Shown here piece by piece: positions 1 through 64,000 of a stretch of 64,000 nt of DNA. Made by a program: the position numbers and the translations under genes. Under the pieces are notes generated by a model. It saw only the letters and a list, made by a program, of their open reading frames with translations. It was not told where the DNA came from and searched no databases. This DNA comes from Bacteroidia bacterium (GTDB lineage Bacteria > Bacteroidota > Bacteroidia > Flavobacteriales > Flavobacteriaceae). Each line of letters begins with the position of its first letter. The stretch's first letter is position 1. Location: positions 1 through 64,000 of the forward strand of contig JAUIGO010000001.1 in the NCBI GenBank assembly GCA_030429955.1. The letters run 5' to 3'.

Positions 1-94
1 GATTGCAGTGGCAAATAAGTTGTTAAAACAGGCTTTTGCAATAGCAAAAAGTGGCTTGCCTTATGATAAAAACTTTGTTTCTAAATTAGCTTAA
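1..94 (+). mobile_element. C-terminal end of an IS110-family-like transposase (partial)
   Basis: Reading from base 2, an open frame of 30 codons runs to a TAA at 92-94. Its peptide contains AVANKLLKQAFAIAKSG followed by LPYDKNF, which resembles the extreme C-terminus of IS110/IS1111-type DEDD transposases (the helix after the Transposase_20 domain). The rest of the gene lies left of the window, so the catalytic DEDD and serine residues cannot be checked. The family call rests on recognising this short tail and could be wrong. The next 314 nt are non-coding and strongly self-complementary, as expected if an element end is here. Confidence 0.55.
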
Positions 95-408
95 AATTGC
101 TTGTTTTTTAACTCAGTTCTTTGTTGTGTGTAGTTTGGTGTGGAGTTCACGTAGACTCGACCAAATATACTATAAAATTGTTGAGGTGCAACAAACAGTG
201 GACATTGGGATGTAATTAGTAGAAGGGAAGCGTTTGGAAAACGCGATTCTACGTGCCGCAGGCAATTACATCCCAACGGTCTCGACTATGAGTAGTTGCG
301 TGGTTTAGCGATTAACTTTGCAAGTACGCACCAAACTGAAAATCCGTAAGGATTTTCAGAAGTAGGCGGGAACAAGTAATTACTTATAGCCGTTGTTGGC
401 AACAGTAT
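95..408. other. Structured non-coding region with nested inverted repeats
   Basis: This stretch holds no credible gene. It carries a long imperfect hairpin: TTGGGATGTAATT (205-217) pairs perfectly with 264-276, GTAGAA (219-224) with 247-252, and GCGTTT (230-235) with 239-244. An outer 9-bp arm, AGTTTGGTG (132-140), pairs with 329-337. A second hairpin, CTGAAAATCC (336-345) with 350-359 around a GTAA loop, overlaps the edge of that outer arm. Further right are the 12-bp palindrome AAGTAATTACTT (374-385) and GTTGTTGGCAAC (392-403). It could be the end of the adjacent IS110-like element including an RNA, or a recombination-site-like boundary of the lipoprotein gene that follows. The pairing is directly visible; the function is inference. 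Confidence 0.5.
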
Positions 409-1320
409 TTATTTCGTCATCCATTCTATTAAATCTTTTTCGTTTACAATTGCCCAAGAATGTGGATGTCTTTCTCCATTTGCACGATAACCCTTGTTTT
501 CTGTTTCTATGAGTTCGATATTTTCATTTCCAAATTCAGTTTTTAATTTGTCTGACAATTTTTTAAGATAATAAGCATTTAGGTCTTGGTATTCATTTTT
601 TCTGTTCTCTTGCCACCATTTTAAATCAGGTTCTGTATAAAATCTGATGTTTAGATTTTTAAGGTTTTTTAAGTTTTCGATGTTCTGTGTTTCGAGAGTA
701 AAAGGCGAATACTTCTCATAATTTTCAATTCCATTTTCCGGATTTCCGAATTCTTTATCAAAGAAACTTTTTATCCAAGTTGCTTCTTGAATTGATGGTT
801 CTGAAAACTTCATTTTCAAGTTTTTTTGAGCAGTCTTATAAAGTGCTAAAAGGTCAATAGGCGAGTCTACTACAAAAACACCTTTCGGCTGGACTTTACT
901 TTTGTTTTTAATAAGAAAATCACTGATTAGTAGGCTTACATTTCCACCACTCGAAAACCCACCAATAAAAATATTTTCTTTAGATAGGTTGTTTTCTAAT
1001 ACTATTTTTTCTAATTGTTCAGCCAATTGTTGTTTTTCCGATTGGTTTAGGAATAAATGTTGATTCAAATTCATAGCTAAAACTGAAAATCCATTTTTTA
1101 GACTTATTTCTGAAATTTTAAATTCGGAAAATGTGTTTTTGGCATCACAAGGAAAACAAGGAAATAAAATCAATAGTCCTTTTTGTTTCTTAGACTTAAT
1201 CAAGTCAAATTTCGATGTTGTTATTTTTTCAGAAATTGTTTTTTCAGTCTGGTTATTCTCTTTGTTTTGTCCCTTACAGGAGATTACAATAAAAGCTAAA
1301 ATTATGATGAGTGTTCGCAT
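409..1320 (-). CDS. Lipoprotein with alpha/beta-hydrolase-like fold
   Basis: The 303-residue product starts with a lipoprotein signal (MRTLIIILAFIVISC, lipidated Cys at 15), then a polar linker rich in K, E and T. The body looks like an alpha/beta hydrolase. A hydrophobic strand GLLILFPCFPCD occupies the oxyanion region, the nucleophile elbow GGFSSGG (GxSxG) lies near residue 120, and a late histidine in RHPHSW near residue 287 could complete a triad. The substrate is unknown. It is likely anchored facing the periplasm or cell surface. The gene stands alone, with unusual inverted repeats on both sides and no operon partner, so it may be accessory DNA gained together with the left end of the window. 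Confidence 0.6.
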   Translation of the reverse strand: MRTLIIILAFIVISCKGQNKENNQTEKTISEKITTSKFDLIKSKKQKGLLILFPCFPCDAKNTFSEFKISEISLKNGFSVLAMNLNQHLFLNQSEKQQLAEQLEKIVLENNLSKENIFIGGFSSGGNVSLLISDFLIKNKSKVQPKGVFVVDSPIDLLALYKTAQKNLKMKFSEPSIQEATWIKSFFDKEFGNPENGIENYEKYSPFTLETQNIENLKNLKNLNIRFYTEPDLKWWQENRKNEYQDLNAYYLKKLSDKLKTEFGNENIELIETENKGYRANGERHPHSWAIVNEKDLIEWMTK

Positions 1321-1324
1321 TTCT

Positions 1325-1383
1325 TAAATTGTGGGCAATGTTATGATATGAACTTTTTTAATTGTTTATATCAGACGTTAAAC
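1325..1383. repeat. Imperfect palindrome upstream of the lipoprotein gene
   Basis: Arms ATGATAT (about 1342-1348) and ATATCA (about 1368-1373) enclose an A/T-rich loop. The pairing extends weakly outward (AATGTT with GACGTT), and the right arm ends in GTTAAAC at 1377-1383. That heptamer fits the GTTRRRY core of integron attC sites, but the opposite arm lacks a matching core, so this is only attC-like. It may equally be regulatory, since it sits just upstream of the start codon at 1320. Confidence 0.3.
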
Positions 1384-1417
1384 GAATTTCGACTTTTTTA
1401 ATGAGAAAATCAAATTA

Positions 1418-2515
1418 CTAAAACTCAAATTGTAACTGCACACTTACGCTTTTAGCTTCTGGTTTTTTCTTGGTTTCGGTGTTTAAATTTGAGAGAGAAA
1501 TACCTAACAATCTAACAGATTCTTTCATCGTTTCCTGATACAATAAATCTTTTGCGGTTTCTAAAATAATGGCTTTATCACTTATATAATAAGGCAAGGT
1601 TTTGCTTCGCGTTTGCAAGGTAAAATCACTGTACTTAATTTTTAAGGTAATGGTTTTTCCAGCCACTTTACTTTTAGATAATCGTTTAGCAACTTCATCA
1701 GCAATATGCTCCAATTTTTCGAGCATAAAAACTTCGCTTGTTAGGTTATCATAAAAGGTACGCTCAGCAGCTAACGATTTCCGGATGCGATGAGGTTTTA
1801 CTTCACTGTTATGAATCCCTCTAACAATGTAGTAATAGTATCGTCCTGATTTCCCAAAATGCTCATCCAGATAGTCTAGTGTTTTACTTTTTAAGTCTTT
1901 TCCAGTAAAAATGCCTTTTTGGTACATCTTTTCAGCAGTAACTTTGCCAACACCATAAAACTTCCTAATATCCAATTGCTCCAAAAAAGCAATGACTTCT
2001 TCTGGATTAACGGTTTTTTGTCCATTGGGTTTGTTGTAATCGCTTGCTATTTTAGCCACAAATTTATTAATGCTTATGCCTGCGGAAGCTGTTAGCCCAA
2101 CTTCATCAAAAATACGTTGTCTGATTTCTTTCGCAATAAGTGTTGCGCTCGGATTTCCTTTTTTGTTTTGTGTGACATCTAAATAGGCTTCGTCCATGGA
2201 CAATGGTTCTACCAAATCGGTGTAATCAAGGAATATTTTTTTTACTTGTTTTGAAATTTCGGCATAGCGTTCAAACCGAGGGCGAACAAATATGAGGTGT
2301 GGACAAAGTTTAATGGCTAAATTGCCTGTCATAGCACTTTTTACACCAAATTGCCTAGCTTCGTAACTGGCTGCACTTATCACACCTCGTTTTCCGCCTC
2401 CACCAACAGCGAGTGGTTTACCTTTAAGTTCAGGATTGTCCATTTGCTCTACAGAGGCATAAAAAGCGTCCATATCGATATGAATAATTTTTCTTATTGG
2501 TAAATCGTTTTGCAT
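1418..2515 (-). CDS. dinB: DNA polymerase IV (Y-family translesion polymerase)
   Basis: The 365-residue length is normal for DinB. The palm motif IDMDAFYASVEQ starts at residue 13 with metal ligand D14, and the second catalytic motif SMDEAYLD lies at 106-113 (D108, E109). The helix-hairpin-helix region GVGKVTAEKMYQKGI is present, followed by a little-finger domain (KSLAAERTFYDN). The C-terminus ends QLQFEF, which resembles a degenerate QxxLF beta-clamp-binding tail. The enzyme copies past damaged template bases with low fidelity and no proofreading. It is transcribed alone. No SOS-box-like operator was recognised upstream. Confidence 0.95.
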   Translation of the reverse strand: MQNDLPIRKIIHIDMDAFYASVEQMDNPELKGKPLAVGGGGKRGVISAASYEARQFGVKSAMTGNLAIKLCPHLIFVRPRFERYAEISKQVKKIFLDYTDLVEPLSMDEAYLDVTQNKKGNPSATLIAKEIRQRIFDEVGLTASAGISINKFVAKIASDYNKPNGQKTVNPEEVIAFLEQLDIRKFYGVGKVTAEKMYQKGIFTGKDLKSKTLDYLDEHFGKSGRYYYYIVRGIHNSEVKPHRIRKSLAAERTFYDNLTSEVFMLEKLEHIADEVAKRLSKSKVAGKTITLKIKYSDFTLQTRSKTLPYYISDKAIILETAKDLLYQETMKESVRLLGISLSNLNTETKKKPEAKSVSVQLQFEF

Positions 2516-2547
2516 AACGTAAATTTAGACATTAAATGTCTTTTAGC

Positions 2548-2567
2548 ATTCCTGCAAAGGCAGGAAT
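2548..2567. repeat. Short perfect hairpin (dispersed-repeat type)
   Basis: ATTCCTGC (2548-2555) and GCAGGAAT (2560-2567) form an 8-bp perfect stem around AAAG. A second small hairpin, TCTCA/TGAGA, follows at 2567-2580. Both lie between the divergent dinB and CYTH genes. There is no T-tract, so it is unlikely to be a terminator. It looks like a dispersed intergenic palindrome of the REP kind. Confidence 0.45.
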
Positions 2568-2624
2568 CTCAATTATGAGATTTCAATAAATATAAAGAGA
2601 TTTCCGATTTCGCGGAAAGTAAGC

Positions 2625-3098
2625 ATGATAGAAATAGAACGCAAATTTTTGGTTATATCAGAGGCTTTTAAGGACGAAGCCCATCAAAAACATAGAATCA
2701 TTCAAGGATTTTTAAATCGCGATCCTGAACGAACCGTTAGAGTAAGGCTTAAAGACGACAAAGGCATTTTAACTGTAAAAGGACGTTCATCTAATGATGG
2801 TTTATCGCGTTTTGAATGGGAAAAAGAGATTTCAAAAAACGATGCAAATGCATTATTGGAGTTTTGCGAGAAAGGAGTTATTGATAAAATACGTTATGAA
2901 GTTAAAGTTAACCATCATATTTTTGAAGTCGACGAATTTTTTGGAGATAATGAAGGTTTAGTAGTTGCTGAAGTGGAATTACAAACAGAAGATGAAACCT
3001 TTACAAAACCAGAGTGGCTAGGAGAAGAAGTCACAGGAAACATAAAATATTATAATTCGCAATTAAGTAAACAACCATATAATACTTGGCACCAATGA
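2625..3098 (+). CDS. CYTH domain protein (triphosphate tunnel metalloenzyme)
   Basis: The 157-residue protein begins MIEIERKFLV, the ExExK signature of CYTH proteins (E3, E5, K7). Alternating basic and acidic strands follow (TVRVRLKDDKGILTVKG; FEVDEFFGDNEGLVVAEVEL), as expected for an eight-stranded tunnel that binds triphosphates and divalent metal. Small stand-alone bacterial members include inorganic triphosphatases and class IV adenylate cyclase-like proteins. The sequence alone does not say which reaction it performs. It overlaps the next gene by 4 nt (ATGA), so the two are probably translated together. Confidence 0.88.
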   Translation: MIEIERKFLVISEAFKDEAHQKHRIIQGFLNRDPERTVRVRLKDDKGILTVKGRSSNDGLSRFEWEKEISKNDANALLEFCEKGVIDKIRYEVKVNHHIFEVDEFFGDNEGLVVAEVELQTEDETFTKPEWLGEEVTGNIKYYNSQLSKQPYNTWHQ

Positions 3099-3592
3099 AA
3101 AAAGTCATTTTTAGTTTAGCAATTCTTTTGGCGATTATTGCATGCAAAACGGAAACGAAAGACACTGTTGAAGTCGCAGAACAACCTCTTGAAACAATAG
3201 AAAAATCTAACAAAGCATTAAAAGAAGAACTTATAGCTAAAGGCTTTCAGGTGTTTGATTACGTCGATGAAAAAACTAAAGACACCACTTTAATGCAACA
3301 ATATTTTATTGCCTTTTTAAAATCTGGGCCAAATCGTTCGCAATCTGAAGAAGAAGCTAGTAAACTTCAATCGGCTCATTTAGCGCATTTAGGAAAAATG
3401 TACGAACTGGGTTATGCTGATATTTCAGGCCCTTTTGGTGATGATGGAGAGATAAGAGGCATTACCATTTACAATGTGCCAACTTTAGAAATGGCTGATA
3501 GCTTGGCCAATGCAGACCCAATGGTAAAAGCAGGACGCCTGGTAATTGAATTGCATCCTTGGTGGGCAGGGAAAGGACTTCCGTTGAGGTAG
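3095..3592 (+). CDS. YciI-like domain lipoprotein
   Basis: The start is placed at the ATG in the ATGA overlap with the CYTH gene, because it puts a clean lipoprotein signal (MKKVIFSLAILLAIIAC, Cys 17) at the N-terminus. A TTG nine bases earlier is less likely. After an acidic linker, residues from about 65 on resemble the YCII-related ferredoxin-like fold: YFIAFLKSGPNRS, then HLAHLGKMYELGYADISGPF and a terminal ELHPWW. YciI-type domains have a conserved His-Asp pair, but the substrate of membrane-anchored Bacteroidota versions is unknown. It is 165 residues long and likely periplasmic. Confidence 0.75.
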   Translation: MKKVIFSLAILLAIIACKTETKDTVEVAEQPLETIEKSNKALKEELIAKGFQVFDYVDEKTKDTTLMQQYFIAFLKSGPNRSQSEEEASKLQSAHLAHLGKMYELGYADISGPFGDDGEIRGITIYNVPTLEMADSLANADPMVKAGRLVIELHPWWAGKGLPLR

Positions 3593-4531
3593 TTACAGCT
3601 CCAGCTCAATCCACATTGGTCTGTGGTCAGAGACATAGTACTTCACATACTTTTTAAAATTTGAGGTGCTTGTTTGCCATAAATCTGGGAATATTGCACT
3701 ATCAAAATCAAACACACCATGGGCTGTAATTTTAGATTTTAAATCAGGAAGAAACGCTATTTGATCGTATTGCTTGTCGTTGTTTATGTTAGAATAAATT
3801 TGTGTGGAATGCTCAGGGAGTTTTAAACCACGCTTCATTAACGCATCATAAGTTTGGTCGCCTTTTTCTACTTTTGGAATGTTAAAATCTCCCATAGTGA
3901 TAATGTTTTTAGAGAAAGCATACTTTGAATTTTTTCTCAAATCGGCATATCTAGAAATGGCATACGCTTCTAAAGCTCTTCTTTCTATATCTGCTTTTGC
4001 TTCGCTTCCAAAAAACGAATGAACGGTTATGAAAATCAATTTTTCATTATTCCATTCAAAAGAACACAAATAAGGATTTCTATCAAATCCAGTAAATTTT
4101 GAATCTACGTCAGCTAATTTAATATGATGATGGTCTTTAGGTGGAATTGAAACCTCACCAATAAGCTGCAATAAACTCACTTTTTCATTATTAAACACAA
4201 AAACAGAACGCTCATTATTACCACCTTTATCCGAAAAAATGACATCGTAGTAATTAGGTAATTCAAGCTCGATATTATTTAAACCAATAAGATTATCATT
4301 GGTTTCTTGAATGGCAATTACATCAAACCAACTAATAATTTCGGCAATAAGTTTGTAGTGTTCGTTCCATCTATCTTGAAGTCCGAGGTTGGCAATATTC
4401 CAAGTAGCGATGAGTAATTTATCATCAGAATTTTCAGGAATTTGACGCGTGGCTTTATGGTCTATTAGATTCTGAAGTTCGGCATTGAGGTCAAAATCAT
4501 ATACAAAATTAGGCTTAGGAAACGCAGGCAT
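3593..4531 (-). CDS. Endonuclease/exonuclease/phosphatase (EEP) family protein
   Basis: The 312-residue protein carries the EEP superfamily landmarks in order: TWNIANLG at 43-50, IQETNDN with the metal-binding E76, HSFFGS in the middle, MGDFNIP with the catalytic D and N, and a terminal SDHRPMW with D302-H303. These build a DNase I-like four-layer sandwich that cleaves phosphodiester or phosphomonoester bonds with Mg2+. No secretion signal is seen, so it is probably cytoplasmic. It lies 35 nt after pbpC on the same strand and ends back-to-back with the YciI lipoprotein gene. The substrate cannot be assigned. Confidence 0.85.
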   Translation of the reverse strand: MPAFPKPNFVYDFDLNAELQNLIDHKATRQIPENSDDKLLIATWNIANLGLQDRWNEHYKLIAEIISWFDVIAIQETNDNLIGLNNIELELPNYYDVIFSDKGGNNERSVFVFNNEKVSLLQLIGEVSIPPKDHHHIKLADVDSKFTGFDRNPYLCSFEWNNEKLIFITVHSFFGSEAKADIERRALEAYAISRYADLRKNSKYAFSKNIITMGDFNIPKVEKGDQTYDALMKRGLKLPEHSTQIYSNINNDKQYDQIAFLPDLKSKITAHGVFDFDSAIFPDLWQTSTSNFKKYVKYYVSDHRPMWIELEL

Positions 4532-4566
4532 AAGTTATTGTTTTAGAGATTACTAAAATTAGGAAT

Positions 4567-6915
4567 TTATTCCGAAATCTCAATATTACGTTTGGCTTCA
4601 TTGCCAAACTCATCAACCACAGTAATGACATGTTTTCCAACTTTGGGCAAAATGGCTAGTTCATGAATGGTTTTAGTGCTTCCAATAAAGGTGTCATCCA
4701 AATACCAAAAAACGGTTGTTTCTGGTTTTGAGTGTGCTATTTTTAAAATAAGTTCATTCGTGTTTCCATCAAAATCTTTAGGTAAAAAGAATTTTCCTGA
4801 TTCTTTAGGATAGATAAATTGCATGGTTATTGTTCCTTTAGCAACACAATCACTTCGGTAAGGCGGTAAGGGTTTGTAAAATGGGTTTTTATATTTGTAA
4901 TAATATTCCATTAAAGGAGGCAACACAAACCAAGAGATGTTTTTAATATTTGCCAACGGTTCACAAGATGAATTCACCTGATATTGCCCTGAGGCATCCA
5001 AATGCACCAACACATGATAAGGGCAAGGTTTTGTTGTTAAGCCACTCAATTGAATGAATTTCTGTTCAGTATCACTGCAATTAGGTGATACTCTATAGCC
5101 ACTTTTGGAGCAAATGGCTACTTCTTGCATTTCATCAAAAGGTTTACTGAACCAGTCGCTATGTGGCAATATATCAAACACATCAAACAAAATAGGTGCT
5201 GCAGTTTGCACACCAACCAATCCTGGACGACCTTCACCATCGGCATTTCCAACCCAAACACCAACCACATAATCTTTAGTGACACCAATTGCCCAAGCAT
5301 CTCTAAATCCAAAACTTGTTCCTGTTTTCCAAGCAATTTGTTTTGACGAATCAAAGAATTGCCAATTTTCATCACCTTCAGGTCTGTTCACCTCTTTCAT
5401 ACTTTCAAACGTGAGGTAAATAGAAGCTGCATCAAAAATGGTTTTTTCATCATTGAGGTTACCAAAATCTATTTCTGTATCTGCATAAAAGGTTGGCTCT
5501 AAAAACTCGTTGGTATAATACTGACTTGAGTTTGCATTGAAATGATTAACGGTTCCAGCCATTGCAGCATAACTTTTGCACAAATCCCAAAGATTACTTT
5601 CGGCACCACCAAGAATTAAGGATAAACCATAATGATTGGCACTCTTTTTTATGTCTTTTAATTCTAATTGCTTGAGATAATGGTAGAATCTGTCCAAACC
5701 AAACTGCTGAAGCAATCTCACAGAAGGTACATTGAGCGAACGAGCCAAAGCACGTTTAGCAGTAACTGCACCATCAAATTCCTTACTGTAGTTTTGCGGA
5801 TTGTAACTTCCAAATTGTGTTGGTACGTCTGGCACTAAAGTGTTTGGCAACAAATCGCCAACATCTAACATAGCAGCATATAAAAAGGGTTTTAAAATGC
5901 TTCCTGTACTTCGTGGTTTGGTTATGACATCTACTGCATTTTGATGTGTTTTATCGGTTGGTGAATTACCAACATACGATACCACTTTTCGTGTGTTGAC
6001 ATCTAAAATCAAAACAGCAATGTTATGAATTTCGTTTTGGTGTAATTGATTATAATGATTTTTTACAATAGCATTGGTTTGCTCTTGCACGTGTTTTTTG
6101 ATGGTTGTTTGTATGCGTTTACCATAATTACTTTTGGCAACATTTTGCAATAAATGAGGTGCAATTTGCGGTAAAGGATAGGGTTTTTGAGGTAATTCTT
6201 CAAGAATGGATAATTCATAAGTAAGCGAATCGATAATTTCGTTTTCTAATAATTTTTCAAGAAGTGTATTACGTTTTTTGAGTAAATGGTCTTGGTTTTT
6301 TCCAGGGTAAATTAAACTTGGTGCATTAGGCAATACAGCAAGTGTAGCACTTTCTGCCCAAGACAAATTGTTAGCATTCCTGTTAAAATAACGCCATGAA
6401 GCTGCATCAAGTCCAACGACGTTACCACCAAAAGGTGCATTACTTGAATAGTAAGCTAATATCTCGTCTTTTGAATATCTTAATTCTAAACGAGTAGCAA
6501 GTATAATTTCTTTAAGCTTTTCAGTATAAGTCCTAGATGTTCCTTTTCGGGATAGACGAATGGTTTGTTGTGTAAGCGTGCTTCCACCTCGCCTCACGTC
6601 GCCAGAACTTATATTATCTCTAAGGGCTTTATAAATTGAGACAGGATTAAATCCAGGATGTGTATAGAAATATTCGTCTTCAAAGAGGATTAAACATTTC
6701 TTGAATTTTTCAGGAATACTGTCGTTATGTGGAAAACGCCACTGACCATCTTTTGCAATAATGGCACCAAGTAATTCACCATCACGACTTTCAATAACGG
6801 TTGCTGTAGGATCTGTAAAAAGTTGTTTTGGCAAACAGAAATAATAAGCAATCAGCAGTATTGTTACTACTGCTGATTTTATTTTGTTACGTTTTATGTA
6901 GCTTATTATTTTCAT
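4567..6915 (-). CDS. pbpC: Penicillin-binding protein 1C (bifunctional glycosyltransferase/transpeptidase)
   Basis: An in-frame upstream extension exists, but the ATG at 6915 gives a proper cytoplasmic tail and membrane anchor (about 13-27) and avoids translating the repeat DNA above it; the product is 782 residues. The GT51 domain has the catalytic motif EDEYFYTHPGF (E79) and RRGGSTLTQQ. The transpeptidase domain has STGSILKPF (nucleophile S339, K342), SLN at 393-395 and KTGTS at 530. The C-terminal 170 residues fit the BiPBP_C domain. PBP1C proteins polymerise glycan strands at the inner membrane and are typically encoded beside an alpha-2-macroglobulin. Here that partner lies upstream on the same strand, separated by about 2 kb of added genes and repeats. 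Confidence 0.93.
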   Translation of the reverse strand: MKIISYIKRNKIKSAVVTILLIAYYFCLPKQLFTDPTATVIESRDGELLGAIIAKDGQWRFPHNDSIPEKFKKCLILFEDEYFYTHPGFNPVSIYKALRDNISSGDVRRGGSTLTQQTIRLSRKGTSRTYTEKLKEIILATRLELRYSKDEILAYYSSNAPFGGNVVGLDAASWRYFNRNANNLSWAESATLAVLPNAPSLIYPGKNQDHLLKKRNTLLEKLLENEIIDSLTYELSILEELPQKPYPLPQIAPHLLQNVAKSNYGKRIQTTIKKHVQEQTNAIVKNHYNQLHQNEIHNIAVLILDVNTRKVVSYVGNSPTDKTHQNAVDVITKPRSTGSILKPFLYAAMLDVGDLLPNTLVPDVPTQFGSYNPQNYSKEFDGAVTAKRALARSLNVPSVRLLQQFGLDRFYHYLKQLELKDIKKSANHYGLSLILGGAESNLWDLCKSYAAMAGTVNHFNANSSQYYTNEFLEPTFYADTEIDFGNLNDEKTIFDAASIYLTFESMKEVNRPEGDENWQFFDSSKQIAWKTGTSFGFRDAWAIGVTKDYVVGVWVGNADGEGRPGLVGVQTAAPILFDVFDILPHSDWFSKPFDEMQEVAICSKSGYRVSPNCSDTEQKFIQLSGLTTKPCPYHVLVHLDASGQYQVNSSCEPLANIKNISWFVLPPLMEYYYKYKNPFYKPLPPYRSDCVAKGTITMQFIYPKESGKFFLPKDFDGNTNELILKIAHSKPETTVFWYLDDTFIGSTKTIHELAILPKVGKHVITVVDEFGNEAKRNIEISE

Positions 6916-6951
6916 GTTTACTTCCCACGAAAGGGGGAATCTATTAAATTT

Positions 6952-7105
6952 AACCCTTCCGTCTTTGATTTCTTTAGTGAAATCAAATCCACCTTCCCTT
7001 ATCAAGGGAAGGAATTTCCTCCCATTAAAATTTATTCACACAACTCTCATCCTTTTTAAGGAGGAGTGGCTTCTGAATTTTTATTCATAAGACGAGGTGG
7101 TTTTA
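6952..7105. repeat. Composite hairpin repeat, copy A (blocks I and II)
   Basis: Block I begins ACCCTTCCG. It holds a variable stem (TTTGATTTC 6964-6972 with GAAATCAAA 6979-6987, loop TTTAGT) and then CCTTCCCTT/AAGGGAAGG around ATC. Block II holds CTCATCCTT/AAGGAGGAG, then GTGG, a second variable stem (CTT-TGAAT with ATTCA-AAG) and GAGGTGG. The right end of block II encodes the last codons and the stop of the DUF559 gene (stop at 7081-7083). It aligns end to end with copy B on the other side of that gene, in the same orientation. Confidence 0.85.
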
Positions 7106-7455
7106 AAATGATTGATGATTTCTTCTAATACCTCAGGTAACTTCTCAAATATCATTTTATTCTCAAATCGAATTACTTTGAGTCCAAGATTTTCAAGAAT
7201 TTCAGTTCTTTCCAAATCATAATTTTGTTGCGCAAAATCTAAATGAACAGCACCATCGAGTTCTACTATTAATCTTTCAGAAGCGCAATAAAAATCAACT
7301 ATAAAATTTTGAATACTGTGTTGTCTTCTAAATTTTCTTCCTTTTAGTTGTTTTCTTTGTAATGATTTCCATAAGGTTGCTTCGGCAGGAGTTAGATTCT
7401 TTCTAAGTTCTTTCCTGCGCTCTTCAAGATGTTTTTGATTATGGATTTTGCTCAT
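7081..7455 (-). CDS. DUF559 endonuclease-like protein
   Basis: The 124-residue protein has the DUF559 layout: an N-terminal basic segment with LRKNLTPAEATLWKSL (17-32), KFRRQHSIQNFIVDFYC (D54), LIVELDG (E65, D67), then LGLKVIRFENK. DUF559 is related to Vsr and PD-(D/E)xK-type nucleases, and the D/E pair plus the following strand are where catalytic residues lie in that fold. Its biochemical role is not established. The gene is bracketed by two same-orientation copies of a composite hairpin repeat, and its last residues (about TTSSYE) are encoded inside copy A. This suggests that gene and repeats move or evolve as a unit, with the protein possibly acting on the hairpins; that is inference. Confidence 0.82.
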   Translation of the reverse strand: MSKIHNQKHLEERRKELRKNLTPAEATLWKSLQRKQLKGRKFRRQHSIQNFIVDFYCASERLIVELDGAVHLDFAQQNYDLERTEILENLGLKVIRFENKMIFEKLPEVLEEIINHFKTTSSYE

Positions 7456-7469
7456 TTTTTTTATGATTT

Positions 7470-7626
7470 TACCCTTCCGAATTTAATTCTTTTAGTAGAA
7501 TTAAATCCACCTTCCCTAAAATAGGGAAGGAATTCCTAAAATTAAACTTTACTCGTACAACTCTCCTCCTTTTGAAGGAGGAGTGGCTTTGGTTTTGTTG
7601 AAAGAAACCAAAGGCGAGGTGGTTTA
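7470..7626. repeat. Composite hairpin repeat, copy B (blocks I and II)
   Basis: It has the same architecture as copy A, with different stem sequences that remain perfectly complementary. Variable stem I is ATTTAATTCT (7481-7490) with AGAATTAAAT (7497-7506), loop TTTAGT. The next stem is CCTTCCCTA/TAGGGAAGG around AAA. Block II has CTCCTCCTT/AAGGAGGAG around TTG and variable stem II CTTTGGTTT (7587-7595) with AAACCAAAG (7605-7613), then GCGAGGTGG. It lies immediately upstream of the DUF559 start codon. Confidence 0.87.
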
Positions 7627-7645
7627 TATTCTATTTTCTAATTCT

Positions 7646-7709
7646 AACCCTTCCGCCTTTAAACGCTTTTGGTGCGTTTAAAGCCACCTCCCTTATTTAA
7701 GGGAAGGAA
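7646..7709. repeat. Composite hairpin repeat, copy C (block I only)
   Basis: This is a block I unit alone: ACCCTTCCG, variable stem CTTTAAACGC (7657-7666) with GCGTTTAAAG (7674-7683) around TTTTGGT, then CCACC and a CCCTTA/TAAGGG stem. It overlaps the 3' end of the monooxygenase-fold gene and supplies its stop codon (7693-7695) and last few residues. Confidence 0.82.
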
Positions 7710-8040
7710 CTGCTTTCCATTCATATTCACGCTCCACTTTACAAATTCTAGTGTTGTACCAACTATACCATTGGTTACGACCTTTTTGTTGTGCAATCAA
7801 ATGCTCAGCGTTTTGTTTCCAATTTTTTATGGCTTCTAAACTTTCCCAATAACTCACAGTAATACCTACAGCTCCACTGAGCGCAGTCGAAGTGTCTTCT
7901 CGTGCACTATCAATGCCCAAAAATCCAAATTGGGCTTTGGCCAACTCTTCCATTTTTTGTGCCATCTCACTGTAGCCTTCATTGTTTTGAGTTAAAGTGG
8001 ATGTAAATATGACTGCGTAGTATGGTTTAAAGTTTTGCAT
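7693..8040 (-). CDS. Antibiotic-biosynthesis-monooxygenase (ABM) fold protein with in-frame palindrome insertion
   Basis: The 115-residue product has a dimeric ferredoxin-like ABM core: YYAVIFTSTLT at the start, MAQKMEELAKAQFGFLGIDSARE, then GITVSYWESLEAIKNWK and HLIAQQKGRNQWY. Homologues I remember have a short turn between ARE and GITVSYW. Here about eight extra residues (DTSTALSGA, near 49-57) are encoded by a 20-bp palindrome at 7875-7894. The stop and final residues lie in hairpin repeat copy C, so two repeat types have intruded on the gene. ABM-fold proteins include heme-degrading enzymes and small oxygenases; the function here is unknown. The start overlaps the end of the SH3 gene by 14 nt. 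Confidence 0.8.
   Translation of the reverse strand: MQNFKPYYAVIFTSTLTQNNEGYSEMAQKMEELAKAQFGFLGIDSAREDTSTALSGAVGITVSYWESLEAIKNWKQNAEHLIAQQKGRNQWYSWYNTRICKVEREYEWKAVPSLK
7875..7894. repeat. 20-bp palindromic repeat inserted in a coding sequence
   Basis: The sequence CACTGAGCGCAGTCGAAGTG has outer arms CACT/AGTG and an inner ACTG-AGCG-CAGT palindrome. Sequences of this kind are scattered between genes in many Flavobacteriaceae (recalled, not checked). Here it sits inside the ABM-fold gene without breaking the frame. Confidence 0.65.
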
Positions 8041-8926
8041 AAGACTCTTTTTTTGTTTGACTATTCAATGGTACTTCAAAGATAATTATCTTCTCTGTTT
8101 TATAGCCATCAATATCTGTCATTAAAATGCGTAAATATAGTTTGCTTACCACAACTTTTGTAGGATAGTCATTCAAAGTGGTAACATCTTTAATGGCCTC
8201 ACTCCAAGTTTCGCCACAAGCATCGTTTACAACTATTTTTAGTTCATCAATATTTACGTCTATAAATCTGCTGGCTTCTTTTTCTGAAATTGACAAAGCT
8301 TCAAACTTCTTATTGCTTGAAATGGTTTTTAAAGGCTTCCAGCTAGAGTAGTAATGCTGCCAGTTAATGATATCGCAGTGCGATTTATCATCAGAAATAG
8401 CAATGCTATTTTCATGCTTTTGAAATACTTCAATAGTTCTAAATTCTTGATGATGTTTCACTCTAACAGTTTTACCTTCTAATGTTTCATTATCATTTAG
8501 CTTAAAGAACAACACGCCATCAAAATCTGGGTTGATTTCGCCTTTTATCCTTTCTTTTTCTGTGATGCCTTCAATAGTTACTGTGAATTCATCATAGCTT
8601 GTCTTAAAGCGTTTTTCTAATGTTTCTTCGGTTAAATAACCATTAAAAACATAGCCTTCTTCAAAGAATTCGTAAGCGTCAATACCTCTTACTTTTACCC
8701 ATTCACCAGTAAGTTTTGTGCCACCATCGACAACGTCGAGTTTTAAATTGGTGTGTTCGGTAATTTCAATGGCTGTTCCATAGTCCAACATACCAACTTT
8801 TATGGCGCCTTGACTTGGTTTTTCTCTTACGATTAATCCGTTTTCGGCATTAACGTACTGAATGTCTTGTGCTTCTACGTAGCCAAATGCTACGAATACT
8901 AATATTATGCTTATTAAATTTTTCAT
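8027..8926 (-). CDS. Secreted SH3-domain protein
   Basis: The ATG at 8926 is chosen because it begins a signal peptide directly (MKNLISIILVFVAFGYVEAQ); an earlier in-frame start would only add eight polar residues. The 299-residue protein has one bacterial SH3-type repeat just after the signal (NGLIVREKPSQGAIKVGML to WVKVRG, about 30-85). A longer region of unknown fold follows, ending in strands such as KVVVSKLYLRILMTDIDGY. Bacterial SH3 domains usually bind cell-wall peptides, which fits the neighbouring PBP1C and alpha-2-macroglobulin genes. The role of the C-terminal part is unknown. Confidence 0.72.
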   Translation of the reverse strand: MKNLISIILVFVAFGYVEAQDIQYVNAENGLIVREKPSQGAIKVGMLDYGTAIEITEHTNLKLDVVDGGTKLTGEWVKVRGIDAYEFFEEGYVFNGYLTEETLEKRFKTSYDEFTVTIEGITEKERIKGEINPDFDGVLFFKLNDNETLEGKTVRVKHHQEFRTIEVFQKHENSIAISDDKSHCDIINWQHYYSSWKPLKTISSNKKFEALSISEKEASRFIDVNIDELKIVVNDACGETWSEAIKDVTTLNDYPTKVVVSKLYLRILMTDIDGYKTEKIIIFEVPLNSQTKKESYAKL

Positions 8927-9011
8927 TTTTTTTAAGGTGTTGAAAGTCACTCCGAAAAAGTTTCAGAAATTTTTTTGGCTCTCAGAACCAATTACAGAAT
9001 GACCGATTTGT

Positions 9012-12000
9012 TTATTTAATTACTTCAATCCACTGACCTTTCGTCCTCACGAAATAGTCATTATCATACATCGCTTCGGCTTGTGTTCCTGGTAAATAAT
9101 AGGTTCCTAAATACGAAGCGTTTAACAGCACATTAAAGGTTTTTGTGCTTCCATCATTCGAGCTTTTACTCAGATTGAAATAGAAATTTACGCGATCATC
9201 TCTAATATCTGTATAATCAGCTTGATTTGCGGCAGCTTCTCCAAATGCAGTAAAACGCGTATTTACTATGTCCCATCCGGAAGGGAAAATTTGGGTGAGT
9301 GCCACATCGTTGATTGGTTCATTTTTCTGGTTAGTAACTTGTATGCTTGCAACAAAATCTTGACCTTGTTGTAGCTTAGTAATATCTATAGTATTGCCTT
9401 GTGAATCTTTATAGGTCACAGACACTTTTAACCCTCTCTGTTCAGTAATTTCTTTTCCTAATGGTAATTTTCCAGAAGTCATCACACGAGCATAAATGGT
9501 ATTGTTTTTTGTATTGTTGACCACAATTTGATTATTACCATCGTTGATGTTTAAATCACGTTGTGAAATGGCATTTTTGGTATCGATAATTTCTTGGTTA
9601 CCATTATTAAGTTTGAATGTTAGATTCAAATCTTTACCACCATTTTCGTTGACCATTTTAGCCATTGCCAACAAACTGTAAGCTGTAGATTGTGTACTCA
9701 TCCATTGATTTGATGACAAACGTTTTGCCACTAATTCGGCTAATTCACGAGTTTTGGAATCTTTAAGGATAACCATGGTTTCCAGTGCCATTGCTCTATT
9801 TCTATCAACCGAACCATAAGTGTAATAATCATATTGCACGTTTTCAAATTCTATGTTTGCTGTGGCTGAAATCGCTTTTGCAGCTTCAGGCTGTCCAGCA
9901 AGTGCATAGGCAGCAGCTAATCGCCATTTGGCATCGTTACTTAATTCTGAAAGTTCCTTTAATCGGTTCATCGATGCCAAATCTGGTTGTCCAGCTAATG
10001 CCAAGGTGTACAACCTGTAGGCTTGAGCCACATCACTTCGATAATACCTATAACTTGGACGCCAATTTTTAGCAGCTTGTTTTTGATATTGCATCCAATT
10101 GCTTTTAAAAGTCAATGGTAATACATAACCTTTTTTCTCTGCTTCAATCATAAAGTGTCCAGCATATGAGGTTCCCCAATCATTCACATCATTTTGTCCA
10201 CTCCAATAGGATAAACCACCATTTGGTCTTTGAAAATGAGCCAGTTTTTTAATCCCATTTTTCACGTTATCTTCAATAGCCTTCTTTTTATCAAAGGTTA
10301 AATCGAAAATATCGATTAAATATAATTGCGGAAATACACCAGAAGTGATTTGCTCCACACAGCCATGAGGATAGCGAATTAAATATTGCAATCTTCCAGT
10401 GAAATTCATTGGAGGTAAGGTTGAAAACTCAACGCTCGCGCTATTCGTTCCAATTTCACCAAAGGTTGAAAACTCTATGGTTTGAGATGTGTTTCCTTCC
10501 AAAACAAAGTCAGTTGCTTTGGTGCTATATGGATTTGGATTTATCACATCTATTTCTACTTGATATGATGATGATTCACCATGTCCAGACGCTATTACTT
10601 CAACAGTATTAATCCCTTTTGCTTTGCTAACATCCAATTCAAAATATGCCATTTGCTCATCAGGTTTTGCAAAAGTGAGTTGTTGAGTTTTATTACCAAT
10701 GATTGAAATACCATCACTCAATTTTAAACTGATATTGACATTTTTAATGTTGTTTTCCATAGCAAAAACAGTCACAGGAAGTATTACTTTTTCACCAGGA
10801 CTTAACTTGCGAGGCAACGTAGCGAGTACCATTAATGGCTTTTTAACAGGCGTTGTTTTATCTACACTACCATAAGCTGCATTTTTAGAATCTCCAGCCA
10901 CAATCATGGTACGAACAGAGCCAATGTATTTTGGAATCTTTATGTCGTGCGCTTTGGTTTCTCCAGCTTTAAGCTCAAAAGGACCTAAATATTGAACCAC
11001 TGGTTTAAAGCGATTGGCTTTTTTCTTTTTGCCTTCTGTGGCAGAACCATCACCACCAATTTCAAACACCTGATCGATGCTTCCAGTGTAAGCACCGATC
11101 ACATCATCAAAAATATCCCAAGTTTTTACGCCAAGTGCTTCACGAGCGTAAAATTCGTCCCAACCATTTGGTGTTTTAAAACGTGTTAAATCCAGTAAGC
11201 CTTCATCAACCAACGCCACAGTATAAGTCATTTCTTTGTTGTTTTTTTCGTTGACTTTTACAGTGATATTCTGCTCTGGACGCAACACATTTGGCATAGA
11301 AATTTGAGGTTCTAGAATCGTGCTTTTATCTTCCACCATAATTGGGATGACACCATACAAACGAATTGGTAAATCATTTTCAGTCATAGGATGAGGTTGT
11401 AACAACGAAATGTTGATATACACATTTGGGGTCATTTCTTTAGTAATAGGAATGCTCGCAGTAGTTTCACCTTTTTGAGTTTTTATCCATTTCGTAGAGA
11501 GCACTTCTGTGCCATTTTCAATACTAATTAATGCACGACCTTCGGTTCCAGAAGGAAAGGTGACTTTAGCTTCCTCACCAATAGTATAGGTTTCTTTATC
11601 AGCAGCAAAGACTAACATTTTTGCAGCTTCTTTGTCATTTCCAGAATTGCGTTGCCACCAATTTCTATAGAAATAAGCAACGCGTCCTGTAGCATGACCA
11701 CTTTCTTTGTCATACACACGAATAAGGTAACGACCACTTTCATCATCTGGAATGTTTATATTGAAATTGGCTTCGCCTTTGGCATTTGTATTGACTGTAC
11801 TACTCTTAAAAGGTGTGTGATAGCTTGATGATTCATAGGAAGCTAAATCATCATAAGAGGAATTCCACCACCAACGCCATTCAATTTTATAAACTTTTAT
11901 TTCAAGATTATTGCGTTGTATAGGTTTTCCTTTGGCATCAACAACTACGATATCGAATGTTTGATTTTCATCTGTATAAAATGAGCCGTACGCATTTCCT

Positions 12001-14591
12001 TTTGGTGAACGCAAACCAACAAACGATTTATAAGGCGCATATTTTTTACTGAATGCGTCTATAGAAAAATCACCTCCATTTTCAAATGCTCTGGTTAAGA
12101 ATGATACGTTTAACATGCCTGGAGCATTGTTGCCAACGTTTAATTTTTTATTCACGTTTGCGATACCTTCAGCATTTACATTGCCTTCAAAAATGGTAAT
12201 TTCTTCTGTATTGAATGAACGCGTTGGGTCACTGAACACATATTTTGGATAGGTTTCAAAACCAGTTGAGTTTGTGCTAAATTTTGCTTTTATTTCAGCT
12301 TTTACATTTTTTGCAGGAGCACCATGAAGCCAATTAACGCTGAGTTTACTTTGTAGTGGTTTTGTGTTTGAAAGCACCTCGTCTTCAAAATCTATTTTAA
12401 TTTTTAAACGGTTGGGTTTAACGGTTTCAACTTTTAATGTTTTATAAAACGTTGCGCCACCAACTGATACTTTAGCATTCCAATTTCCTGTTTTGTCCTC
12501 TGTTGAGGTAGGTACAGAAAAGCGATACACATTATTCAATCCGTTTTGAGTAATATTTCTGTAGGCAAGCTTTCCATTAGCATCAGTCACTTCCATTTTT
12601 ACTGGATGTCCTTTTGGTAAAGGGTTGGCGTTATCATTTAACATAAATGTTAGGTGTAACGAATCTCCTGGTCGCCAAACACCACGTTCGCCATAAATAA
12701 AGCCTTTTAATCCACGTTGTAAGGTTTTTCCTGAGACATCAAATTTACTTAGTGATAGCGAGTTCCCTTCGTTGAGTTTTACATAAGTCGTGTTGTTTCC
12801 TTTTTCAACTAAAGCAAAATAAGCATTGGTATCTGAATCAATAATAGTGAAGCCATCAGCATCAGTAGTTTTTGACGCAAGAGGTTGTTGCTGGTAGTTA
12901 TACAAGGTTACTTTTGCATTCGCTTCAGAATTGGTGTTTAAAATATTGGTGACTGCAAAATGGAACGAATTGTTGGTGCCTCTTTTTACAATGGCACCAA
13001 GATTTGACGCCATGAGATTACTGGAAACCATGCGCTCTTGATTGTAATAGGCTTCATGGCATGGGTTGTCTTGCTCTCTCCAATTATAGGAATAGCGTCT
13101 GTAGTTGTATATAACATTATCCCAATATTGCTCTTCGCGAAGGTCTTCATCATCAGAAGTTTCAGTGTATTCTTCTTCGTCATAATAATAATAATCCTCT
13201 TCGTAGTATTCGTCGTCATCAAGATTGGTTGTATTGGTGTTATTCGCTTCACAATCATATAGCGAATAGTCTTTGTTAAAACTTAATTCAACACGATAAA
13301 TAGCACCTGCATCAGCTTTGAAATATTCTGATAAATCAATGCTGTAAGCCTTCCATTTTCCAGTGTTTATAGTTTCATCTTTTATAAGAGGAATGGTTTT
13401 CTTGGCAATGCGTCTTCCAACACGCTTAATGCCATAATCGTTGTTGCTGCCAATGTTATCGTCTTGCAAGAACTGAAGGATGTTATCCTCGAAAATTTTA
13501 ATGATACGAACATCAACTGCTCTAAGATTAACCGCTTCAAAATTGAATCTTAAATCTTGCGAATTAGGTAAAATTCCCGCTCCTGTAATAAGTCTAACCT
13601 GAGGTTTTATTGCCTCAAAAGAAATCAATTCTGAAAAAGGTGTTCTGAGTTTAAAATCGTCTATATTTCGAATGCCTTGAAACACATCGACTTGAATATT
13701 ACCAACCACACGAGAGTCTGTATACACCTTTAACACGTTACCATCAACAATATATTTTGGGTTTGTAACACCTTGTAATGTTACTAAACCGTCGAAATTT
13801 TGTTGTTTTTTTAAAGGATCGGAAAAATTAATAGACAAGTATTGCTCAGGAGATTGTTCCACTTTTACATCAACGATGGTGAAGTTATTAATACCTGGAA
13901 TTATCATGGTATTCTCGCCTTTATTATTAGCATTAATAGATTTTCCATTCCAATTGATGGTTATTTTTGAGTCATCAATATTGCGATGAATACTGTCTAT
14001 TTTAAATTCGAAAATCCGTGCAGTTTCAATAGATTCATCCCATTTTAAAGAAAGGTCTTTGTTGTTTTGTGAAGCCTCAATGATTGTTTTAACATCTTCT
14101 AGGTTGACTACATCTGCTAGTTTAATAATACCTTGAATATATTGCCATTCTTTACTGTAAGATTGTAAATCGTTGGTGATAACCGAAAAATTTGGTTTGA
14201 TGGTTTTAAACTGAAACGTATAACTTTCAAAACCTTTCGGCATGGTTTCGTAAATATCTTTAAGATTAACTGTTACTGAGTATTCTGTATCAGGTTGCAG
14301 TGAATTTTCAGGAATAAACACAAGTTGATTAGCACTTTTAGAGATGAGTTTTCCAGAAACTTTAGGTGAAATACTTACTAGATTTGTTAAAACCTCCTCG
14401 TTAGGTTGCCAACCATCTGCAGCTTTTACAAGATTGATAGTTATTGGACTCGTCACAGAAACCAATCCAGATGTGGTATAGCTTATATGGTCTTTAAATT
14501 TGAAAAGGTAATCTGTTTGAACTTCTTTTTGCTTACAAGAAAAAACAACTAGAGTAAGAAGGAAAACGACAAGAGATTTTTTTAGCTGCAT
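9012..14591 (-). CDS. Alpha-2-macroglobulin family lipoprotein
   Basis: This very large protein (1859 residues) starts with a lipoprotein signal (VVFSC, Cys 19). It has many macroglobulin-like beta domains with an RGVWRPGDSLHLTF segment, a bait-region-like stretch, and the intact thioester motif GCVEQ with C1411, followed by an alpha-helical thioester domain (RPNGGLSYW). Bacterial A2Ms trap attacking proteases covalently in the periplasm, while PBP1C repairs the wall. The gene heads a leftward cluster that ends with pbpC, matching the usual pairing. An unusual run of Asp, Glu and Tyr lies at about residues 447-487. It probably acts on the outside of the inner membrane or in the periplasm. Confidence 0.92.
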   Translation of the reverse strand: MQLKKSLVVFLLTLVVFSCKQKEVQTDYLFKFKDHISYTTSGLVSVTSPITINLVKAADGWQPNEEVLTNLVSISPKVSGKLISKSANQLVFIPENSLQPDTEYSVTVNLKDIYETMPKGFESYTFQFKTIKPNFSVITNDLQSYSKEWQYIQGIIKLADVVNLEDVKTIIEASQNNKDLSLKWDESIETARIFEFKIDSIHRNIDDSKITINWNGKSINANNKGENTMIIPGINNFTIVDVKVEQSPEQYLSINFSDPLKKQQNFDGLVTLQGVTNPKYIVDGNVLKVYTDSRVVGNIQVDVFQGIRNIDDFKLRTPFSELISFEAIKPQVRLITGAGILPNSQDLRFNFEAVNLRAVDVRIIKIFEDNILQFLQDDNIGSNNDYGIKRVGRRIAKKTIPLIKDETINTGKWKAYSIDLSEYFKADAGAIYRVELSFNKDYSLYDCEANNTNTTNLDDDEYYEEDYYYYDEEEYTETSDDEDLREEQYWDNVIYNYRRYSYNWREQDNPCHEAYYNQERMVSSNLMASNLGAIVKRGTNNSFHFAVTNILNTNSEANAKVTLYNYQQQPLASKTTDADGFTIIDSDTNAYFALVEKGNNTTYVKLNEGNSLSLSKFDVSGKTLQRGLKGFIYGERGVWRPGDSLHLTFMLNDNANPLPKGHPVKMEVTDANGKLAYRNITQNGLNNVYRFSVPTSTEDKTGNWNAKVSVGGATFYKTLKVETVKPNRLKIKIDFEDEVLSNTKPLQSKLSVNWLHGAPAKNVKAEIKAKFSTNSTGFETYPKYVFSDPTRSFNTEEITIFEGNVNAEGIANVNKKLNVGNNAPGMLNVSFLTRAFENGGDFSIDAFSKKYAPYKSFVGLRSPKGNAYGSFYTDENQTFDIVVVDAKGKPIQRNNLEIKVYKIEWRWWWNSSYDDLASYESSSYHTPFKSSTVNTNAKGEANFNINIPDDESGRYLIRVYDKESGHATGRVAYFYRNWWQRNSGNDKEAAKMLVFAADKETYTIGEEAKVTFPSGTEGRALISIENGTEVLSTKWIKTQKGETTASIPITKEMTPNVYINISLLQPHPMTENDLPIRLYGVIPIMVEDKSTILEPQISMPNVLRPEQNITVKVNEKNNKEMTYTVALVDEGLLDLTRFKTPNGWDEFYAREALGVKTWDIFDDVIGAYTGSIDQVFEIGGDGSATEGKKKKANRFKPVVQYLGPFELKAGETKAHDIKIPKYIGSVRTMIVAGDSKNAAYGSVDKTTPVKKPLMVLATLPRKLSPGEKVILPVTVFAMENNIKNVNISLKLSDGISIIGNKTQQLTFAKPDEQMAYFELDVSKAKGINTVEVIASGHGESSSYQVEIDVINPNPYSTKATDFVLEGNTSQTIEFSTFGEIGTNSASVEFSTLPPMNFTGRLQYLIRYPHGCVEQITSGVFPQLYLIDIFDLTFDKKKAIEDNVKNGIKKLAHFQRPNGGLSYWSGQNDVNDWGTSYAGHFMIEAEKKGYVLPLTFKSNWMQYQKQAAKNWRPSYRYYRSDVAQAYRLYTLALAGQPDLASMNRLKELSELSNDAKWRLAAAYALAGQPEAAKAISATANIEFENVQYDYYTYGSVDRNRAMALETMVILKDSKTRELAELVAKRLSSNQWMSTQSTAYSLLAMAKMVNENGGKDLNLTFKLNNGNQEIIDTKNAISQRDLNINDGNNQIVVNNTKNNTIYARVMTSGKLPLGKEITEQRGLKVSVTYKDSQGNTIDITKLQQGQDFVASIQVTNQKNEPINDVALTQIFPSGWDIVNTRFTAFGEAAANQADYTDIRDDRVNFYFNLSKSSNDGSTKTFNVLLNASYLGTYYLPGTQAEAMYDNDYFVRTKGQWIEVIK

Positions 14592-14769
14592 AATTGTAAA
14601 AAGTATTTAATTGAACGAGTTTGTTAAAAGAGCGTAAGTAATCTCTTGTTAAATAACTACGGAAGATTTGATATGTTTAGACTTTACCAAAATGTTAAAT
14701 AAGTATTAAAATGAAAAGCCTTATATAATCTTAAACCGATAATTCAACCACAAAAATATAATAAATTAG

Positions 14770-14777
14770 TATCTTCG
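14770..14777 (+). promoter_or_regulatory. Candidate -7 box for the aldehyde dehydrogenase gene
   Basis: TATCTTCG differs from the Bacteroidota consensus TAnnTTTG at one position and lies 35 nt before the start codon. No clear TTG -33 element is present at the right distance. Confidence 0.3.
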
Positions 14778-14812
14778 CAGCAAAACAAATACGAATTAAA
14801 AATATTGATTTT

Positions 14813-16366
14813 ATGGAAGCAGTAGCTACCGATTTTGGCATACAAGAAGCACTTAAACAATTAGGTGTAAAAGAGATAAATGAAGGATCTTCAACAGGGT
14901 CTAATAATTTTTCTAACGGAGAAATTATTGAAAGTTATTCACCTGTTGATGGTCAATTGATAGGAAAAGTGAAGACGACGACTAGAGAGGATTATGATAG
15001 AGTAATGGATGCTGCAACAAAAGCATTTAAATCTTGGAGAGACGTACCTGCGCCACAACGTGGAGAAATTGTTCGTCAATTTGGAAATAAATTAAGAGAT
15101 TTAAAAGAACCTCTTGGAAAATTGGTCTCTTACGAAATGGGTAAATCTTTGCAAGAAGGTTATGGTGAAGTTCAAGAAATGATAGACATCTGTGATTTTG
15201 CAGTAGGCTTATCAAGACAATTAAATGGTCAAGTAATTCCTTCTGAACGTCCAGGACACGTGATGAGAGAGCAATGGCATCCTTTAGGAGTTGTTGGTAT
15301 TATTTCAGCCTTTAATTTTCCTGTGGCTGTTTGGGCTTGGAACACAGCCTTAGCTTGGGTTTGTGGTGATGTTTGTGTTTGGAAAGCCTCAGAAAAAGCA
15401 CCTTTGTGCTCTATTGCTTGCCAAAATATAATTGCAGACATTTTAAAAGAAAACAATTTACCAGAAGGTATTTCTTGCATCATCAATGGGGACTATAGAG
15501 TTGGTGAATTTATGACAACAGATTCTAGAATTCCTTTAGTTTCTGCAACAGGATCAACTAGAATGGGTCGCATTGTTGGAACAACAGTTGCCCAACGTTT
15601 TGGAAAATCCTTATTGGAATTAGGAGGAAACAACGCCATCATTATTACACCAACTGCAGATTTAAAAGTAGTGGTTCCAGGTGCAGTATTTGGAGCTGTT
15701 GGAACATGCGGACAACGTTGTACAAGTACACGTCGATTAATTATTCACGAATCTGTTTATGATAAAGTAAAAGATGCTATTGTTGGCGCTTATGGGCAAT
15801 TAACAATAGGAAATCCTTTAGATGAAAAGAATCATATAGGACCATTAATTGATAAAGATGCTGTAAATACCTATTTAGCTGCCATTGAAAAAGCAAAAAC
15901 CGAAGGCGGAAATGTGTTAGTTGAAGGTGGTGTTTTAGAAGGTGAAGGTTACGAAAGTGGATGCTATGTAAAACCAGCCATTATTGAAGCCGAAAATCAT
16001 TTTGAAATTGTACAGCATGAAACCTTTGCACCAATTTTATATTTAATGAAATATTCCGGAGATGTTGAAAATGCTATTGAAAAACAAAATGGTGTGGCTC
16101 AAGGATTATCTTCTGCAATTATGACCAATGAAATGAAAGAAGCTGAGAAATTCTTGTCTTATGCTGGTTCAGATTGTGGTATCGCTAATGTAAACATTGG
16201 AACATCTGGTGCTGAAATTGGTGGTGCTTTTGGTGGAGAGAAAGAAACAGGTGGTGGACGTGAGTCTGGCTCTGATGCTTGGAAAGTGTATATGCGTAGA
16301 CAAACAAATACAGTAAACTATTCTGACGAATTACCTTTAGCACAAGGCATAAAGTTTGATTTATAG
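14813..16366 (+). CDS. ALDH7-type aldehyde dehydrogenase (aminoadipate-semialdehyde dehydrogenase-like)
   Basis: The 517-residue enzyme has an NAD(P)-binding Rossmann domain (GVVGIISAFNFPVAVWAWN), the general-base motif LELGGNN with E269, and the catalytic loop GTCGQRCTSTRR with C303. The combination of GQRCTSTRRL, HPLGVVG and the GGAFGGEKETGGGRESGSDAWK tail is typical of the ALDH7/antiquitin branch, which oxidises alpha-aminoadipate semialdehyde in lysine breakdown. No other lysine genes are nearby, so the substrate is inferred from the family. It stands alone between the divergent A2M gene and its own terminator. Confidence 0.9.
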   Translation: MEAVATDFGIQEALKQLGVKEINEGSSTGSNNFSNGEIIESYSPVDGQLIGKVKTTTREDYDRVMDAATKAFKSWRDVPAPQRGEIVRQFGNKLRDLKEPLGKLVSYEMGKSLQEGYGEVQEMIDICDFAVGLSRQLNGQVIPSERPGHVMREQWHPLGVVGIISAFNFPVAVWAWNTALAWVCGDVCVWKASEKAPLCSIACQNIIADILKENNLPEGISCIINGDYRVGEFMTTDSRIPLVSATGSTRMGRIVGTTVAQRFGKSLLELGGNNAIIITPTADLKVVVPGAVFGAVGTCGQRCTSTRRLIIHESVYDKVKDAIVGAYGQLTIGNPLDEKNHIGPLIDKDAVNTYLAAIEKAKTEGGNVLVEGGVLEGEGYESGCYVKPAIIEAENHFEIVQHETFAPILYLMKYSGDVENAIEKQNGVAQGLSSAIMTNEMKEAEKFLSYAGSDCGIANVNIGTSGAEIGGAFGGEKETGGGRESGSDAWKVYMRRQTNTVNYSDELPLAQGIKFDL

Positions 16367-16388
16367 AGGCACAAAGATTTAAAAGCAA

Positions 16389-16421
16389 AAAGCCACGTCA
16401 TTTGATGTGGCTTTCTTTTTT
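16389..16421 (+). terminator. Rho-independent terminator after the aldehyde dehydrogenase gene
   Basis: AAAGCCAC pairs with GTGGCTTT (with an inner TCA/TGA extension and one mismatch) and is followed by a T-rich run. It lies 22 nt after the stop codon. Confidence 0.85.
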
Positions 16422-16484
16422 AACATTTTTAAACGCAACGTTTACGTGTTATTTGCATCATGTTAATATACTTGCAAAAGGCTT

Positions 16485-17186
16485 ATGAAAAAAAAAGCAA
16501 TACTATGTTCCGTTATATTTATTTTCTTTAATTTTTTTGGATGTTCGCCAAGCTTTGAAGACAATATCAGAATATTGGTAAAAGGCGTGATACAAGATCA
16601 GGAAAACAATCCGATTTCTAATGCTGAAATAAAGGTCTATACAAGAGACGCAAGTGGTTTTTTCACATTTTCTGACAGCGAATACCTTTTAGGCCAAAAC
16701 ACAAGTCAAAGTAATGGTGTTTTTGCTGTTACTTCAATGTTTGATAAGGATGCTGATTTTTCAATTCAAATCAATGCAGGAGTCAACTACACAAAGTATG
16801 TTTACCAAACTAGTACTGAGAATTATACGCCTTCAGACTTAGTTTTTAACCTTGAAACAATTGTGCTAAAGCAACTAGGCAATGTTAATTTTAATATAAC
16901 ACGAACAAGTGGAGAGGGTAATACAATACAGTTTAGTTTTAAATACGTCAATGACTTATGTGTTGAATTTTTTGATGAAGGAGTTATTGATACAAACCAA
17001 AGTTTTTGTTTTGAAGAACTGACAATAGGGACTACATTAGGAGACAATAGACCAGATTTTGAAAACAATTTTATAATTCCTTTCGGAACAATTGTAGAAT
17101 TTACATATTCAATAAACGAGCAACCAGAAGTCATAGAGACATTTATTATCAATCAAGAGAATTATGAATTTTTGTTCAATTATTAA
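16485..17186 (+). CDS. Lipoprotein with carboxypeptidase-regulatory-like (Ig-like) domain
   Basis: A lipoprotein signal (FNFFGC, Cys 20) is followed at about residues 28-110 by a module that begins ILVKGVIQDQENNPISNAEIKVY. This is the start pattern of CarboxypepD_reg/DUF-type transthyretin-like domains found on Bacteroidota surface proteins. The rest (to 233) is beta-rich without recognisable catalytic residues. Its end overlaps the start of the outer-membrane protein gene by 23 nt, so the two probably form a pair at the outer membrane. Specific function unknown. Confidence 0.65.
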   Translation: MKKKAILCSVIFIFFNFFGCSPSFEDNIRILVKGVIQDQENNPISNAEIKVYTRDASGFFTFSDSEYLLGQNTSQSNGVFAVTSMFDKDADFSIQINAGVNYTKYVYQTSTENYTPSDLVFNLETIVLKQLGNVNFNITRTSGEGNTIQFSFKYVNDLCVEFFDEGVIDTNQSFCFEELTIGTTLGDNRPDFENNFIIPFGTIVEFTYSINEQPEVIETFIINQENYEFLFNY

Positions 17187-17855
17187 GAAGGCTTTTTTTT
17201 ACGGTTTTTTTATCATAATCACTTCTGTTTTTTCTCAAAACAATACAGATATAATTGTAGACAGTGATAGTATTGCAAAAGACAATTTAAGCACCACTAA
17301 AAGACAAAGGTTGGGAGCATTTTCTTTTGGCTATCATAAACCAATTCCAACGGGAACAACTTTGTAGGTAAAGGGATGAAAGGAATTTCTGGATTGGATT
17401 TTAAATTTCAACTTTATGTCTACAGGCAATTTTTTTTAGGAGGAAATATTGGATCAAGTTATTTAGAAGTTGAAGATTCATCTGTAACTGGAAACTATGA
17501 TAAAACAACTATTAATGAACAATATTTATATCTAGGATATGAATTTTTGCTTTTTGATGATTGGCGACTTGGAGTTATGTATTCTTTTATTGGTGATGCA
17601 ATTTATAAGAACAACAATTTTTCTGGGCCATCAAAAGGAATTCAAACAGATACTGCTAGTTATAAAGGATATGGTTTATATATTAATTATGAATTAAGTG
17701 ATCACTTCATGTTTTATTTTGAATACATTTATAGAAATGATAAAACCAGAATCAAAGCACCTTCTGAAATTCAGGATTTTTTTGAAAGAGCTAGATTCAA
17801 TAACATAGGCATTGGTATAAAATTCACATTTGGACGTAGAGATTTAATTTCTTAG
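17164..17855 (+). pseudogene. Outer-membrane beta-barrel protein gene interrupted by a frameshift
   Basis: The first frame (from 17164) encodes a signal peptide and an opening strand (QRLGAFSFGYHKPIPTG) and then stops at 17365-17367. A different frame continues smoothly from about 17352 with GNNFVGKGMKGISGLDFKF and runs through repeated aromatic beta-strands (YLYLGYEFLLFDDWRLGVMYSF) to a typical barrel end, GIGIKFTFG. Restoring one base near 17350 joins the parts into about 230 residues. It is either a recent one-base deletion or a sequencing error. The intact protein would be a small outer-membrane barrel or porin-like protein. It overlaps the preceding lipoprotein gene. Confidence 0.75.
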
Positions 17856-17869
17856 TAGTTATAATGATA

Positions 17870-19003
17870 TTAATTATACTTTATTTTTCGTAAAATCCGA
17901 ATGGCTTCTTTGTAAAGCTGATACACTTCAGCACTGTGATTTCTTAAATGAGGTTTTGCTTCTTCAAGTTTGGTAATGGCATCTTCAAATCCATTGAAAT
18001 AACATATTAAATAGGTTACAGGCAGGTTTTTTAAGTCTAATTCTTGCTGCTTATTTAAAGGTGCATTGGTTTGAATATATTTTAATAATGCATTATTAGC
18101 ATTATAAATATGATGCAAAATTTTTTTATCATACTGAGGCGGTTCAAAAAGCAGTTGTGTGTCAATGTTGTAATTGGCATTTTCTTCAAACCTAATGATA
18201 GTCTCTTCTAGCTTAAAATATTTGTTTGCGCCTTGCAACCCTAGGTTCACGTATTCAATGATTTTAAAAGAATCTTCGTCATATTCAATAGATACCTCAT
18301 CAAGATTTGAAAAAAACAAACGCACTTGCTCGTTGATTAGCTCAATATCAACACGCGAATAAAACACCTCTTGTTTTACCTCTTTTTTTTGTCCAGCCCA
18401 ACACAGCACAAAATACTCTTTAAACACCTTGTATTGAGGATGATAATCTTTTCGTTTTTGTAAAAAATCAAAGACACCATTTAAGGTATGTTCAATGTTG
18501 TTTTGAGCATGAGTTTCAATGGCTGCAACAATCTCAGAGTTAACATCTTTTAGTTCAATATCAAACACTTTGGGCATGCTCATGCTACCATCTCTAAAAA
18601 ACACTGAGCCTCCATAATATTTCCAAATGTTTTTTCTTAGAGATGTAATGCCGTTGATAGGTCTTATGGTAACTAAGCCAACAACTTTATCATCTGGTAA
18701 ATGTGGAAAAGGAATATTTTCATATTGTACAATAGGCGGATTTGCTAAATAGGCATTGATGAGGTTTTGAATTTTACTGTCATCAAAAAAATCGACACCA
18801 ATAATGTTATTATCTTCATCTTCAACACCAATAATGATGTATGAATTGTTTTTAGGATTACTGTTGGAAAGAGCACAAATATGTTTTAAAAATTTTGCTT
18901 TGCCTTCTTTTTGGCCTATGTCAATTTTTCGCTTTTTATCATAAAAACTGTTCTCATCGTTGTGAGCTAGTAGGTTTTTAATAAGTAAGCGTTTGTTAAT
19001 CAT
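17870..19003 (-). CDS. AlbA_2/Schlafen-type putative DNA-binding ATPase-like protein
   Basis: The N-terminal 150 residues of this 377-residue protein match the AlbA_2 (divergent AAA_4, Schlafen-like) domain: EGKAKFLKHICALSNS, YIIIGVEDEDNNIIGVDFFDD, then NPPIVQYENI and KVVGLVTIRPI. The C-terminal half is helical and charged, with no recognised domain. AlbA_2 proteins are often annotated as ATP-binding or transcriptional regulators; some Schlafen-like ones are nucleases. It is the last gene of a leftward group with the HD and SDR genes (34 nt gap). A role in nucleic-acid binding is inferred from the family only. Confidence 0.72.
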   Translation of the reverse strand: MINKRLLIKNLLAHNDENSFYDKKRKIDIGQKEGKAKFLKHICALSNSNPKNNSYIIIGVEDEDNNIIGVDFFDDSKIQNLINAYLANPPIVQYENIPFPHLPDDKVVGLVTIRPINGITSLRKNIWKYYGGSVFFRDGSMSMPKVFDIELKDVNSEIVAAIETHAQNNIEHTLNGVFDFLQKRKDYHPQYKVFKEYFVLCWAGQKKEVKQEVFYSRVDIELINEQVRLFFSNLDEVSIEYDEDSFKIIEYVNLGLQGANKYFKLEETIIRFEENANYNIDTQLLFEPPQYDKKILHHIYNANNALLKYIQTNAPLNKQQELDLKNLPVTYLICYFNGFEDAITKLEEAKPHLRNHSAEVYQLYKEAIRILRKIKYN

Positions 19004-19036
19004 AGCAACTTCTAGTAAATGCGGAAAAGCGATTAA

Positions 19037-19696
19037 TTATAATAATTCAATTTCTTTTAAAATATTTTGTCTTGCTTGGGTTTCAAATTTAGATTGAAAG
19101 CTTTCTGTGAAATATAAAGTTTTCCGATCTAAAAAATTTTGCAACACTTTTTTCCTTCCTTTCTTGTAAATAAAATGGGGATAAATAGCATACTCTTTTC
19201 TAATATTAAGAATGTATTTTTGATAACTACCCCAATCACTTCCTAAAATTGATAAATCAATATCTAACAAATAAGAATTATCTAAATTTTCATTTAAAAT
19301 AACTTTGTGGCTTTTAGTTGAAATTATTAAATTTTTGATCATTTTAAGTTGATTTTCTTCAATATTGATCATTTTAAGTTGATTTTCTTCAATATTGATC
19401 ATTTTCAGCCTGTTTTTCGCTAAAACCGCACTTTTTTCTTCATTATCTTTTTTTGTTGGTTTGTAAATAATATCGTGGTACCAAACGGCAAATCGAAAAG
19501 AGTCATAGTCTACAATAGCATTTTTTATAGACTCTGTTTGTAAAAGCATGTTGTATATATGAGACAAATTATGATAGTGCCTTATTTTAAGAGTGTATTG
19601 TTTTTCGATTTCTTGCCAAAATGATTCAATTTTGAATTTATCTTCGCAAAACGCTAAGGCTAATTCAGACCATTGATTTTTTAACCAAGCTTTCAT
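19037..19696 (-). CDS. HD-superfamily predicted metal-dependent phosphohydrolase with internal tandem repeat
   Basis: The 219-residue protein has HD-type metal ligands: YHNLSHIYNM (H42, H46) and VWYHDIIYKP (H74, D75), with a later LLDIDLSILG acidic segment. This resembles the COG4339 group of small HD hydrolases. Between the two, residues near 96-122 contain a 10-residue unit (QLKMINIEEN) repeated from a 30-bp tandem duplication at 19337-19405, which lengthens a helix. The start overlaps the SDR stop (ATGA), so the genes are coupled. The substrate is unknown, though nucleotides or other phosphoesters are typical for HD proteins. Confidence 0.78.
   Translation of the reverse strand: MKAWLKNQWSELALAFCEDKFKIESFWQEIEKQYTLKIRHYHNLSHIYNMLLQTESIKNAIVDYDSFRFAVWYHDIIYKPTKKDNEEKSAVLAKNRLKMINIEENQLKMINIEENQLKMIKNLIISTKSHKVILNENLDNSYLLDIDLSILGSDWGSYQKYILNIRKEYAIYPHFIYKKGRKKVLQNFLDRKTLYFTESFQSKFETQARQNILKEIELL
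19337..19405. repeat. 30-bp tandem repeat inside the HD gene
   Basis: Two exact copies of a 30-bp unit starting GATCATTTTAAGTTGATTTT lie at 19337-19366 and 19367-19396. They are followed by the first 9 bases of a third at 19397-19405. The unit length keeps the reading frame, adding ten residues per copy. Confidence 0.9.
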
Positions 19697-20451
19697 GGTG
19701 TTTTCTTCACAGTCACACTATTGGCTTGAGCAGTTGGGAACACTAGTAAGTCGGCAATATTAACATGTTGAGGCCTAGTAATAGCAAAGTAAATAATCTC
19801 AGCAATATCTTCAGGTTGCAAAGCTTTATAACCTTTATATACTGAATCAGCCACAGGATCACCTTTAAAGCGAACTTGAGAAAATTCGGTTTCAACCAAG
19901 CCAGGATTAATTGCAGATACCTTAATGCCAAACGGATTCAAATCAATACGCATACCATCATTAATTGCTGCAACTGCGTGCTTACTGGCACAATACACAT
20001 TTCCTTTTGGATAAACCTCACGACCAGCAGAAGAACCTATATTAATAATATGTCCAGATTGTCGTTCAGTCATTTGCGGAATCACAGCTTTGCTTACATA
20101 GAGCAACCCTTTTACGTTAATATCCATCATAGCATCCCAATCATCTAATTTTCCATCTTGAATTGGGTCTAAGCCATGCGCATTTCCTGCGTTGTTTACT
20201 AGAATATCAATGCGTTTAAAAGGCTCCTGAAGCGAAGCGATGGCTTTAAAAACCTCAGTTTTACTTCTAATATCAAAGTTTAAAGTAGTCACATCAGTTT
20301 GTTTGGAGAGTGATTTATGTAAAGCATCTAAACGCTCTTGACGTCTTCCACATAAAATTAATCGAATACCATGTTTTGCAAGTTCATTTGCTGTTGCTCT
20401 TCCGATTCCGCTGGTAGCTCCTGTTATTAAGGCTGTTTTATTTTGACTCAT
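19693..20451 (-). CDS. Short-chain dehydrogenase/reductase (classical SDR)
   Basis: The 252-residue protein shows all classical SDR landmarks: cofactor loop TGATSGIG (11-18) followed by a CGRR motif suggesting NADP(H) preference, NNAG near 87, the active-site Ser in INIGSSAG and YCASK near 153. The overall pattern resembles YdfG-type 3-hydroxy-acid dehydrogenases (PKGNVYCASKHAV, INPGLVETEFS). The true substrate cannot be read from sequence. It is the first gene of a leftward trio with the HD and AlbA_2 genes, divergent from moxR. Confidence 0.9.
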   Translation of the reverse strand: MSQNKTALITGATSGIGRATANELAKHGIRLILCGRRQERLDALHKSLSKQTDVTTLNFDIRSKTEVFKAIASLQEPFKRIDILVNNAGNAHGLDPIQDGKLDDWDAMMDINVKGLLYVSKAVIPQMTERQSGHIINIGSSAGREVYPKGNVYCASKHAVAAINDGMRIDLNPFGIKVSAINPGLVETEFSQVRFKGDPVADSVYKGYKALQPEDIAEIIYFAITRPQHVNIADLLVFPTAQANSVTVKKTP

Positions 20452-20602
20452 TTGTTATGATTATGAAAATGAATATTTTAATATTTAATATCAAATAGAA
20501 CATTTGATGATTTAAAAATAACAAACAAAACATTAAAACTACTTTTAAACATTGGAATTTTTAACCAATTATTAACAGCACTACACGAAATATTTTAACA
20601 AT

Positions 20603-20633
20603 TTGCGGTGTTAAAAAAAGTGCATTATATTCA
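20603..20633 (+). promoter_or_regulatory. Candidate promoter of the moxR-bat operon
   Basis: TTG (20603-20605), a 20-nt spacer and TATATTCA (20626-20633) fit the Bacteroidota TTG-N19-21-TAnnTTTG layout with a weak -7. It places transcription start just before the ATG at 20653 and argues against an upstream start at 20608. Confidence 0.42.
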
Positions 20634-20652
20634 CGCTTCAAAAAAGATAAAT

Positions 20653-21657
20653 ATGATAGAAGAAACAAGTACAATTGACATTAAAGCAATTAGCGAGAAA
20701 ATTGAAAAAGAAAGTGCTTTTGTTGATTTGCTAACACTTGAAATGAACAAGGTTATTGTTGGCCAGAAACACATGGTTGAACGTTTATTAATTGGCTTGC
20801 TTGGACAAGGACATATTTTACTTGAAGGTGTTCCAGGTCTAGCAAAAACATTAGCTATCAATACACTTTCTCAAGCAGTTGATGGCAGCTTTAGCAGAAT
20901 CCAGTTTACACCAGATTTGTTACCTGCTGATGTTGTAGGGACATTAATATACAATATGAAAGAGAATGATTTCTCTATCAAAAAGGGACCAATCTTTGCC
21001 AACTTTGTATTAGCAGATGAGATCAACAGAGCACCAGCAAAAGTACAATCGGCTTTATTAGAGGCCATGCAAGAAAAACAGGTAACAATTGGTGATGAGA
21101 CCTTTGTTTTAGACAAACCGTTCTTAGTAATGGCAACTCAAAACCCTGTAGAACAAGAAGGAACGTATCCTTTGCCTGAGGCACAAGTAGACCGTTTTAT
21201 GCTAAAAACTGTTATTGATTACCCTAAAATGGCCGAAGAACAACTTATAGTTCGTGCTAATTTAAAAGGAGCTTTTGAAAAAGTGAACCCAGTAGTATCC
21301 ATAAATCAAATACTCAAAGCGCAGCAGGCTGTACGCGAGGTTTACATGGATGAGAAAATAGAAAAATACATTCTGGATATTGTGTTTGCAACGCGTTACC
21401 CAGAAAAATACAAATTGGCAGATTTAAAGCCACTAATTTCATTTGGAGCATCTCCTCGTGGAAGTATCAACCTTGCTAATGCTGCTAAATGTTATGCATT
21501 TATTAAGCGTCGTGGCTATGTAATTCCTGAAGATGTTCGTGCAGTTGTGCATGATGTACTGCGACATAGAATAGGCATCACTTACGAAGCTGAAGCAGAA
21601 AATGTGACTTCAGAAGACATCATCAATAAAATTGTTAATGAAATAGAAGTACCATAG
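20653..21657 (+). CDS. MoxR-family AAA+ ATPase
   Basis: The start at 20653 gives 334 residues and MIEETSTIDI; an upstream in-frame start would lie within the promoter. Walker A is GVPGLAKT (59-66) and Walker B VLADEINRAP (D122, E123), with an SPRGS sensor-like segment near the C-terminus. MoxR ATPases work with VWA-domain proteins as chaperone-like complexes that mature metal or extracytoplasmic proteins. Here it heads the operon with DUF58, BatA and BatB, the usual partners. It is cytoplasmic. Confidence 0.93.
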   Translation: MIEETSTIDIKAISEKIEKESAFVDLLTLEMNKVIVGQKHMVERLLIGLLGQGHILLEGVPGLAKTLAINTLSQAVDGSFSRIQFTPDLLPADVVGTLIYNMKENDFSIKKGPIFANFVLADEINRAPAKVQSALLEAMQEKQVTIGDETFVLDKPFLVMATQNPVEQEGTYPLPEAQVDRFMLKTVIDYPKMAEEQLIVRANLKGAFEKVNPVVSINQILKAQQAVREVYMDEKIEKYILDIVFATRYPEKYKLADLKPLISFGASPRGSINLANAAKCYAFIKRRGYVIPEDVRAVVHDVLRHRIGITYEAEAENVTSEDIINKIVNEIEVP

Positions 21658-21666
21658 GATTTAAGA

Positions 21667-21688
21667 TTTAAGAATGACGAATCACGAT
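21667..21688. repeat. 22-bp repeat, first copy (upstream of the DUF58 gene)
   Basis: TTTAAGAATGACGA followed by ATCACGAT nearly matches 22606-22627 (two mismatches). It runs into the hairpin ACGATTTT/AAAATCGT (21684-21702). The two copies sit just upstream and just downstream of the DUF58 gene. Confidence 0.55.
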
Positions 21689-21733
21689 TTTTTTAAAATC
21701 GTAAATCAAAAATCTGTAATCGTAAATTGAAAC

Positions 21734-22600
21734 ATGGATACTAAAGAGTTACTAAAAAAAGTTCGAAAAATTGAGATTAAGACACGTCGCTTGTCTGATC
21801 ATATTTTTGGAGGAGAATACCATTCTACCTTCAAAGGGCGAGGTATGACTTTTAGTGAAGTGCGTCAATATCAATATGGAGATGATGTACGTAATATAGA
21901 TTGGAACGTTACAGCCAGAACCAACGAGCCTCATATTAAAGTTTTTGAAGAAGAGCGTGAATTAACAATGATGTTAATGGTTGATATATCAGGCTCAGAA
22001 TTATTTGGAACAGAAGAGCAGTTTAAAAGCGAGGTCGTTACAGAAATAGCTGCAACCTTAGCGTTTTCAGCAACTCAAAATAATGATAAGATAGGACTCA
22101 TTTTATTTTCAGATGAAGTAGAGTTATACATTCCACCCAAAAAAGGAAAATCACATGTATTGCGCATTATTCGTGAGTTAATAGAATTCCATCCCAAAAG
22201 CAAAAACACTAATGTTGCAGAAGCTTTGAAGTTTTTATCAAGTGTAATGAAGAAAAAAGCTATTGTTTTTGTTCTAAGTGATTTTATTGCTGATGATTAT
22301 AACCATACATTAAAAATTGCGGCAAGAAAACATGACGTTACTGGAATTAGAGTCTATGACAAACATGAAGAAACGATACCAAACCTTGGCATGGTGCAAA
22401 TGCTTGATGAGGAAACAGGAGAGTTAATGCTTGTAAATACTTCATCAAAAAAAGTAAGAATCAATTACGGCAAATTCTATCGACAAAAGGTAGATTATTA
22501 TAATGACAGCTTCACAAAATCGGGAGCAGGAGTAATTGACTGTCGTGTTGATGAAAGTTATGTAAAAAAACTATTAGGATATTTTAAAAGAAGAGGATAA
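21734..22600 (+). CDS. DUF58 domain protein
   Basis: The 288-residue protein carries the DUF58 signature FSEVRQYQYGDDVRNIDWN in its first third, then a von Willebrand A-like half with MLMVDISGSELFG resembling a MIDAS-type motif (DxSxS). DUF58 proteins consistently follow moxR in MoxR-VWA operons, and that is the case here (76-nt gap). They probably recruit or bridge the ATPase to membrane-bound VWA proteins, though direct biochemical evidence is limited. No signal peptide is seen. Confidence 0.9.
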   Translation: MDTKELLKKVRKIEIKTRRLSDHIFGGEYHSTFKGRGMTFSEVRQYQYGDDVRNIDWNVTARTNEPHIKVFEEERELTMMLMVDISGSELFGTEEQFKSEVVTEIAATLAFSATQNNDKIGLILFSDEVELYIPPKKGKSHVLRIIRELIEFHPKSKNTNVAEALKFLSSVMKKKAIVFVLSDFIADDYNHTLKIAARKHDVTGIRVYDKHEETIPNLGMVQMLDEETGELMLVNTSSKKVRINYGKFYRQKVDYYNDSFTKSGAGVIDCRVDESYVKKLLGYFKRRG

Positions 22601-22605
22601 TTAAA

Positions 22606-22627
22606 TTTAAGAATGACGATTTACGAT
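22606..22627. repeat. 22-bp repeat, second copy (upstream of the BatD-like gene)
   Basis: TTTAAGAATGACGATTTACGAT matches 21667-21688 with two changes. It overlaps a possible upstream start for the next gene at 22613, which is one reason to prefer the start at 22637. Confidence 0.55.
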
Positions 22628-22636
22628 ATTAAAATT

Positions 22637-24331
22637 ATGACTAAAGTTTCAAAACACAATAGACAATTTAGAAGAAGTTTACTTCTGTCTTCTTTCTTCT
22701 GTCTTCTGTCGTTCTTTTCTTTCGCACAAACAATAAAAACTTCAATTGATTCACTTTCAATTAAAATTGGACAGGAACTTACTTATAAAATTGAAGTTGA
22801 TGTAGATACCACGAGTTTAGTCGTTTTCCCAGAAGGACAAACTTTTCAACCACTTGAAATGATAGAGTCTTATCAAGTTGAAGCCACAAAAAAGAACGAT
22901 AGGTTTAGGCTAATCAAAAAATATGGACTTACTCAATTTGACTCCGGAAAGTATACCATTCCTAGACAAAAAGTATTAATTGGCGATTACGAATTTCTTA
23001 CAGACTCACTCCAAGTTGAGGTAAATAATATTGTTGTAGATACTACAAAACAAGGATTATACGACATTAAACCTATTATAGAAGTCGATAAAAGCACAAG
23101 CAAATGGTGGTTGTATCTTTTAATGATATTACTAATTTTAGGTCTCATAGCATTTTTGCTTTATTGGTTTATTTGGAGAGAAAAACCTCTTACTGAAGAA
23201 GAAAAAGTAGCATTACTTCCACCTTATGAACGTGCAAAATTAGCGCTTCAAGCTTTGGACAATGCTCATTATTTAGAGAATAACGAAATCAAGGCTTATT
23301 ATTCAGATTTAACCCAAATCATCAGAAAATATCTGGACGAAAAAGTTTATGATCGTGCATTGGAAAGTACAACAGACGAATTAATAAACAGACTGAATCT
23401 TCTAAGAGATGGCAATCAAATAGACATTAGTAAAGACGATATCAAAAATATTGAGACCATTTTAAAGCGTGCAGATTTAGTTAAATTCGCTAAATCAAAA
23501 CCAGATATTGAACTCGCTAAATTAGACAGAAATACTATTGATGTAGAAATTGACCAAGTAAAACAAGCACTTCCAGAACCTACTGAAGAAGAACTTCTCG
23601 CAGACCAAAAATATCAAGAGGAATTAGCTAAAAAGAAGAAAAAGAAAAAAATTATTGTCACTGCTGCAATATCAATTGCATTGCTAATTGCTACTTATAT
23701 TGGTTTTTCATTACACTATGGTTTTGCCTATGTAAAAGATACCATTATTGGCCATCAAAGTAAAGAATTGTTAGAAACAAAAGAATGGGTAACCAGTGAG
23801 TATGGCGCTCCTGGAATAACTATTACAACACCAAAAGTGTTGAAAAGAAGCAACATAGAGCTTCCAGATGAGTTAAAAGATAAAATGAAAGTTGCTGCAT
23901 TTGGCTATGGAGGTATTAACTCAACATTGGATATTCTTGTAATGTCAACCAAATTTAACCCAAATTTACATCAGAATCCACAATCTGATAATCAGGAAGC
24001 CAATGAAAATAAAATCGATTTGGTTGCAACCGCAGAAAATCAATTGAAGCAATTAGAAGCACAAGGTGCTCAAAACATCATTACAAAGAATGAGCAGTTT
24101 ATTACACCAAATGGTCAAGAAGGTCTAAAAACTTTTGGTACAGCAGATTTTAATATTCCACAAACTGGAAAAATTGAAAAAGGAAATTATATCATTTTAG
24201 GATTTACCAAAGAAAATATTTTACAGCAAGTCATTCTTATATGGAAACAAGACGACGTGTATGCAGATCAAATTATTGAACGTATTATGAGTTCAATTGA
24301 ATTATTAAAACTTAGAGAAGAAGATAAATAA
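22637..24331 (+). CDS. BatD-like membrane protein of the aerotolerance operon
   Basis: The ATG at 22637 is preferred because the 5' extension is repeat DNA. The 564-residue product has a signal-like segment ending FFSFAQ, a beta domain on binding partners (SIKIGQELTYKIEVDVDTT), a first membrane helix (WWLYLLMILLILGLIAFLL) and a cytoplasmic helical part. After a KKKKKK stretch comes a second membrane helix (AAISIALLIATYIGF), then a C-terminal extracytoplasmic region. This resembles the second BatD/oxygen-tolerance-like protein of flavobacterial operons. It overlaps batA by one base. Its exact role is unknown. Confidence 0.65.
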   Translation: MTKVSKHNRQFRRSLLLSSFFCLLSFFSFAQTIKTSIDSLSIKIGQELTYKIEVDVDTTSLVVFPEGQTFQPLEMIESYQVEATKKNDRFRLIKKYGLTQFDSGKYTIPRQKVLIGDYEFLTDSLQVEVNNIVVDTTKQGLYDIKPIIEVDKSTSKWWLYLLMILLILGLIAFLLYWFIWREKPLTEEEKVALLPPYERAKLALQALDNAHYLENNEIKAYYSDLTQIIRKYLDEKVYDRALESTTDELINRLNLLRDGNQIDISKDDIKNIETILKRADLVKFAKSKPDIELAKLDRNTIDVEIDQVKQALPEPTEEELLADQKYQEELAKKKKKKKIIVTAAISIALLIATYIGFSLHYGFAYVKDTIIGHQSKELLETKEWVTSEYGAPGITITTPKVLKRSNIELPDELKDKMKVAAFGYGGINSTLDILVMSTKFNPNLHQNPQSDNQEANENKIDLVATAENQLKQLEAQGAQNIITKNEQFITPNGQEGLKTFGTADFNIPQTGKIEKGNYIILGFTKENILQQVILIWKQDDVYADQIIERIMSSIELLKLREEDK

Positions 24332-25335
24332 TGCTTGAAGGAATAGAATTTTTAAACAAACAATGGTTTTGGTTGCTCCTTGCTCTACCAATAGCTTTGC
24401 TATGGTATATTTTTAAGCATGACAAGCAAACAGCCGAACTTAAAATATCAAGCTTAAAAGGATTTAAATTAACATCATCTTGGTTGCCAAAACTAAGACA
24501 TTTACTATTTGCGTTAAGATTAATTGCATTAGCATTATTGATTACTGCTTTAGCAAGGCCACAAACGGTTGATGTCTCAACAAAAACAAAAACTACAAGA
24601 GGTATTGATATCGTCATGGCTATTGATGTTTCTGCAAGTATGTTGGCAAAAGACCTAAAACCAAACCGTCTGGAAGCTTTAAAAAATGTGGCAGCAGATT
24701 TTATTCAAGGCAGACCAAATGATAGAATTGGCTTAGTAGAATACGCAGGAGAAAGCTATACTAAAACTCCAATAACCAGCGACAAATCAATTGTTTTACG
24801 AGCCTTGGAAGACATAAGGTACAATACCATAATTGAAGGTGGAACAGCTATTGGAATGGGTTTGGCAACATCAGTAAATAGGCTCAAAGACAGTAAAGCA
24901 AAGAGTAAGGTTATTATTTTATTAACGGATGGTGTCAATAATTCAGGCTTTATAGACCCAAGTACAGCAAGTGAACTAGCAGTAGAATACGGAATAAAAG
25001 CCTACACTATAGGACTTGGAACCAATGGCATGGCATTATCTCCAATAGGAATTTTACCATCTGGAGAATTTCAATATGGCCGTGTACAAGTAGAAATTGA
25101 TGAAAAATTGCTACAAGAAATTGCAGATGTTACTGGTGGAAAATATTTTAGAGCCACTAACAATCAGAAACTTAAAGAAATTTATACAGAAATCAATAAG
25201 CTGGAGAAGACTGATGTTGAAGAGTTTAAGTTTTATAATTATGAAGAAAAATATAGACCTCTTGTACTATTTGCAGGATTGTTATTATTAATAGAGTTAT
25301 TATTCCGTTACACCATTTTTAGAAGTTTTGTATAG
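24331..25335 (+). CDS. batA: BatA, VWA-domain membrane protein
   Basis: The 334-residue protein has two N-terminal membrane helices (about 12-28 and 58-75), a VWA domain with complete MIDAS motif AIDVSASM (D99, S101, S103) and a C-terminal helix (PLVLFAGLLLLIELLF). This is the Bat (Bacteroides aerotolerance) layout: a membrane-tethered metal-ion-dependent adhesion fold facing the periplasm. It overlaps the previous gene by one base and abuts batB directly, so the genes are co-translated. Confidence 0.92.
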   Translation: MLEGIEFLNKQWFWLLLALPIALLWYIFKHDKQTAELKISSLKGFKLTSSWLPKLRHLLFALRLIALALLITALARPQTVDVSTKTKTTRGIDIVMAIDVSASMLAKDLKPNRLEALKNVAADFIQGRPNDRIGLVEYAGESYTKTPITSDKSIVLRALEDIRYNTIIEGGTAIGMGLATSVNRLKDSKAKSKVIILLTDGVNNSGFIDPSTASELAVEYGIKAYTIGLGTNGMALSPIGILPSGEFQYGRVQVEIDEKLLQEIADVTGGKYFRATNNQKLKEIYTEINKLEKTDVEEFKFYNYEEKYRPLVLFAGLLLLIELLFRYTIFRSFV

Positions 25336-26370
25336 ATGCAGTTAGAAGAAAATATATGGTTTTGGTTGTTATTGGTAATTCCAATACTAATTGTCCTATT
25401 CACAATAGTTCAATTATGGAAACGTCATGCACAAAACAAATTTGCTAACCAACAAATCATAAAAAGATTAAGTCCTAATAGGTCACATTTTAAACCAATA
25501 TTAAAACTTATCGTTCTATGTTTAGCCTTTGGATCTCTTACAATAGCAATGGTAAACCCTAAAATTGGGACCAAGCTGGAAACTGTAAAACGACAAGGCG
25601 TGGACATTGTGTTTGCAGTTGATGTATCAAAAAGTATGTTGGCCGAAGACATAGCGCCAAATCGTCTTGAAAAATCCAAGCAACTGGTCACACAAATAGT
25701 TAACAATTTAGCAAGTGACAGAATTGGCATTATAGCTTATGCTGGCAAAGCCTTTCCGCAATTGCCAATTACAACAGATTATGCAGCAGCAAAAATGTTT
25801 TTGCAAAGCATGAACACAGAGATGCTTTCATCGCAAGGAACAGCTATTAACGAAGCCATTCAACTAGCAAGAACTTACTATGATGATGAAGAACAGACAA
25901 ATAGAGTTCTTATTATCATTTCAGATGGAGAAGACCATAGTGATGTTGCACTTGACGTAGCAGAAGCAGCATCAGAAGAAGGCATAAAAATATTTACTAT
26001 TGGAGTAGGTGATGTTAAAGGCGCTCCAATTCCAATAAAACGAAATGGCATTGTGCTTAATTATAAAAAAGACAATGCAGGCGAAACCGTTATTACAAAG
26101 CTCAACGAAGACACACTTAAAGACATTGCAAATGAAGCCAATGGGCAATATATAAACGGAAGAAACACAACCGAAGTGGTAGAAGCTATTAGAGATATTT
26201 TGAACAGAATGGATAAAAAGGAATTTGAAGCAAAAGAATTTGCAGAATACAAAGACCAATTTCAATGGTTTTTAGCACTTGGAATTTTCTTTTTATTATT
26301 AGATATCTTTTTATTGGAAAGAAAAACAGCTTGGCTAAACCGTTTGAATTTATTTAATGAGAACCTTTAG
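25336..26370 (+). CDS. batB: BatB, VWA-domain membrane protein
   Basis: It starts immediately after the batA stop. The 344-residue protein repeats the BatA architecture: helices near 8-25 and 55-73, VWA MIDAS FAVDVSKSM (D96, S98, S100), and a C-terminal membrane helix (FQWFLALGIFFLLLDIFLL). Conserved neighbours and paired VWA proteins identify it as BatB. BatA and BatB are thought to form a membrane complex with the MoxR ATPase and TPR partners. Confidence 0.92.
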   Translation: MQLEENIWFWLLLVIPILIVLFTIVQLWKRHAQNKFANQQIIKRLSPNRSHFKPILKLIVLCLAFGSLTIAMVNPKIGTKLETVKRQGVDIVFAVDVSKSMLAEDIAPNRLEKSKQLVTQIVNNLASDRIGIIAYAGKAFPQLPITTDYAAAKMFLQSMNTEMLSSQGTAINEAIQLARTYYDDEEQTNRVLIIISDGEDHSDVALDVAEAASEEGIKIFTIGVGDVKGAPIPIKRNGIVLNYKKDNAGETVITKLNEDTLKDIANEANGQYINGRNTTEVVEAIRDILNRMDKKEFEAKEFAEYKDQFQWFLALGIFFLLLDIFLLERKTAWLNRLNLFNENL

Positions 26371-26441
26371 ATGAAAACATTTATAATTATTTTAACTAGA
26401 AAAAAGCAAAGCTTTCTTAATTTAGCAAGTCACAAAATAGC

Positions 26442-27260
26442 ATGAAGAAGTTAACTTATATATTGATATTATGTTCCTTTTTTGGGTTTTCCCAAGACAA
26501 GGACAAAGCACTTATACAAGCTAATGATTTAATATTTGAAGCCAATGAGCTAGTAAATGAAGACTTTATAAATGCTGAAGTTGAATATAGAAAAGCGATC
26601 TCAAAAAAACCATCAAACGCAAAAGGCACTTACAACCTAGGAAATGCCTACTACAATTCAGGACTTTATGATGAAGCCATGTCACGTCATATAGAAGCTG
26701 CTGAAACAGCAACCACAAAAAAAGAAAAGCACAGAGCCTACCATAATATAGGAAACGCTTTCATGAAGCAAAATTTATGCAAAGAAGCAGTTGAAGCTTT
26801 TAAAAATGCATTACGCAATGATCCTTCAGATGAAGAAACACGTTATAATTTTGCTTTAGCAAAAGAGTGTGCAGAACAACAAGGCCAAGGTGAAGATGAT
26901 AAAAGTGAAGACGAAAACAAGGACGATAAAAAAGAAGACGAAAACAAAGAACAAGAAGATAAGGACAAAGGAGACGACAAAGAAGATAATAAGGACCAAC
27001 AAGGTGATGATGAGCAGAAAGATCAAGAAGGCGATGACAAAGAAGATGAAAACGGAAAACCTAACGATGAAAAAGATGATAAAGACAGTAAGGATCCTAA
27101 AAACCAGAATAAAAATCAGCAACAACAACCAGGGAAACTTTCGCCTCAACAGGTTAAAAATTTGCTAGAAGCCATGAACAATCAAGAAAAGAAAGTTCAG
27201 GAAAAAATCAACGCCAAAAAAGCCAAAGGCCCAAAAGTAAAAGCCGAAAAAGATTGGTAA
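26442..27260 (+). CDS. batC: BatC, TPR protein with charged tail
   Basis: A signal peptide (MKKLTYILILCSFFGFSQ) precedes TPR repeats (about 40-145; e.g. AKGTYNLGNAYYNSGLYDEA and RAYHNIGNAFMKQNL). From about residue 145 a low-complexity linker almost entirely of Asp, Glu, Lys, Asn and Gln extends some 75 residues before a short helical end (LSPQQVKNLLEAMNNQEKK). BatC-type TPR proteins act as periplasmic scaffolds for BatA and BatB. The linker is disordered and compositionally biased, so it creates long false reading frames on other strands. The product is 272 residues. Confidence 0.88.
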   Translation: MKKLTYILILCSFFGFSQDKDKALIQANDLIFEANELVNEDFINAEVEYRKAISKKPSNAKGTYNLGNAYYNSGLYDEAMSRHIEAAETATTKKEKHRAYHNIGNAFMKQNLCKEAVEAFKNALRNDPSDEETRYNFALAKECAEQQGQGEDDKSEDENKDDKKEDENKEQEDKDKGDDKEDNKDQQGDDEQKDQEGDDKEDENGKPNDEKDDKDSKDPKNQNKNQQQQPGKLSPQQVKNLLEAMNNQEKKVQEKINAKKAKGPKVKAEKDW

Positions 27261-27282
27261 ATCACAGTATTATTTGAAGAAA

Positions 27283-29064
27283 ATGAAGTTTTCAAAGCAT
27301 ATATTAATTTTAGTGTTTGCATTGGCAACTACATTTGGTATTGCACAAAACGAAGTTTCTGAAGTAAAGTTCGAGACCAAGGTAAGTAAGAAAAAACTAG
27401 GCGTAAACGAACGATTGCGTATAGATTTTGAAATGAATAAGGATGGCGATAATTTTAATCCACCAAGTTTTGAAAACTTTACTATTGTTGGCGGACCAAG
27501 TCAATCTATAAGTAATCAATGGATTAATGGTGTTAGATCGTTTTCAAAAACATATAGTTATTTTCTTGCACCAAAACAACGAGGTAATTTCACCATAGCG
27601 CAAGCTACCATTGAGATTGATGGACAAACCTTTAAAACATTACCTGTAGATATTACAGTAACAGCTGCAGTAGAAAAACCTAAAGACCCAAACGACCCAG
27701 ATTACATCGTACAGCAAAACATTCATTTGGTTGCAGAAGTTTCAAAAACCAATCCTTATTTAAATGAAGCAATTACTGTAGTTTACAAATTATATGTGTC
27801 TCAAAATACAGGAGTAACTAATTGGCGTGAATTGGATGTGCCTGGGAATAATGATTTTTGGAGCCAGAATATTGACATAAAAGGAGTTAAAATTGAAAAC
27901 GGCACTTATAATGGCGAAGATTACAGATTTGTTGTATTGCGTAAAACAGTACTTTATCCTCAAAAAACAGGAAAATTAGAAATAGAGCCATATGCACTAG
28001 ATATAACTGTCGATGTCCCAACCAATAGACGAGATATTTTTGGAGGTCGTTTAATGCAATCGGTTCATCGTACAGTGGCTACTGGGAGTAGAACAATAAA
28101 TGTAAAACCTTTGCCAGAAACAGGTCGTCCATTGGATTTTGCAGGAGCAGTTGGAGAGTTTGACTTTAAGGTTACAACCTCTAAAAATACTTTAAAAGCT
28201 ACAGAAGCCCTAGAAGCTAATGTTGAGGTAAGTGGTAATGGAAATTTAAAGCTGTTTAAGCTTCCTAAATTATCACTCCCAAGCGCTCTAGAGGTTTACG
28301 AACCAGAACACCAAGAAAGTATTTCAGTGAATTTAAATGGCATGAGTGGTAAATCATCAGACTCTTATACCATTGTGCCATCGTATCAAGGCAAATACCC
28401 AATACCAAGTATTTCATTTTCTTATTTTGATTTAAAAACTGAACGTTATAAAACCATAACCTCAAACGAAATTGTAATAAATGTTGACGAAGGTCCAATA
28501 AACACTTCTAATACAGTTGTAAACTCTAACACTCCAAAGCAACAAATTATCACTTCTGGAGATCAGTTTGCCTCATTTAAGACCCAAACAAATTTCACTA
28601 GCATACAGCAGCCAACCTTTTTTAAAACCAAATTATTTTGGACACTTTTATTAACACCTTTTTTAGCTATTCCAATAGCCATCCTTATAAGACAAAAACA
28701 AGAGGCAAGACAAAGTGATGTTGTTGGCAATAGAATCAGAAAAGGCAATAAATTGGCTAAAAAATACTTAAAAGAAGCTCAAAAAGCATTAGGGAACAAA
28801 GAACAGTTTTATAACGCACTCGAACGTGCTTTACATAACTATTTAAAAGCCAAGTTGAATATTGTAACAAGTGAATTTTCAAAAGAAAAAATTCAAGAAT
28901 TATTGCGTAATAAATCAGCCGAAGAGGCAACAATTTCGCAGTTCTTAGAATTGCTTAAAAATTGTGAAATGGCAAGGTATTCTCCTTTTTCAAATGTAGA
29001 AATGAAACAGGATTACGACAAAGCGTCAAACGTTATTTCAATGATAGATAGACAAATAAAATAA
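27283..29064 (+). CDS. batD: BatD, oxygen-tolerance family membrane protein
   Basis: The ATG at 27283 starts the signal peptide (MKFSKHILILVFALATTFGIAQ); a TTG nine bases upstream is less likely. The 593-residue protein has several beta-sandwich repeats typical of BatD (LGVNERLRIDFEMNKDGDNF; NPYLNEAITVVYKLYVS), a single membrane helix (FWTLLLTPFLAIPIAILI, about 450) and a C-terminal cytoplasmic helical domain. Order and length agree with BatD of the aerotolerance operon. The mechanism is not established. Confidence 0.92.
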   Translation: MKFSKHILILVFALATTFGIAQNEVSEVKFETKVSKKKLGVNERLRIDFEMNKDGDNFNPPSFENFTIVGGPSQSISNQWINGVRSFSKTYSYFLAPKQRGNFTIAQATIEIDGQTFKTLPVDITVTAAVEKPKDPNDPDYIVQQNIHLVAEVSKTNPYLNEAITVVYKLYVSQNTGVTNWRELDVPGNNDFWSQNIDIKGVKIENGTYNGEDYRFVVLRKTVLYPQKTGKLEIEPYALDITVDVPTNRRDIFGGRLMQSVHRTVATGSRTINVKPLPETGRPLDFAGAVGEFDFKVTTSKNTLKATEALEANVEVSGNGNLKLFKLPKLSLPSALEVYEPEHQESISVNLNGMSGKSSDSYTIVPSYQGKYPIPSISFSYFDLKTERYKTITSNEIVINVDEGPINTSNTVVNSNTPKQQIITSGDQFASFKTQTNFTSIQQPTFFKTKLFWTLLLTPFLAIPIAILIRQKQEARQSDVVGNRIRKGNKLAKKYLKEAQKALGNKEQFYNALERALHNYLKAKLNIVTSEFSKEKIQELLRNKSAEEATISQFLELLKNCEMARYSPFSNVEMKQDYDKASNVISMIDRQIK

Positions 29065-29078
29065 CGGCTCATAGTTAA

Positions 29079-29840
29079 ATGAATAAAATAAAATACATAC
29101 TTGCTTTTTTCATCACAACAATTACCATTGCACAAAACGATGATACCTTCAATAAAGGGAATACGCTATACAATGAAGGTAAGTTCCAAGAAGCAATAAC
29201 AATGTACGAATCCATTTTAACCAATAATGTGCATTCCGCTGAGTTATATTTTAACTTGGCAAATTCTTACTATAAATTAAATCGTGTTGCTCCAAGTATT
29301 TATTATTACGAGAAAGCATTACAGCTATCTCCTAATGATACTGATATAAAAAATAATTTGGCTTTTGCCCAAAACATGACCATTGATGCTATAGAAAAAG
29401 TACCAGAAGTAGGTTTTTCCAAATTTATAAAAGGCATTACAAACACATTCGGTTTTGATGTTTGGGCAATGCTAGCAATAGTATGCGTTGTTTTGTTTGT
29501 CATTTTATTTTTAGTATACTATTTTACTTTCAGTACATTAAAAAAAAGAATGTTGTTTGTAAGTAGTTTTGTGTTACTGTTCTTTGCTTTTATCACTTTA
29601 TTTTTTGCCTTTCAAAAAAATGCAATTGATAAAAAGAATAATCCAGCAATTGTGTTTTCACAAGAAAGCGATGTAAGGACCGAGCCAAATTTAAGAAGTG
29701 AAAGTGCGTTTCAATTGCATGAAGGCACTAAAGTTCAAGTATTAGAAAATTATAATAATACATGGACAAAAATACAAATAGCTAATGGGAAAACAGGTTG
29801 GATAGCAACAGATGACATTAAATTGTTGAAGGATATTTAA
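29079..29840 (+). CDS. batE: BatE, TPR and SH3 membrane protein
   Basis: The 253-residue protein has a short signal segment, TPR repeats (NKGNTLYNEGKFQEAITMYE; ELYFNLANSYYKLN), and two adjacent membrane helices (about 130-150 and 158-176). It ends with a C-terminal bacterial SH3 domain (RTEPNLRSESAFQLHEG to GKTGWIATDDIKLL). This TPR-TM-SH3 arrangement is that of BatE, the last member of the operon. No terminator hairpin is evident after it. Confidence 0.9.
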   Translation: MNKIKYILAFFITTITIAQNDDTFNKGNTLYNEGKFQEAITMYESILTNNVHSAELYFNLANSYYKLNRVAPSIYYYEKALQLSPNDTDIKNNLAFAQNMTIDAIEKVPEVGFSKFIKGITNTFGFDVWAMLAIVCVVLFVILFLVYYFTFSTLKKRMLFVSSFVLLFFAFITLFFAFQKNAIDKKNNPAIVFSQESDVRTEPNLRSESAFQLHEGTKVQVLENYNNTWTKIQIANGKTGWIATDDIKLLKDI

Positions 29841-29875
29841 TATTTCTTTAACAGCAAAAAGAAAATAAAAACAAG

Positions 29876-29883
29876 TATATTTG
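29876..29883 (+). promoter_or_regulatory. Candidate -7 box for the small secreted protein gene
   Basis: TATATTTG matches the TAnnTTTG consensus exactly and lies 17 nt before the ATG at 29901. No TTG is found at the expected -33 position, so strength is uncertain. Confidence 0.5.
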
Positions 29884-29900
29884 TCAACCAACATTAGTAG

Positions 29901-30185
29901 ATGAATAAAAGAGTCATAGCTATAGCGATTACATTAATATTTGCATCATTTATCGTGGCACCAAGTATACTTGCTGTAGTTGATGACAATTACGATATTT
30001 CAATATTGATTAACTCTGCAGAAGAGGAAGAAAGTAAAACTAAACACTTTGAAACTCCCTCAAAAGAAATAATCGAATATGACTTTCAAGAAAACAGTTT
30101 AGTAAGCCTACTAAATTTTCATCAAGACAGCTACAGTTCTTTGTTTAAAGAACTCACATCGCCTCCTCCTGAAATAAATATTTAA
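29901..30185 (+). CDS. Small secreted protein, function unknown
   Basis: The 94-residue product has a hydrophobic N-terminus (IAIAITLIFASFIVAPSILAVV) that could be a signal peptide or a single membrane anchor. An acidic patch (EEEES) and a polar tail ending SPPPEINI follow. It has no cysteines and no recognised domain. A consensus -7 box lies upstream, so it is probably a separate unit between batE and the carbonic anhydrase gene. I recall similar small proteins ending SPPPE in other Flavobacteriaceae, but no function is known. Confidence 0.62.
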   Translation: MNKRVIAIAITLIFASFIVAPSILAVVDDNYDISILINSAEEEESKTKHFETPSKEIIEYDFQENSLVSLLNFHQDSYSSLFKELTSPPPEINI

Positions 30186-30200
30186 CAAATCGGATTTTTA

Positions 30201-30212
30201 GGTTAGCTAACC
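30201..30212. promoter_or_regulatory. 12-bp perfect palindrome
   Basis: GGTTAGCTAACC is fully self-complementary. It lies 16 nt after the small-protein gene and well before the carbonic anhydrase gene. It could be an operator for a dimeric regulator; without a T-tract it is not a typical terminator. Confidence 0.35.
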
Positions 30213-30338
30213 CAAATGATACGTTGCCATCTTTAATAAAAGGTGGTAAAAATCTATTATTAAAATAGTTTAAAACCAATAAAATAAATTGCTAAAGCAT
30301 ATTATTTTATTTACTATCATGATTTTTATTTAAACTAA

Positions 30339-30412
30339 TAAATTTGAATTGATATTCAAAACCTTCAAGAGATACAACTTGAACAATTGAAAGCCTTTAA
30401 CATATTTAAAGG
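30339..30412 (+). promoter_or_regulatory. Promoter-like box and hairpin-rich leader of the carbonic anhydrase gene
   Basis: TAAATTTG (30339-30346) matches the -7 consensus. It overlaps the hairpin TTTGAAT/ATTCAAA (30343-30360, loop TGAT). Downstream, CCTTTAA (30394-30400) pairs with TTAAAGG (30406-30412), and GTTCT (30412-30416) with AGAAC (30425-30429). If transcription starts here, the 5' leader would be nearly 100 nt and structured, long for this genome. Regulation through the leader is inference. Confidence 0.4.
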
Positions 30413-30450
30413 TTCTTAACATCGAGAACAATAAACTTATAAAATTAAAA

Positions 30451-31080
30451 ATGAAAGCACATACAAGAGAAACACAAGCAACAATGACTCCAGAAAAGTC
30501 ATTACAATTTTTAAAAGAAGGAAACCAAAGATTCCAAAATAATTTAAAAGCAAACAGAAACCTTTTAGAGCAAGTAAACGATACAAGTGAAGGACAATTT
30601 CCTTTTGCAACAATTTTAAGCTGTATAGATTCAAGAGTATCAGCAGAGCTTGTATTTGACCAAGGACTTGGCGATATTTTTAGCGTTCGTATTGCAGGTA
30701 ATTTTGTTAATTCTGATATTTTAGGAAGTATGGAATTTGCCTGTAAATTAGCTGGCACAAAACTTATTGTTGTTCTTGGCCATACAGCATGTGGTGCTGT
30801 TAAAGGCGCATGCGACGATGCAAGATTAGGGAACTTAACAGGTATGTTGGCTAAAATAAAACCAGCAGTCAAAGCAGTTACTGAACCAAAAGATCCGAGT
30901 GAAAGAAACTCTAAAAACAGTGAGTTTGTAGATAATGTTGCTGCAAAAAATGTACAACTTACAATAGATAGGATTTTAGAAGAAAGCGACGTCCTCGCAG
31001 AAATGCAAAATAAAGGCGAAATAAAAATTGTTGGTGGCATGTATGATATTAACACTGGAGCAGTTAACTTTTTTGAATAA
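30451..31080 (+). CDS. Beta-carbonic anhydrase (first of two)
   Basis: The 209-residue enzyme has the beta-class zinc ligands and dyad: SCIDSRV (C58, D60, R62) and GHTACGAVKGA (H111, C114). It interconverts CO2 and bicarbonate. No signal peptide is seen, so it is cytoplasmic. It lies 10 nt before the DUF2490 gene, is followed by a SulP transporter gene, and is of a different subtype from the second anhydrase at 33705. The group is best read as an inorganic-carbon uptake unit. Confidence 0.92.
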   Translation: MKAHTRETQATMTPEKSLQFLKEGNQRFQNNLKANRNLLEQVNDTSEGQFPFATILSCIDSRVSAELVFDQGLGDIFSVRIAGNFVNSDILGSMEFACKLAGTKLIVVLGHTACGAVKGACDDARLGNLTGMLAKIKPAVKAVTEPKDPSERNSKNSEFVDNVAAKNVQLTIDRILEESDVLAEMQNKGEIKIVGGMYDINTGAVNFFE

Positions 31081-31089
31081 GCATAGGGT

Positions 31090-31764
31090 TTGAAAAAAAT
31101 AAGTACAAGATTTAAAGTAGTAGTGTTAACATTTATGTTAGCACTACCTTTCATTGGGTTTGGTCAAGACAGTAATTTAGGTAATTGGCTCATTTACATT
31201 GGAAACAAAAAACTAAATTCTAAATGGAACATTCATAATGAAGTTCAATACAGAAACTATAATGCCATTGGAGACCTTGAACAATTATTACTCAGAACAG
31301 GAGTTGGTTATAACCTTAATGAAACTAACAATGTTTTATTAGGATATGGTTATATCTTATCTGAAAATTATCTTGGTGATACTGATGAGAAAATTTTAAT
31401 AAATGAGCATCGTATTTTTCAACAATACACAAGCAAACAAAATGTTGGTAAGGTAAAATTAAGCCATCGTTATAGGTTTGAACAGCGTTTTGTTGAAGAT
31501 GATTTTAAGATGCGATTTCGTTATTTTTTAAGCCTAAATATCCCATTTAAAGATAATGAATCTGGTAAAAGCCCTTTCTATCTTTCAGCTTATAATGAAA
31601 TATTTTTAAATAGTAAAAGCGCAGTATTTGATAGAAATAGAGTGTATGGAGGTTTAGGATATAATGTTAACGATAACATTAGGCTAGAATTGGGTTACAT
31701 GAACCAGTTTTTTGAAACTGACTCAAGAGACCAAATAAACATAATCACATTTGTAAACTTTTAG
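31090..31764 (+). CDS. DUF2490 outer-membrane beta-barrel protein
   Basis: The start is the TTG at 31090. A stop codon lies two codons upstream in frame, and only this start retains the signal peptide (KVVVLTFMLALPFIGFGQ). The mature 200 residues show the DUF2490 pattern (NLGNWLIYIGNKKLNSKWNI, EQLLLRTGVGYNLNE, SHRYRFEQRF) and end in an aromatic strand, INIITFVNF, as outer-membrane barrels do. DUF2490 proteins are of unknown function. Its place between carbonic anhydrase and SulP genes suggests it may let anions cross the outer membrane. Confidence 0.82.
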   Translation: MKKISTRFKVVVLTFMLALPFIGFGQDSNLGNWLIYIGNKKLNSKWNIHNEVQYRNYNAIGDLEQLLLRTGVGYNLNETNNVLLGYGYILSENYLGDTDEKILINEHRIFQQYTSKQNVGKVKLSHRYRFEQRFVEDDFKMRFRYFLSLNIPFKDNESGKSPFYLSAYNEIFLNSKSAVFDRNRVYGGLGYNVNDNIRLELGYMNQFFETDSRDQINIITFVNF

Positions 31765-31824
31765 TATGCAAAAACAAAGATCATTATTAAAAACTAAATA
31801 AAAACTAACCTTAAAATAAAATAT

Positions 31825-33693
31825 ATGAAAAATCTATTTTCCAACATAAGAGGCGATGCCTTTGGAGGTATTACAGCAGGTATTGTTGCCTTACCACTTG
31901 CACTAGCATTTGGTGTGTCATCTGGATTAGGACCAAGTGCTGGGCTTTATGGAGCCATATTCATAAGTTTCTTTGCAGCATTGTTTGGCGGAACAAACAC
32001 TCAAATATCTGGTCCAACAGCACCAATGACTGCTGTAAGTATGGTTGTTATTGCAGGAATTGTTGCAGCCAATGATGGTGATATTAACAAAGCACTACCA
32101 GCAATATTAACAGTGTTTTTATTAGCTGGTCTTATGCAGATTGGTTTAGGAGCAATTGGTTTGGGTAAATACATAAGATATATTCCTTACCCTGTTGTTT
32201 CCGGATTCATGACTGCTATTGGAGTTATAATATTAGTAACACAGATTTTACCTTCTTTAGGTTATTACCCTAAAGAAGATATGGAATATGTAGATCAGTT
32301 TAAACCTCAAGCTGAAGAAGTTATCCTAGAAAACATCCTAAAAGAAGAAGCTGGAGAAGGCATTCTGGTATTAGAAGATTTTAAAGAAACCATATCTAGA
32401 GCTGAAAAGATTACACAAGCAGACATTTTGAAAGAATCTCAAACACTTGCCGCTAAGAATGCTTCAGGAGTTTTAGGATCTATTAAAGTATTGCCAAGAG
32501 CATTACAAAACATCAATTGGCTTGAAGTACTATTGGCATTAGGAACTATATTTATTATATATGGATTCAAACGCATTACAACCAAAGTACCAAGTACATT
32601 GGTAGCTTTGGTTGTTATGTCAACAATAGCTATAGTTGGAGGCTTAAATTATAGAGCAATACCTGAGATTCCTGAAGGTTTACCTATACCAAATTTAGAA
32701 ATTATAACAAATTTTAATCTAGGCTCGATAACACCATATATTTTTACAGCTTTAGCATTATCTCTTTTAGGAGCCATTGACTCGTTATTAACAAGTATTG
32801 TAGCAGATAATATGACTAAAACGAAGCACAAACCTAATAAGGAATTAGTAGGTCAGGGAATAGGAAATAGTATAGCTGCCATTTTTGGTGGTATTCCAGG
32901 TGCAGGTGCAACGATTCGTACTGTAGTGAACATCAATTCTGGAGGGAAAACAAAGTTGTCCGGAATGATTGCAGGTATTTTACTGTTTAGTATCTTAATG
33001 ATACCAGGATTGCCAAATTTAGCCTCACAAATACCAGCAGCAGTACTTGCTGGAATATTAATTACTGTTGGTATAGGAGTAATGGATTATAAAGGATTAA
33101 AAGCAATACCTTACTTACCAAAAGACATTAAGTTAGGACCTTTAAAGTTAAGTTCTGAAGTTTTAATTATGCTTATTGTATTGGTTCTTTCTTCAGTATG
33201 GGACTTAGTATTTGCAGTAGGTATAGGTTTGGTTATTGCATCATTAATGTTCATGAAAAAAATAGGAGATTTAACAGCTCAACGGTCAGATGTAAAAACA
33301 CTTAAAGAAGAAGTTTGGAAAGATGAAATCAATTTTCCAGAAAAACTTAAAGAAGAAGTTTTTATCAAACATCTGAAAGGACCATTATTTTTCGGATCTA
33401 CAAGTGATTTTCAAAGTTTGGCAGCACAAATTCCTAAAACAGCAAGTACAGTAATCATGAGATTAGATCGTATGCAATATATGGATCAATCTGGGTTATA
33501 TGCTATGGAAGACATGTTACAAGATTTACAAAAAAATAATGTTCAAGTATTATTTGTAAGTTTGTTAGAGCAACCTAGATATATGATGGAACGCATTGAT
33601 ATTATTCCAGATTTTATTCCTGAGAATCATATTTTTGATAACTTTAACGATTGTGTAAAATGGGTAAAAGATAATGTTGCTGACATTTATTGA
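31825..33693 (+). CDS. SulP-family anion transporter with STAS domain
   Basis: The 622-residue protein begins with the SulP hallmark GGITAGIVALPLALAFGVSSG and continues through about 12 membrane helices, including GGTNTQISGPTAPMT. It ends in a cytoplasmic STAS domain (about 515-620; FGSTSDFQSL, MDQSGLYAMEDML). SulP members carry sulfate or bicarbonate. Carbonic anhydrase genes on both sides favour bicarbonate, as for BicA-type transporters, but the sequence does not prove the substrate. It sits 11 nt before the second anhydrase gene. Confidence 0.93.
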   Translation: MKNLFSNIRGDAFGGITAGIVALPLALAFGVSSGLGPSAGLYGAIFISFFAALFGGTNTQISGPTAPMTAVSMVVIAGIVAANDGDINKALPAILTVFLLAGLMQIGLGAIGLGKYIRYIPYPVVSGFMTAIGVIILVTQILPSLGYYPKEDMEYVDQFKPQAEEVILENILKEEAGEGILVLEDFKETISRAEKITQADILKESQTLAAKNASGVLGSIKVLPRALQNINWLEVLLALGTIFIIYGFKRITTKVPSTLVALVVMSTIAIVGGLNYRAIPEIPEGLPIPNLEIITNFNLGSITPYIFTALALSLLGAIDSLLTSIVADNMTKTKHKPNKELVGQGIGNSIAAIFGGIPGAGATIRTVVNINSGGKTKLSGMIAGILLFSILMIPGLPNLASQIPAAVLAGILITVGIGVMDYKGLKAIPYLPKDIKLGPLKLSSEVLIMLIVLVLSSVWDLVFAVGIGLVIASLMFMKKIGDLTAQRSDVKTLKEEVWKDEINFPEKLKEEVFIKHLKGPLFFGSTSDFQSLAAQIPKTASTVIMRLDRMQYMDQSGLYAMEDMLQDLQKNNVQVLFVSLLEQPRYMMERIDIIPDFIPENHIFDNFNDCVKWVKDNVADIY

Positions 33694-33704
33694 AAATTAT
33701 AACC

Positions 33705-34331
33705 ATGGATTTAAATCAAGTATTTAACAATAATAAGAAGTGGATCGAAGATAAATTAGCCAATGACGCTAATTACTTTGAACATCTAGGTCAAGGTCAA
33801 AATCCTGAACTTTTGTTTATTGGCTGCTCTGATAGTAGAGTCACAGCTGAAGAATTAATGGGCCTAGGTCCAGGAGAGGCTTTTGTGCACAGAAATATAG
33901 CCAACATGGTATCAGGCACTGACTTAAATGTCATGTCTGTTGTTGAGTATGCTGTTGTACATTTAAAAGTAAATCATGTTGTGGTTTGCGGACATTTTGC
34001 ATGTGGCGGCGTAAAGGCTGCAATGCAATCAGCAGATTTAGGAATTCTAAATCCTTGGTTACGTAATATTAGAGATGTTTATCGTTTACATAAAACTGAG
34101 CTCAACGCCATTGAATGTGAAGATAAACGTTATGATAGACTCGTAGAGTTAAACGTAAAAGAACAATGTGTCAATTTAATTAAAACAGCTGCGGTACAGA
34201 AAGCCATAAGAGAAAGAGGCTTAAAAGTACATGGTTGGGTTTTTGACATTCACACAGGGAGACTGATAGATCTCAAAATTGATTTTGAAAGTTTTCTTGA
34301 AGATATTCGCGAGATTTATCATTTAGACTAA
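33705..34331 (+). CDS. can: Beta-carbonic anhydrase (second, Can-like)
   Basis: The ATG at 33705 gives 208 residues; an upstream TTG would overlap the SulP stop. The zinc site is complete: GCSDSRV (C41, D43, R45) and CGHFACGGV (H97, C100), with HRNIANMV between them as in Escherichia coli Can. It is cytoplasmic and dimeric or tetrameric by family. Together with SulP it would convert imported bicarbonate to CO2 or the reverse. A bidirectional terminator follows. Confidence 0.94.
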   Translation: MDLNQVFNNNKKWIEDKLANDANYFEHLGQGQNPELLFIGCSDSRVTAEELMGLGPGEAFVHRNIANMVSGTDLNVMSVVEYAVVHLKVNHVVVCGHFACGGVKAAMQSADLGILNPWLRNIRDVYRLHKTELNAIECEDKRYDRLVELNVKEQCVNLIKTAAVQKAIRERGLKVHGWVFDIHTGRLIDLKIDFESFLEDIREIYHLD

Positions 34332-34334
34332 ATT

Positions 34335-34362
34335 AAAAAGCCACTGAAAAGTGGCTTTTTTT
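34335..34362. terminator. Bidirectional terminator between can and cvpA
   Basis: AAAAAGCCAC pairs with GTGGCTTTTT around TGAAAA, with A- and T-tracts on either side, so it can end transcription from both convergent genes. Confidence 0.88.
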
Positions 34363-34876
34363 ATATGGTATTGTTGGCTTCTTCTTTAGTTTCTTCTTCT
34401 TTAATAATGTTTGGAAAAATCATGGGAGCTAATGAACGAACATGCTCGTAAAGCACAGATTTTTCAATATCTTCATCTTCAACAAAAGGAATTGTTTTAT
34501 TCATATTGGCAAAAACCATTAAAACAATGCTTAAAATTAAACCAATTTTTAAAAGGCCAAAAAGGCCTCCAAGCAGTTTGTTTAACATTCCAAGTGCAGC
34601 AAAATCAGCAAGTTTTGTCAAGGCTTTTCCAGCTAAAGAAATTACAAAAACAATAATGACAAACGTAATAGCAAACGATGCAATGTTGATGTATTTTTCG
34701 CTCCAATCAACTCTGCTTTCTAAAAATTCAGTAGCAAAATGGCTAAAATGGATAGCTCCGTAAACACCTACAATCAATGCTAACAGTGAAGCAACTTCAA
34801 CAAAAAGTCCTTTGGTCAATCCTCTAATCAACCCAAAAAGGAGCAATGCGCCTAAAACAATATCTATAACAGTCAT
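34361..34876 (-). CDS. CvpA family membrane protein
   Basis: The ATG at 34876 is chosen over a start three codons earlier; the product is 171 residues. Four membrane helices are visible (about 3-20, 25-47, 65-86, 98-124), including the CvpA-type opening MTVIDIVLGALLLFGLIRGLT and RGLTKGLFVE. The tail is acidic (KEEETKEEAN). CvpA proteins are linked to colicin V production or export and, more recently, to envelope stress tolerance; the molecular activity is unclear. It is transcribed alone, convergent with can. Confidence 0.88.
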   Translation of the reverse strand: MTVIDIVLGALLLFGLIRGLTKGLFVEVASLLALIVGVYGAIHFSHFATEFLESRVDWSEKYINIASFAITFVIIVFVISLAGKALTKLADFAALGMLNKLLGGLFGLLKIGLILSIVLMVFANMNKTIPFVEDEDIEKSVLYEHVRSLAPMIFPNIIKEEETKEEANNTI

Positions 34877-34973
34877 ACAAACCAAAATTTCAATAAACCT
34901 AGTTAAAATTAGCGTAATTTTCTGTTATAAAGTATAAAATGTAAGCGGTTTAGATTTATATAACGGCATTCGT

Positions 34974-35005
34974 TGCATAACTAGTATATTAGTATGTAAA
35001 TTTGT
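34974..35005 (+). promoter_or_regulatory. Promoter of the 118-residue protein gene
   Basis: TTG (34974-34976), a 21-nt spacer and TAAATTTG (34998-35005) match the Bacteroidota sigma-A-like consensus. Transcription would begin a few bases before the ATG at 35014. Confidence 0.65.
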
Positions 35006-35013
35006 AGGCAATT

Positions 35014-35370
35014 ATGGTAAGAGACGAACAATTAAAAACACGTTGGGAATTATTGGTAGATAAATTATCTCAGCAATTTGCTGATGGCGATACCTTAGAT
35101 TTGGACGCCATTATTTACCTAATTGGTGTTCAGGAACTTGGGCAATTTGACAGAAAATATAAGAAAGACCACAAACTCGATTTAATGCACATTGCTATCT
35201 GCAAGTTGTTGTCGCCTTATGGCTATTATGAATTTGATTATGTTGATGATGATGGTTGGCCACATTACAAAACCAAAACTGAACTCCCTTTTTTAAAAGC
35301 TGGAGAACAGAGTATATTAATGAAAGAAGCCATTGTAAACTATTTTGTTGAAACAGATTATATTCAATAA
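35014..35370 (+). CDS. Conserved hypothetical protein upstream of pheS
   Basis: This is a 118-residue soluble protein with no signal peptide. It contains TRWELLVDKLSQQFADG, an acidic DLDAIIYLIGVQELGQ helix, an ICKLLSPYGYYEF segment and aromatic-acidic strands (DYVDDDGWPHYKTKTELPF). I recall the family as conserved in Flavobacteriia but without assigned function. It has its own consensus promoter and precedes pheS by 58 nt. Confidence 0.7.
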   Translation: MVRDEQLKTRWELLVDKLSQQFADGDTLDLDAIIYLIGVQELGQFDRKYKKDHKLDLMHIAICKLLSPYGYYEFDYVDDDGWPHYKTKTELPFLKAGEQSILMKEAIVNYFVETDYIQ

Positions 35371-35399
35371 ACGAGATTACTTTAAAAAATTAAATTCAC

Positions 35400-35407
35400 T
35401 AAATTTG
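35400..35407 (+). promoter_or_regulatory. Candidate -7 box for pheS
   Basis: TAAATTTG is an exact TAnnTTTG match 21 nt before the pheS start. No TTG at -33 is apparent. Confidence 0.45.
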
Positions 35408-35428
35408 CCACTTATTTGAAGGATTATC

Positions 35429-36448
35429 ATGATAGATAAGATAAAAGAACTTATAGAAGAAGCAGAATCATTTTCTGCACAATCGTTGGATGAAATTGAA
35501 GCATTCCGAATAAAGTATTTAGGAAAAAAAGGATTGCTTAATGACTATTTTGCGGAGTTTAAAAATGTTGCAAATGAGCAAAAAAAGGAATTTGGTCAAG
35601 TCATTAACAAGTTAAAAACCACTGCTCAGGATAAAGTGAATGCTCTTAAAGAAGAGTTAGAAAGTAAAGACGAAGCAAAAGGAAGTATTGGAGACTTATC
35701 TCGTCCTGGAGAACCAATTCAAATTGGAGCTCGTCATCCAATATCCATTGTAAAAAATCAAATTATAGATATTTTTTCACGTATTGGCTTTAATGTAAGT
35801 GAAGGTCCAGAAATTGAAGATGATTGGCATAATTTTACAGCATTGAACTTGCCAGAATATCATCCAGCACGTGATATGCAGGATACGTTTTTTATTCAAA
35901 CCAATCCTGATATTTTGTTGCGAACACATACAAGTTCTGTGCAAGTGCGATACATGGAAAATAACAAACCACCAATCCGTACCATTTCGCCAGGAAGAGT
36001 ATACAGAAACGAAGCCATTTCGGCACGTTCACATTGCTTTTTTCATCAAGTAGAAGGTTTATATATTGATAAAAATGTAAGCTTTGCTGATTTAAAACAA
36101 ACGCTTCAATACTTCACAACCGAAATGTTCGGCAAATCAAAAATCAGATTGAGACCATCCTACTTTCCGTTTACAGAGCCAAGCGCAGAAGTTGATGTGT
36201 TTTGGGGACTTGAAACGGAAATTGACTATCGTATTACAAAAGGCACTGGATGGCTAGAAATAATGGGTTGTGGTATGGTAGATCCAAATGTATTAAAGAA
36301 TTGTGGTATTGACCCAAACGTTTATTCTGGTTTTGCTTTCGGAATGGGAATAGACCGAATTGCTATGCTGCTTCATCAAATAGGAGATATTCGCTTATTA
36401 AGTGAAAACGATGTGCGTTTTTTAGATCAGTTTAAGAGTGCGTTGTAA
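35429..36448 (+). CDS. pheS: Phenylalanine--tRNA ligase alpha subunit
   Basis: The 339-residue length is standard. An N-terminal coiled coil (about 1-85) binds tRNA. The class II catalytic core shows [24 protein letters not shown] (motif 2 region) and [14 protein letters not shown] (motif 3). The enzyme pairs with the beta subunit (pheT, not in this window) to charge tRNA-Phe. It is followed by a strong terminator, so pheS is not co-transcribed with pheT here. Confidence 0.96.
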
Positions 36449-36460
36449 ACCATAAAAATA

Positions 36461-36491
36461 AAAAAACCGATATCTAAATATCGGTTTTTTT
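36461..36491. terminator. Bidirectional terminator between pheS and the S9 peptidase gene
   Basis: ACCGATA pairs with TATCGGT around TCTAAA, flanked by an A-run on the left and a T-run on the right. It serves both convergent genes. Confidence 0.88.
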
Positions 36492-36503
36492 ATTTCAATA
36501 AAT

Positions 36504-38864
36504 TTATTTCTTCAAAGTTTCCTCAAACAATTTATAAATACGTCTGTACTCATCAGACCAGCTTGACGATTCAACAAACCCATGACCTTCTAGAGGAAAT
36601 ACTGCAAGTTCCCAGTTTTCTTTTTTGAGTTCAATAAGACGTTGCGATAATCGGACCACATCTTGAAAATGAACATTGGTATCAATCATTCCGTGTAACA
36701 TTACTAAATGCCCTTTAAAACCTTCGGCAAAATATAAAGGAGAACTTTTTTGGTATGCTTTTGGATCTTCAACAGGTGTGTTTAATATGTTGGATGTGTA
36801 CCCATGATTATAATGTGCCCAATCGGTTACTGAGCGTAAAGCAGCTCCACTTTTAAAAGTGTCTGGTGCATTAAACAAAGCCATAAGTGTGATAAAGCCT
36901 CCATACGAACCTCCATAAATTCCTATTCTATCTTTGTCAATGCCATGAGAACTTACAAGGTACTTAGCGCCATCTACTTGATCGTCTAAATCTTTTCCGC
37001 CCATGTGTCGATAAATAGCTGTTCTCCAATCGCGACCATAACCTGCACTTGCTCTAAAGTCAATAGCCAAAACAGTGTAACCATTGTCAACTAAGAAATT
37101 GTGAAACATATATTCCCTAAAATAGGATGGCCACCAATAGTGTACATTTTGCAAATATCCTGCACCATGAACAAATATAACGGCTGCTCCATTTTTCTTT
37201 GCAGCAGTTGGTTTGTATAGTGTTGCTGGCACACTTGCACCATCTGTAGCAGTAAAGTTTATAATTTCAGGATCCATCCAATTGTAAGTATTAAAAGCTT
37301 TTGTGGTTGACGTTGTAAGTTGTACCATATCTGCTCCTGCCTTGTTTGGCATAACATATAATTCCCAAGGTTTGTTAGCATAAGAATATCTAATGGCAAG
37401 CTGTGTTTCATCTGGCGACATGATTACCTCATGACCTCCTTTTTTTGAAGTTATTTGTGTCATTTTTCCACCTTTGGTTGGCAAGTGATAAAAATGATGC
37501 TCGTGAGGACTTACCTTATTACTTGTTATATAAAATGTTTTTTTATCGTTAGAAAGTTTTACATCTAATATCTCAAAATTACCTTCGGTCAATGCTTTTT
37601 TATTTCCTGTATTAACATTAGCTGTATACAAATGTGTATATCCTGTTTTTTCTGACATAAACCAAATAGTTTCATTGGTTAACCAACCCATTTTTGATTC
37701 GGCAAACCATCCTACTCCAGGACCACCAATCCAAGCATCATCATGTTGTCTGTCAATATTCTTTAAACTACCATCAGCAAGATTCAACAACATAATCCAT
37801 CGGTCTTTATTATCTGATGATGTCACATTTACTAAAGTTTTCCCATCATCTGAAAATATAGGGTTACTAACGGTTACATCTCTTGGGTTTTCGTAAGTAT
37901 CCTTATACTCTGAAGGGTTTTCAGCATAATCTTTTAAGAAGTTTGGTTTGTCTTTAATGCCTACAATATTATCTGTTTTTACTTGGTAAGTATCACTTGT
38001 TTTTAAATTTAAAATCCAAGTCTCAAATCCATTTTCTGGGCCACCAACCTTTGAACGTGTATTTAAATCTGTCGTATAACCGCTTTCAGTAACGTAATCT
38101 GGTACCACAGTGTTTTTACCATTTGATGAACTAAATAAGCGATACACAACATAGTTCATATCTGGAGAAATGTCTAGTCCAAATAAGCGTTTATCTCCAA
38201 TATGAATGGTTTCTGGTCTCTCAAATCTGGCTTGCGCTCTTCTGTAAGCTTGAGCTTTATCTTCATTGGCTCGCTTTTCAAGAATGTTGAAATATTTTAA
38301 TTGGTCATCTTTAAGCCATTGGTCTTGATCACTTAATGGTCGTTCAGGGCGTTCATTTCCAGATTTAAAATCGGTAAGTTGCTCAATAGTTCCGTCCGTT
38401 AAATGCCATTTGTAAAGATTATTACTTTGTTGGTAAATGATTGATGTTTGGTCTGCAGAAAATTGAGGATTAGATTCATACTCATTAGTGTTGGTCAAAC
38501 GCTTCAAGGTATTCGTTTTATTGTCCCTCAAAAATATATCACCTTGATTATCGTAAACACTCCATTTACCATCTTTAGATACATCACTTGGACTCATTTT
38601 TAGTTTTAGCTCTTCAAAAGAGGCCTTTTCAATTTTTTTTGAATTGATATTCACTTTATAGGTAGAGCGAATAGTATCGTTATCTGGATTCCAACTAAAA
38701 TAGATGTCTTTATTGTTTTCTGACCAATCAATATTTTCTGGCAAGTAGCCAACAAAATCATCGCCTTGCATAATTTGGTCAATTGTAAGTTGTGATTGGT
38801 TATTGGTTTGAGCAAACGTAAGTGACGTAGCTACAAAAAGAAGCCCTAAAATTAGTTGTTTCAT
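36504..38864 (-). CDS. S9-family dipeptidyl peptidase (DPP-IV-like)
   Basis: The start at 38864 opens a clear signal peptide (MKQLILGLLFVATSLTFAQ); the longer frame would translate the divergent promoter. The product is 786 residues. An N-terminal beta-propeller domain of repeated WD/PQ-like strands is followed by an alpha/beta-hydrolase domain with nucleophile elbow YGGSYGGF (S653), D728 in HGMIDTN and H761 in EGHGF. The triad spacing matches mammalian DPP-IV. It is likely a periplasmic or secreted exopeptidase acting on peptides. Confidence 0.92.
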   Translation of the reverse strand: MKQLILGLLFVATSLTFAQTNNQSQLTIDQIMQGDDFVGYLPENIDWSENNKDIYFSWNPDNDTIRSTYKVNINSKKIEKASFEELKLKMSPSDVSKDGKWSVYDNQGDIFLRDNKTNTLKRLTNTNEYESNPQFSADQTSIIYQQSNNLYKWHLTDGTIEQLTDFKSGNERPERPLSDQDQWLKDDQLKYFNILEKRANEDKAQAYRRAQARFERPETIHIGDKRLFGLDISPDMNYVVYRLFSSSNGKNTVVPDYVTESGYTTDLNTRSKVGGPENGFETWILNLKTSDTYQVKTDNIVGIKDKPNFLKDYAENPSEYKDTYENPRDVTVSNPIFSDDGKTLVNVTSSDNKDRWIMLLNLADGSLKNIDRQHDDAWIGGPGVGWFAESKMGWLTNETIWFMSEKTGYTHLYTANVNTGNKKALTEGNFEILDVKLSNDKKTFYITSNKVSPHEHHFYHLPTKGGKMTQITSKKGGHEVIMSPDETQLAIRYSYANKPWELYVMPNKAGADMVQLTTSTTKAFNTYNWMDPEIINFTATDGASVPATLYKPTAAKKNGAAVIFVHGAGYLQNVHYWWPSYFREYMFHNFLVDNGYTVLAIDFRASAGYGRDWRTAIYRHMGGKDLDDQVDGAKYLVSSHGIDKDRIGIYGGSYGGFITLMALFNAPDTFKSGAALRSVTDWAHYNHGYTSNILNTPVEDPKAYQKSSPLYFAEGFKGHLVMLHGMIDTNVHFQDVVRLSQRLIELKKENWELAVFPLEGHGFVESSSWSDEYRRIYKLFEETLKK

Positions 38865-38870
38865 CTGAAT

Positions 38871-38902
38871 TTGTTTTTGAAAGTGCAAATGGTTTATTTT
38901 TG
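38871..38902 (+). promoter_or_regulatory. Promoter of the 131-residue protein gene
   Basis: TTG (38871-38873), a 21-nt spacer and TATTTTTG (38895-38902) fit the consensus. This places the transcript start near 38909 and supports the ATG at 38938 over an upstream frame extension. Confidence 0.6.
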
Positions 38903-38937
38903 TGTCTAATTTAAAGGTTTTTAGTTTAAAGCACGAC

Positions 38938-39333
38938 ATGAAAAAAGACATTAACATTCCTGTAGTAAAAAATGTGTATGTAGCTGTTGTACATGAGTAT
39001 AACGATGTTTATAAAACACATGATTGGAATGCCTATATTATTAACGACAAAAATGTTGATTTAGAAGTTGTTTTAATTGTGACTTCTGGTTATTCTAAAA
39101 ATAAAACCACTTCTATATTTAGAAAAAAGTTAGACAAATTACCAGCAAAAAGCTATGCCAAAATTGAGCTGATGCAAGAAGAGCTTTTTACACTCAACAA
39201 CCAATTTAAAGTGACTTTTTTTGAAGGCAATATTATGTTTGATAAAACCTATCTGTTTAGAAAAAACACCATTAATAAAAATGCGTTGCAGCCTATTCCG
39301 CTAATGGAAGCGAGAGGTGTTTTGGTAAAGTAG
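38938..39333 (+). CDS. Conserved hypothetical protein
   Basis: The start at 38938 follows the promoter, giving 131 residues (MKKDINIPVVKNVYVAVVHEYN). The protein is beta-rich (DLEVVLIVTSGYSKN; QFKVTFFEGNIMFDKTYLF) with no signal peptide, cysteines or recognised catalytic motif. It is divergent from the S9 peptidase gene and 77 nt before the arylsulfotransferase gene. Function unknown. Confidence 0.72.
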   Translation: MKKDINIPVVKNVYVAVVHEYNDVYKTHDWNAYIINDKNVDLEVVLIVTSGYSKNKTTSIFRKKLDKLPAKSYAKIELMQEELFTLNNQFKVTFFEGNIMFDKTYLFRKNTINKNALQPIPLMEARGVLVK

Positions 39334-39410
39334 TTTTATATTTTAATATTGATTTCAAAAAAATAAGTACCTTATGTTTTTTAAAATTTATCCGTTGTAA
39401 CAAAACTAAT

Positions 39411-40967
39411 ATGACACTTAAAGTAAACCAACCTTTTGTTTATTGCTTCTACCTAATTTTATTTGCTTCCCTTTTTATTGGCTGTAATGAGCAACAACCA
39501 AAAGCTCAACATAGTATTCAGGCAGTTCTTAATCCGTATAGAATAGCTCCATTAACGGCAGTTTTAAACATAAAATCTGTTGAGCCTTGTACTGGATATA
39601 TACAAGTTCTTGGTAAAACACCAATTGAGCATTCTTTTGAGATAAAAACAGATAGTGTAACTGTTCCTGTTTTGGGTTTATATCCAAATACAGAGAATAG
39701 TGTTGTTGTAACATTAAAGTATGCAACTAAAGAAGTTATTGATACAGTTAAAATTAAAACAAACCATATTCCTATTGGCTTTCCCGAAATAGAAATCAAT
39801 AAAATTGACCGAAGTAAAATGGAACCTGGTTTACATGGTTGTGATATTCATTATGCAAATAATGGAAAATTCAACTCTATTCCAATGATTTTTGATGACC
39901 AAGGCAAAGTGCGTTGGTATCTAGATTTGAGTTATAACGGAACTATGGTAAGTCCTTTCCAAAGACTTAAAGATGGAAATCTTTTAATGGTTGACCGATT
40001 TACAATTTATGAGTTTAATATGCTTGGGCAAATATTAAGTCAAACCAAAATTGACAATAATTACGGAATGCACCATGATGTTGTTGAGCTTCCAAATGGT
40101 GATTTATTGATTTGCATTGGTGCCAGAGATGCGTATATAAAATTGGATGGTGAAACCATATTATCTGACAGCGATTTTATTATGCATTATGATATAAAAA
40201 GTAAAAGAATTGCCAAAAAATGGGATTTAGCCAAGCATTTAGATGTTACTAGAAATGACGTAAACTTTTTAAGAAAAGGCGATTGGCTTCACATGAACGG
40301 ACTTGCATTTGATGCTAAAGATAGTACCATTGTAGTTTCAGGGAAAAACCAAGGACTTATAAAAATTTCATGGAATGACGAGCTTAAATGGATTATGGCT
40401 CCAAAAAAGAATTGGGGAAAATCAGGACGAAATAATGATGGCATAAGTACAAAACCATTCTTATTAACTGCAATTAATCCTGAAGGGAAAGCTTATAGTA
40501 ACAGCGTACAACAAGGTGTAGCAAGTGCTCAAGATTTTGATTTTCCTTGGGGACCACATGCTCCAGAATTATTACCAAATGGCAATTTGTTGGTTTTTGA
40601 TAATGGTTCGCATCGCAATTTTAATGAAGAAAATCATTACTCTAGAGCTGTAGAATACAAGATAAATGAAAGCAATAAAACAGTAGAGCAAATCTGGCAG
40701 TACGGAAAAGAACGAGGTGATGCATTTTACTCAGCCATTGTATGTGATGTTGATTATCTTAAAAACTCCAACAATATATTAGTTACCTCAGGTTTTCTAA
40801 CACCTGACACAAAATACTCGGCTAAAATAGTTGAGGTAAATTATGAAACTGGTGAAGAGGTATTTGAAGCTACTCTCTACTACAAAACACTCAGAGGTAA
40901 TAAAACAGGTGCCTGGGGACAATCTGATATTTTATACAGATCCGAACGCATGGAATTAAAATATTAA
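39411..40967 (+). CDS. Arylsulfotransferase (AssT-like) lipoprotein
   Basis: A lipoprotein signal (LFASLFIGC, Cys 25) is followed by an N-terminal Ig-like domain (about 30-130) and a six-bladed propeller of arylsulfotransferase type: NYGMHHDVVELPNGDLL, GDWLHMNGLAFDAKD and FPWGPHAPELLPNGNLL. AssT enzymes move sulfate between phenolic compounds without PAPS through a histidine intermediate; the conserved histidines in these motifs are present. It would act in the periplasm or on the surface. The 518-residue product ends exactly against the stop of a P-loop sulfotransferase gene on the other strand. Confidence 0.82.
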   Translation: MTLKVNQPFVYCFYLILFASLFIGCNEQQPKAQHSIQAVLNPYRIAPLTAVLNIKSVEPCTGYIQVLGKTPIEHSFEIKTDSVTVPVLGLYPNTENSVVVTLKYATKEVIDTVKIKTNHIPIGFPEIEINKIDRSKMEPGLHGCDIHYANNGKFNSIPMIFDDQGKVRWYLDLSYNGTMVSPFQRLKDGNLLMVDRFTIYEFNMLGQILSQTKIDNNYGMHHDVVELPNGDLLICIGARDAYIKLDGETILSDSDFIMHYDIKSKRIAKKWDLAKHLDVTRNDVNFLRKGDWLHMNGLAFDAKDSTIVVSGKNQGLIKISWNDELKWIMAPKKNWGKSGRNNDGISTKPFLLTAINPEGKAYSNSVQQGVASAQDFDFPWGPHAPELLPNGNLLVFDNGSHRNFNEENHYSRAVEYKINESNKTVEQIWQYGKERGDAFYSAIVCDVDYLKNSNNILVTSGFLTPDTKYSAKIVEVNYETGEEVFEATLYYKTLRGNKTGAWGQSDILYRSERMELKY

Positions 40968-41651
40968 CTAGCCTTTTGCCGCGTCTTTAATCATGCCTTT
41001 AACCATTTCATGAAAGTTTTCCTTTTTGTTAAGATGCGGAAAAGTCTCGTCTGGAACAGGGAGTTTTAAAAAATCACATAACGGTTGCCAACCTTCAGAC
41101 ACATCATAAATTAATAATTTATTTTTAGGCACATGTTTTTTAACGTCTTCAATATGCTTAAAGAACACCTCTTTGGCATGTGCTTCTGTAGCAAATTTAT
41201 TATTGAATTGTTTTTTTAAGTACGTATTTCTCATAAATTTAATGCACAGAAATGTTTCTCTAAGACTTGTATTAAATATCATTTTAGACAGCAATACAAT
41301 TTTAGCCAAAGCTGTTTGAGGTCCAGCTTTCCAAACTGTTTTTAATGTGCTTTCATACCATTTATCAACTTCTCTTTTGGTCAAAATCACCTTTGCGTCA
41401 GGATATTTTTCCATTAGTATTTTGTAATAAGGATAACCAGGAAAATCTACTGTAGCTTGAAACCCATCAAATAACTGTTCAAAATTTGTGAGCCCTTTTT
41501 CTTCTAACTCTTTCCAATGTTTTAGTTTTTTTGGATTTGCAATTAAGTCTTTAAAATGGTAAGTGTCTTTATAACCTAAAGTTTCTAAAGCTTTTTTTAA
41601 TGTGGTTGTTCCAGTTCTTGGGAAGCCTGCACCTATAATTTTTATTGACAT
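40968..41651 (-). CDS. P-loop sulfotransferase family protein
   Basis: The 227-residue protein opens IKIIGAGFPRTGTTTLKKAL, a P-loop-like 5'-phosphosulfate-binding motif of Sulfotransfer_4-type proteins. It continues with DAKVILTKREVDKWYEST (3'-phosphate-binding-like segment) and CDFLKLPVPDETFPHLNKK near the C-terminus. The family uses PAPS to sulfate small molecules or glycans; the acceptor is unknown. It is cytoplasmic, with no signal. It is convergent with the AssT-like gene with no space between stops, and 26 nt after gpsA on the same strand. Confidence 0.8.
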   Translation of the reverse strand: MSIKIIGAGFPRTGTTTLKKALETLGYKDTYHFKDLIANPKKLKHWKELEEKGLTNFEQLFDGFQATVDFPGYPYYKILMEKYPDAKVILTKREVDKWYESTLKTVWKAGPQTALAKIVLLSKMIFNTSLRETFLCIKFMRNTYLKKQFNNKFATEAHAKEVFFKHIEDVKKHVPKNKLLIYDVSEGWQPLCDFLKLPVPDETFPHLNKKENFHEMVKGMIKDAAKG

Positions 41652-41677
41652 TTAGTATAGTTTAGAAATGTATAACA

Positions 41678-42679
41678 TCAATCCAACTTCTCAGTTAGTT
41701 TTTTAAACTCTTTTTTGGCATCTTTACCTTCGTATAAAATAGCATAAACCGCATTAATTATTGGTAATCGTGTTTTCTTTTTGTTTTTTTCGTTGAGTAA
41801 ATGAGCGCTTTTTGTTGCGTAGTAACCTTCGGCTACCATACTCATTTCCATCATTGCTGATTTTACAGTATAGCCTTTGCCAATCATATTGCCAAACATT
41901 CGGTTTCTAGAAAACACCGAATAACCAGTAACTAATAAATCTCCTAAATAAGCCGAGTTATTGATGTTACGTTTCATCTTGTGCATCTTCTTAATAAAAC
42001 GCTTCATTTCGCGAATTGCATTGCTCATCAATACACTTTGAAAGTTATCTCCATAACCCAAACCATGCGCTATTCCTGCTGCAATGGCATAAATATTTTT
42101 AAGCATCACGGCGTATTCAGTACCAATAATATCATCGCTTATTTTAGTCTTTATATAATCGCTACTTAAGGCATCTGCTATTGCTTGTGCCTTTTTCGGA
42201 TCAGCACACGAAATGGTTAAATATGATAATCGCTCCAATGCAACTTCTTCAGCATGGCAAGGTCCAGCAATAACTCCAATATTCTCAAAAGGGATTTTAT
42301 AATTATCATGAAAATGTTCACCAACTAATAAACCAGTTTCTGGAATGATGCCTTTTACAGCCGAAACTACTATTTTATCAGTAATATCAATAGTTAGTTT
42401 TTCAAGTTCTTTAAACACAAATGCTGAAGGGATAACAAAAATCAAAACATCAGCGTAATTTGCAGTATTGTTAATGTCGTTACTCAGTTTAAGTTGGGAT
42501 AAATTAAACTCAACCGAACTTAAATAACTTGGATTGTGTTGGTGTTTTTTAATGTAGTCAATAGTTTGTTTATTGCGCATATACCAACCTACTTCATTTA
42601 AATTTTCGCACAACATTTTCACTATAGCAGTTGCCCAACTTCCACTACCAAAAACAGCGTATTTTAATTCTGATGCCAT
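41678..42679 (-). CDS. gpsA: Glycerol-3-phosphate dehydrogenase [NAD(P)+]
   Basis: The ATG at 42679 gives 333 residues. The dinucleotide-binding loop FGSGSWATA lies near residue 10. Further motifs are VVSAVKGI, GVIAGPCHAEEVA and the catalytic-lysine segment MLKNIYAIAAGIAHGLGYGDN, then GDLLVTGYSVFSRNRMFG. The enzyme reduces dihydroxyacetone phosphate to glycerol-3-phosphate for phospholipid synthesis. The first glycine of the usual GxGxWG loop is replaced in context by FGSGSWAT, as in other Bacteroidota. Confidence 0.93.
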   Translation of the reverse strand: MASELKYAVFGSGSWATAIVKMLCENLNEVGWYMRNKQTIDYIKKHQHNPSYLSSVEFNLSQLKLSNDINNTANYADVLIFVIPSAFVFKELEKLTIDITDKIVVSAVKGIIPETGLLVGEHFHDNYKIPFENIGVIAGPCHAEEVALERLSYLTISCADPKKAQAIADALSSDYIKTKISDDIIGTEYAVMLKNIYAIAAGIAHGLGYGDNFQSVLMSNAIREMKRFIKKMHKMKRNINNSAYLGDLLVTGYSVFSRNRMFGNMIGKGYTVKSAMMEMSMVAEGYYATKSAHLLNEKNKKKTRLPIINAVYAILYEGKDAKKEFKKLTEKLD

Positions 42680-42701
42680 AAACAAACAAATTTTACTAAA
42701 T

Positions 42702-42709
42702 CAAAAATA
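42702..42709 (-). promoter_or_regulatory. Candidate -7 box for gpsA
   Basis: On the minus strand this reads TATTTTTG, an exact TAnnTTTG match about 23 nt before the gpsA ATG. No -33 TTG was found. Confidence 0.35.
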
Positions 42710-42759
42710 CATAAAATATCACGTTTTATAATGTCTTGTAATTAAGGTTCTTACAGTTT

Positions 42760-42775
42760 TGGCACGCCTTTTGAA
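42760..42775 (+). promoter_or_regulatory. Sigma-54-like promoter (-24/-12)
   Basis: TGGCAC, five bases (GCCTT), then TTGAA fits the RpoN consensus TGGCAC-N5-TTGCA except for the C of the -12 GC. The predicted start is near 42787, 28 nt before the lipoprotein ATG. No TAnnTTTG box is seen between this site and the gene. Confidence 0.58.
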
Positions 42776-42814
42776 ACTTGATAAATATCAATCAGTAATC
42801 AAAAAACGAAACTT

Positions 42815-43759
42815 ATGAAAACAATGAAACTACTCACAGGATTTGCACTAGCTACATTATTATTTACATCATGTCATGTAGATGTGATTGATGACGATTA
42901 TCACGACGTACCATCAGTGTCTTTAAATCAGTTATTGAATTCTTATGATTTGTGGTATGTTGATATTAATGAAACCATTGGTTATGGTCAAACTCCTTTT
43001 TTGCAAAAAGCATTTACAGTTTCCTTTTTAAATGGCAACGTTTATGCTAACAACAATCTTGTTGGTTTTGGTAGCCAAGGAAATGGTTTAGGCATTTCAA
43101 TTGGGTATTATGACACTTATGATATGATTTTAGATGTACATCATGCAATAGATGGTTTTTCAACATTTGATGTTTACCAAATAGATAACAATACCATAGA
43201 ATTATATAACCCAAATAATGATACCTCATATTTTTTAGATGGCTATCAACGCAGCAATTTTGATTATGATTTTGTATTTTATGATAACATTCATTATTTC
43301 ATGCAAGAATATAAAGCTTGGGAAAAAACCTATACAAGTGAAGTTGGTGCACTTAACGAATTTGATAATGAGAACTTCTTACAATTTTTAGCTGGTGGAA
43401 ATGACAGCACTTTTAGAAGCTCACAAGACAATGTTGGTACAAACGTAAACAATCTGTACTGGGACTTTATTGGAGATTATGGTATAGGCGATATTAGCGG
43501 AAATATGTACCTAAAAACTTTAACACTAGATTATGATTATTTTGACAATGAATTTTTCGAATTGAGCGTTATAAATGATGGATTGATAGAACTATATCAT
43601 CCTTCTTCTGGAACCTATTATGAATTTAGAGGAAGAGGTTATATACAATACATGGAACCAAACGATGACGCTTCAGGAAAGTCAGTAGCATCAACAGAAA
43701 AATTAAGAACACAAAAAACAGAGAAAAAAGATAACCCAAGGGTTAACAAACGATTATAA
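42815..43759 (+). CDS. Lipoprotein of unknown function behind a sigma-54-like promoter
   Basis: The 314-residue protein has a lipoprotein signal (ALATLLFTSC, Cys 20), then an acidic segment and beta-rich repeats with many Asn, Asp and Tyr (LWYVDINETIGYG, TFDVYQIDNNTIELYNP, LELYHPSSGTYYEFRGRG-like ends). Two halves look related: each has a SFLNG/MYLKT strand followed by IDNNTIELY/INDGLIELY and a TSYF/TYYEF strand, suggesting internal duplication. Databases often carry the name nicotinic acid mononucleotide adenylyltransferase for such proteins, but no GxFxPxHxGH motif is present and that label is unsupported. A terminator follows. Confidence 0.65.
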   Translation: MKTMKLLTGFALATLLFTSCHVDVIDDDYHDVPSVSLNQLLNSYDLWYVDINETIGYGQTPFLQKAFTVSFLNGNVYANNNLVGFGSQGNGLGISIGYYDTYDMILDVHHAIDGFSTFDVYQIDNNTIELYNPNNDTSYFLDGYQRSNFDYDFVFYDNIHYFMQEYKAWEKTYTSEVGALNEFDNENFLQFLAGGNDSTFRSSQDNVGTNVNNLYWDFIGDYGIGDISGNMYLKTLTLDYDYFDNEFFELSVINDGLIELYHPSSGTYYEFRGRGYIQYMEPNDDASGKSVASTEKLRTQKTEKKDNPRVNKRL

Positions 43760-43794
43760 GACAAGCTAAAATTTTGGTTGGTTATTTTAGTTTT

Positions 43795-43835
43795 AAACTG
43801 CTTAAAGCACTTGTTTTAGGCAGTTTTCTTTTTTA
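43795..43835 (+). terminator. Terminator after the lipoprotein gene
   Basis: AAACTGC pairs with GCAGTTT, extended by an imperfect CTTAAA/TTTTAG inner stem, and is followed by a T-rich stretch. Confidence 0.75.
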
Positions 43836-43971
43836 GTGACTTTATAAAGTTTTATGTGTCTAAAGAGTATATGCATAAAAATCAGATAGTTGTTAACATT
43901 TATTGCATTTAAAACAATATTTGGCGAAATTTACAGCTATTGAAACATTAACTTAAAAACACAAACACACA

Positions 43972-44457
43972 ATGGGATTATTTTCATTTATTAAAAACGC
44001 AGGAGCTAAAGTATTTGGTATAGGTAAAACAGATGCTGAAGAAGCCGCCGAAGCTGCTGCTGCAAAGGTTGAAGCTGAAGCAAAAGCCGCAGCTCAATTA
44101 GAAGAAACAGTTGGAGATTTACAATTACAAGTTGAAAATTTAAATATTCATATTGCTGGAGATACTGCTACTATTACAGGAATGGCTTACGATCAAGCAA
44201 CTAAAGAAAAAGTAGTTTTAGTTGTAGGAAACTCTCAAGGTATAGCAACAGTTGATGACCAAATGACGGTTGAACATGTAGAGCCAGAAGCACAATTTCA
44301 CACTGTAGTAAGTGGTGACACTTTAGGGAAAATAGCTAAAAGCTATTATGGTAATGCCATGAAATATCCCGTTATTTTTGAAGCAAACAAGCCAATGCTT
44401 AAAGATCCAGATTTAATTTACCCTGGACAAGTATTACGTATTCCAGCCCTTGATTAA
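43972..44457 (+). CDS. lysM: Kbp/YgaU-like BON-LysM protein
   Basis: The 161-residue protein starts MGLFSFIKNAGAKVFG, as E. coli Kbp (YgaU) does. It has an Ala/Glu-rich stretch, a BON domain (about 45-100, ending GIATVDDQMTV) and a C-terminal LysM domain (QFHTVVSGDTLGKIAKSYYGN to YPGQVLRIP). Kbp is a cytoplasmic potassium-binding protein in E. coli; the LysM part otherwise binds peptidoglycan. No signal peptide is visible. It has terminators on both sides and is monocistronic. Confidence 0.9.
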   Translation: MGLFSFIKNAGAKVFGIGKTDAEEAAEAAAAKVEAEAKAAAQLEETVGDLQLQVENLNIHIAGDTATITGMAYDQATKEKVVLVVGNSQGIATVDDQMTVEHVEPEAQFHTVVSGDTLGKIAKSYYGNAMKYPVIFEANKPMLKDPDLIYPGQVLRIPALD

Positions 44458-44477
44458 ATCTATCAGTTTATATAAAG

Positions 44478-44509
44478 AAAAAACCAGACTATGATGTCTG
44501 GTTTTTTTT
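44478..44509. terminator. Bidirectional terminator between lysM and nadD
   Basis: AAACCAGAC pairs with GTCTGGTTT around TATGAT, with an A-run before and a T-run after. It serves both convergent genes. Confidence 0.88.
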
Positions 44510-45086
44510 ATTTGTAAAAATTCATTTCATCCAAATAACTCCAAACGTGTTCTGGTAGCATTGGCCTTATGTTTTTACCTTCTTTTATGGCTTTACGTAT
44601 AAATGTTGATGACAACTCCATAATTGGTGCATCTATATGATGTATTTTAGGATGATTATCAAAACGCGTTTCTATTTTGCCTTCTGATACTCTTGGATAC
44701 ACATAAATATGATGACGCTCTAAAATGCGCTCATAATTTTTCCATTTGTGAAAACTCTTCAAATTGTCTTCTCCCATAATTAGTGCAAACTCATAATCAG
44801 GATATTTTTCTTCTAAATAAGCAAGCGTATTTATAGTGTAATTAGGTTGTGGAAGATTAAACTCAATATCACTAGCTCGCAAATTAGGATAGTCTTCAAC
44901 TGCTCGATCTACCATTTGATAACGATGATGATTATCAAGCAACGAGCTTTTTTTCTTAAAAGGACTATGAGGTGTTACCACAAACCAAACTTGGTCTAAA
45001 TCACTATATTCAGCCATGTGATTAGCAATGGTTAAATGACCAACATGAATGGGATTGAATGTACCAAAATAAAGCCCAATTTTCAT
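44508..45086 (-). CDS. nadD: Nicotinate-mononucleotide adenylyltransferase
   Basis: The 192-residue protein has the nucleotidyltransferase motif GTFNPIHVGHLTIAN (8-22), TPHSPFKKK, LIMGEDNL and the terminal SSTFIRKAI, all typical of NadD. It adenylates nicotinate mononucleotide in NAD synthesis. It overlaps gmk by one base and is the last gene of the yicC-gmk-nadD operon. Confidence 0.95.
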   Translation of the reverse strand: MKIGLYFGTFNPIHVGHLTIANHMAEYSDLDQVWFVVTPHSPFKKKSSLLDNHHRYQMVDRAVEDYPNLRASDIEFNLPQPNYTINTLAYLEEKYPDYEFALIMGEDNLKSFHKWKNYERILERHHIYVYPRVSEGKIETRFDNHPKIHHIDAPIMELSSTFIRKAIKEGKNIRPMLPEHVWSYLDEMNFYK

Positions 45087-45670
45087 TAGCAGTCAGAAGA
45101 TTTGTTTATAAAATCACTTACTAAAGTATATGCTTCTTTAAGTGCTTTATCTAAATTATCGTTTTCAATCACCACATCAAATAATGGTGCAGTTGCCAAT
45201 TCTGCTGAAGCTTTGGCAATACGCATGTTTATTTTATCTGCACTTTCTGTTTTACGTTTTTTCAAACGTATTTTAAGTTCGTCAATACTTGGTGGTTTTA
45301 CAAAAACAGCTAAAGTTTGTTCTGGGAATTTTCGTTTTATTCGCAAACCTCCAGACACATCAATATCAAAAATAACGTGCTTTCCTAAAGCCCAAATTCG
45401 TTCAACTTCGGTTTTTAAAGTGCCATAAAAATTGTCACGATATACTTCTTCCCATTCTAAAAACGCTTCGTTTTTAATTTTGGTTTTAAACTCTTTGGCT
45501 GATAGAAAATAATAGTCTTTACCATTGACTTCTTCGCCACGCTTCTCTCTTGAAGTTGCAGAAATTGAAAACTCTAAATTTAATTCTTCTTGTTTGAGTA
45601 AATGCCTGACAATGGTTGTTTTTCCTGATCCAGAAGGCGCTGAAAACACTATAAGTTTACCTTCTTTCAT
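45086..45670 (-). CDS. gmk: Guanylate kinase
   Basis: The 194-residue enzyme has P-loop SAPSGSGKTTIVRHL (10-24), the GMP-binding segment FSISATSREKRGEEVNGKDYYF and HVIFDIDVSGGLRIKRKFP. It phosphorylates GMP to GDP. It abuts yicC directly and overlaps nadD by one base, so the three genes form one operon. Confidence 0.96.
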   Translation of the reverse strand: MKEGKLIVFSAPSGSGKTTIVRHLLKQEELNLEFSISATSREKRGEEVNGKDYYFLSAKEFKTKIKNEAFLEWEEVYRDNFYGTLKTEVERIWALGKHVIFDIDVSGGLRIKRKFPEQTLAVFVKPPSIDELKIRLKKRKTESADKINMRIAKASAELATAPLFDVVIENDNLDKALKEAYTLVSDFINKSSDC

Positions 45671-46528
45671 TTAAAGTACGTTTAATAATTGTTCTTTTAC
45701 TTTTTCCAATTCGTCCTTCATTTGAACCACTAATTTTTGCATTGGTGCATAGTTAGCTTTGGAGCCAATGGTGTTTATTTCGCGTCCAATTTCTTGACCA
45801 ATAAAGCCTAATTTTTTACCATTAGAATCGGCTGAATTTAGAGATTTTATAAAGTATTCTAAATGATTGTGAAGTCTTACTTTTTCTTCAGTTATGTCAT
45901 ATTTCTCAATATAGTAAACCAGTTCCTGCTCAAATCTGTTTTCATCAACACGTTCTTTAATTTCAGCAATGCCTTTTTCTAAACGTGCTCTAACACTTTC
46001 AATTCTATCTGGATCAATTTTTATAACCTCTTGAAGCAAATTATCAATGTTTCTGATTCTTAGTTCAAAGTCTTTTTCTAAAGCTTTGCCTTCCTGATAT
46101 CTGAACGCTTGAATTTTATCCAAGGTATTATCAATTTCTGCTTGAATTAACTGCCATTCATTTTCATCAATCTCATCACGCTCTGTATTTAAAGCATCAG
46201 GCATTTTTATCGCCATTTTCAACAATTCAGTTTCAGAAGCAGCAACTACATTGCGTAATTGTTCCATATACTTTTTTACAACGGGTTGGTTGACTGTTGA
46301 AGAGGTTTCTTCTCCTGTAATTTCAACATACAACGAAAAATCAATTTTTCCACGAACTAATTTTGAAGCGATTAATGATCGTATAGCAAGTTCTTTTTCT
46401 CGATACATGGAAGGCATTCTAGCGTTCAAATCTAGATTTTTACTGTTAAGTGATTTTAATTCAATTGAAATTTTCTTTGTTGGTAGCTGAAGAACAGATT
46501 TACCATAACCTGTCATTGATTGTATCAT
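45671..46528 (-). CDS. yicC: YicC/YloC family endoribonuclease
   Basis: The 285-residue protein begins MIQSMTGYGKS and includes SLNSKNLDLNARMP and RGKIDFSLYVEI. It ends with HNHLEYFIKSLNSADSNGKKLGFIGQEIGREINTIGSKA, the conserved YicC C-terminal block. YicC proteins have been shown to be endoribonucleases acting on small RNAs. It is the first gene of the operon with gmk and nadD; a TATCTTTG -7 box lies just upstream. Confidence 0.93.
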   Translation of the reverse strand: MIQSMTGYGKSVLQLPTKKISIELKSLNSKNLDLNARMPSMYREKELAIRSLIASKLVRGKIDFSLYVEITGEETSSTVNQPVVKKYMEQLRNVVAASETELLKMAIKMPDALNTERDEIDENEWQLIQAEIDNTLDKIQAFRYQEGKALEKDFELRIRNIDNLLQEVIKIDPDRIESVRARLEKGIAEIKERVDENRFEQELVYYIEKYDITEEKVRLHNHLEYFIKSLNSADSNGKKLGFIGQEIGREINTIGSKANYAPMQKLVVQMKDELEKVKEQLLNVL

Positions 46529-46548
46529 CTCTGAATTTTAAAGTTGTA

Positions 46549-46556
46549 CAAAGATA
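46549..46556 (-). promoter_or_regulatory. -7 box of the yicC-gmk-nadD operon
   Basis: On the minus strand TATCTTTG matches TAnnTTTG exactly. It lies 20 nt before the yicC ATG, leaving a short leader. A TTG at -33 is not evident. Confidence 0.5.
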
Positions 46557-46636
46557 GTTAAAACACTTAATTTATACTTGCCATTCTTTAGACTAAGATT
46601 TCTAAAAGATTAACTTTACCTTTTTAAATTTAAACT

Positions 46637-47116
46637 ATGTTTTTAAAAGAATTTGAAATTAGATGGAATGATATTGACGCCAACAAACATTTAGGAAATT
46701 CAACTTATGTTGAATTTATGAGTCATACAAGGATGGCATTTTTGACTAGCCATGGCTTAAGTTTGGATGTAATTAATGATTTAGGTTTAGGTCCTATAGT
46801 GTTTTACGAACACGTGCATTACTTTAAAGAAATTGGACTTGATGATAATATTCGAGTGAGTTTAGAAGTAACAGGACATAGTGAAGATGGACGTTTTATA
46901 AAAATTGAACACAACTTCTACAATGATGAAGGTGAAAATTTGGCCTATGCAGAAATGCTCTTTTCTTGGATGAATTTGAAGACGCGAAAATTAGGTAAGG
47001 TGCCAGAATTTTTATTGCATAAGGTACAGGAATTTCCTCGTTCTCAAAACTTTAAGTATCTCACAAAAGAAGATTTAAAAAAGACTGCAATACGACCAAA
47101 AGATTTAACCGAATAA
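46637..47116 (+). CDS. Hot-dog fold acyl-CoA thioesterase
   Basis: The 159-residue protein carries the 4HBT-II pattern EIRWNDIDANKHLGNSTYVEFMSHTRMAFL. The Asp after IRW-N and the His-Asn region are where catalytic residues lie in YbgC/FcbC-like thioesterases. VFYEHVHYFKEIGLDDNIRVSLEV follows. It probably hydrolyses medium- or branched-chain acyl-CoA in the cytoplasm. It is divergent from yicC. Confidence 0.87.
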   Translation: MFLKEFEIRWNDIDANKHLGNSTYVEFMSHTRMAFLTSHGLSLDVINDLGLGPIVFYEHVHYFKEIGLDDNIRVSLEVTGHSEDGRFIKIEHNFYNDEGENLAYAEMLFSWMNLKTRKLGKVPEFLLHKVQEFPRSQNFKYLTKEDLKKTAIRPKDLTE

Positions 47117-47175
47117 ACAAGCAAAGCATTTTTTCCTTAAATTGTTACTATAAAACTAACTTAATAAGTAAAATT

Positions 47176-47619
47176 ATGGAAGGAATGGACATTAATTTTG
47201 TGGCTTTGATTGTTGCGGCAATCATTCCACTTTTCACTGGATTTATCTGGTATCATCCAAAAGTTTTCGGTACTGCTTGGATGAAAGAAACTGGCATGAC
47301 CGAAGAGAAAGCAAAAAGCATGAATCCAGGAAAAACCTATGGATTGGCTGTTATTTTTGCCTTTTTAGCAGCATTTTTTCTTTGGGGACAAGTGATGTTT
47401 GGTGGTGCTCCAGGTGAAGCACATGGACCTGGAGGAGATTTCATGACCTTTAAGCATGGTGCTTTTCATGGCGCTTTAGTTACTATAGCAATTGTTTTAC
47501 CTGTATTTGCAACCAACGCTTTGTTTGAAATGAAATCTGCAAAATACGTTTTAATTAACGTAGGATATTGGGCTTTGACCTTTGCTTTAATGACTGGATT
47601 GATAAATGCTTGGACATAG
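47176..47619 (+). CDS. DUF1761 membrane protein
   Basis: The 147-residue protein has four membrane helices (about 5-22, 53-72, 90-112, 122-142). It contains the DUF1761 features GFIWYHPKVFGTAWMKETGMTEEK and KHGAFHGALVTIAIVLPV. Function unknown for the family. It follows the thioesterase gene by 59 nt and is followed by a terminator. Confidence 0.85.
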   Translation: MEGMDINFVALIVAAIIPLFTGFIWYHPKVFGTAWMKETGMTEEKAKSMNPGKTYGLAVIFAFLAAFFLWGQVMFGGAPGEAHGPGGDFMTFKHGAFHGALVTIAIVLPVFATNALFEMKSAKYVLINVGYWALTFALMTGLINAWT

Positions 47620-47637
47620 CTTGAATTTTAAAAATTT

Positions 47638-47663
47638 AAAGAGGCTTTTGAGCCTCTTTTTTT
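47638..47663. terminator. Bidirectional terminator after the DUF1761 gene
   Basis: AAAGAGGC pairs with GCCTCTTT around TTTTGA, followed by a T-run. It lies between convergent genes. Confidence 0.88.
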
Positions 47664-48807
47664 ATGTCTTAAAAGGTTCATGTTGTTTAAAATCTTTAAT
47701 CTTTACTTGGCCTATAAAAGGTTGAAGTAGTTTGTTGATAGCATTATGCCTATGTCTTGTATAACACACCAAATTTTCTGGTATTGCTCCAATGGTGGTT
47801 TTTATTTCAGAAGCTGTACGTCCAAAATTGATTTGAGATACTTGTCTTTCTATTCCTAGTCTTACATAATCGTTTAAAATTCTAGGGTAAATAGCATTGG
47901 TTTTATTGAGTTCATAATCCAAACCTATAAAATGAGCATCTAAATGGTTATTATTGTCTAATGCAGATAAAAACCCAACCAGTTTTTCATCATAAAAATA
48001 GGCCTTCACAATAAAATTGTCTTTATACAAAGCCCTAAGTTTTATATAAGTGTTCAGGTTTAAAACTTGGGCATTAAAATCAGCATTAGATATGGTGTTT
48101 TCATACAACTGTTGTAGTTCATCTTTATAGACTTTGAAATCGTCTTCGTTAAATAATTTAGCTGTTAGGCTGCTACTTGTTTTATCAGCTTTATTAACCT
48201 TCACTCTGTATTTAGATTTTAGGTCATCAGTATAATCTTCAAAGGTCTTCCACTTAGAATTTAGCTTAAATATCATGTTAGGCTCCACAGGCATTTTCAT
48301 GTAATTATAGTCTAACAAATGATCTGTAATATGAAGTGATTCTTGATAAAAGTCTTTAACAAAAACAGCATGAAGTGGTCTGTTTTCTTTTAATGAAGAC
48401 AAATTTTTTATGGCTTTTGATATCACTAAAAACGCCTTTTTTTTGTCTATGTCTTGGTTAAGAATGATACCATGTTCGCCACTTAAAAACACATTGCCAC
48501 AAAACATAATTTTTAGAGGATAATTACAAAGAAAAAAACGGAATATGCTTTTTGCTGTATTTGAAATTTTAATATTCTTTAAAATAGCATCAATGCTTAA
48601 GCTGATAATCTGAATATTAGCTAAACCCACAGCATTTAATTTCTCATAAATAACAATATACTTGAATGTTATTTTTGGATTAGAGGTTTCAAAAGCGCTC
48701 AAAAAATCTGTACTAAAATAGGTGTTGTTTTGGGTGTTTAATGATGACCAATCCTGAGCAGGAATAGCATCTACAGTGTTATAAACTTTAGCAGAATATT
48801 GGCTCAT
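47662..48807 (-). CDS. GNAT/FemAB-like acyltransferase
   Basis: The 381-residue protein looks like a double-GNAT acyltransferase of the FemAB/DUF482 kind. It has an N-terminal YNTVDAIPAQDWSSLN, a central LKSKYRVKVNKADK and a C-terminal acetyl-CoA-binding-like domain (FIVKAYFYDEKLVGFLSAL and AHFIGLDYELNKTNAIYPRILNDYV), with NFGRTASEIK near the end. The acceptor is unknown: cell-wall peptides, tRNA-dependent substrates and lipids all occur in the superfamily. It is transcribed alone. Confidence 0.7.
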   Translation of the reverse strand: MSQYSAKVYNTVDAIPAQDWSSLNTQNNTYFSTDFLSAFETSNPKITFKYIVIYEKLNAVGLANIQIISLSIDAILKNIKISNTAKSIFRFFLCNYPLKIMFCGNVFLSGEHGIILNQDIDKKKAFLVISKAIKNLSSLKENRPLHAVFVKDFYQESLHITDHLLDYNYMKMPVEPNMIFKLNSKWKTFEDYTDDLKSKYRVKVNKADKTSSSLTAKLFNEDDFKVYKDELQQLYENTISNADFNAQVLNLNTYIKLRALYKDNFIVKAYFYDEKLVGFLSALDNNNHLDAHFIGLDYELNKTNAIYPRILNDYVRLGIERQVSQINFGRTASEIKTTIGAIPENLVCYTRHRHNAINKLLQPFIGQVKIKDFKQHEPFKT

Positions 48808-48903
48808 TAAACTTATCTAATGGTTGTATGTTTCAATCTAAAGAATTTAAGTCAGATTAAAGGACTCTTCCTTACTTAATTCTTAAAATAAGAAAAAGAT
48901 CGT

Positions 48904-49251
48904 TTATAACATTTGCTTTGCGGCTTCAACAACTTTTTTGCTGTTTCCAATAAAAATAGAATTTCCAATTACTATTACTGGTCGTTGTAAAAACGTATAA
49001 TGCTCTAAAATGTAATGTTTGTAGTCGCGTTCTTGTAGGTTTGCATTTTTCAAGTCCATTTCTTTGTAAAGTTTTGCTCGCTTACTAAAAAGGGCTTCAT
49101 AACTGCCAGAAAGTTTATGTAATTCTTCTACTTGCTTTACAGTTAGAGGATTTTCTTTTATATCTTGCAATACAAAATCTGAAGAAAGATTCAGCTCTTT
49201 TAAAATACGCATACACGTATTGCATGTTTTTAGGTAATATACTTTGTTCAT
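48904..49251 (-). CDS. ArsC/Spx-family thioredoxin-fold protein
   Basis: The ATG at 49251 is preferred over a GTG one codon earlier; the product is 115 residues. A CNTC motif sits after the first strand (YYLKTCNTCMRILKEL), as in ArsC and Spx proteins. The segment LQDIKENPLTVKQVEELH and the RPVIVIG strand complete the fold. It may be an arsenate reductase-like enzyme or a redox-sensing regulator; no arsenic genes are near. Confidence 0.84.
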   Translation of the reverse strand: MNKVYYLKTCNTCMRILKELNLSSDFVLQDIKENPLTVKQVEELHKLSGSYEALFSKRAKLYKEMDLKNANLQERDYKHYILEHYTFLQRPVIVIGNSIFIGNSKKVVEAAKQML

Positions 49252-49337
49252 CACTTTTATTATTTTCTAAAAATATTGAATTATAAACAAAAACTAAATC
49301 TTATTTTTAATTTTACAATCTACAAAAACCTTACTTT

Positions 49338-49793
49338 ATGAATTGGACTTTTGATATTTGTCTTAAAAACAGAAACATTCTTGAAGGATTTTTAAACCAG
49401 TTTAGTCTAGATGAATTGAATAAAATTCCTGATGGCTTTAGCAATAATCTGATTTGGAACATTGCTCATGTAATCGTGACTCAGCAATTATTGGTTTATG
49501 GAAACTCACAACTGACAATGTTAGTCTCGGATGAAATGGTTGCCAAATACCGAAAAGGTACAAAAGCCGAACATGAGGTAAATCAAGATGAAGTTAATGA
49601 AATTAGAACCTTGCTTTTTTCAACCTTAGAGAAAACGCAAGATGACTATTACAATGGTCTTTTTAAAAACTATACTGAATACACAGTTAGTACAAAAAGT
49701 ACTTTAACCAATGTTGAGCAAGCCTTAGAGTTTAACAACTTTCATGAAGGTATTCACTTAGGTTACATTTTAGCCCTTAAAAAATCGATTTAA
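49338..49793 (+). CDS. DinB-like (DinB_2/YfiT) putative metal-dependent protein
   Basis: The 151-residue four-helix-bundle protein has histidines placed as in the DinB superfamily metal site: LIWNIAHVIVTQQLL (H44) and FHEGIHLGYILAL (two further His near 137-142). Members include thiol-transferases for bacillithiol or mycothiol, but the reaction here is unknown. It lies 4 nt before the antiporter gene and is probably co-transcribed with it. Confidence 0.82.
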   Translation: MNWTFDICLKNRNILEGFLNQFSLDELNKIPDGFSNNLIWNIAHVIVTQQLLVYGNSQLTMLVSDEMVAKYRKGTKAEHEVNQDEVNEIRTLLFSTLEKTQDDYYNGLFKNYTEYTVSTKSTLTNVEQALEFNNFHEGIHLGYILALKKSI

Positions 49794-49797
49794 AAAC

Positions 49798-51045
49798 ATG
49801 GATTACTTTACAATAGCAACTGCTTTAATTATTCTTTCCGCTGTCTTTGGGTACATTAACGAACGTTTTTTAAAGATGCCTTTAACTATTGGGTTGATGA
49901 TTATAACTATTGTGTTTACACTTATAGTTGTCATTATTGGACAGTTTGATGACACTTTACTTTTAAGAGAAAAAGAGTTAATAACTCAAATAGATTTTAA
50001 AACGGTTTTACTGGATGTGATGCTTAGTTTTTTGCTCTTTGCAGGTGCGTTACATACTAATTTTGCGCAATTAAAAGTACAGCGTTGGCCAGTTTTCGTA
50101 TTTGCAACAGCTGGTGTTTTAGTATCCACATTTTTGGTTGGAATAGGAATGTTTTACCTGCTTCAAGTCATTGGTTTTGAGGTCAAATTTATTTACTGTT
50201 TGTTATTTGGAGCTTTGATTTCGCCAACAGATCCAATTGCAGTTTTAGGAATTTTGAAAAAAGCTGGTGCTCCCAAAAAACTGGAAACCAAAATAGTTGG
50301 TGAATCCCTTTTTAATGATGGTGTTGGTGTAGTCGTGTTCTTAACCATTTTTTCAATAGCATCTTCACCAACAGGAAATGTTGAACCAATGCATATTGTA
50401 GAGTTATTTGGCGTTGAAGTAATTGGAGGCATTGTTCTTGGTCTTATTTTAGGATGGATTACATATAGGTTAATGAAATCTATTGATGATTATGAGGTTG
50501 AAGTTATCATAACATTAGCTGCTGTAATGGGAGGAACTTTAATTGCCCATCAATTTCATTTATCTGCTCCTTTAGCTATGGTTACAACCGGATTATTTGT
50601 AGGTAATGATACGGTTAGAAATGCTGCCATGTCTGAAATAACAGAAATGTATGTTGATAAATTTTGGGAATTGATAGATGTCTTTTTAAATACTATTCTG
50701 TTTGTACTAATAGGTATGGAGATGCTTATACTAACCTTTGAAACAGATTACATTATTGCTGGACTAATAGCAGTTCCATTGGTGCTTTTATGTCGTTACT
50801 TGTCACTGTGGTTTCCAATAAAATTCTTTGCTAAGCGACTAGAATTTGTGCCAAACACAAACTTAATAATGACTTGGGGAGGATTACGAGGCGGCATTTC
50901 AATTGCTCTTGCGCTTAGTTTAACTGAATCCATGCATAGAGAATTATTTTTAGTAGTTACCTACATTATCGTTCTCTTTTCAATCATTGGACAAGGTCTA
51001 ACCGTTGAAGCTGTTGTGAAAAAATTCACAAAAAATTTAGATTAA
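49798..51045 (+). CDS. CPA1-type sodium/proton antiporter
   Basis: The 415-residue protein has about 12 membrane helices. Conserved antiporter segments are present: FAGALHTNFAQL, GALISPTDPIAVLGILKKAG, GESLFNDGVGVVVFL (the ND pair for ion binding) and MTWGGLRGGISIALALSL. These are CPA1/NhaP-type signatures. It likely exchanges Na+ or K+ for protons across the inner membrane. Its stop overlaps the end of the convergent lipoprotein gene by 4 nt. Confidence 0.92.
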   Translation: MDYFTIATALIILSAVFGYINERFLKMPLTIGLMIITIVFTLIVVIIGQFDDTLLLREKELITQIDFKTVLLDVMLSFLLFAGALHTNFAQLKVQRWPVFVFATAGVLVSTFLVGIGMFYLLQVIGFEVKFIYCLLFGALISPTDPIAVLGILKKAGAPKKLETKIVGESLFNDGVGVVVFLTIFSIASSPTGNVEPMHIVELFGVEVIGGIVLGLILGWITYRLMKSIDDYEVEVIITLAAVMGGTLIAHQFHLSAPLAMVTTGLFVGNDTVRNAAMSEITEMYVDKFWELIDVFLNTILFVLIGMEMLILTFETDYIIAGLIAVPLVLLCRYLSLWFPIKFFAKRLEFVPNTNLIMTWGGLRGGISIALALSLTESMHRELFLVVTYIIVLFSIIGQGLTVEAVVKKFTKNLD

Positions 51046-51746
51046 TATAGTTTTAAATATGAATCAATTTCATCAAAAGGAATGGTGAATTCTGTAATGC
51101 CATCAGCGTAAGATGCTATTTCGTAGACATTGTAAAAAAAGATGACACCTTCATCGTTAAATCCAATATTTGCCGGAAGGTGAAACTCTTCTCCAAAGAA
51201 ATAGTTAATATTACTTCCTTCTGTTTCGGCTTCAAAATAAGAATTTACCAATGAAGTTAGTGCGTCTTGATTTTCAAAAATATCATTAAAACTTAAACGT
51301 TTCCCAGAGGCATCAAAATTAAAAAATGTAACATTTGAGTTGCCATGTGCTCCTCCTGAGTTCACATAACCATTTATGGCTATTGAAATTAGTTCAGAGG
51401 ACTGATACGTAACCTCTCCATCAAAACTAGCATCCCAAACCATCGAACTTTCTTCAAATTCTTCCTTAAATCGTTTAAATTCTGAATCAAATTTATTTAT
51501 AGCATAACTAAGTTGAAGCGTGTCTGAAGGCTCTTCAAGAAAAACCAACATATTTGCTATATGATTCGTAATAACTTTATTTATTGCTTCAGACTGCTCG
51601 GTATTGCCTTCAGCTTTAGGGATGTTTAATTCAACAACAGCATTGTTTTCGTATAACTCATTAACTTCCGAGAAAATAATAGGAGCTGTAACTGCGCAAG
51701 AAAAAAGTAGGGTTAAGCATAAAAAGAGCTTAATTAATTGTTTCAT
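51042..51746 (-). CDS. DUF4163/DUF3298 lipoprotein
   Basis: The 234-residue protein has a lipoprotein signal (LCLTLLFSC, Cys 17). Residues 30-130 resemble DUF4163 (ELNIPKAEGNTEQSEAINKVITNHI). The rest resembles DUF3298, with GYVNSGGAHGNSNVTFFNFDASGKRLSFNDIF and IGFNDEGVIFFYNVYEIASYADG. These paired domains are common in secreted proteins of many bacteria but lack a known activity. It is transcribed alone. Confidence 0.83.
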   Translation of the reverse strand: MKQLIKLFLCLTLLFSCAVTAPIIFSEVNELYENNAVVELNIPKAEGNTEQSEAINKVITNHIANMLVFLEEPSDTLQLSYAINKFDSEFKRFKEEFEESSMVWDASFDGEVTYQSSELISIAINGYVNSGGAHGNSNVTFFNFDASGKRLSFNDIFENQDALTSLVNSYFEAETEGSNINYFFGEEFHLPANIGFNDEGVIFFYNVYEIASYADGITEFTIPFDEIDSYLKLY

Positions 51747-51792
51747 GAAAATTTATTTTAAGGTAACAATAGAATAAAGATATTGCATACAT

Positions 51793-51822
51793 TTGAATAC
51801 AACGAATTAAAAACTAAATTTG
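51793..51822 (+). promoter_or_regulatory. Promoter of the cystathionine gamma-synthase gene
   Basis: TTG (51793-51795), a 19-nt spacer and TAAATTTG (51815-51822) fit the consensus well. The start would fall near 51829, so the ATG at 51844 rather than a TTG at 51820 is the real start. Confidence 0.65.
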
Positions 51823-51843
51823 TTGTCAACTAAATTTTTTCAG

Positions 51844-52983
51844 ATGAAATTCAATACCAAAACAATACATGGAGGTCAAGAACACGACAAAGCTTATGGT
51901 GCTGTGATGCCTCCTATTTACCAAACATCAACCTATGCTCAAAGTACTCCAGGAGGACACAAGGGTTACGAATATTCAAGAACTCACAACCCAACTCGAA
52001 ATGCTTTAGAGAATGCTTTTGCTAGCATTGAAAATGGTAATTATGGTTTGGCTTTTGGTTCTGGTCTAGCAGCCATTGATGCTATCATTAAATTATTAAA
52101 GCCTGGAGATGAGGTAGTTTCAACAAATGATTTGTATGGCGGAACTTATAGATTATTTACCAAGATATATGAAAGCTTTGGAATAAAATTTCATTTCATA
52201 GGAATGGAAAATGCTGATAAAATTGAAAGCTATGTAAATAATAACACCAAACTCATTTGGGTAGAAACACCAACAAACCCAATGCTTAATATCATTGATA
52301 TTAAAGCAGTTTCAAAAGTTGCAAAAAAGCACAATATCTTGCTAGCTGTTGATAACACTTTTGCAACACCTTACTTGCAAAGACCATTAGATTTAGGAGC
52401 AGATATTGTAATGCATTCAGCCACTAAATATCTTGGAGGCCATAGCGATGTTGTAATGGGAGCATTGGTTGTAAAAAATAAAGAATTGGCAGACAGACTC
52501 TATTTCATACAAAATGCAAGTGGAGCTATTTGTGGTCCTCAAGATAGTTTTTTAGTGCTTCGTGGTATTAAAACATTGCATGTAAGAATGCAAAGACATT
52601 GTGAGAACGGGAAAGCAGTAGCTGAGTTTTTAGCAAATCATCCAAAAATTGAAAAGGTGTATTGGCCAGGATTTGAAACACATCCAAATCATGAGATTGC
52701 CAAATCTCAAATGGATAATTTTGGTGGCATGCTTTCCTTTACTACAAAAGGGAATGATTATGATGCTTCAGTTAAGATTGTTGAGAAGTTAAAAATATTC
52801 ACCTTGGCAGAATCTCTTGGAGGTGTTGAGTCTTTATCAGGTCATCCAGCTAGTATGACTCATGCAAGTATTCCAAAAGAAGAACGCGAAAAAACAGGTG
52901 TTATTGATTCTTTAATTAGATTAAGCGTTGGAATAGAAGATATAGATGATTTAATAAACGATTTGAAACAGGCTTTAGATTAA
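51844..52983 (+). CDS. metB: Cystathionine gamma-synthase (trans-sulfuration PLP enzyme)
   Basis: The 379-residue Cys/Met-metabolism PLP enzyme has YEYSRTHNPTRNALE, NDLYGGTYRLF, WVETPTNP, LAVDNTFATPYLQ, and the Schiff-base lysine K195 in HSATKYLGGHSD. AESLGGVESLSGHPASMTHASI lies near the C-terminus. The family includes cystathionine gamma-synthase and gamma-lyase; flavobacterial members with this pattern are usually called MetB, but lyase activity cannot be excluded. It joins cysteine with an acylated homoserine in methionine synthesis. It converges with the THC0290 gene (4-nt overlap). Confidence 0.88.
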   Translation: MKFNTKTIHGGQEHDKAYGAVMPPIYQTSTYAQSTPGGHKGYEYSRTHNPTRNALENAFASIENGNYGLAFGSGLAAIDAIIKLLKPGDEVVSTNDLYGGTYRLFTKIYESFGIKFHFIGMENADKIESYVNNNTKLIWVETPTNPMLNIIDIKAVSKVAKKHNILLAVDNTFATPYLQRPLDLGADIVMHSATKYLGGHSDVVMGALVVKNKELADRLYFIQNASGAICGPQDSFLVLRGIKTLHVRMQRHCENGKAVAEFLANHPKIEKVYWPGFETHPNHEIAKSQMDNFGGMLSFTTKGNDYDASVKIVEKLKIFTLAESLGGVESLSGHPASMTHASIPKEEREKTGVIDSLIRLSVGIEDIDDLINDLKQALD

Positions 52984-53786
52984 TCTAAATAATAGATATA
53001 ACCAAAGTTAAGCCACAATAGCCAATCATTATATTTATTTGATGGTAACTGGTGGTTGAGTCCATCAATCCAATCATCAAAATAAAGCTGCCATCTTAAA
53101 TCTAACATTAAGTCAGAAAGAACGCCCAATTTATAGCGCACACCAACACTGGTAACCATAGACCATGTAGTTCCTGAGGAAGGGTTTATAGAGCCTGGCT
53201 CCCAATAAGGGTAAAAATTGTTTGGATCAAGAATATTACCAACATCATTTGTTCCAGATGCATTCACATAATCTGTACTAGCTTTTGGATTAAAGGATGT
53301 AAAATGCGCTCCAAGGCTAATAAAAGGAGCAAACTTATATGCAAATGCTTGAAATGAACGAATACTTAAGGGAAAGTATTCTAACTGCATGCCAATATCA
53401 AAATTGTTAGCTTCACCATGATGACCTCTCAAACGCTCTGCAGCATCACTTGTAAGGCTTTCATCAACCCATTGACCATGGTGGTCTAGTATGGTTTTGT
53501 TCCATGAAATCTCACTTCTTAATTTAAAATGATCATTGAAATAAGTATCTGTTGAATAACAATTACAATCAGCACGATAGGCAAAATTTATATAATGAAC
53601 AATTCCGATACCAATACCACTATTTCCAATGTTTGTTGGTTCATTATTTCGTTCTCCAAAATCTGATCTAAACTCAACCGGCCCTATAATTGCACCTATT
53701 TCATGAGAGAATCCAAGTTGCGAATTACCAATATTTATACCAATAATAAATATAAGAAAAGCGTATAATAGTTTCGTTTTAAGCAT
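52980..53786 (-). CDS. THC0290_0291-family outer-membrane protein
   Basis: The 268-residue protein has a signal peptide (YAFLIFIIGINIGNSQ). It is beta-rich with the features of this Flavobacteriia family: LGFSHEIGAIIGPVEFRSDFGERN, a cysteine pair ADCNCYSTDTYFNDHFK, FNPKASTDYVN, and a final WLLWLNFGYIYYLD strand suited to an outer-membrane barrel. Its consistent neighbour is gdhA, and entries are sometimes mislabelled glutamate dehydrogenase; there is no dehydrogenase motif. It is divergent from gdhA across a 237-nt region with a good promoter and a direct-repeat operator candidate. Confidence 0.82.
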   Translation of the reverse strand: MLKTKLLYAFLIFIIGINIGNSQLGFSHEIGAIIGPVEFRSDFGERNNEPTNIGNSGIGIGIVHYINFAYRADCNCYSTDTYFNDHFKLRSEISWNKTILDHHGQWVDESLTSDAAERLRGHHGEANNFDIGMQLEYFPLSIRSFQAFAYKFAPFISLGAHFTSFNPKASTDYVNASGTNDVGNILDPNNFYPYWEPGSINPSSGTTWSMVTSVGVRYKLGVLSDLMLDLRWQLYFDDWIDGLNHQLPSNKYNDWLLWLNFGYIYYLD

Positions 53787-53820
53787 ATTAGTTTATCATG
53801 ATGTTGAGGCACTATGCGAG

Positions 53821-53850
53821 CAAATATATAAAACTTCGATGAAATAACAA
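53821..53850 (-). promoter_or_regulatory. Promoter of the THC0290_0291-family gene
   Basis: On the minus strand TTG (53850-53848), a 19-nt spacer and TATATTTG (53828-53821) match the consensus exactly. The predicted start is near 53814, 28 nt before the ATG. Confidence 0.68.
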
Positions 53851-53866
53851 ATATCTTCGATGAAAT
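53834..53866. promoter_or_regulatory. Direct-repeat operator candidate
   Basis: CTTCGATGAAAT occurs exactly at 53834-53845 and 53855-53866, 21 bp apart (two helical turns). One copy lies in the spacer of the THC0290 promoter and the other just upstream of its -33 TTG, so a bound regulator would sit across the promoter. Confidence 0.5.
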
Positions 53867-53968
53867 GCATAAAATTATTATTTTAGTGCTAGACCAAATA
53901 TAAAACAAATAATCGTGTAATGTTATTGTGAAAATTAAAAAAAAATCATGTTTTTTTTAAAGATAACG

Positions 53969-53976
53969 TATATTTG
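53969..53976 (+). promoter_or_regulatory. -7 box of gdhA
   Basis: TATATTTG matches the consensus and lies 47 nt before the gdhA ATG. There is no TTG at the expected distance, which suggests activation by a regulator or a weak promoter. Confidence 0.5.
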
Positions 53977-54023
53977 TCACCATTAATTTACTAGATACTA
54001 AATAGTATTATAAATCTTTATTG

Positions 54024-55367
54024 ATGAAACAAAAAATAGACGATTTTTTAAACCTTGTAAAAAAAACCAATAGTCACGAACCTGAGTTTTTACAAGCAGT
54101 TCATGAGGTAGCAGAAACAGTTATCCCTTTTATAGAAGAGAACCCGAAATACCAAGGCAAAATGCTATTGGAGCGTATGGTAGAACCTGAAAGAACCATC
54201 ATTTTTAGAGTTCCTTGGGTTGATGATAAAGGTAACACACAAGTTAACCGTGGTTATAGAGTTGAGTTTAACTCAGCAATTGGGCCATACAAAGGAGGAT
54301 TGCGTTTTCATCCAACAGTTAATTTAAGTATATTAAAGTTTTTAGGGTTTGAGCAAACGTTCAAAAACTCATTGACCACATTGCCAATGGGAGGCGGAAA
54401 AGGTGGTTCTGATTTTGATCCTAAAGGAAAAAGTGATAACGAAGTGATGCGTTTTTGCCAATCATTTATGAATGAGTTGTTTAGACATATTGGTGCAAAT
54501 ACTGATGTTCCTGCTGGAGATATTGGTGTAGGAGGTCGTGAAATCGGTTTTATGTTTGGGCAATATAAAAGATTAAGAAATGAATTTACAGGCGTGTTTA
54601 CTGGTAAGGGAATCACCTATGGAGGTTCTTTAATTAGACCTGAAGCAACAGGATATGGAACTGTTTATTTTGCAGAAAATATGCTTGCTACCAAAGGGGA
54701 TTCGTTTAAAGGGAAAACAGTTGTAATTTCTGGATCTGGAAATGTAGCTCAATTTGCTTGTGAAAAAGCAACTCAAAAAGGAGCAAAAGTGGTAACACTT
54801 TCTGATTCTTCGGGATATATTTATGATACTGATGGTATTGACGCTGATAAATTAGCCTTTATCATGGAATTGAAAAATGTTAAGCGAGGAAGAATTAGTG
54901 AGTATGTAAAAAAATACAGTTCTGCTACTTTTCATGAAGGCAAAAGGCCTTGGAGTGTAAATTGTGATATTGCTTTACCATGTGCAACGCAGAATGAATT
55001 AAACGCTGAGGAAGCCAAAGCACTTATAAACAATAATGTAATTGCTGTGGCAGAAGGCGCTAATATGCCAACTACTCCAGAAGCTATTGAAGCTTTACAA
55101 AAAGCAAAAGTTTTATTCTCACCAGGGAAAGCATCAAATGCTGGAGGTGTTGCAACTTCTGGATTGGAAATGAGCCAAAACTCATTAAGACTTAATTGGA
55201 CAAGAGAAGAGGTTGATGAAAAGCTTAACAAAATTATGGATGATATTCACGCTTCTTGTGTTGAATATGGTACTGAAGAAGATGGTTATGTGAACTATGT
55301 AAGAGGTGCTAATATTGCAGGTTTTGTAAAAGTTGCTGACGCTATGCTTGCACAAGGTGTTGTATAA
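54024..55367 (+). CDS. gdhA: Glutamate dehydrogenase (NADP-specific type)
   Basis: The ATG at 54024 gives 447 residues, the length of hexameric small GDHs. The substrate-binding segment RVEFNSAIGPYKGGLRFHP and catalytic lysine K126 in LPMGGGKGGSDFDPKG are present, as are PAGDIGVGGREIGFMFGQY and the Rossmann motif VVISGSGNVAQFACEKA. The enzyme aminates 2-oxoglutarate to glutamate, the main ammonium entry point. It has its own promoter and terminator. Confidence 0.96.
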   Translation: MKQKIDDFLNLVKKTNSHEPEFLQAVHEVAETVIPFIEENPKYQGKMLLERMVEPERTIIFRVPWVDDKGNTQVNRGYRVEFNSAIGPYKGGLRFHPTVNLSILKFLGFEQTFKNSLTTLPMGGGKGGSDFDPKGKSDNEVMRFCQSFMNELFRHIGANTDVPAGDIGVGGREIGFMFGQYKRLRNEFTGVFTGKGITYGGSLIRPEATGYGTVYFAENMLATKGDSFKGKTVVISGSGNVAQFACEKATQKGAKVVTLSDSSGYIYDTDGIDADKLAFIMELKNVKRGRISEYVKKYSSATFHEGKRPWSVNCDIALPCATQNELNAEEAKALINNNVIAVAEGANMPTTPEAIEALQKAKVLFSPGKASNAGGVATSGLEMSQNSLRLNWTREEVDEKLNKIMDDIHASCVEYGTEEDGYVNYVRGANIAGFVKVADAMLAQGVV

Positions 55368-55387
55368 TATAACCTTATAATAAAAAT

Positions 55388-55418
55388 AAAAGCTTCCATT
55401 ATTTTGGAAGCTTTTTTT
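55388..55418 (+). terminator. Terminator after gdhA
   Basis: AAAAGCTTCC pairs with GGAAGCTTTT around an A/T loop and is followed by a T-run, 20 nt after the stop. Confidence 0.88.
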
Positions 55419-55461
55419 ATGAGCAGATATATGATTTTAGTTCTTTTAACGTTTGTTATAG

Positions 55462-55469
55462 TATATTTG
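55462..55469 (+). promoter_or_regulatory. -7 box of the porZ-recO-TonB receptor group
   Basis: TATATTTG is an exact match 15 nt before the ATG at 55485. The -33 element is not clear. Confidence 0.5.
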
Positions 55470-55484
55470 AACGAAACTCAATAA

Positions 55485-57833
55485 ATGAAGAATAAGTACA
55501 TTTTTATCATACTTTTTTTGACAATGACGTTTTCAATTGCGCAAGATTATTCTGCACTTTGGGAAGATCATTTTTCATACCTAAACATTAATGATGTAGT
55601 ACAAGGAAATGGAAAAATATTCGCCGCTTCAGAAAATGCCATATTTGTTTATAACATTCAAACGACAGAACTAGAAACTATTACTACCATTAACGGTTTG
55701 TCAGGAGAACTTATTTCAACAATTCATTATAGTAATGTTTATAATTTGCTTATAATAGGATATAAAAATGGGCTTATTGAGGTTTACAACGAGTCAGATA
55801 AAACCATATTATCAGTAGTAGATATTTTAGAAAAAACTACAATCCCTCCAGACAACAAATCAATAAATCACTTTAATGAATACAACAATGTTGTTTATAT
55901 ATCAACAGATTTTGGCATTTCAGTATATGATTTAGATCGATTAGAGTTTGGAGATACTTATTTCATTGGCAATGGAGGCTCGCAAATTATTGTAAATGAA
56001 ACAGCTGTTTTTGGAGATTACATTTATGCTGCCAGTCAAAGCCCAAATGGATTAAAAAGAGCATTGCTCGCCAGTGAAAATTTAATTGACTATCAAGTCT
56101 GGGAACAAATAGTTACTGGGCAATTTTTAGGATTACAAGTTAATCAAGATAGATTATACACAACAAGATCCAACAACAAGATTTTTGAAGTTATTGGAGC
56201 GTCAATTACAGAACTATCATCATATCCAAATCCGCCTTTAGACTTAAAAAGCACCAATAGTAATTTGGTAGTTACTACCAAGAATAAAGTTTACATATAT
56301 GATGAAAATTTTGTTTTAATAACCACTGCATCAACAACAACAGAGTTTAGCACTAATTTTACGTCTGCTTTAACCACTGATGAGGGTATTTATATAGGAA
56401 CCTCTGGATTAGGAGTTCTTAGATCTATACTTGATGATGCTTCAAGTTATATAAGAATATATCCGAATGGGCCTTTACGAAATAATGTATTTTCTGTTGA
56501 AGCTGGTTTTGGTAATATTTGGGCAACTTACGGCTCTTATTCTTTAACATATTTTCCAAACAATAATAAATATGGAGTAAGTCACCTTCAAGATGAATGG
56601 AAAAACATACCTTATGATAGCTTGCAATTTCCTGCATTCAGTTTAAATTACACTGCAATAAACCCATTCAAGCCACAGCAAGTTTTTATAAGTTCATTCC
56701 AACATGGATTATTAGAGATTGATGATGATGAACCGATTAATTTATACAACCACTTAAACAGTGGTTTAGAGTCACTAATAATTCCTGGAAATCCTAATGT
56801 TGTCAGTATTCGTGTTACAGGATCTGCTTTTGATAGACAAGGAGTCTTATGGAGTATGACAGCTCGTGTTCAAAGGCCATTAAAATCATACAATCCAAGT
56901 ACTGGGCAGTGGGTTGGATATGATTTTTCTCAAATTATACCAGATCCCTTAAATGATGAATTTGGATATAGTGATATTGTAATTGATGCAAACAATACAA
57001 AGTGGATTGGAGGCTATAAGTTAGGACTTATTGGTTTCAATGAAAATGGAGGTAGCCACTTGTTAAAATTTATTAATGATGAAAACATAGCAAACCTTCC
57101 ATCTCCACTTATTAGGGCTTTGGCTATTGATAAGCAAAATCAATTATGGATTGGTACCAACAAAGGCTTAAGGGTACTTTATAACACATCTAACTTTTTT
57201 GAAGATGAAACTGTTAGTACAAGTGCGATAATTATTTTAGAAGATGGCATACCAAAAGAACTATTAGAACAACAATTCATTTCAGACATTATTGTTGACG
57301 GTTCAAACAATAAATGGGTGGCAACCATTGGAGCTGGCGTTTTTTATTTTTCATCCAACGGTCAAGAAACCATTTTTCACTTTACAAAAGACAACTCTCC
57401 ATTACCATCAAACAACGTTAACGATATGGCTTTAGATAGTAATAGCGGAATCATGTATTTTGGCACAGACAAAGGTTTGGTTGCTTATCGTTCAGGAGGT
57501 TCTGAAACTCAAGACGAACTAGCAGATGCTTATGTTTACCCAAATCCTGTACGACCAGGTTTTGACACTTTAAATGAAAAAATAAAAATAAAAGATATTA
57601 GTGATAACGTAAACATAAAAATCACTGATATTGAAGGGAACTTAGTAGCAGAGGCCGAGTCTAGAACCAATTTAAGGTACAGAGGTTACAACCTTGAAAT
57701 TGATGGCGGAACAGCCTATTGGAATGGAAAAAACCTTGGAAACAATCAAGTAGCTTCTGGTGTTTACCTAATCATGCTTTCAGATTTAGACACATTTGAG
57801 ACCAAGGTTTTAAAACTAATGATTGTTCGCTAA
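55485..57833 (+). CDS. porZ: PorZ-like type IX secretion protein (double beta-propeller with C-terminal domain)
   Basis: The 782-residue protein has a signal peptide (IFIILFLTMTFSIAQ). Two long propeller regions follow (about 20-340 and 340-670), with repeats such as NVVYISTDFGISVYDLD, IYIGTSGLGVLRSI, LWIGTNKGLRVLYN and MYFGTDKGLVAYR. A C-terminal beta domain (about 683-782) starts AYVYPNPVRPGFD and ends ASGVYLIMLSDLDTFETKVLKLMIVR, as T9SS-related domains do. This is the architecture of PorZ (PG1604 of Porphyromonas), a surface component of the T9SS attachment complex. It overlaps recO by one base. Confidence 0.78.
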   Translation: MKNKYIFIILFLTMTFSIAQDYSALWEDHFSYLNINDVVQGNGKIFAASENAIFVYNIQTTELETITTINGLSGELISTIHYSNVYNLLIIGYKNGLIEVYNESDKTILSVVDILEKTTIPPDNKSINHFNEYNNVVYISTDFGISVYDLDRLEFGDTYFIGNGGSQIIVNETAVFGDYIYAASQSPNGLKRALLASENLIDYQVWEQIVTGQFLGLQVNQDRLYTTRSNNKIFEVIGASITELSSYPNPPLDLKSTNSNLVVTTKNKVYIYDENFVLITTASTTTEFSTNFTSALTTDEGIYIGTSGLGVLRSILDDASSYIRIYPNGPLRNNVFSVEAGFGNIWATYGSYSLTYFPNNNKYGVSHLQDEWKNIPYDSLQFPAFSLNYTAINPFKPQQVFISSFQHGLLEIDDDEPINLYNHLNSGLESLIIPGNPNVVSIRVTGSAFDRQGVLWSMTARVQRPLKSYNPSTGQWVGYDFSQIIPDPLNDEFGYSDIVIDANNTKWIGGYKLGLIGFNENGGSHLLKFINDENIANLPSPLIRALAIDKQNQLWIGTNKGLRVLYNTSNFFEDETVSTSAIIILEDGIPKELLEQQFISDIIVDGSNNKWVATIGAGVFYFSSNGQETIFHFTKDNSPLPSNNVNDMALDSNSGIMYFGTDKGLVAYRSGGSETQDELADAYVYPNPVRPGFDTLNEKIKIKDISDNVNIKITDIEGNLVAEAESRTNLRYRGYNLEIDGGTAYWNGKNLGNNQVASGVYLIMLSDLDTFETKVLKLMIVR

Positions 57834-58552
57834 TGCAAGTTTCTACTAAAGCCATAGTAGTCTCAAAATTGCGCTTTAAAGATTATGATTTAATTGTAAA
57901 ATGTTATACAGAACAGTATGGCATGAAAAGCTACCTTTTGAAAAACGTACTTAAAAACAGGAAAGGAAAATTTAAGCCAGCCTATTTTCAGCCACTCACC
58001 ATTATAGATATTGAAGCAGATCATAAAGACAATCGTTCTCTAGATTATTTAAAAGATATTAAAATTCAAAATAATTTTGATTCCATTCATACAAATATTA
58101 TCAAAAGTACGATTGCCATGTTTATTGCTGAGGTACTTTCATCTGTTTTAAAAGAAGAAGAAAAAAACCTATCACTATATAATTATCTTGAAACTTCATT
58201 GATTTGGTTTAATGAAAACAAAACAGACACAAATTTTCATTTTATATTTTTAATAGAACTCACCAAATACCTAGGTTTTTATCCAGATATAAGCCAATCA
58301 ACTTTTCCGTATTTTAATCTTGAAGATGGAAAATTTTACAAAACAGGACTAGGAAGACACTTTATTGAAGGGGAAAATTTAACACTCTTAAAACAGCTGC
58401 TTGGTATAAAATTTGATACAGATAAATCTAATGATTTTAAACCAACCAAAAAACTGGAATTTTTAAATATGCTTTTGATTTATTTAAAATTACATATAGA
58501 TAGCTTTAAACAGCCTAAATCTGTAACAGTTTTAAACCAAATTTTTCACTAA
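57833..58552 (+). CDS. recO: DNA repair protein RecO
   Basis: The 239-residue protein opens with the RecO N-terminal OB domain (TKAIVVSKLRFKDYDLIVKCYTEQYG, then GKFKPAYFQPLTIIDIEAD). It continues into the helical domain typical of Bacteroidota RecO. It loads RecA onto gapped DNA with RecR. The zinc-finger cysteines found in some RecO proteins are absent. Start and stop overlap or nearly touch the flanking genes (TAATG with porZ, 2 nt before the receptor gene), so the three are probably co-transcribed. Confidence 0.92.
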   Translation: MQVSTKAIVVSKLRFKDYDLIVKCYTEQYGMKSYLLKNVLKNRKGKFKPAYFQPLTIIDIEADHKDNRSLDYLKDIKIQNNFDSIHTNIIKSTIAMFIAEVLSSVLKEEEKNLSLYNYLETSLIWFNENKTDTNFHFIFLIELTKYLGFYPDISQSTFPYFNLEDGKFYKTGLGRHFIEGENLTLLKQLLGIKFDTDKSNDFKPTKKLEFLNMLLIYLKLHIDSFKQPKSVTVLNQIFH

Positions 58553-58554
58553 CA

Positions 58555-60957
58555 ATGAAAGTATTATTTACACTTTTACTAGGATTCTTTTTTTTTAACG
58601 TATCGGCTCAAGAAGCATTGATTATTGACCAAGCAACTAACGAACCTATTGCAGGAGTTGTAGCCTACAACAAATCAAAATCAAAATCGATAATGTCTGA
58701 TTTTGATGGAAAAATCAGTCTAGATAGTTTTAATTCTGATGAAACAATCACATTCCAACACCTATCATATTTCAATTTAAAAACAGAAAAGAATAAGATT
58801 GATAAAGTAGTTTATCTAGAACCTAAAGCACAAGATCTTGATGAAATTGTTATTTCAGCTTCAAAATTTAAACAAAGTAAACGTGATATTCCTCAAAAGG
58901 TTATTAGTATAGATGCTGAGAAAATCCAATTTGCAAATCCACAAACTAGTGCAGATTTATTAGAAGGCACTGGGAATATTTATATGCAAAAAAGCCAACT
59001 CGGAGGAGGAAGCCCAATGATAAGAGGTTTTTCAACCAATAGACTTTTAATCACTGTTGATGGTGTTAGAATGAATAACGCCATTTTTAGAGGTGGAAAT
59101 TTACAAAATGTTATATCAGTTGATCCTTTTACCATTCAAAACACTGAGGTGACTTTAGGCGCAGGATCAGTGGTATATGGTAGTGACGCTATTGGAGGTG
59201 TGATGAGTTTTTACACCAAAAAACCACAACCATCATATTCAGATTCACTATTTTTTAAAGCCAATGTAGCAGGAAGGTACTCAACAGCAAACAATGAAAG
59301 AACAGGTCATTTAGATGTAAATTTCGGACTCAAAAAATGGGCTTTTTTATCGAGTGTTAGTTATACTGATTTTGACGATTTGCGTATGGGAAGTCATGGC
59401 CCAAATGAGTACCTCAGACCAGAATATATTGAAACCATAAATGGAGAAGATATAATGGTTGAAAACGATAATCCACTAGTACAAAAGCCAACTGGATACA
59501 ATCAAATTAACTTATTACAAAAAGTTAGGTACGAGCCATCTGAAAATTATAGTTATGATTTTGGGGTTTACTATACCACTACTTCTGAGTATTCAAGATA
59601 CGATAGGTTAATTAGATATAGAGGGGATAATTTGAGATCTGCTGAATGGAATTATGGGCCACAACGTTGGTTTATGACTAATTTACAAGTGACGAAATTA
59701 AGCAGTAGCTCTAATTTGTATGACAAAATTAATGCTAGCGTTGCCTATCAAAACTTTCAAGAAAGTAGAATTGATAGAAATTTCCAGTCAGAAGAAAGAA
59801 GCATAACCGAAGAAGGTGTTGATGCATTATCCTTTAATTTAGATTTAGAAAACGAACTGAACCCAAAAACAGAATTGTTTTACGGTTTGGAATATGTTTA
59901 CAATAAGATAAGTTCTAAAGGTGAAATATTTAATATCGGAACCAATCAATCCATGAATACACTCTCAAGATATCCTGATGGTTCAGATTGGCAATCTATC
60001 GCTGCTTATACAAGTTTAAAGTATAAACCTAATCCTAAATTCATTTTTCAAACAGGATTACGTTACAACCATATTATTGCCAATGCAGATTTCACCAAAA
60101 ACAATGTGTATTTAAACTTACCATTTAATGAAGCCAAAATTGATGCTGGAGCATTTACTGGAACCGCAGGAATAAGCTGGATACCAAATGAAACAATGAC
60201 ATGGAAGTTAAATGCTTCTTCAGCTTTTAGAGCACCAAATATGGATGACATAGGTAAGGTTTTTGATTCAGAACCTGGTTCTGTAGTTGTACCAAATAAC
60301 AACTTAAAGCCAGAATATGCCTATGGAGGAGAGTTAGGTTTAAATTTAAATTTTGACAAAACCTTTATTATAGATGTAGCAACCTATTACACATATTTAG
60401 ATAATGCACTTGTAAGAAGAGATTTTAGTATAAATGGTGAAACTGAAATAGAGTATAATGGAGAATTAAGTAATGTTCAAGCGATTCAAAATGCTTCTAA
60501 AGCATGGATTTATGGGTTTGAAGCAGGAGCACAAGTCAATTTTTCAGAGTATTTAAAACTTACAACCCAGTATAATGTAATTGGTGGAACAGAAGAAGAT
60601 AACGGTATTGAAGTGCCAGTAAGACATGCTGCTCCTAATTTTGGAAATACACATTTAGTTTGGCAAAATGAAAAATTACAAGTTGATGCCTTCGCTGTTT
60701 ACAATAATGAGCTATCGTTTTATCAGTTAGCACCATCAGAAACAGAAAAGGATTACATTTATGCGTTAGATGAAAATGGCAATCCATATTCACCTTCTTG
60801 GTACACCTTAAATTTAAGAACAAAGTATAAAATTACAGAGGCAGCAACTGTTGTTGCCAGCTTAGAAAATATTACAGACCAACGTTATAAAACCTATTCA
60901 TCTGGTATTGCTTCACCTGGAAGAAATTTAATACTATCGTTTCAATACAGTTTATAA
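58555..60957 (+). CDS. TonB-dependent outer-membrane receptor (heme/iron-type)
   Basis: The 800-residue protein has a signal peptide (FFFFNVSAQ) and a CarboxypepD_reg-like domain at 20-95. The plug domain follows (about 110-225), with SPMIRGFSTNRLLITVDGVRMN and GAGSVVYGSDAIGGVMSF. The 22-stranded barrel ends SPGRNLILSFQYSL with a terminal aromatic-rich strand. The plug signature resembles the hemoglobin/heme receptor subfamily, but the substrate is not proven. It imports a ligand across the outer membrane using TonB energy. A terminator follows. Confidence 0.9.
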   Translation: MKVLFTLLLGFFFFNVSAQEALIIDQATNEPIAGVVAYNKSKSKSIMSDFDGKISLDSFNSDETITFQHLSYFNLKTEKNKIDKVVYLEPKAQDLDEIVISASKFKQSKRDIPQKVISIDAEKIQFANPQTSADLLEGTGNIYMQKSQLGGGSPMIRGFSTNRLLITVDGVRMNNAIFRGGNLQNVISVDPFTIQNTEVTLGAGSVVYGSDAIGGVMSFYTKKPQPSYSDSLFFKANVAGRYSTANNERTGHLDVNFGLKKWAFLSSVSYTDFDDLRMGSHGPNEYLRPEYIETINGEDIMVENDNPLVQKPTGYNQINLLQKVRYEPSENYSYDFGVYYTTTSEYSRYDRLIRYRGDNLRSAEWNYGPQRWFMTNLQVTKLSSSSNLYDKINASVAYQNFQESRIDRNFQSEERSITEEGVDALSFNLDLENELNPKTELFYGLEYVYNKISSKGEIFNIGTNQSMNTLSRYPDGSDWQSIAAYTSLKYKPNPKFIFQTGLRYNHIIANADFTKNNVYLNLPFNEAKIDAGAFTGTAGISWIPNETMTWKLNASSAFRAPNMDDIGKVFDSEPGSVVVPNNNLKPEYAYGGELGLNLNFDKTFIIDVATYYTYLDNALVRRDFSINGETEIEYNGELSNVQAIQNASKAWIYGFEAGAQVNFSEYLKLTTQYNVIGGTEEDNGIEVPVRHAAPNFGNTHLVWQNEKLQVDAFAVYNNELSFYQLAPSETEKDYIYALDENGNPYSPSWYTLNLRTKYKITEAATVVASLENITDQRYKTYSSGIASPGRNLILSFQYSL

Positions 60958-60995
60958 AAAAGAAGAGCCATATTTAATATAGCTCTTCTTTTTTA
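60957..60995. terminator. Bidirectional terminator between the TonB receptor and T9SS cargo genes
   Basis: AGAAGAGC pairs with GCTCTTCT with an inner ATAT/ATAT stem, flanked by an A-run and a T-run. It lies between convergent genes. Confidence 0.88.
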
Positions 60996-61015
60996 TTGTT
61001 TAGTTAGATTTTATG

Positions 61016-64000
61016 TTATTTTCTTTTTATGGCTTTTTTGGTTATCACAGAACCATTACTTAATTTAACTTTAGCCAAGTATGTCGCCTGACTTAAATTG
61101 CTTAATGAGAATGTTTGTGAGTTGCCTTGTGCATCTAATTGATAAAGCGTTCTGCCCAATAAATCAACAATCTCAATAGATTTCATTTCATATTGGCTAG
61201 ATACTTTAAATTGCACATTACCATTAGGTAATTCAATAATTTGTAATGTATTCTTATCAATTTTTACTTCGCCTACACTTAAAGCATCTTCAGTAAACAC
61301 AATCTCAAATCGGTCAGTGAATTCCCCAACTTCAGAAGTAAAACTATAATCTGATTCTTTAAGATTGTGAGTTTTATTAAGTAGATTATCCTTTATAAAA
61401 ATATCATTTTGATTCATGAAGCTTCCTTCCAGCTGAGGAATTGAAAACTTATATAAAGTCGCTTCATCAATAGACGTATCAAAGCCTAAAGGAATAACCT
61501 CATCTAAGGTCAGACTTTCAGGACTTTTTCCTTGGATGGCAAATTGCCTCTCTGACGAATCAATAACACTGTACAACATTGCATAAGTTCCAGTTGATAA
61601 ATTACGTGGTGTATCAAAACTCCAACCATCATAAGCATCAGTTGCTCCATTAACATAGGCCACAGCAATTTGACTAAACACACCATTGTCTGATGACATA
61701 TTTAACCACAAGATATTCTTTTCATATACATTGTTTGAATCTGTAGTTTTAATATTTTGAGAACCATCATTGGCTTCAAAAAACTGAGTGTTATCTCCTG
61801 TTCTTCGCATACTATTGGTAAAAACTATATTAGCAGAAGTTATAGTGTTTTCAGAAGTACTCAAACTTTCAGTGAGCGCAACAAAGAATCCTTGCCCAGA
61901 AGGAATATAGGGATCAGGTATTATACCACTAGTGCCTGCTATTTCTGTTGCTCTATTAATGATAGCATAATCAGACTGAGCAAAGTTTATTTGTTCATTA
62001 CCATTATTATTAGCATCAGGAGCAACTGATTGGGACCATAAAAAGATGGCACCTTCTGTTTCACCATTAATAGGAGGAGTAAGAGGCACATCTGCGATGT
62101 TAGCGTTAAAAAAGTCATCCACACTAATGGCAGAAGGATAAGGGTTGCCAATAAAATTCCAATTGTTATCGTTTATTTCGTTATTGTTTTTATAAAGTGT
62201 AACCGTAATATCACCTGTATTTAAAGCACCAGAGAATACTGTACTATTATCAGAATAAAGCCCAGAAGGAGGTACACCAGCTGTGGTTACTGCATAGCCT
62301 CTGCCTATTTCCATAGCACCAGAAGCGTATTGCCAATCATCACCATTATCATCAATATCATCTTGGCCAACTGTTACAGCATTATTATTTCCGACTTCAA
62401 TTTCATTATCTAAAAAGTTAGCTGCTTCAAAATAGTAACGTCTATTCCCAACTGGAGATGGAAATACGTTTGAAATATCTTCACCAAATCCAGGATTACT
62501 CGGATTATTTACAGGCGAACTCCAATAGGTATAATTAATTTGAGAAATATCTGAATCAAATGTTGCAGTATGTTTATTAACTGTAGCAATTCCTGCTCCA
62601 GAATTGGTAAACGTTCCAGCAGCAGCTCCATCACCTCGTTGTACAAAAGACCCACGTGTTTGTATATCAATTGTGCCATGATTTGTAACATTATTTTCAA
62701 TACTGACATATGTGCCATTTGTAATAGTTAAAGTGGCTGAAGAATTTATTTCACACTCACAAGCTTCAATGTTACCATAAGTTGCTGTTGAGTAATCTCC
62801 TGCTATAATAGCTTTTTGCGAAGAGGTTGGTGCAGTTGTAATGTTATTGTTCATATCTCTCCAATTATTACTTATAGCTCCCCAGGTTTTTACTGAAGGA
62901 ATTTTTCCAGTTAAAAGGACATCATCTATAGCCCAAACTTCATCAAATCGGTTATTTTTTAAAGTTATCCTTACCATAAGATTACTTACACTTGGTAAGC
63001 CAACAACATTAATTGTACTATATCCTTCAGTGGTTTGGAATTGACCACCAACAGAAGGTGTAAATGGAGATTCAATAGTATTATTATTGTCATAAGTTAC
63101 AGAAGCTATTCCAGTTCCAGAAGTAAAAGACCATCTGGAATTGGTTCTTCCTGTTACTTGAACTTCATCAGACCAGGTGGTTCCATTGTCTTCGCTAATT
63201 GACACAATAACATCGTCACTATCCAAACCACTTAATGAACTCGATTTTGAAAACGCACCTACACGAATGCTTAGTTCAATATCATCGTAACCTTGAGTGT
63301 CAATACTGGAAAATTCTAGGTAAGCATACGCCCAATTGGTATCTACAGTGTTGTTCAATTGAAAACTCTTATTGCCTAAATAAAGAGGAGAATTGCCACC
63401 ATCACCAACAGCACCATAACCTGTGCCACCAGCAATAGAAACTGTAGAAGCATAAGTTTGTGTGTTTGTAAACGACCAAGTTGGAGTAGCTGGTGAATCT
63501 TCAAAATCTTGTATAGCAATTGTTTGTACCTGATCAGAAACACAGATAATATAATTAACTCCAATCCCTCTAACACTAAAGGTATAAGGACTCTCGCCAC
63601 CAGTACCATCATTATGCGTTATTGTAATAACAGCATCTTTAATACCTATAGTTGTTGGTGAAAACTCAATTTGTAGAGGAGAATTTGAATCTGCTGGTAT
63701 AGTTATTCCAGTTGGTGAAATAATTGTAAAATCAGCAGCATCAGGACCTGTTAATGTAATGTTTGAAATGGTTAAAGCTTGATTGCCTATATTTTCAAGC
63801 GAAAAAGTTTTAGATATTACCTCAGAAGTATTGATGTTTGCTTCACCAAAAATAGTAAAATTATTAGTGCTAAGTTCTGGAATCCCGCTACCACTTGGAA
63901 TAGAAATGCTATTGCCTTTAACATTAATTTCTCTACCATTTCCGATACCATTAATAGCAAAAGTAAAAGGGTCTTCAGCATCAGTTACGTCATTATTTTC
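61016..64000 (-). CDS. T9SS-sorted surface protein with choice-of-anchor-D-like domains (5' end outside window)
   Basis: The reading frame stays open from the stop at 61016 to the right edge; I checked codon by codon beyond 63358. At least 994 residues are present and the N-terminus is missing. The edge-proximal part shows Hydin/choice-of-anchor-D-type repeats (KTFSLENIGNQALTISNITL and FTIISPTGITIPADSNS, then IEFSPTTIGIKDAVITITHN). Beta-rich domains with WAIDDVLLTG follow, and then a type A T9SS sorting domain ending LGRTLYQLDAQG to YLAKVKLSNGSVITKKAIKRK. It is exported by T9SS and probably anchored on the cell surface or released; adhesin or enzyme scaffold are both possible. Confidence 0.85.
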   Translation of the reverse strand, partial: ENNDVTDAEDPFTFAINGIGNGREINVKGNSISIPSGSGIPELSTNNFTIFGEANINTSEVISKTFSLENIGNQALTISNITLTGPDAADFTIISPTGITIPADSNSPLQIEFSPTTIGIKDAVITITHNDGTGGESPYTFSVRGIGVNYIICVSDQVQTIAIQDFEDSPATPTWSFTNTQTYASTVSIAGGTGYGAVGDGGNSPLYLGNKSFQLNNTVDTNWAYAYLEFSSIDTQGYDDIELSIRVGAFSKSSSLSGLDSDDVIVSISEDNGTTWSDEVQVTGRTNSRWSFTSGTGIASVTYDNNNTIESPFTPSVGGQFQTTEGYSTINVVGLPSVSNLMVRITLKNNRFDEVWAIDDVLLTGKIPSVKTWGAISNNWRDMNNNITTAPTSSQKAIIAGDYSTATYGNIEACECEINSSATLTITNGTYVSIENNVTNHGTIDIQTRGSFVQRGDGAAAGTFTNSGAGIATVNKHTATFDSDISQINYTYWSSPVNNPSNPGFGEDISNVFPSPVGNRRYYFEAANFLDNEIEVGNNNAVTVGQDDIDDNGDDWQYASGAMEIGRGYAVTTAGVPPSGLYSDNSTVFSGALNTGDITVTLYKNNNEINDNNWNFIGNPYPSAISVDDFFNANIADVPLTPPINGETEGAIFLWSQSVAPDANNNGNEQINFAQSDYAIINRATEIAGTSGIIPDPYIPSGQGFFVALTESLSTSENTITSANIVFTNSMRRTGDNTQFFEANDGSQNIKTTDSNNVYEKNILWLNMSSDNGVFSQIAVAYVNGATDAYDGWSFDTPRNLSTGTYAMLYSVIDSSERQFAIQGKSPESLTLDEVIPLGFDTSIDEATLYKFSIPQLEGSFMNQNDIFIKDNLLNKTHNLKESDYSFTSEVGEFTDRFEIVFTEDALSVGEVKIDKNTLQIIELPNGNVQFKVSSQYEMKSIEIVDLLGRTLYQLDAQGNSQTFSLSNLSQATYLAKVKLSNGSVITKKAIKRK

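Follow-up and report, generated by a model that had tools for sequence, protein, structure and literature searches.

Our analysis of the window, a 64,000-nucleotide (nt) stretch of Bacteroidia DNA, revealed a DUF559 endonuclease-like gene bracketed by triplex-type hairpin repeats. We think it likely that this arrangement represents a widespread class of mobile elements, in which the autonomous form is a DUF559 gene bracketed by triplex-type hairpins, the solo and paired repeats are non-autonomous relatives, and movement is started by the nuclease. Gene and repeats are co-located in several phyla, with the repeats bracketing the gene; orthologous sites occur with and without the bracketed cassette; insertion has occurred in frame within host genes; and the active-site residues are intact. 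Because DUF559 sits inside the repeats and apparently travels with them, it is a good candidate for their spreader, and we infer that the nuclease is what moves them.

Five half-units surround a DUF559 gene

The half-units lie around the DUF559 gene at 6952-7709, in the order H1-H2, gene, H1-H2, H1 (Y/R, pyrimidine/purine; z, folding relative to shuffles):

6946..7715, no strand assigned: whole block H1-H2-DUF559-H1-H2-H1, edges approximate
6952..7017, plus strand: half-unit H1-A; box ACCCTTCCG at 6953-6961, variable hairpin at 6964-6987, Y/R hairpin at 6992-7012; z -5.5; mirror 8/8
7042..7105, plus strand: half-unit H2-A; Y/R hairpin at 7046-7066 (one mismatch), variable hairpin, box CGAGGTGG at 7093-7100; z -4.4
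7081..7455, minus strand: DUF559 (PF04480) endonuclease-like gene; 124 aa; E = 1.3e-34
7470..7535, plus strand: half-unit H1-B; box at 7471-7479, variable hairpin at 7481-7506, Y/R hairpin at 7510-7530; z -5.1; mirror 8/8
7559..7626, plus strand: half-unit H2-B; Y/R hairpin at 7563-7583, variable hairpin, box CGAGGTGG at 7615-7622; z -6.3; mirror 8/8
7646..7709, plus strand: half-unit H1-C; box at 7647-7655, variable hairpin at 7657-7683, imperfect Y/R hairpin at ~7687-7707; z -3.7

In each half-unit, a second hairpin, whose sequence is free but whose pairing is preserved, lies between a purine/pyrimidine hairpin and a fixed box. In H1, the order is box ACCCTTCCG, variable hairpin, CACCT(T)CCC, loop, and purine arm (e.g., AAGGGAAGG); since the reverse complement of H1 shows the H2 layout, H1 and H2 constitute an inverted pair. 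Box ACCCTTCCG occurs three times in the 64-kb window, against an expectation of 0.07.

The initial annotation had placed three repeat copies here (A, 6952-7105; B, 7470-7626; C, 7646-7709), and we recovered all three positions, as well as the complementarity of the variable stems quoted for them. Copies A and B indeed flank the DUF559 gene in the same orientation (H1-H2 on either side, plus strand), and the coding end of the gene falls in H2-A, such that copy A, as proposed, supplies the last DUF559 codons and the stop. The fixed blocks described as common to all three copies are shared by A and B, which contain two half-units each; copy C is H1 only and is devoid of the GGAGGAGTGG/GAGGTGG half. 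H1-C provides the final codons and stop of a neighboring 115-aa ORF (7693-8040), and the neighbor across the other side of the block is a penicillin-binding-protein-like gene (4567-6914), which we take to be pbpC. An Rfam scan returned weak matches only, the best of which (a Moco riboswitch model, E = 0.024) was under the gathering score and is read as chance; PADLOC likewise gave weak hits only (E = 7e-5 and 0.0017).

The position of the window repeats at gene ends is compatible with an account that involves no gene-driven mobility, in which the repeats are RNA hairpins (terminators or mRNA stabilizers) that accommodate small genes, and vertically inherited domain fusions account for the in-frame copies of DUF559. 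In light of the results below, we regard this account as very improbable.

Folding of the repeats and a mirror-related third strand

When the five window half-units were folded as single-stranded DNA, their z scores relative to shuffles ranged from -3.7 to -6.3. To these we added 74 distinct inter-box sequences from the window and other loci, in three sets (28, 14, and 32 sequences), for which the mean numbers of paired bases were 6.8, 9.0, and 4.8, respectively, versus 2.6, 2.8, and 2.2 upon shuffling; some short inter-box sequences and several of the third set paired no better than shuffles. The selection for folding postulated in the initial annotation is supported by these data, with inter-box pairing exceeding that of shuffles on average. 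Its description of the stems as covarying applies insofar as pairing is mostly kept while sequence is free; the stems differ by wholesale replacement rather than by stepwise, single compensatory changes.

We corrected the view of the fixed blocks as mere hairpin parts, as they are also mirror-related, in an intrastrand-triplex geometry. More specifically, the sequence of the purine arm recurs as a mirror image in the fixed box (e.g., box GGAAGGGTT for arm AAGGGAAGG, T being permitted opposite A), and a mirror box together with a purine arm is, as judged from sequence, the layout of a predicted intrastrand purine-motif triplex. Among purine-arm hairpins with a stem of at least 8 within 400 bp of DUF559, 213 of 221 had a mirror box (a match of 7/8 or better), compared to a shuffled expectation of 56.5; 129 of the 221 satisfied the same rule in parallel orientation as well, presumably owing to partial symmetry of the arms. 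The window hairpins of H1-A, H1-B, and H2-B scored 8/8, and those of H2-A and H1-C fell outside the stem rule of the mirror script and so carry no mirror score. Within 300 bp of DUF559 (best 80 of 576 loci), the 5' arm was pyrimidine in 149 of 173 stems, mixed in 24, and purine in none.

Relation to BoxC/PIT/TM repeats and the ycjD locus of E. coli

Since the fixed blocks are mirror-related, we grouped the window repeats, on the basis of their architecture, with the previously described BoxC/PIT/TM repeats, which have been known since the 1990s. The available text of one report describes these as intrastrand-triplex repeats, with 23 in E. coli K-12 and occurrence in >260 genomes, and states that no mobility function was found near the E. 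coli sites (Holder 2015, PMC4666352). As far as that text goes, both kinds of repeat combine a Y arm and an R arm with a mirror third strand, and are dispersed, sometimes as inverted pairs. They differ in that BoxC/PIT/TM loops are short (1-6 nt), whereas the second loop of the window repeats is a 20- to 30-nt variable hairpin, and in that here a nuclease gene lies between such motifs, in contrast to the E. coli motifs, for which no mobility function nearby is reported (PMC4666352).

The E. coli DUF559 gene, ycjD, sits between sapF and fabI and is present in the laboratory strain C600. In strain H240, the repeat between ycjD and fabI is identical, letter for letter, to K-12 TMECO no. 9 (and also nos. 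16 and 19) as given in the accessible part of the published list. Of 5426 genomes, 3359 covered the 1300-bp ycjD region over 80% or more of its length, and a 78-bp query holding the TMECO no. 9 repeat reached that coverage in a near-equal number (3377). In an evenly spaced sample of 60 ranked rows (one plasmid row dropped), repeat places averaged 22.0 in the 37 chromosomes with the 78-bp place and 8.7 in the 22 without it, a comparison confounded by strain ancestry. We rejected ycjD as a clean empty site, because the two ycjD-lacking strains viewed carry efflux genes there, which counts against the mobile-element reading. Upon comparing loci L330 and L331 with L332 and L333, we observed MFS and outer-membrane efflux genes beside sapF in these two strains; their occurrence instead of ycjD/fabI looks like replacement or deletion.

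The repeats accompany DUF559 genes in several phyla

Our main sample consisted of the DUF559 loci nearest to the window protein, from several phyla. Among the best 80 of 576 loci, which were confirmed, hairpin density fell from 5.86/kb within 150 bp of the gene to 0.05-0.34/kb at distances of 450 bp or more, and outside ORFs of at least 100 aa it was 5.89/kb near versus 1.11/kb far from the gene. A strong hairpin was located within 300 bp of DUF559 in 72 of these 80 loci, and on both sides in 45; the 8 loci without one count against the mobile-element reading. Likewise, a hairpin within 300 bp was present at 21 of 24 Bacteroidota DUF559 loci (from the 29 loci L185-L213, excluding L195, L212, and three with cut flanks) and at 11 of 14 plasmid loci (picked from 42 matching plasmid-collection records and representing cyanobacteria, alpha-/gammaproteobacteria, and Deinococcus). 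By comparison, only 1 of 30 Vsr genes had a strong hairpin at that distance. For Y1 transposase genes (25 of 30 loci used, five with cut flanks having been dropped), a hairpin of different sequence was found within 300 bp in 10 of 25, and on both sides in 1 of 25.

Y/R hairpins within 400 bp were detected at 104 of 141 DUF559 loci (19 of which had been fetched for their long frames; L049, identical to L110, was omitted) and at 9 of 14 plasmid loci, versus 0 of 30 for Vsr and 0 of 25 for Y1. Thus, the clustering beside DUF559 genes envisaged by the initial annotation extends beyond Flavobacteriaceae; the remaining 37 of 141 loci count against the mobile-element reading. Moreover, the same repeat occurred on both flanks of one DUF559 gene at 64 of 131 loci, versus 47 of 5240 mismatched pairs. 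In a check for terminal inverted repeats, the shared flank repeat was inverted at 34 of the 131 loci and direct at 46, with some loci showing both, and long inverted ones were visible by eye in L291 and L292. As the loci are mutually related, none of these locus counts represent independent events. Both the bracketing of DUF559 genes by the same repeat and the absence of Y/R hairpins from the Vsr genes of the same phylum sample argue against the repeats being RNA hairpins that simply tolerate small genes.

Individual loci illustrate the settings in which such cassettes occur. On a Sphingomonas parapaucimobilis plasmid (L293, 2462-2872), the suf operon contains DUF559 with hairpins, placed between sufB and sufC, and a Deinococcus psychrotolerans locus (L292, 2462-2815) has DUF559 with long inverted repeats between paaD and paaZ. 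At G016:C8:488312-489455, the same CCTTCCCTT hairpin occurs four times in 1.2 kb, suggestive of the local amplification of a unit.

Repeat content of genomes and the Y1 transposase

We searched 197 Bacteroidota genomes, excluding the window genome (G000), using a degenerate hairpin pattern. At least four hairpins were present in 38 of 83 genomes with DUF559 versus 7 of 114 without it (Fisher p = 4e-11), with reversed-pattern control means of 0.73 and 0.61, respectively; the association was weaker upon within-family permutation (71/5000). Among 59 relatives, the mean number of hairpins was 4.4 in the 17 genomes with DUF559 versus 0.64 in the 42 without (p = 0.001). The initial annotation had considered its proposal endangered by a lack of association or by repeats being equally common without DUF559; we found instead that the association exists and that genomes without DUF559 are poorer in repeats.

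Two observations count against the mobile-element reading, namely, that seven genomes without DUF559 have at least four hairpins (two reaching 21 and 18) and that most repeat places in the window genome are not beside DUF559. Repeat-rich genomes without DUF559, and an excess of repeat places over DUF559 genes in the window genome, are also what the main rival explanation would predict, according to which the repeats are moved or multiplied by a RAYT-type transposase, replication slippage, or recombination, with DUF559 being a passenger between copies. The Y1 transposase (PF01797) is indeed present in 132 of 198 Bacteroidota genomes, and among genomes with DUF559 those with Y1 are richer in hairpins (means of 13.7 versus 4.4), so a helper role for Y1 is possible. 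However, Y1 makes almost no difference in the absence of DUF559 (1.19 with Y1 versus 0.98 without), no Y1 match at E ≤ 1e-6 was found in the window genome (93% complete), the hairpins at Y1 loci are of other sequence and in none of the 25 loci of the Y/R type, and in several phyla it is again a DUF559 gene that is found between such repeats. Accordingly, we hold the passenger explanation to be unlikely. As a sole mover, RAYT is disfavored for the window genome, given the lack of a Y1 match and the low counts without DUF559 whatever the Y1 status; the RAYT analogy drawn in the initial annotation fits with respect to layout and falls short in that this genome has no Y1 transposase match.

REP/REPIN sequences with RAYT, and GTAG-REPs, are likewise short, dispersed palindromes in inverted pairs that sometimes flank a single gene, but the window gene encodes a DUF559 nuclease rather than a Y1 HUH transposase, the stems are Y/R, and the hairpin foot has no GTAG (plus strand, by eye), the sole GTAG being at the loop/stem border of H1-B. 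CGTC-REPs have been reported in Bacteroidetes, without a dedicated transposase (Di Nocera 2013, PMC3733652). They possess a CGTC tag, an 8- to 9-bp stem beginning with AT, and a CCA tail; the variable hairpin of H1-A is preceded by CCGTC and followed by TCCA, whereas H1-B and H1-C have no CGTC and differ in the form of their stems (by eye), and the window repeats have a third strand. A literature search covering titles and the starts of abstracts, with few subscription papers included, retrieved nothing among the matches listed that visibly ties DUF559 to repeats.

Presence and absence at orthologous sites

The block is missing from the orthologous junction in same-genus genome G003 (locus L134), in which the flanking ORFs are conserved on both sides and ~55 nt with a different, ATTCCTGCGAAAGCAGGAAT-like palindrome (L134 ~1405-1480) are found instead. 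It is also missing at the same junction in G009 and G008, but it is present there in a Winogradskyella metagenome-assembled genome (MAG) of another genus (L054), and nearby in L056 and L057; the tree sister of the window DUF559 gene (L055) is at another locus. Given that the block is in L054 yet absent from same-genus G003, an old insertion with losses and a re-invasion are both possible. At G001 loci L215 and L224, a ATTCCTGCGAAAGCAGGAAT-like palindrome occurs where G000 carries H1/H2 repeats; this palindrome resembles a CGTC-REP, and such places may be shared insertion hot spots. As L056 and L057 show relative to the window locus, the gene order around this DUF559 gene varies from genus to genus, some genes beside the repeats being absent or relocated.

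Clean empty sites were identified within recG, as G002, G004, G013, and G026 do not have query residues 416-560 and their flanks are contiguous in DNA; two junction codons also differ at these sites. Likewise, a LeuRS insert in G003 is absent from same-genus G000, G001, and G002, which have 15-60 nt between the matched parts. Comparing recG of G000 and G003, third positions differed at 8 of 145 sites in the insert versus 153 of 700 in the host (p = 7e-7), with the change occurring at the insert borders, and synonymous divergence was 0.11 versus ~0.5. Among 435-nt windows of the gene, the insert had the fewest differences (14), with a drop to 23 at the gene start; relative to G009, insert and host were both near saturation. 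An insert less diverged than its host does not accord with a vertical domain fusion, but this is a single gene pair and ordinary recombination could be the cause.

No target-site duplication was recognized at the RecG site or at solo repeat sites, the relatives being too diverged, and same-genus alignments yielded no clean nucleotide-level empty site for a solo repeat, which counts against the mobile-element reading. When solo repeat sites were compared with a relative, L005, L009, and L017 appeared absent, L004 and L013 were shared, and L008 was unalignable. A separate dispersed repeat, ATTCCGCAT...ATGCGGAAT, lies in the flank of L016 (G000:C56; query 1149-1211) and has four matching places in G003.

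In-frame copies inside host genes

Strong DUF559 matches (E ≤ 3.6e-22) numbered 32 in 60 genomes (the window genome included), and 10 of them were in frames of at least 400 aa. Pfam confirmed as hosts RecG, LeuRS (two sites), HsdR, HsdM, MetH, and N6_N4 and Eco57I methylases, together with coproporphyrinogen oxidase, to which DUF559 is fused N-terminally, and a further class I tRNA synthetase, presumably IleRS from its motifs. Many inserts are adjoined by repeat-encoded peptides; in metH of G042 (L047), near-identical ones (PTPAL..EGDE..VPPP.GEVRRGS) occur on either side of DUF559 in the same orientation. Using laxer stems, a triplex-type hairpin was found beside 30 of 37 in-frame DUF559 domains and 76 of 104 others, versus 0 of 30 Vsr and 0 of 25 Y1 genes. 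Residues E25, D54, E65, D67, H71, and D80 were all kept in 35 of 35 in-frame domains examined, i.e., those of at least 90 aa (L030 is too short, and L040 is outside that set). The in-frame LeuRS insert of G005 (L040) looks decayed, with no histidine after an IEVDG-like stretch, and is possibly a fossil. By inspection, the RecG insert starts with G, ends with S, and leaves the frame continuous, i.e., the residues required for intein splicing are not found in this insert.

We constructed a DUF559 tree (138 rows, 120 columns) in which many forks are unresolved. The RecG inserts constitute one clade (100/93), which suggests that vertical inheritance may account for some of the pattern, as the RNA-hairpin account would have it; four of five LeuRS site-1 inserts also form one clade (98/92; L040 left out), LeuRS site 2 has two lineages in the best tree with a single origin being possible, and the presumed IleRS insert of G003 is sister to the RecG inserts (97/90). 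In contrast to what that account predicts, the MetH inserts fall into two DUF559 lineages on supported branches, and so do the HsdR inserts. In HsdR, the sister domains of L191 and L193 (100/100) are apparently at different places, and L193 and the unrelated L244/L248 at an apparently similar one (both by eye).

The DUF559 nuclease

The same six residues are invariant in 17 DUF559 sequences, and we assume that the EDxHD catalytic motif applies to them. A DUF559 profile matched two PDB entries, namely, 3hrl at E = 7.6e-31, an endonuclease-like protein, and 3r3p at E = 2.3e-6, titled "Mobile intron protein", the latter of which we take to be the EDxHD homing endonuclease I-Bth0305I; with the window sequence alone as query, 3hrl was found and 3r3p was not at E ≤ 1. 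The EDxHD homing endonuclease family, including I-Bth0305I, is described in the available text of PMC3943268. DUF559 probably resembles these enzymes, given the profile match to 3r3p, invariant E, D, H, and D, and in-frame inserts at recurrent sites; it differs in that neither intron nor intein is seen, with frames running straight through, and in its flanking triplex-type hairpins. Caulobacter VsrA (PMC12907096) and E. coli YcjD are of the same domain family, and a word search of the available VsrA text retrieved no mention of palindromes.

The Caulobacter Vsr-like DUF559 protein is reported to cause the SOS induction that some methyltransferase-lacking cells undergo (PMC12907096), which, along with the conserved active site and the instability of TM sites in E. 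coli reported in PMC4666352, would suit a housekeeping or policing role. Under such a scenario, DUF559 cuts triplex or hairpin DNA extruded at replication, and gene and repeats stay together since each is harmful or useless alone. We consider this improbable, as it leaves unexplained both the in-frame LeuRS, RecG, and MetH copies and the presence or absence of a bracketed cassette at orthologous sites.

Discussion

How might a DUF559 cassette move? In the mobile-element reading that we favor, the EDxHD/Vsr-like DUF559 protein would introduce a nick or a break into the folded ends, an unoccupied target, or both of these, and host repair would then copy the bracketed cassette into the cut site, with the triplex or hairpin ends marking the cassette. 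Such a process would be homing-like, involving no transposase and neither intron nor intein, and solo repeats could arise when an end alone is copied or the gene is lost.

A broader proposition, to which we assign an even chance, is that BoxC/PIT/TM-type repeats of many phyla are the non-autonomous members of an unrecognized class, whose autonomous copies of ~0.4-0.8 kb carry DUF559 alone and move by break and repair at triplex-forming ends, including splicing-free, in-frame homing into essential genes, where they would remain as a permanent extra domain. BoxC/PIT/TM repeats have long been without a known mover, and the recurrence of DUF559 between triplex-type repeats provides a concrete suspect. 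If this proves true, the in-frame copies in LeuRS, IleRS, RecG, MetH, and restriction-modification proteins would represent a selfish gene having become a protein domain without an intein.
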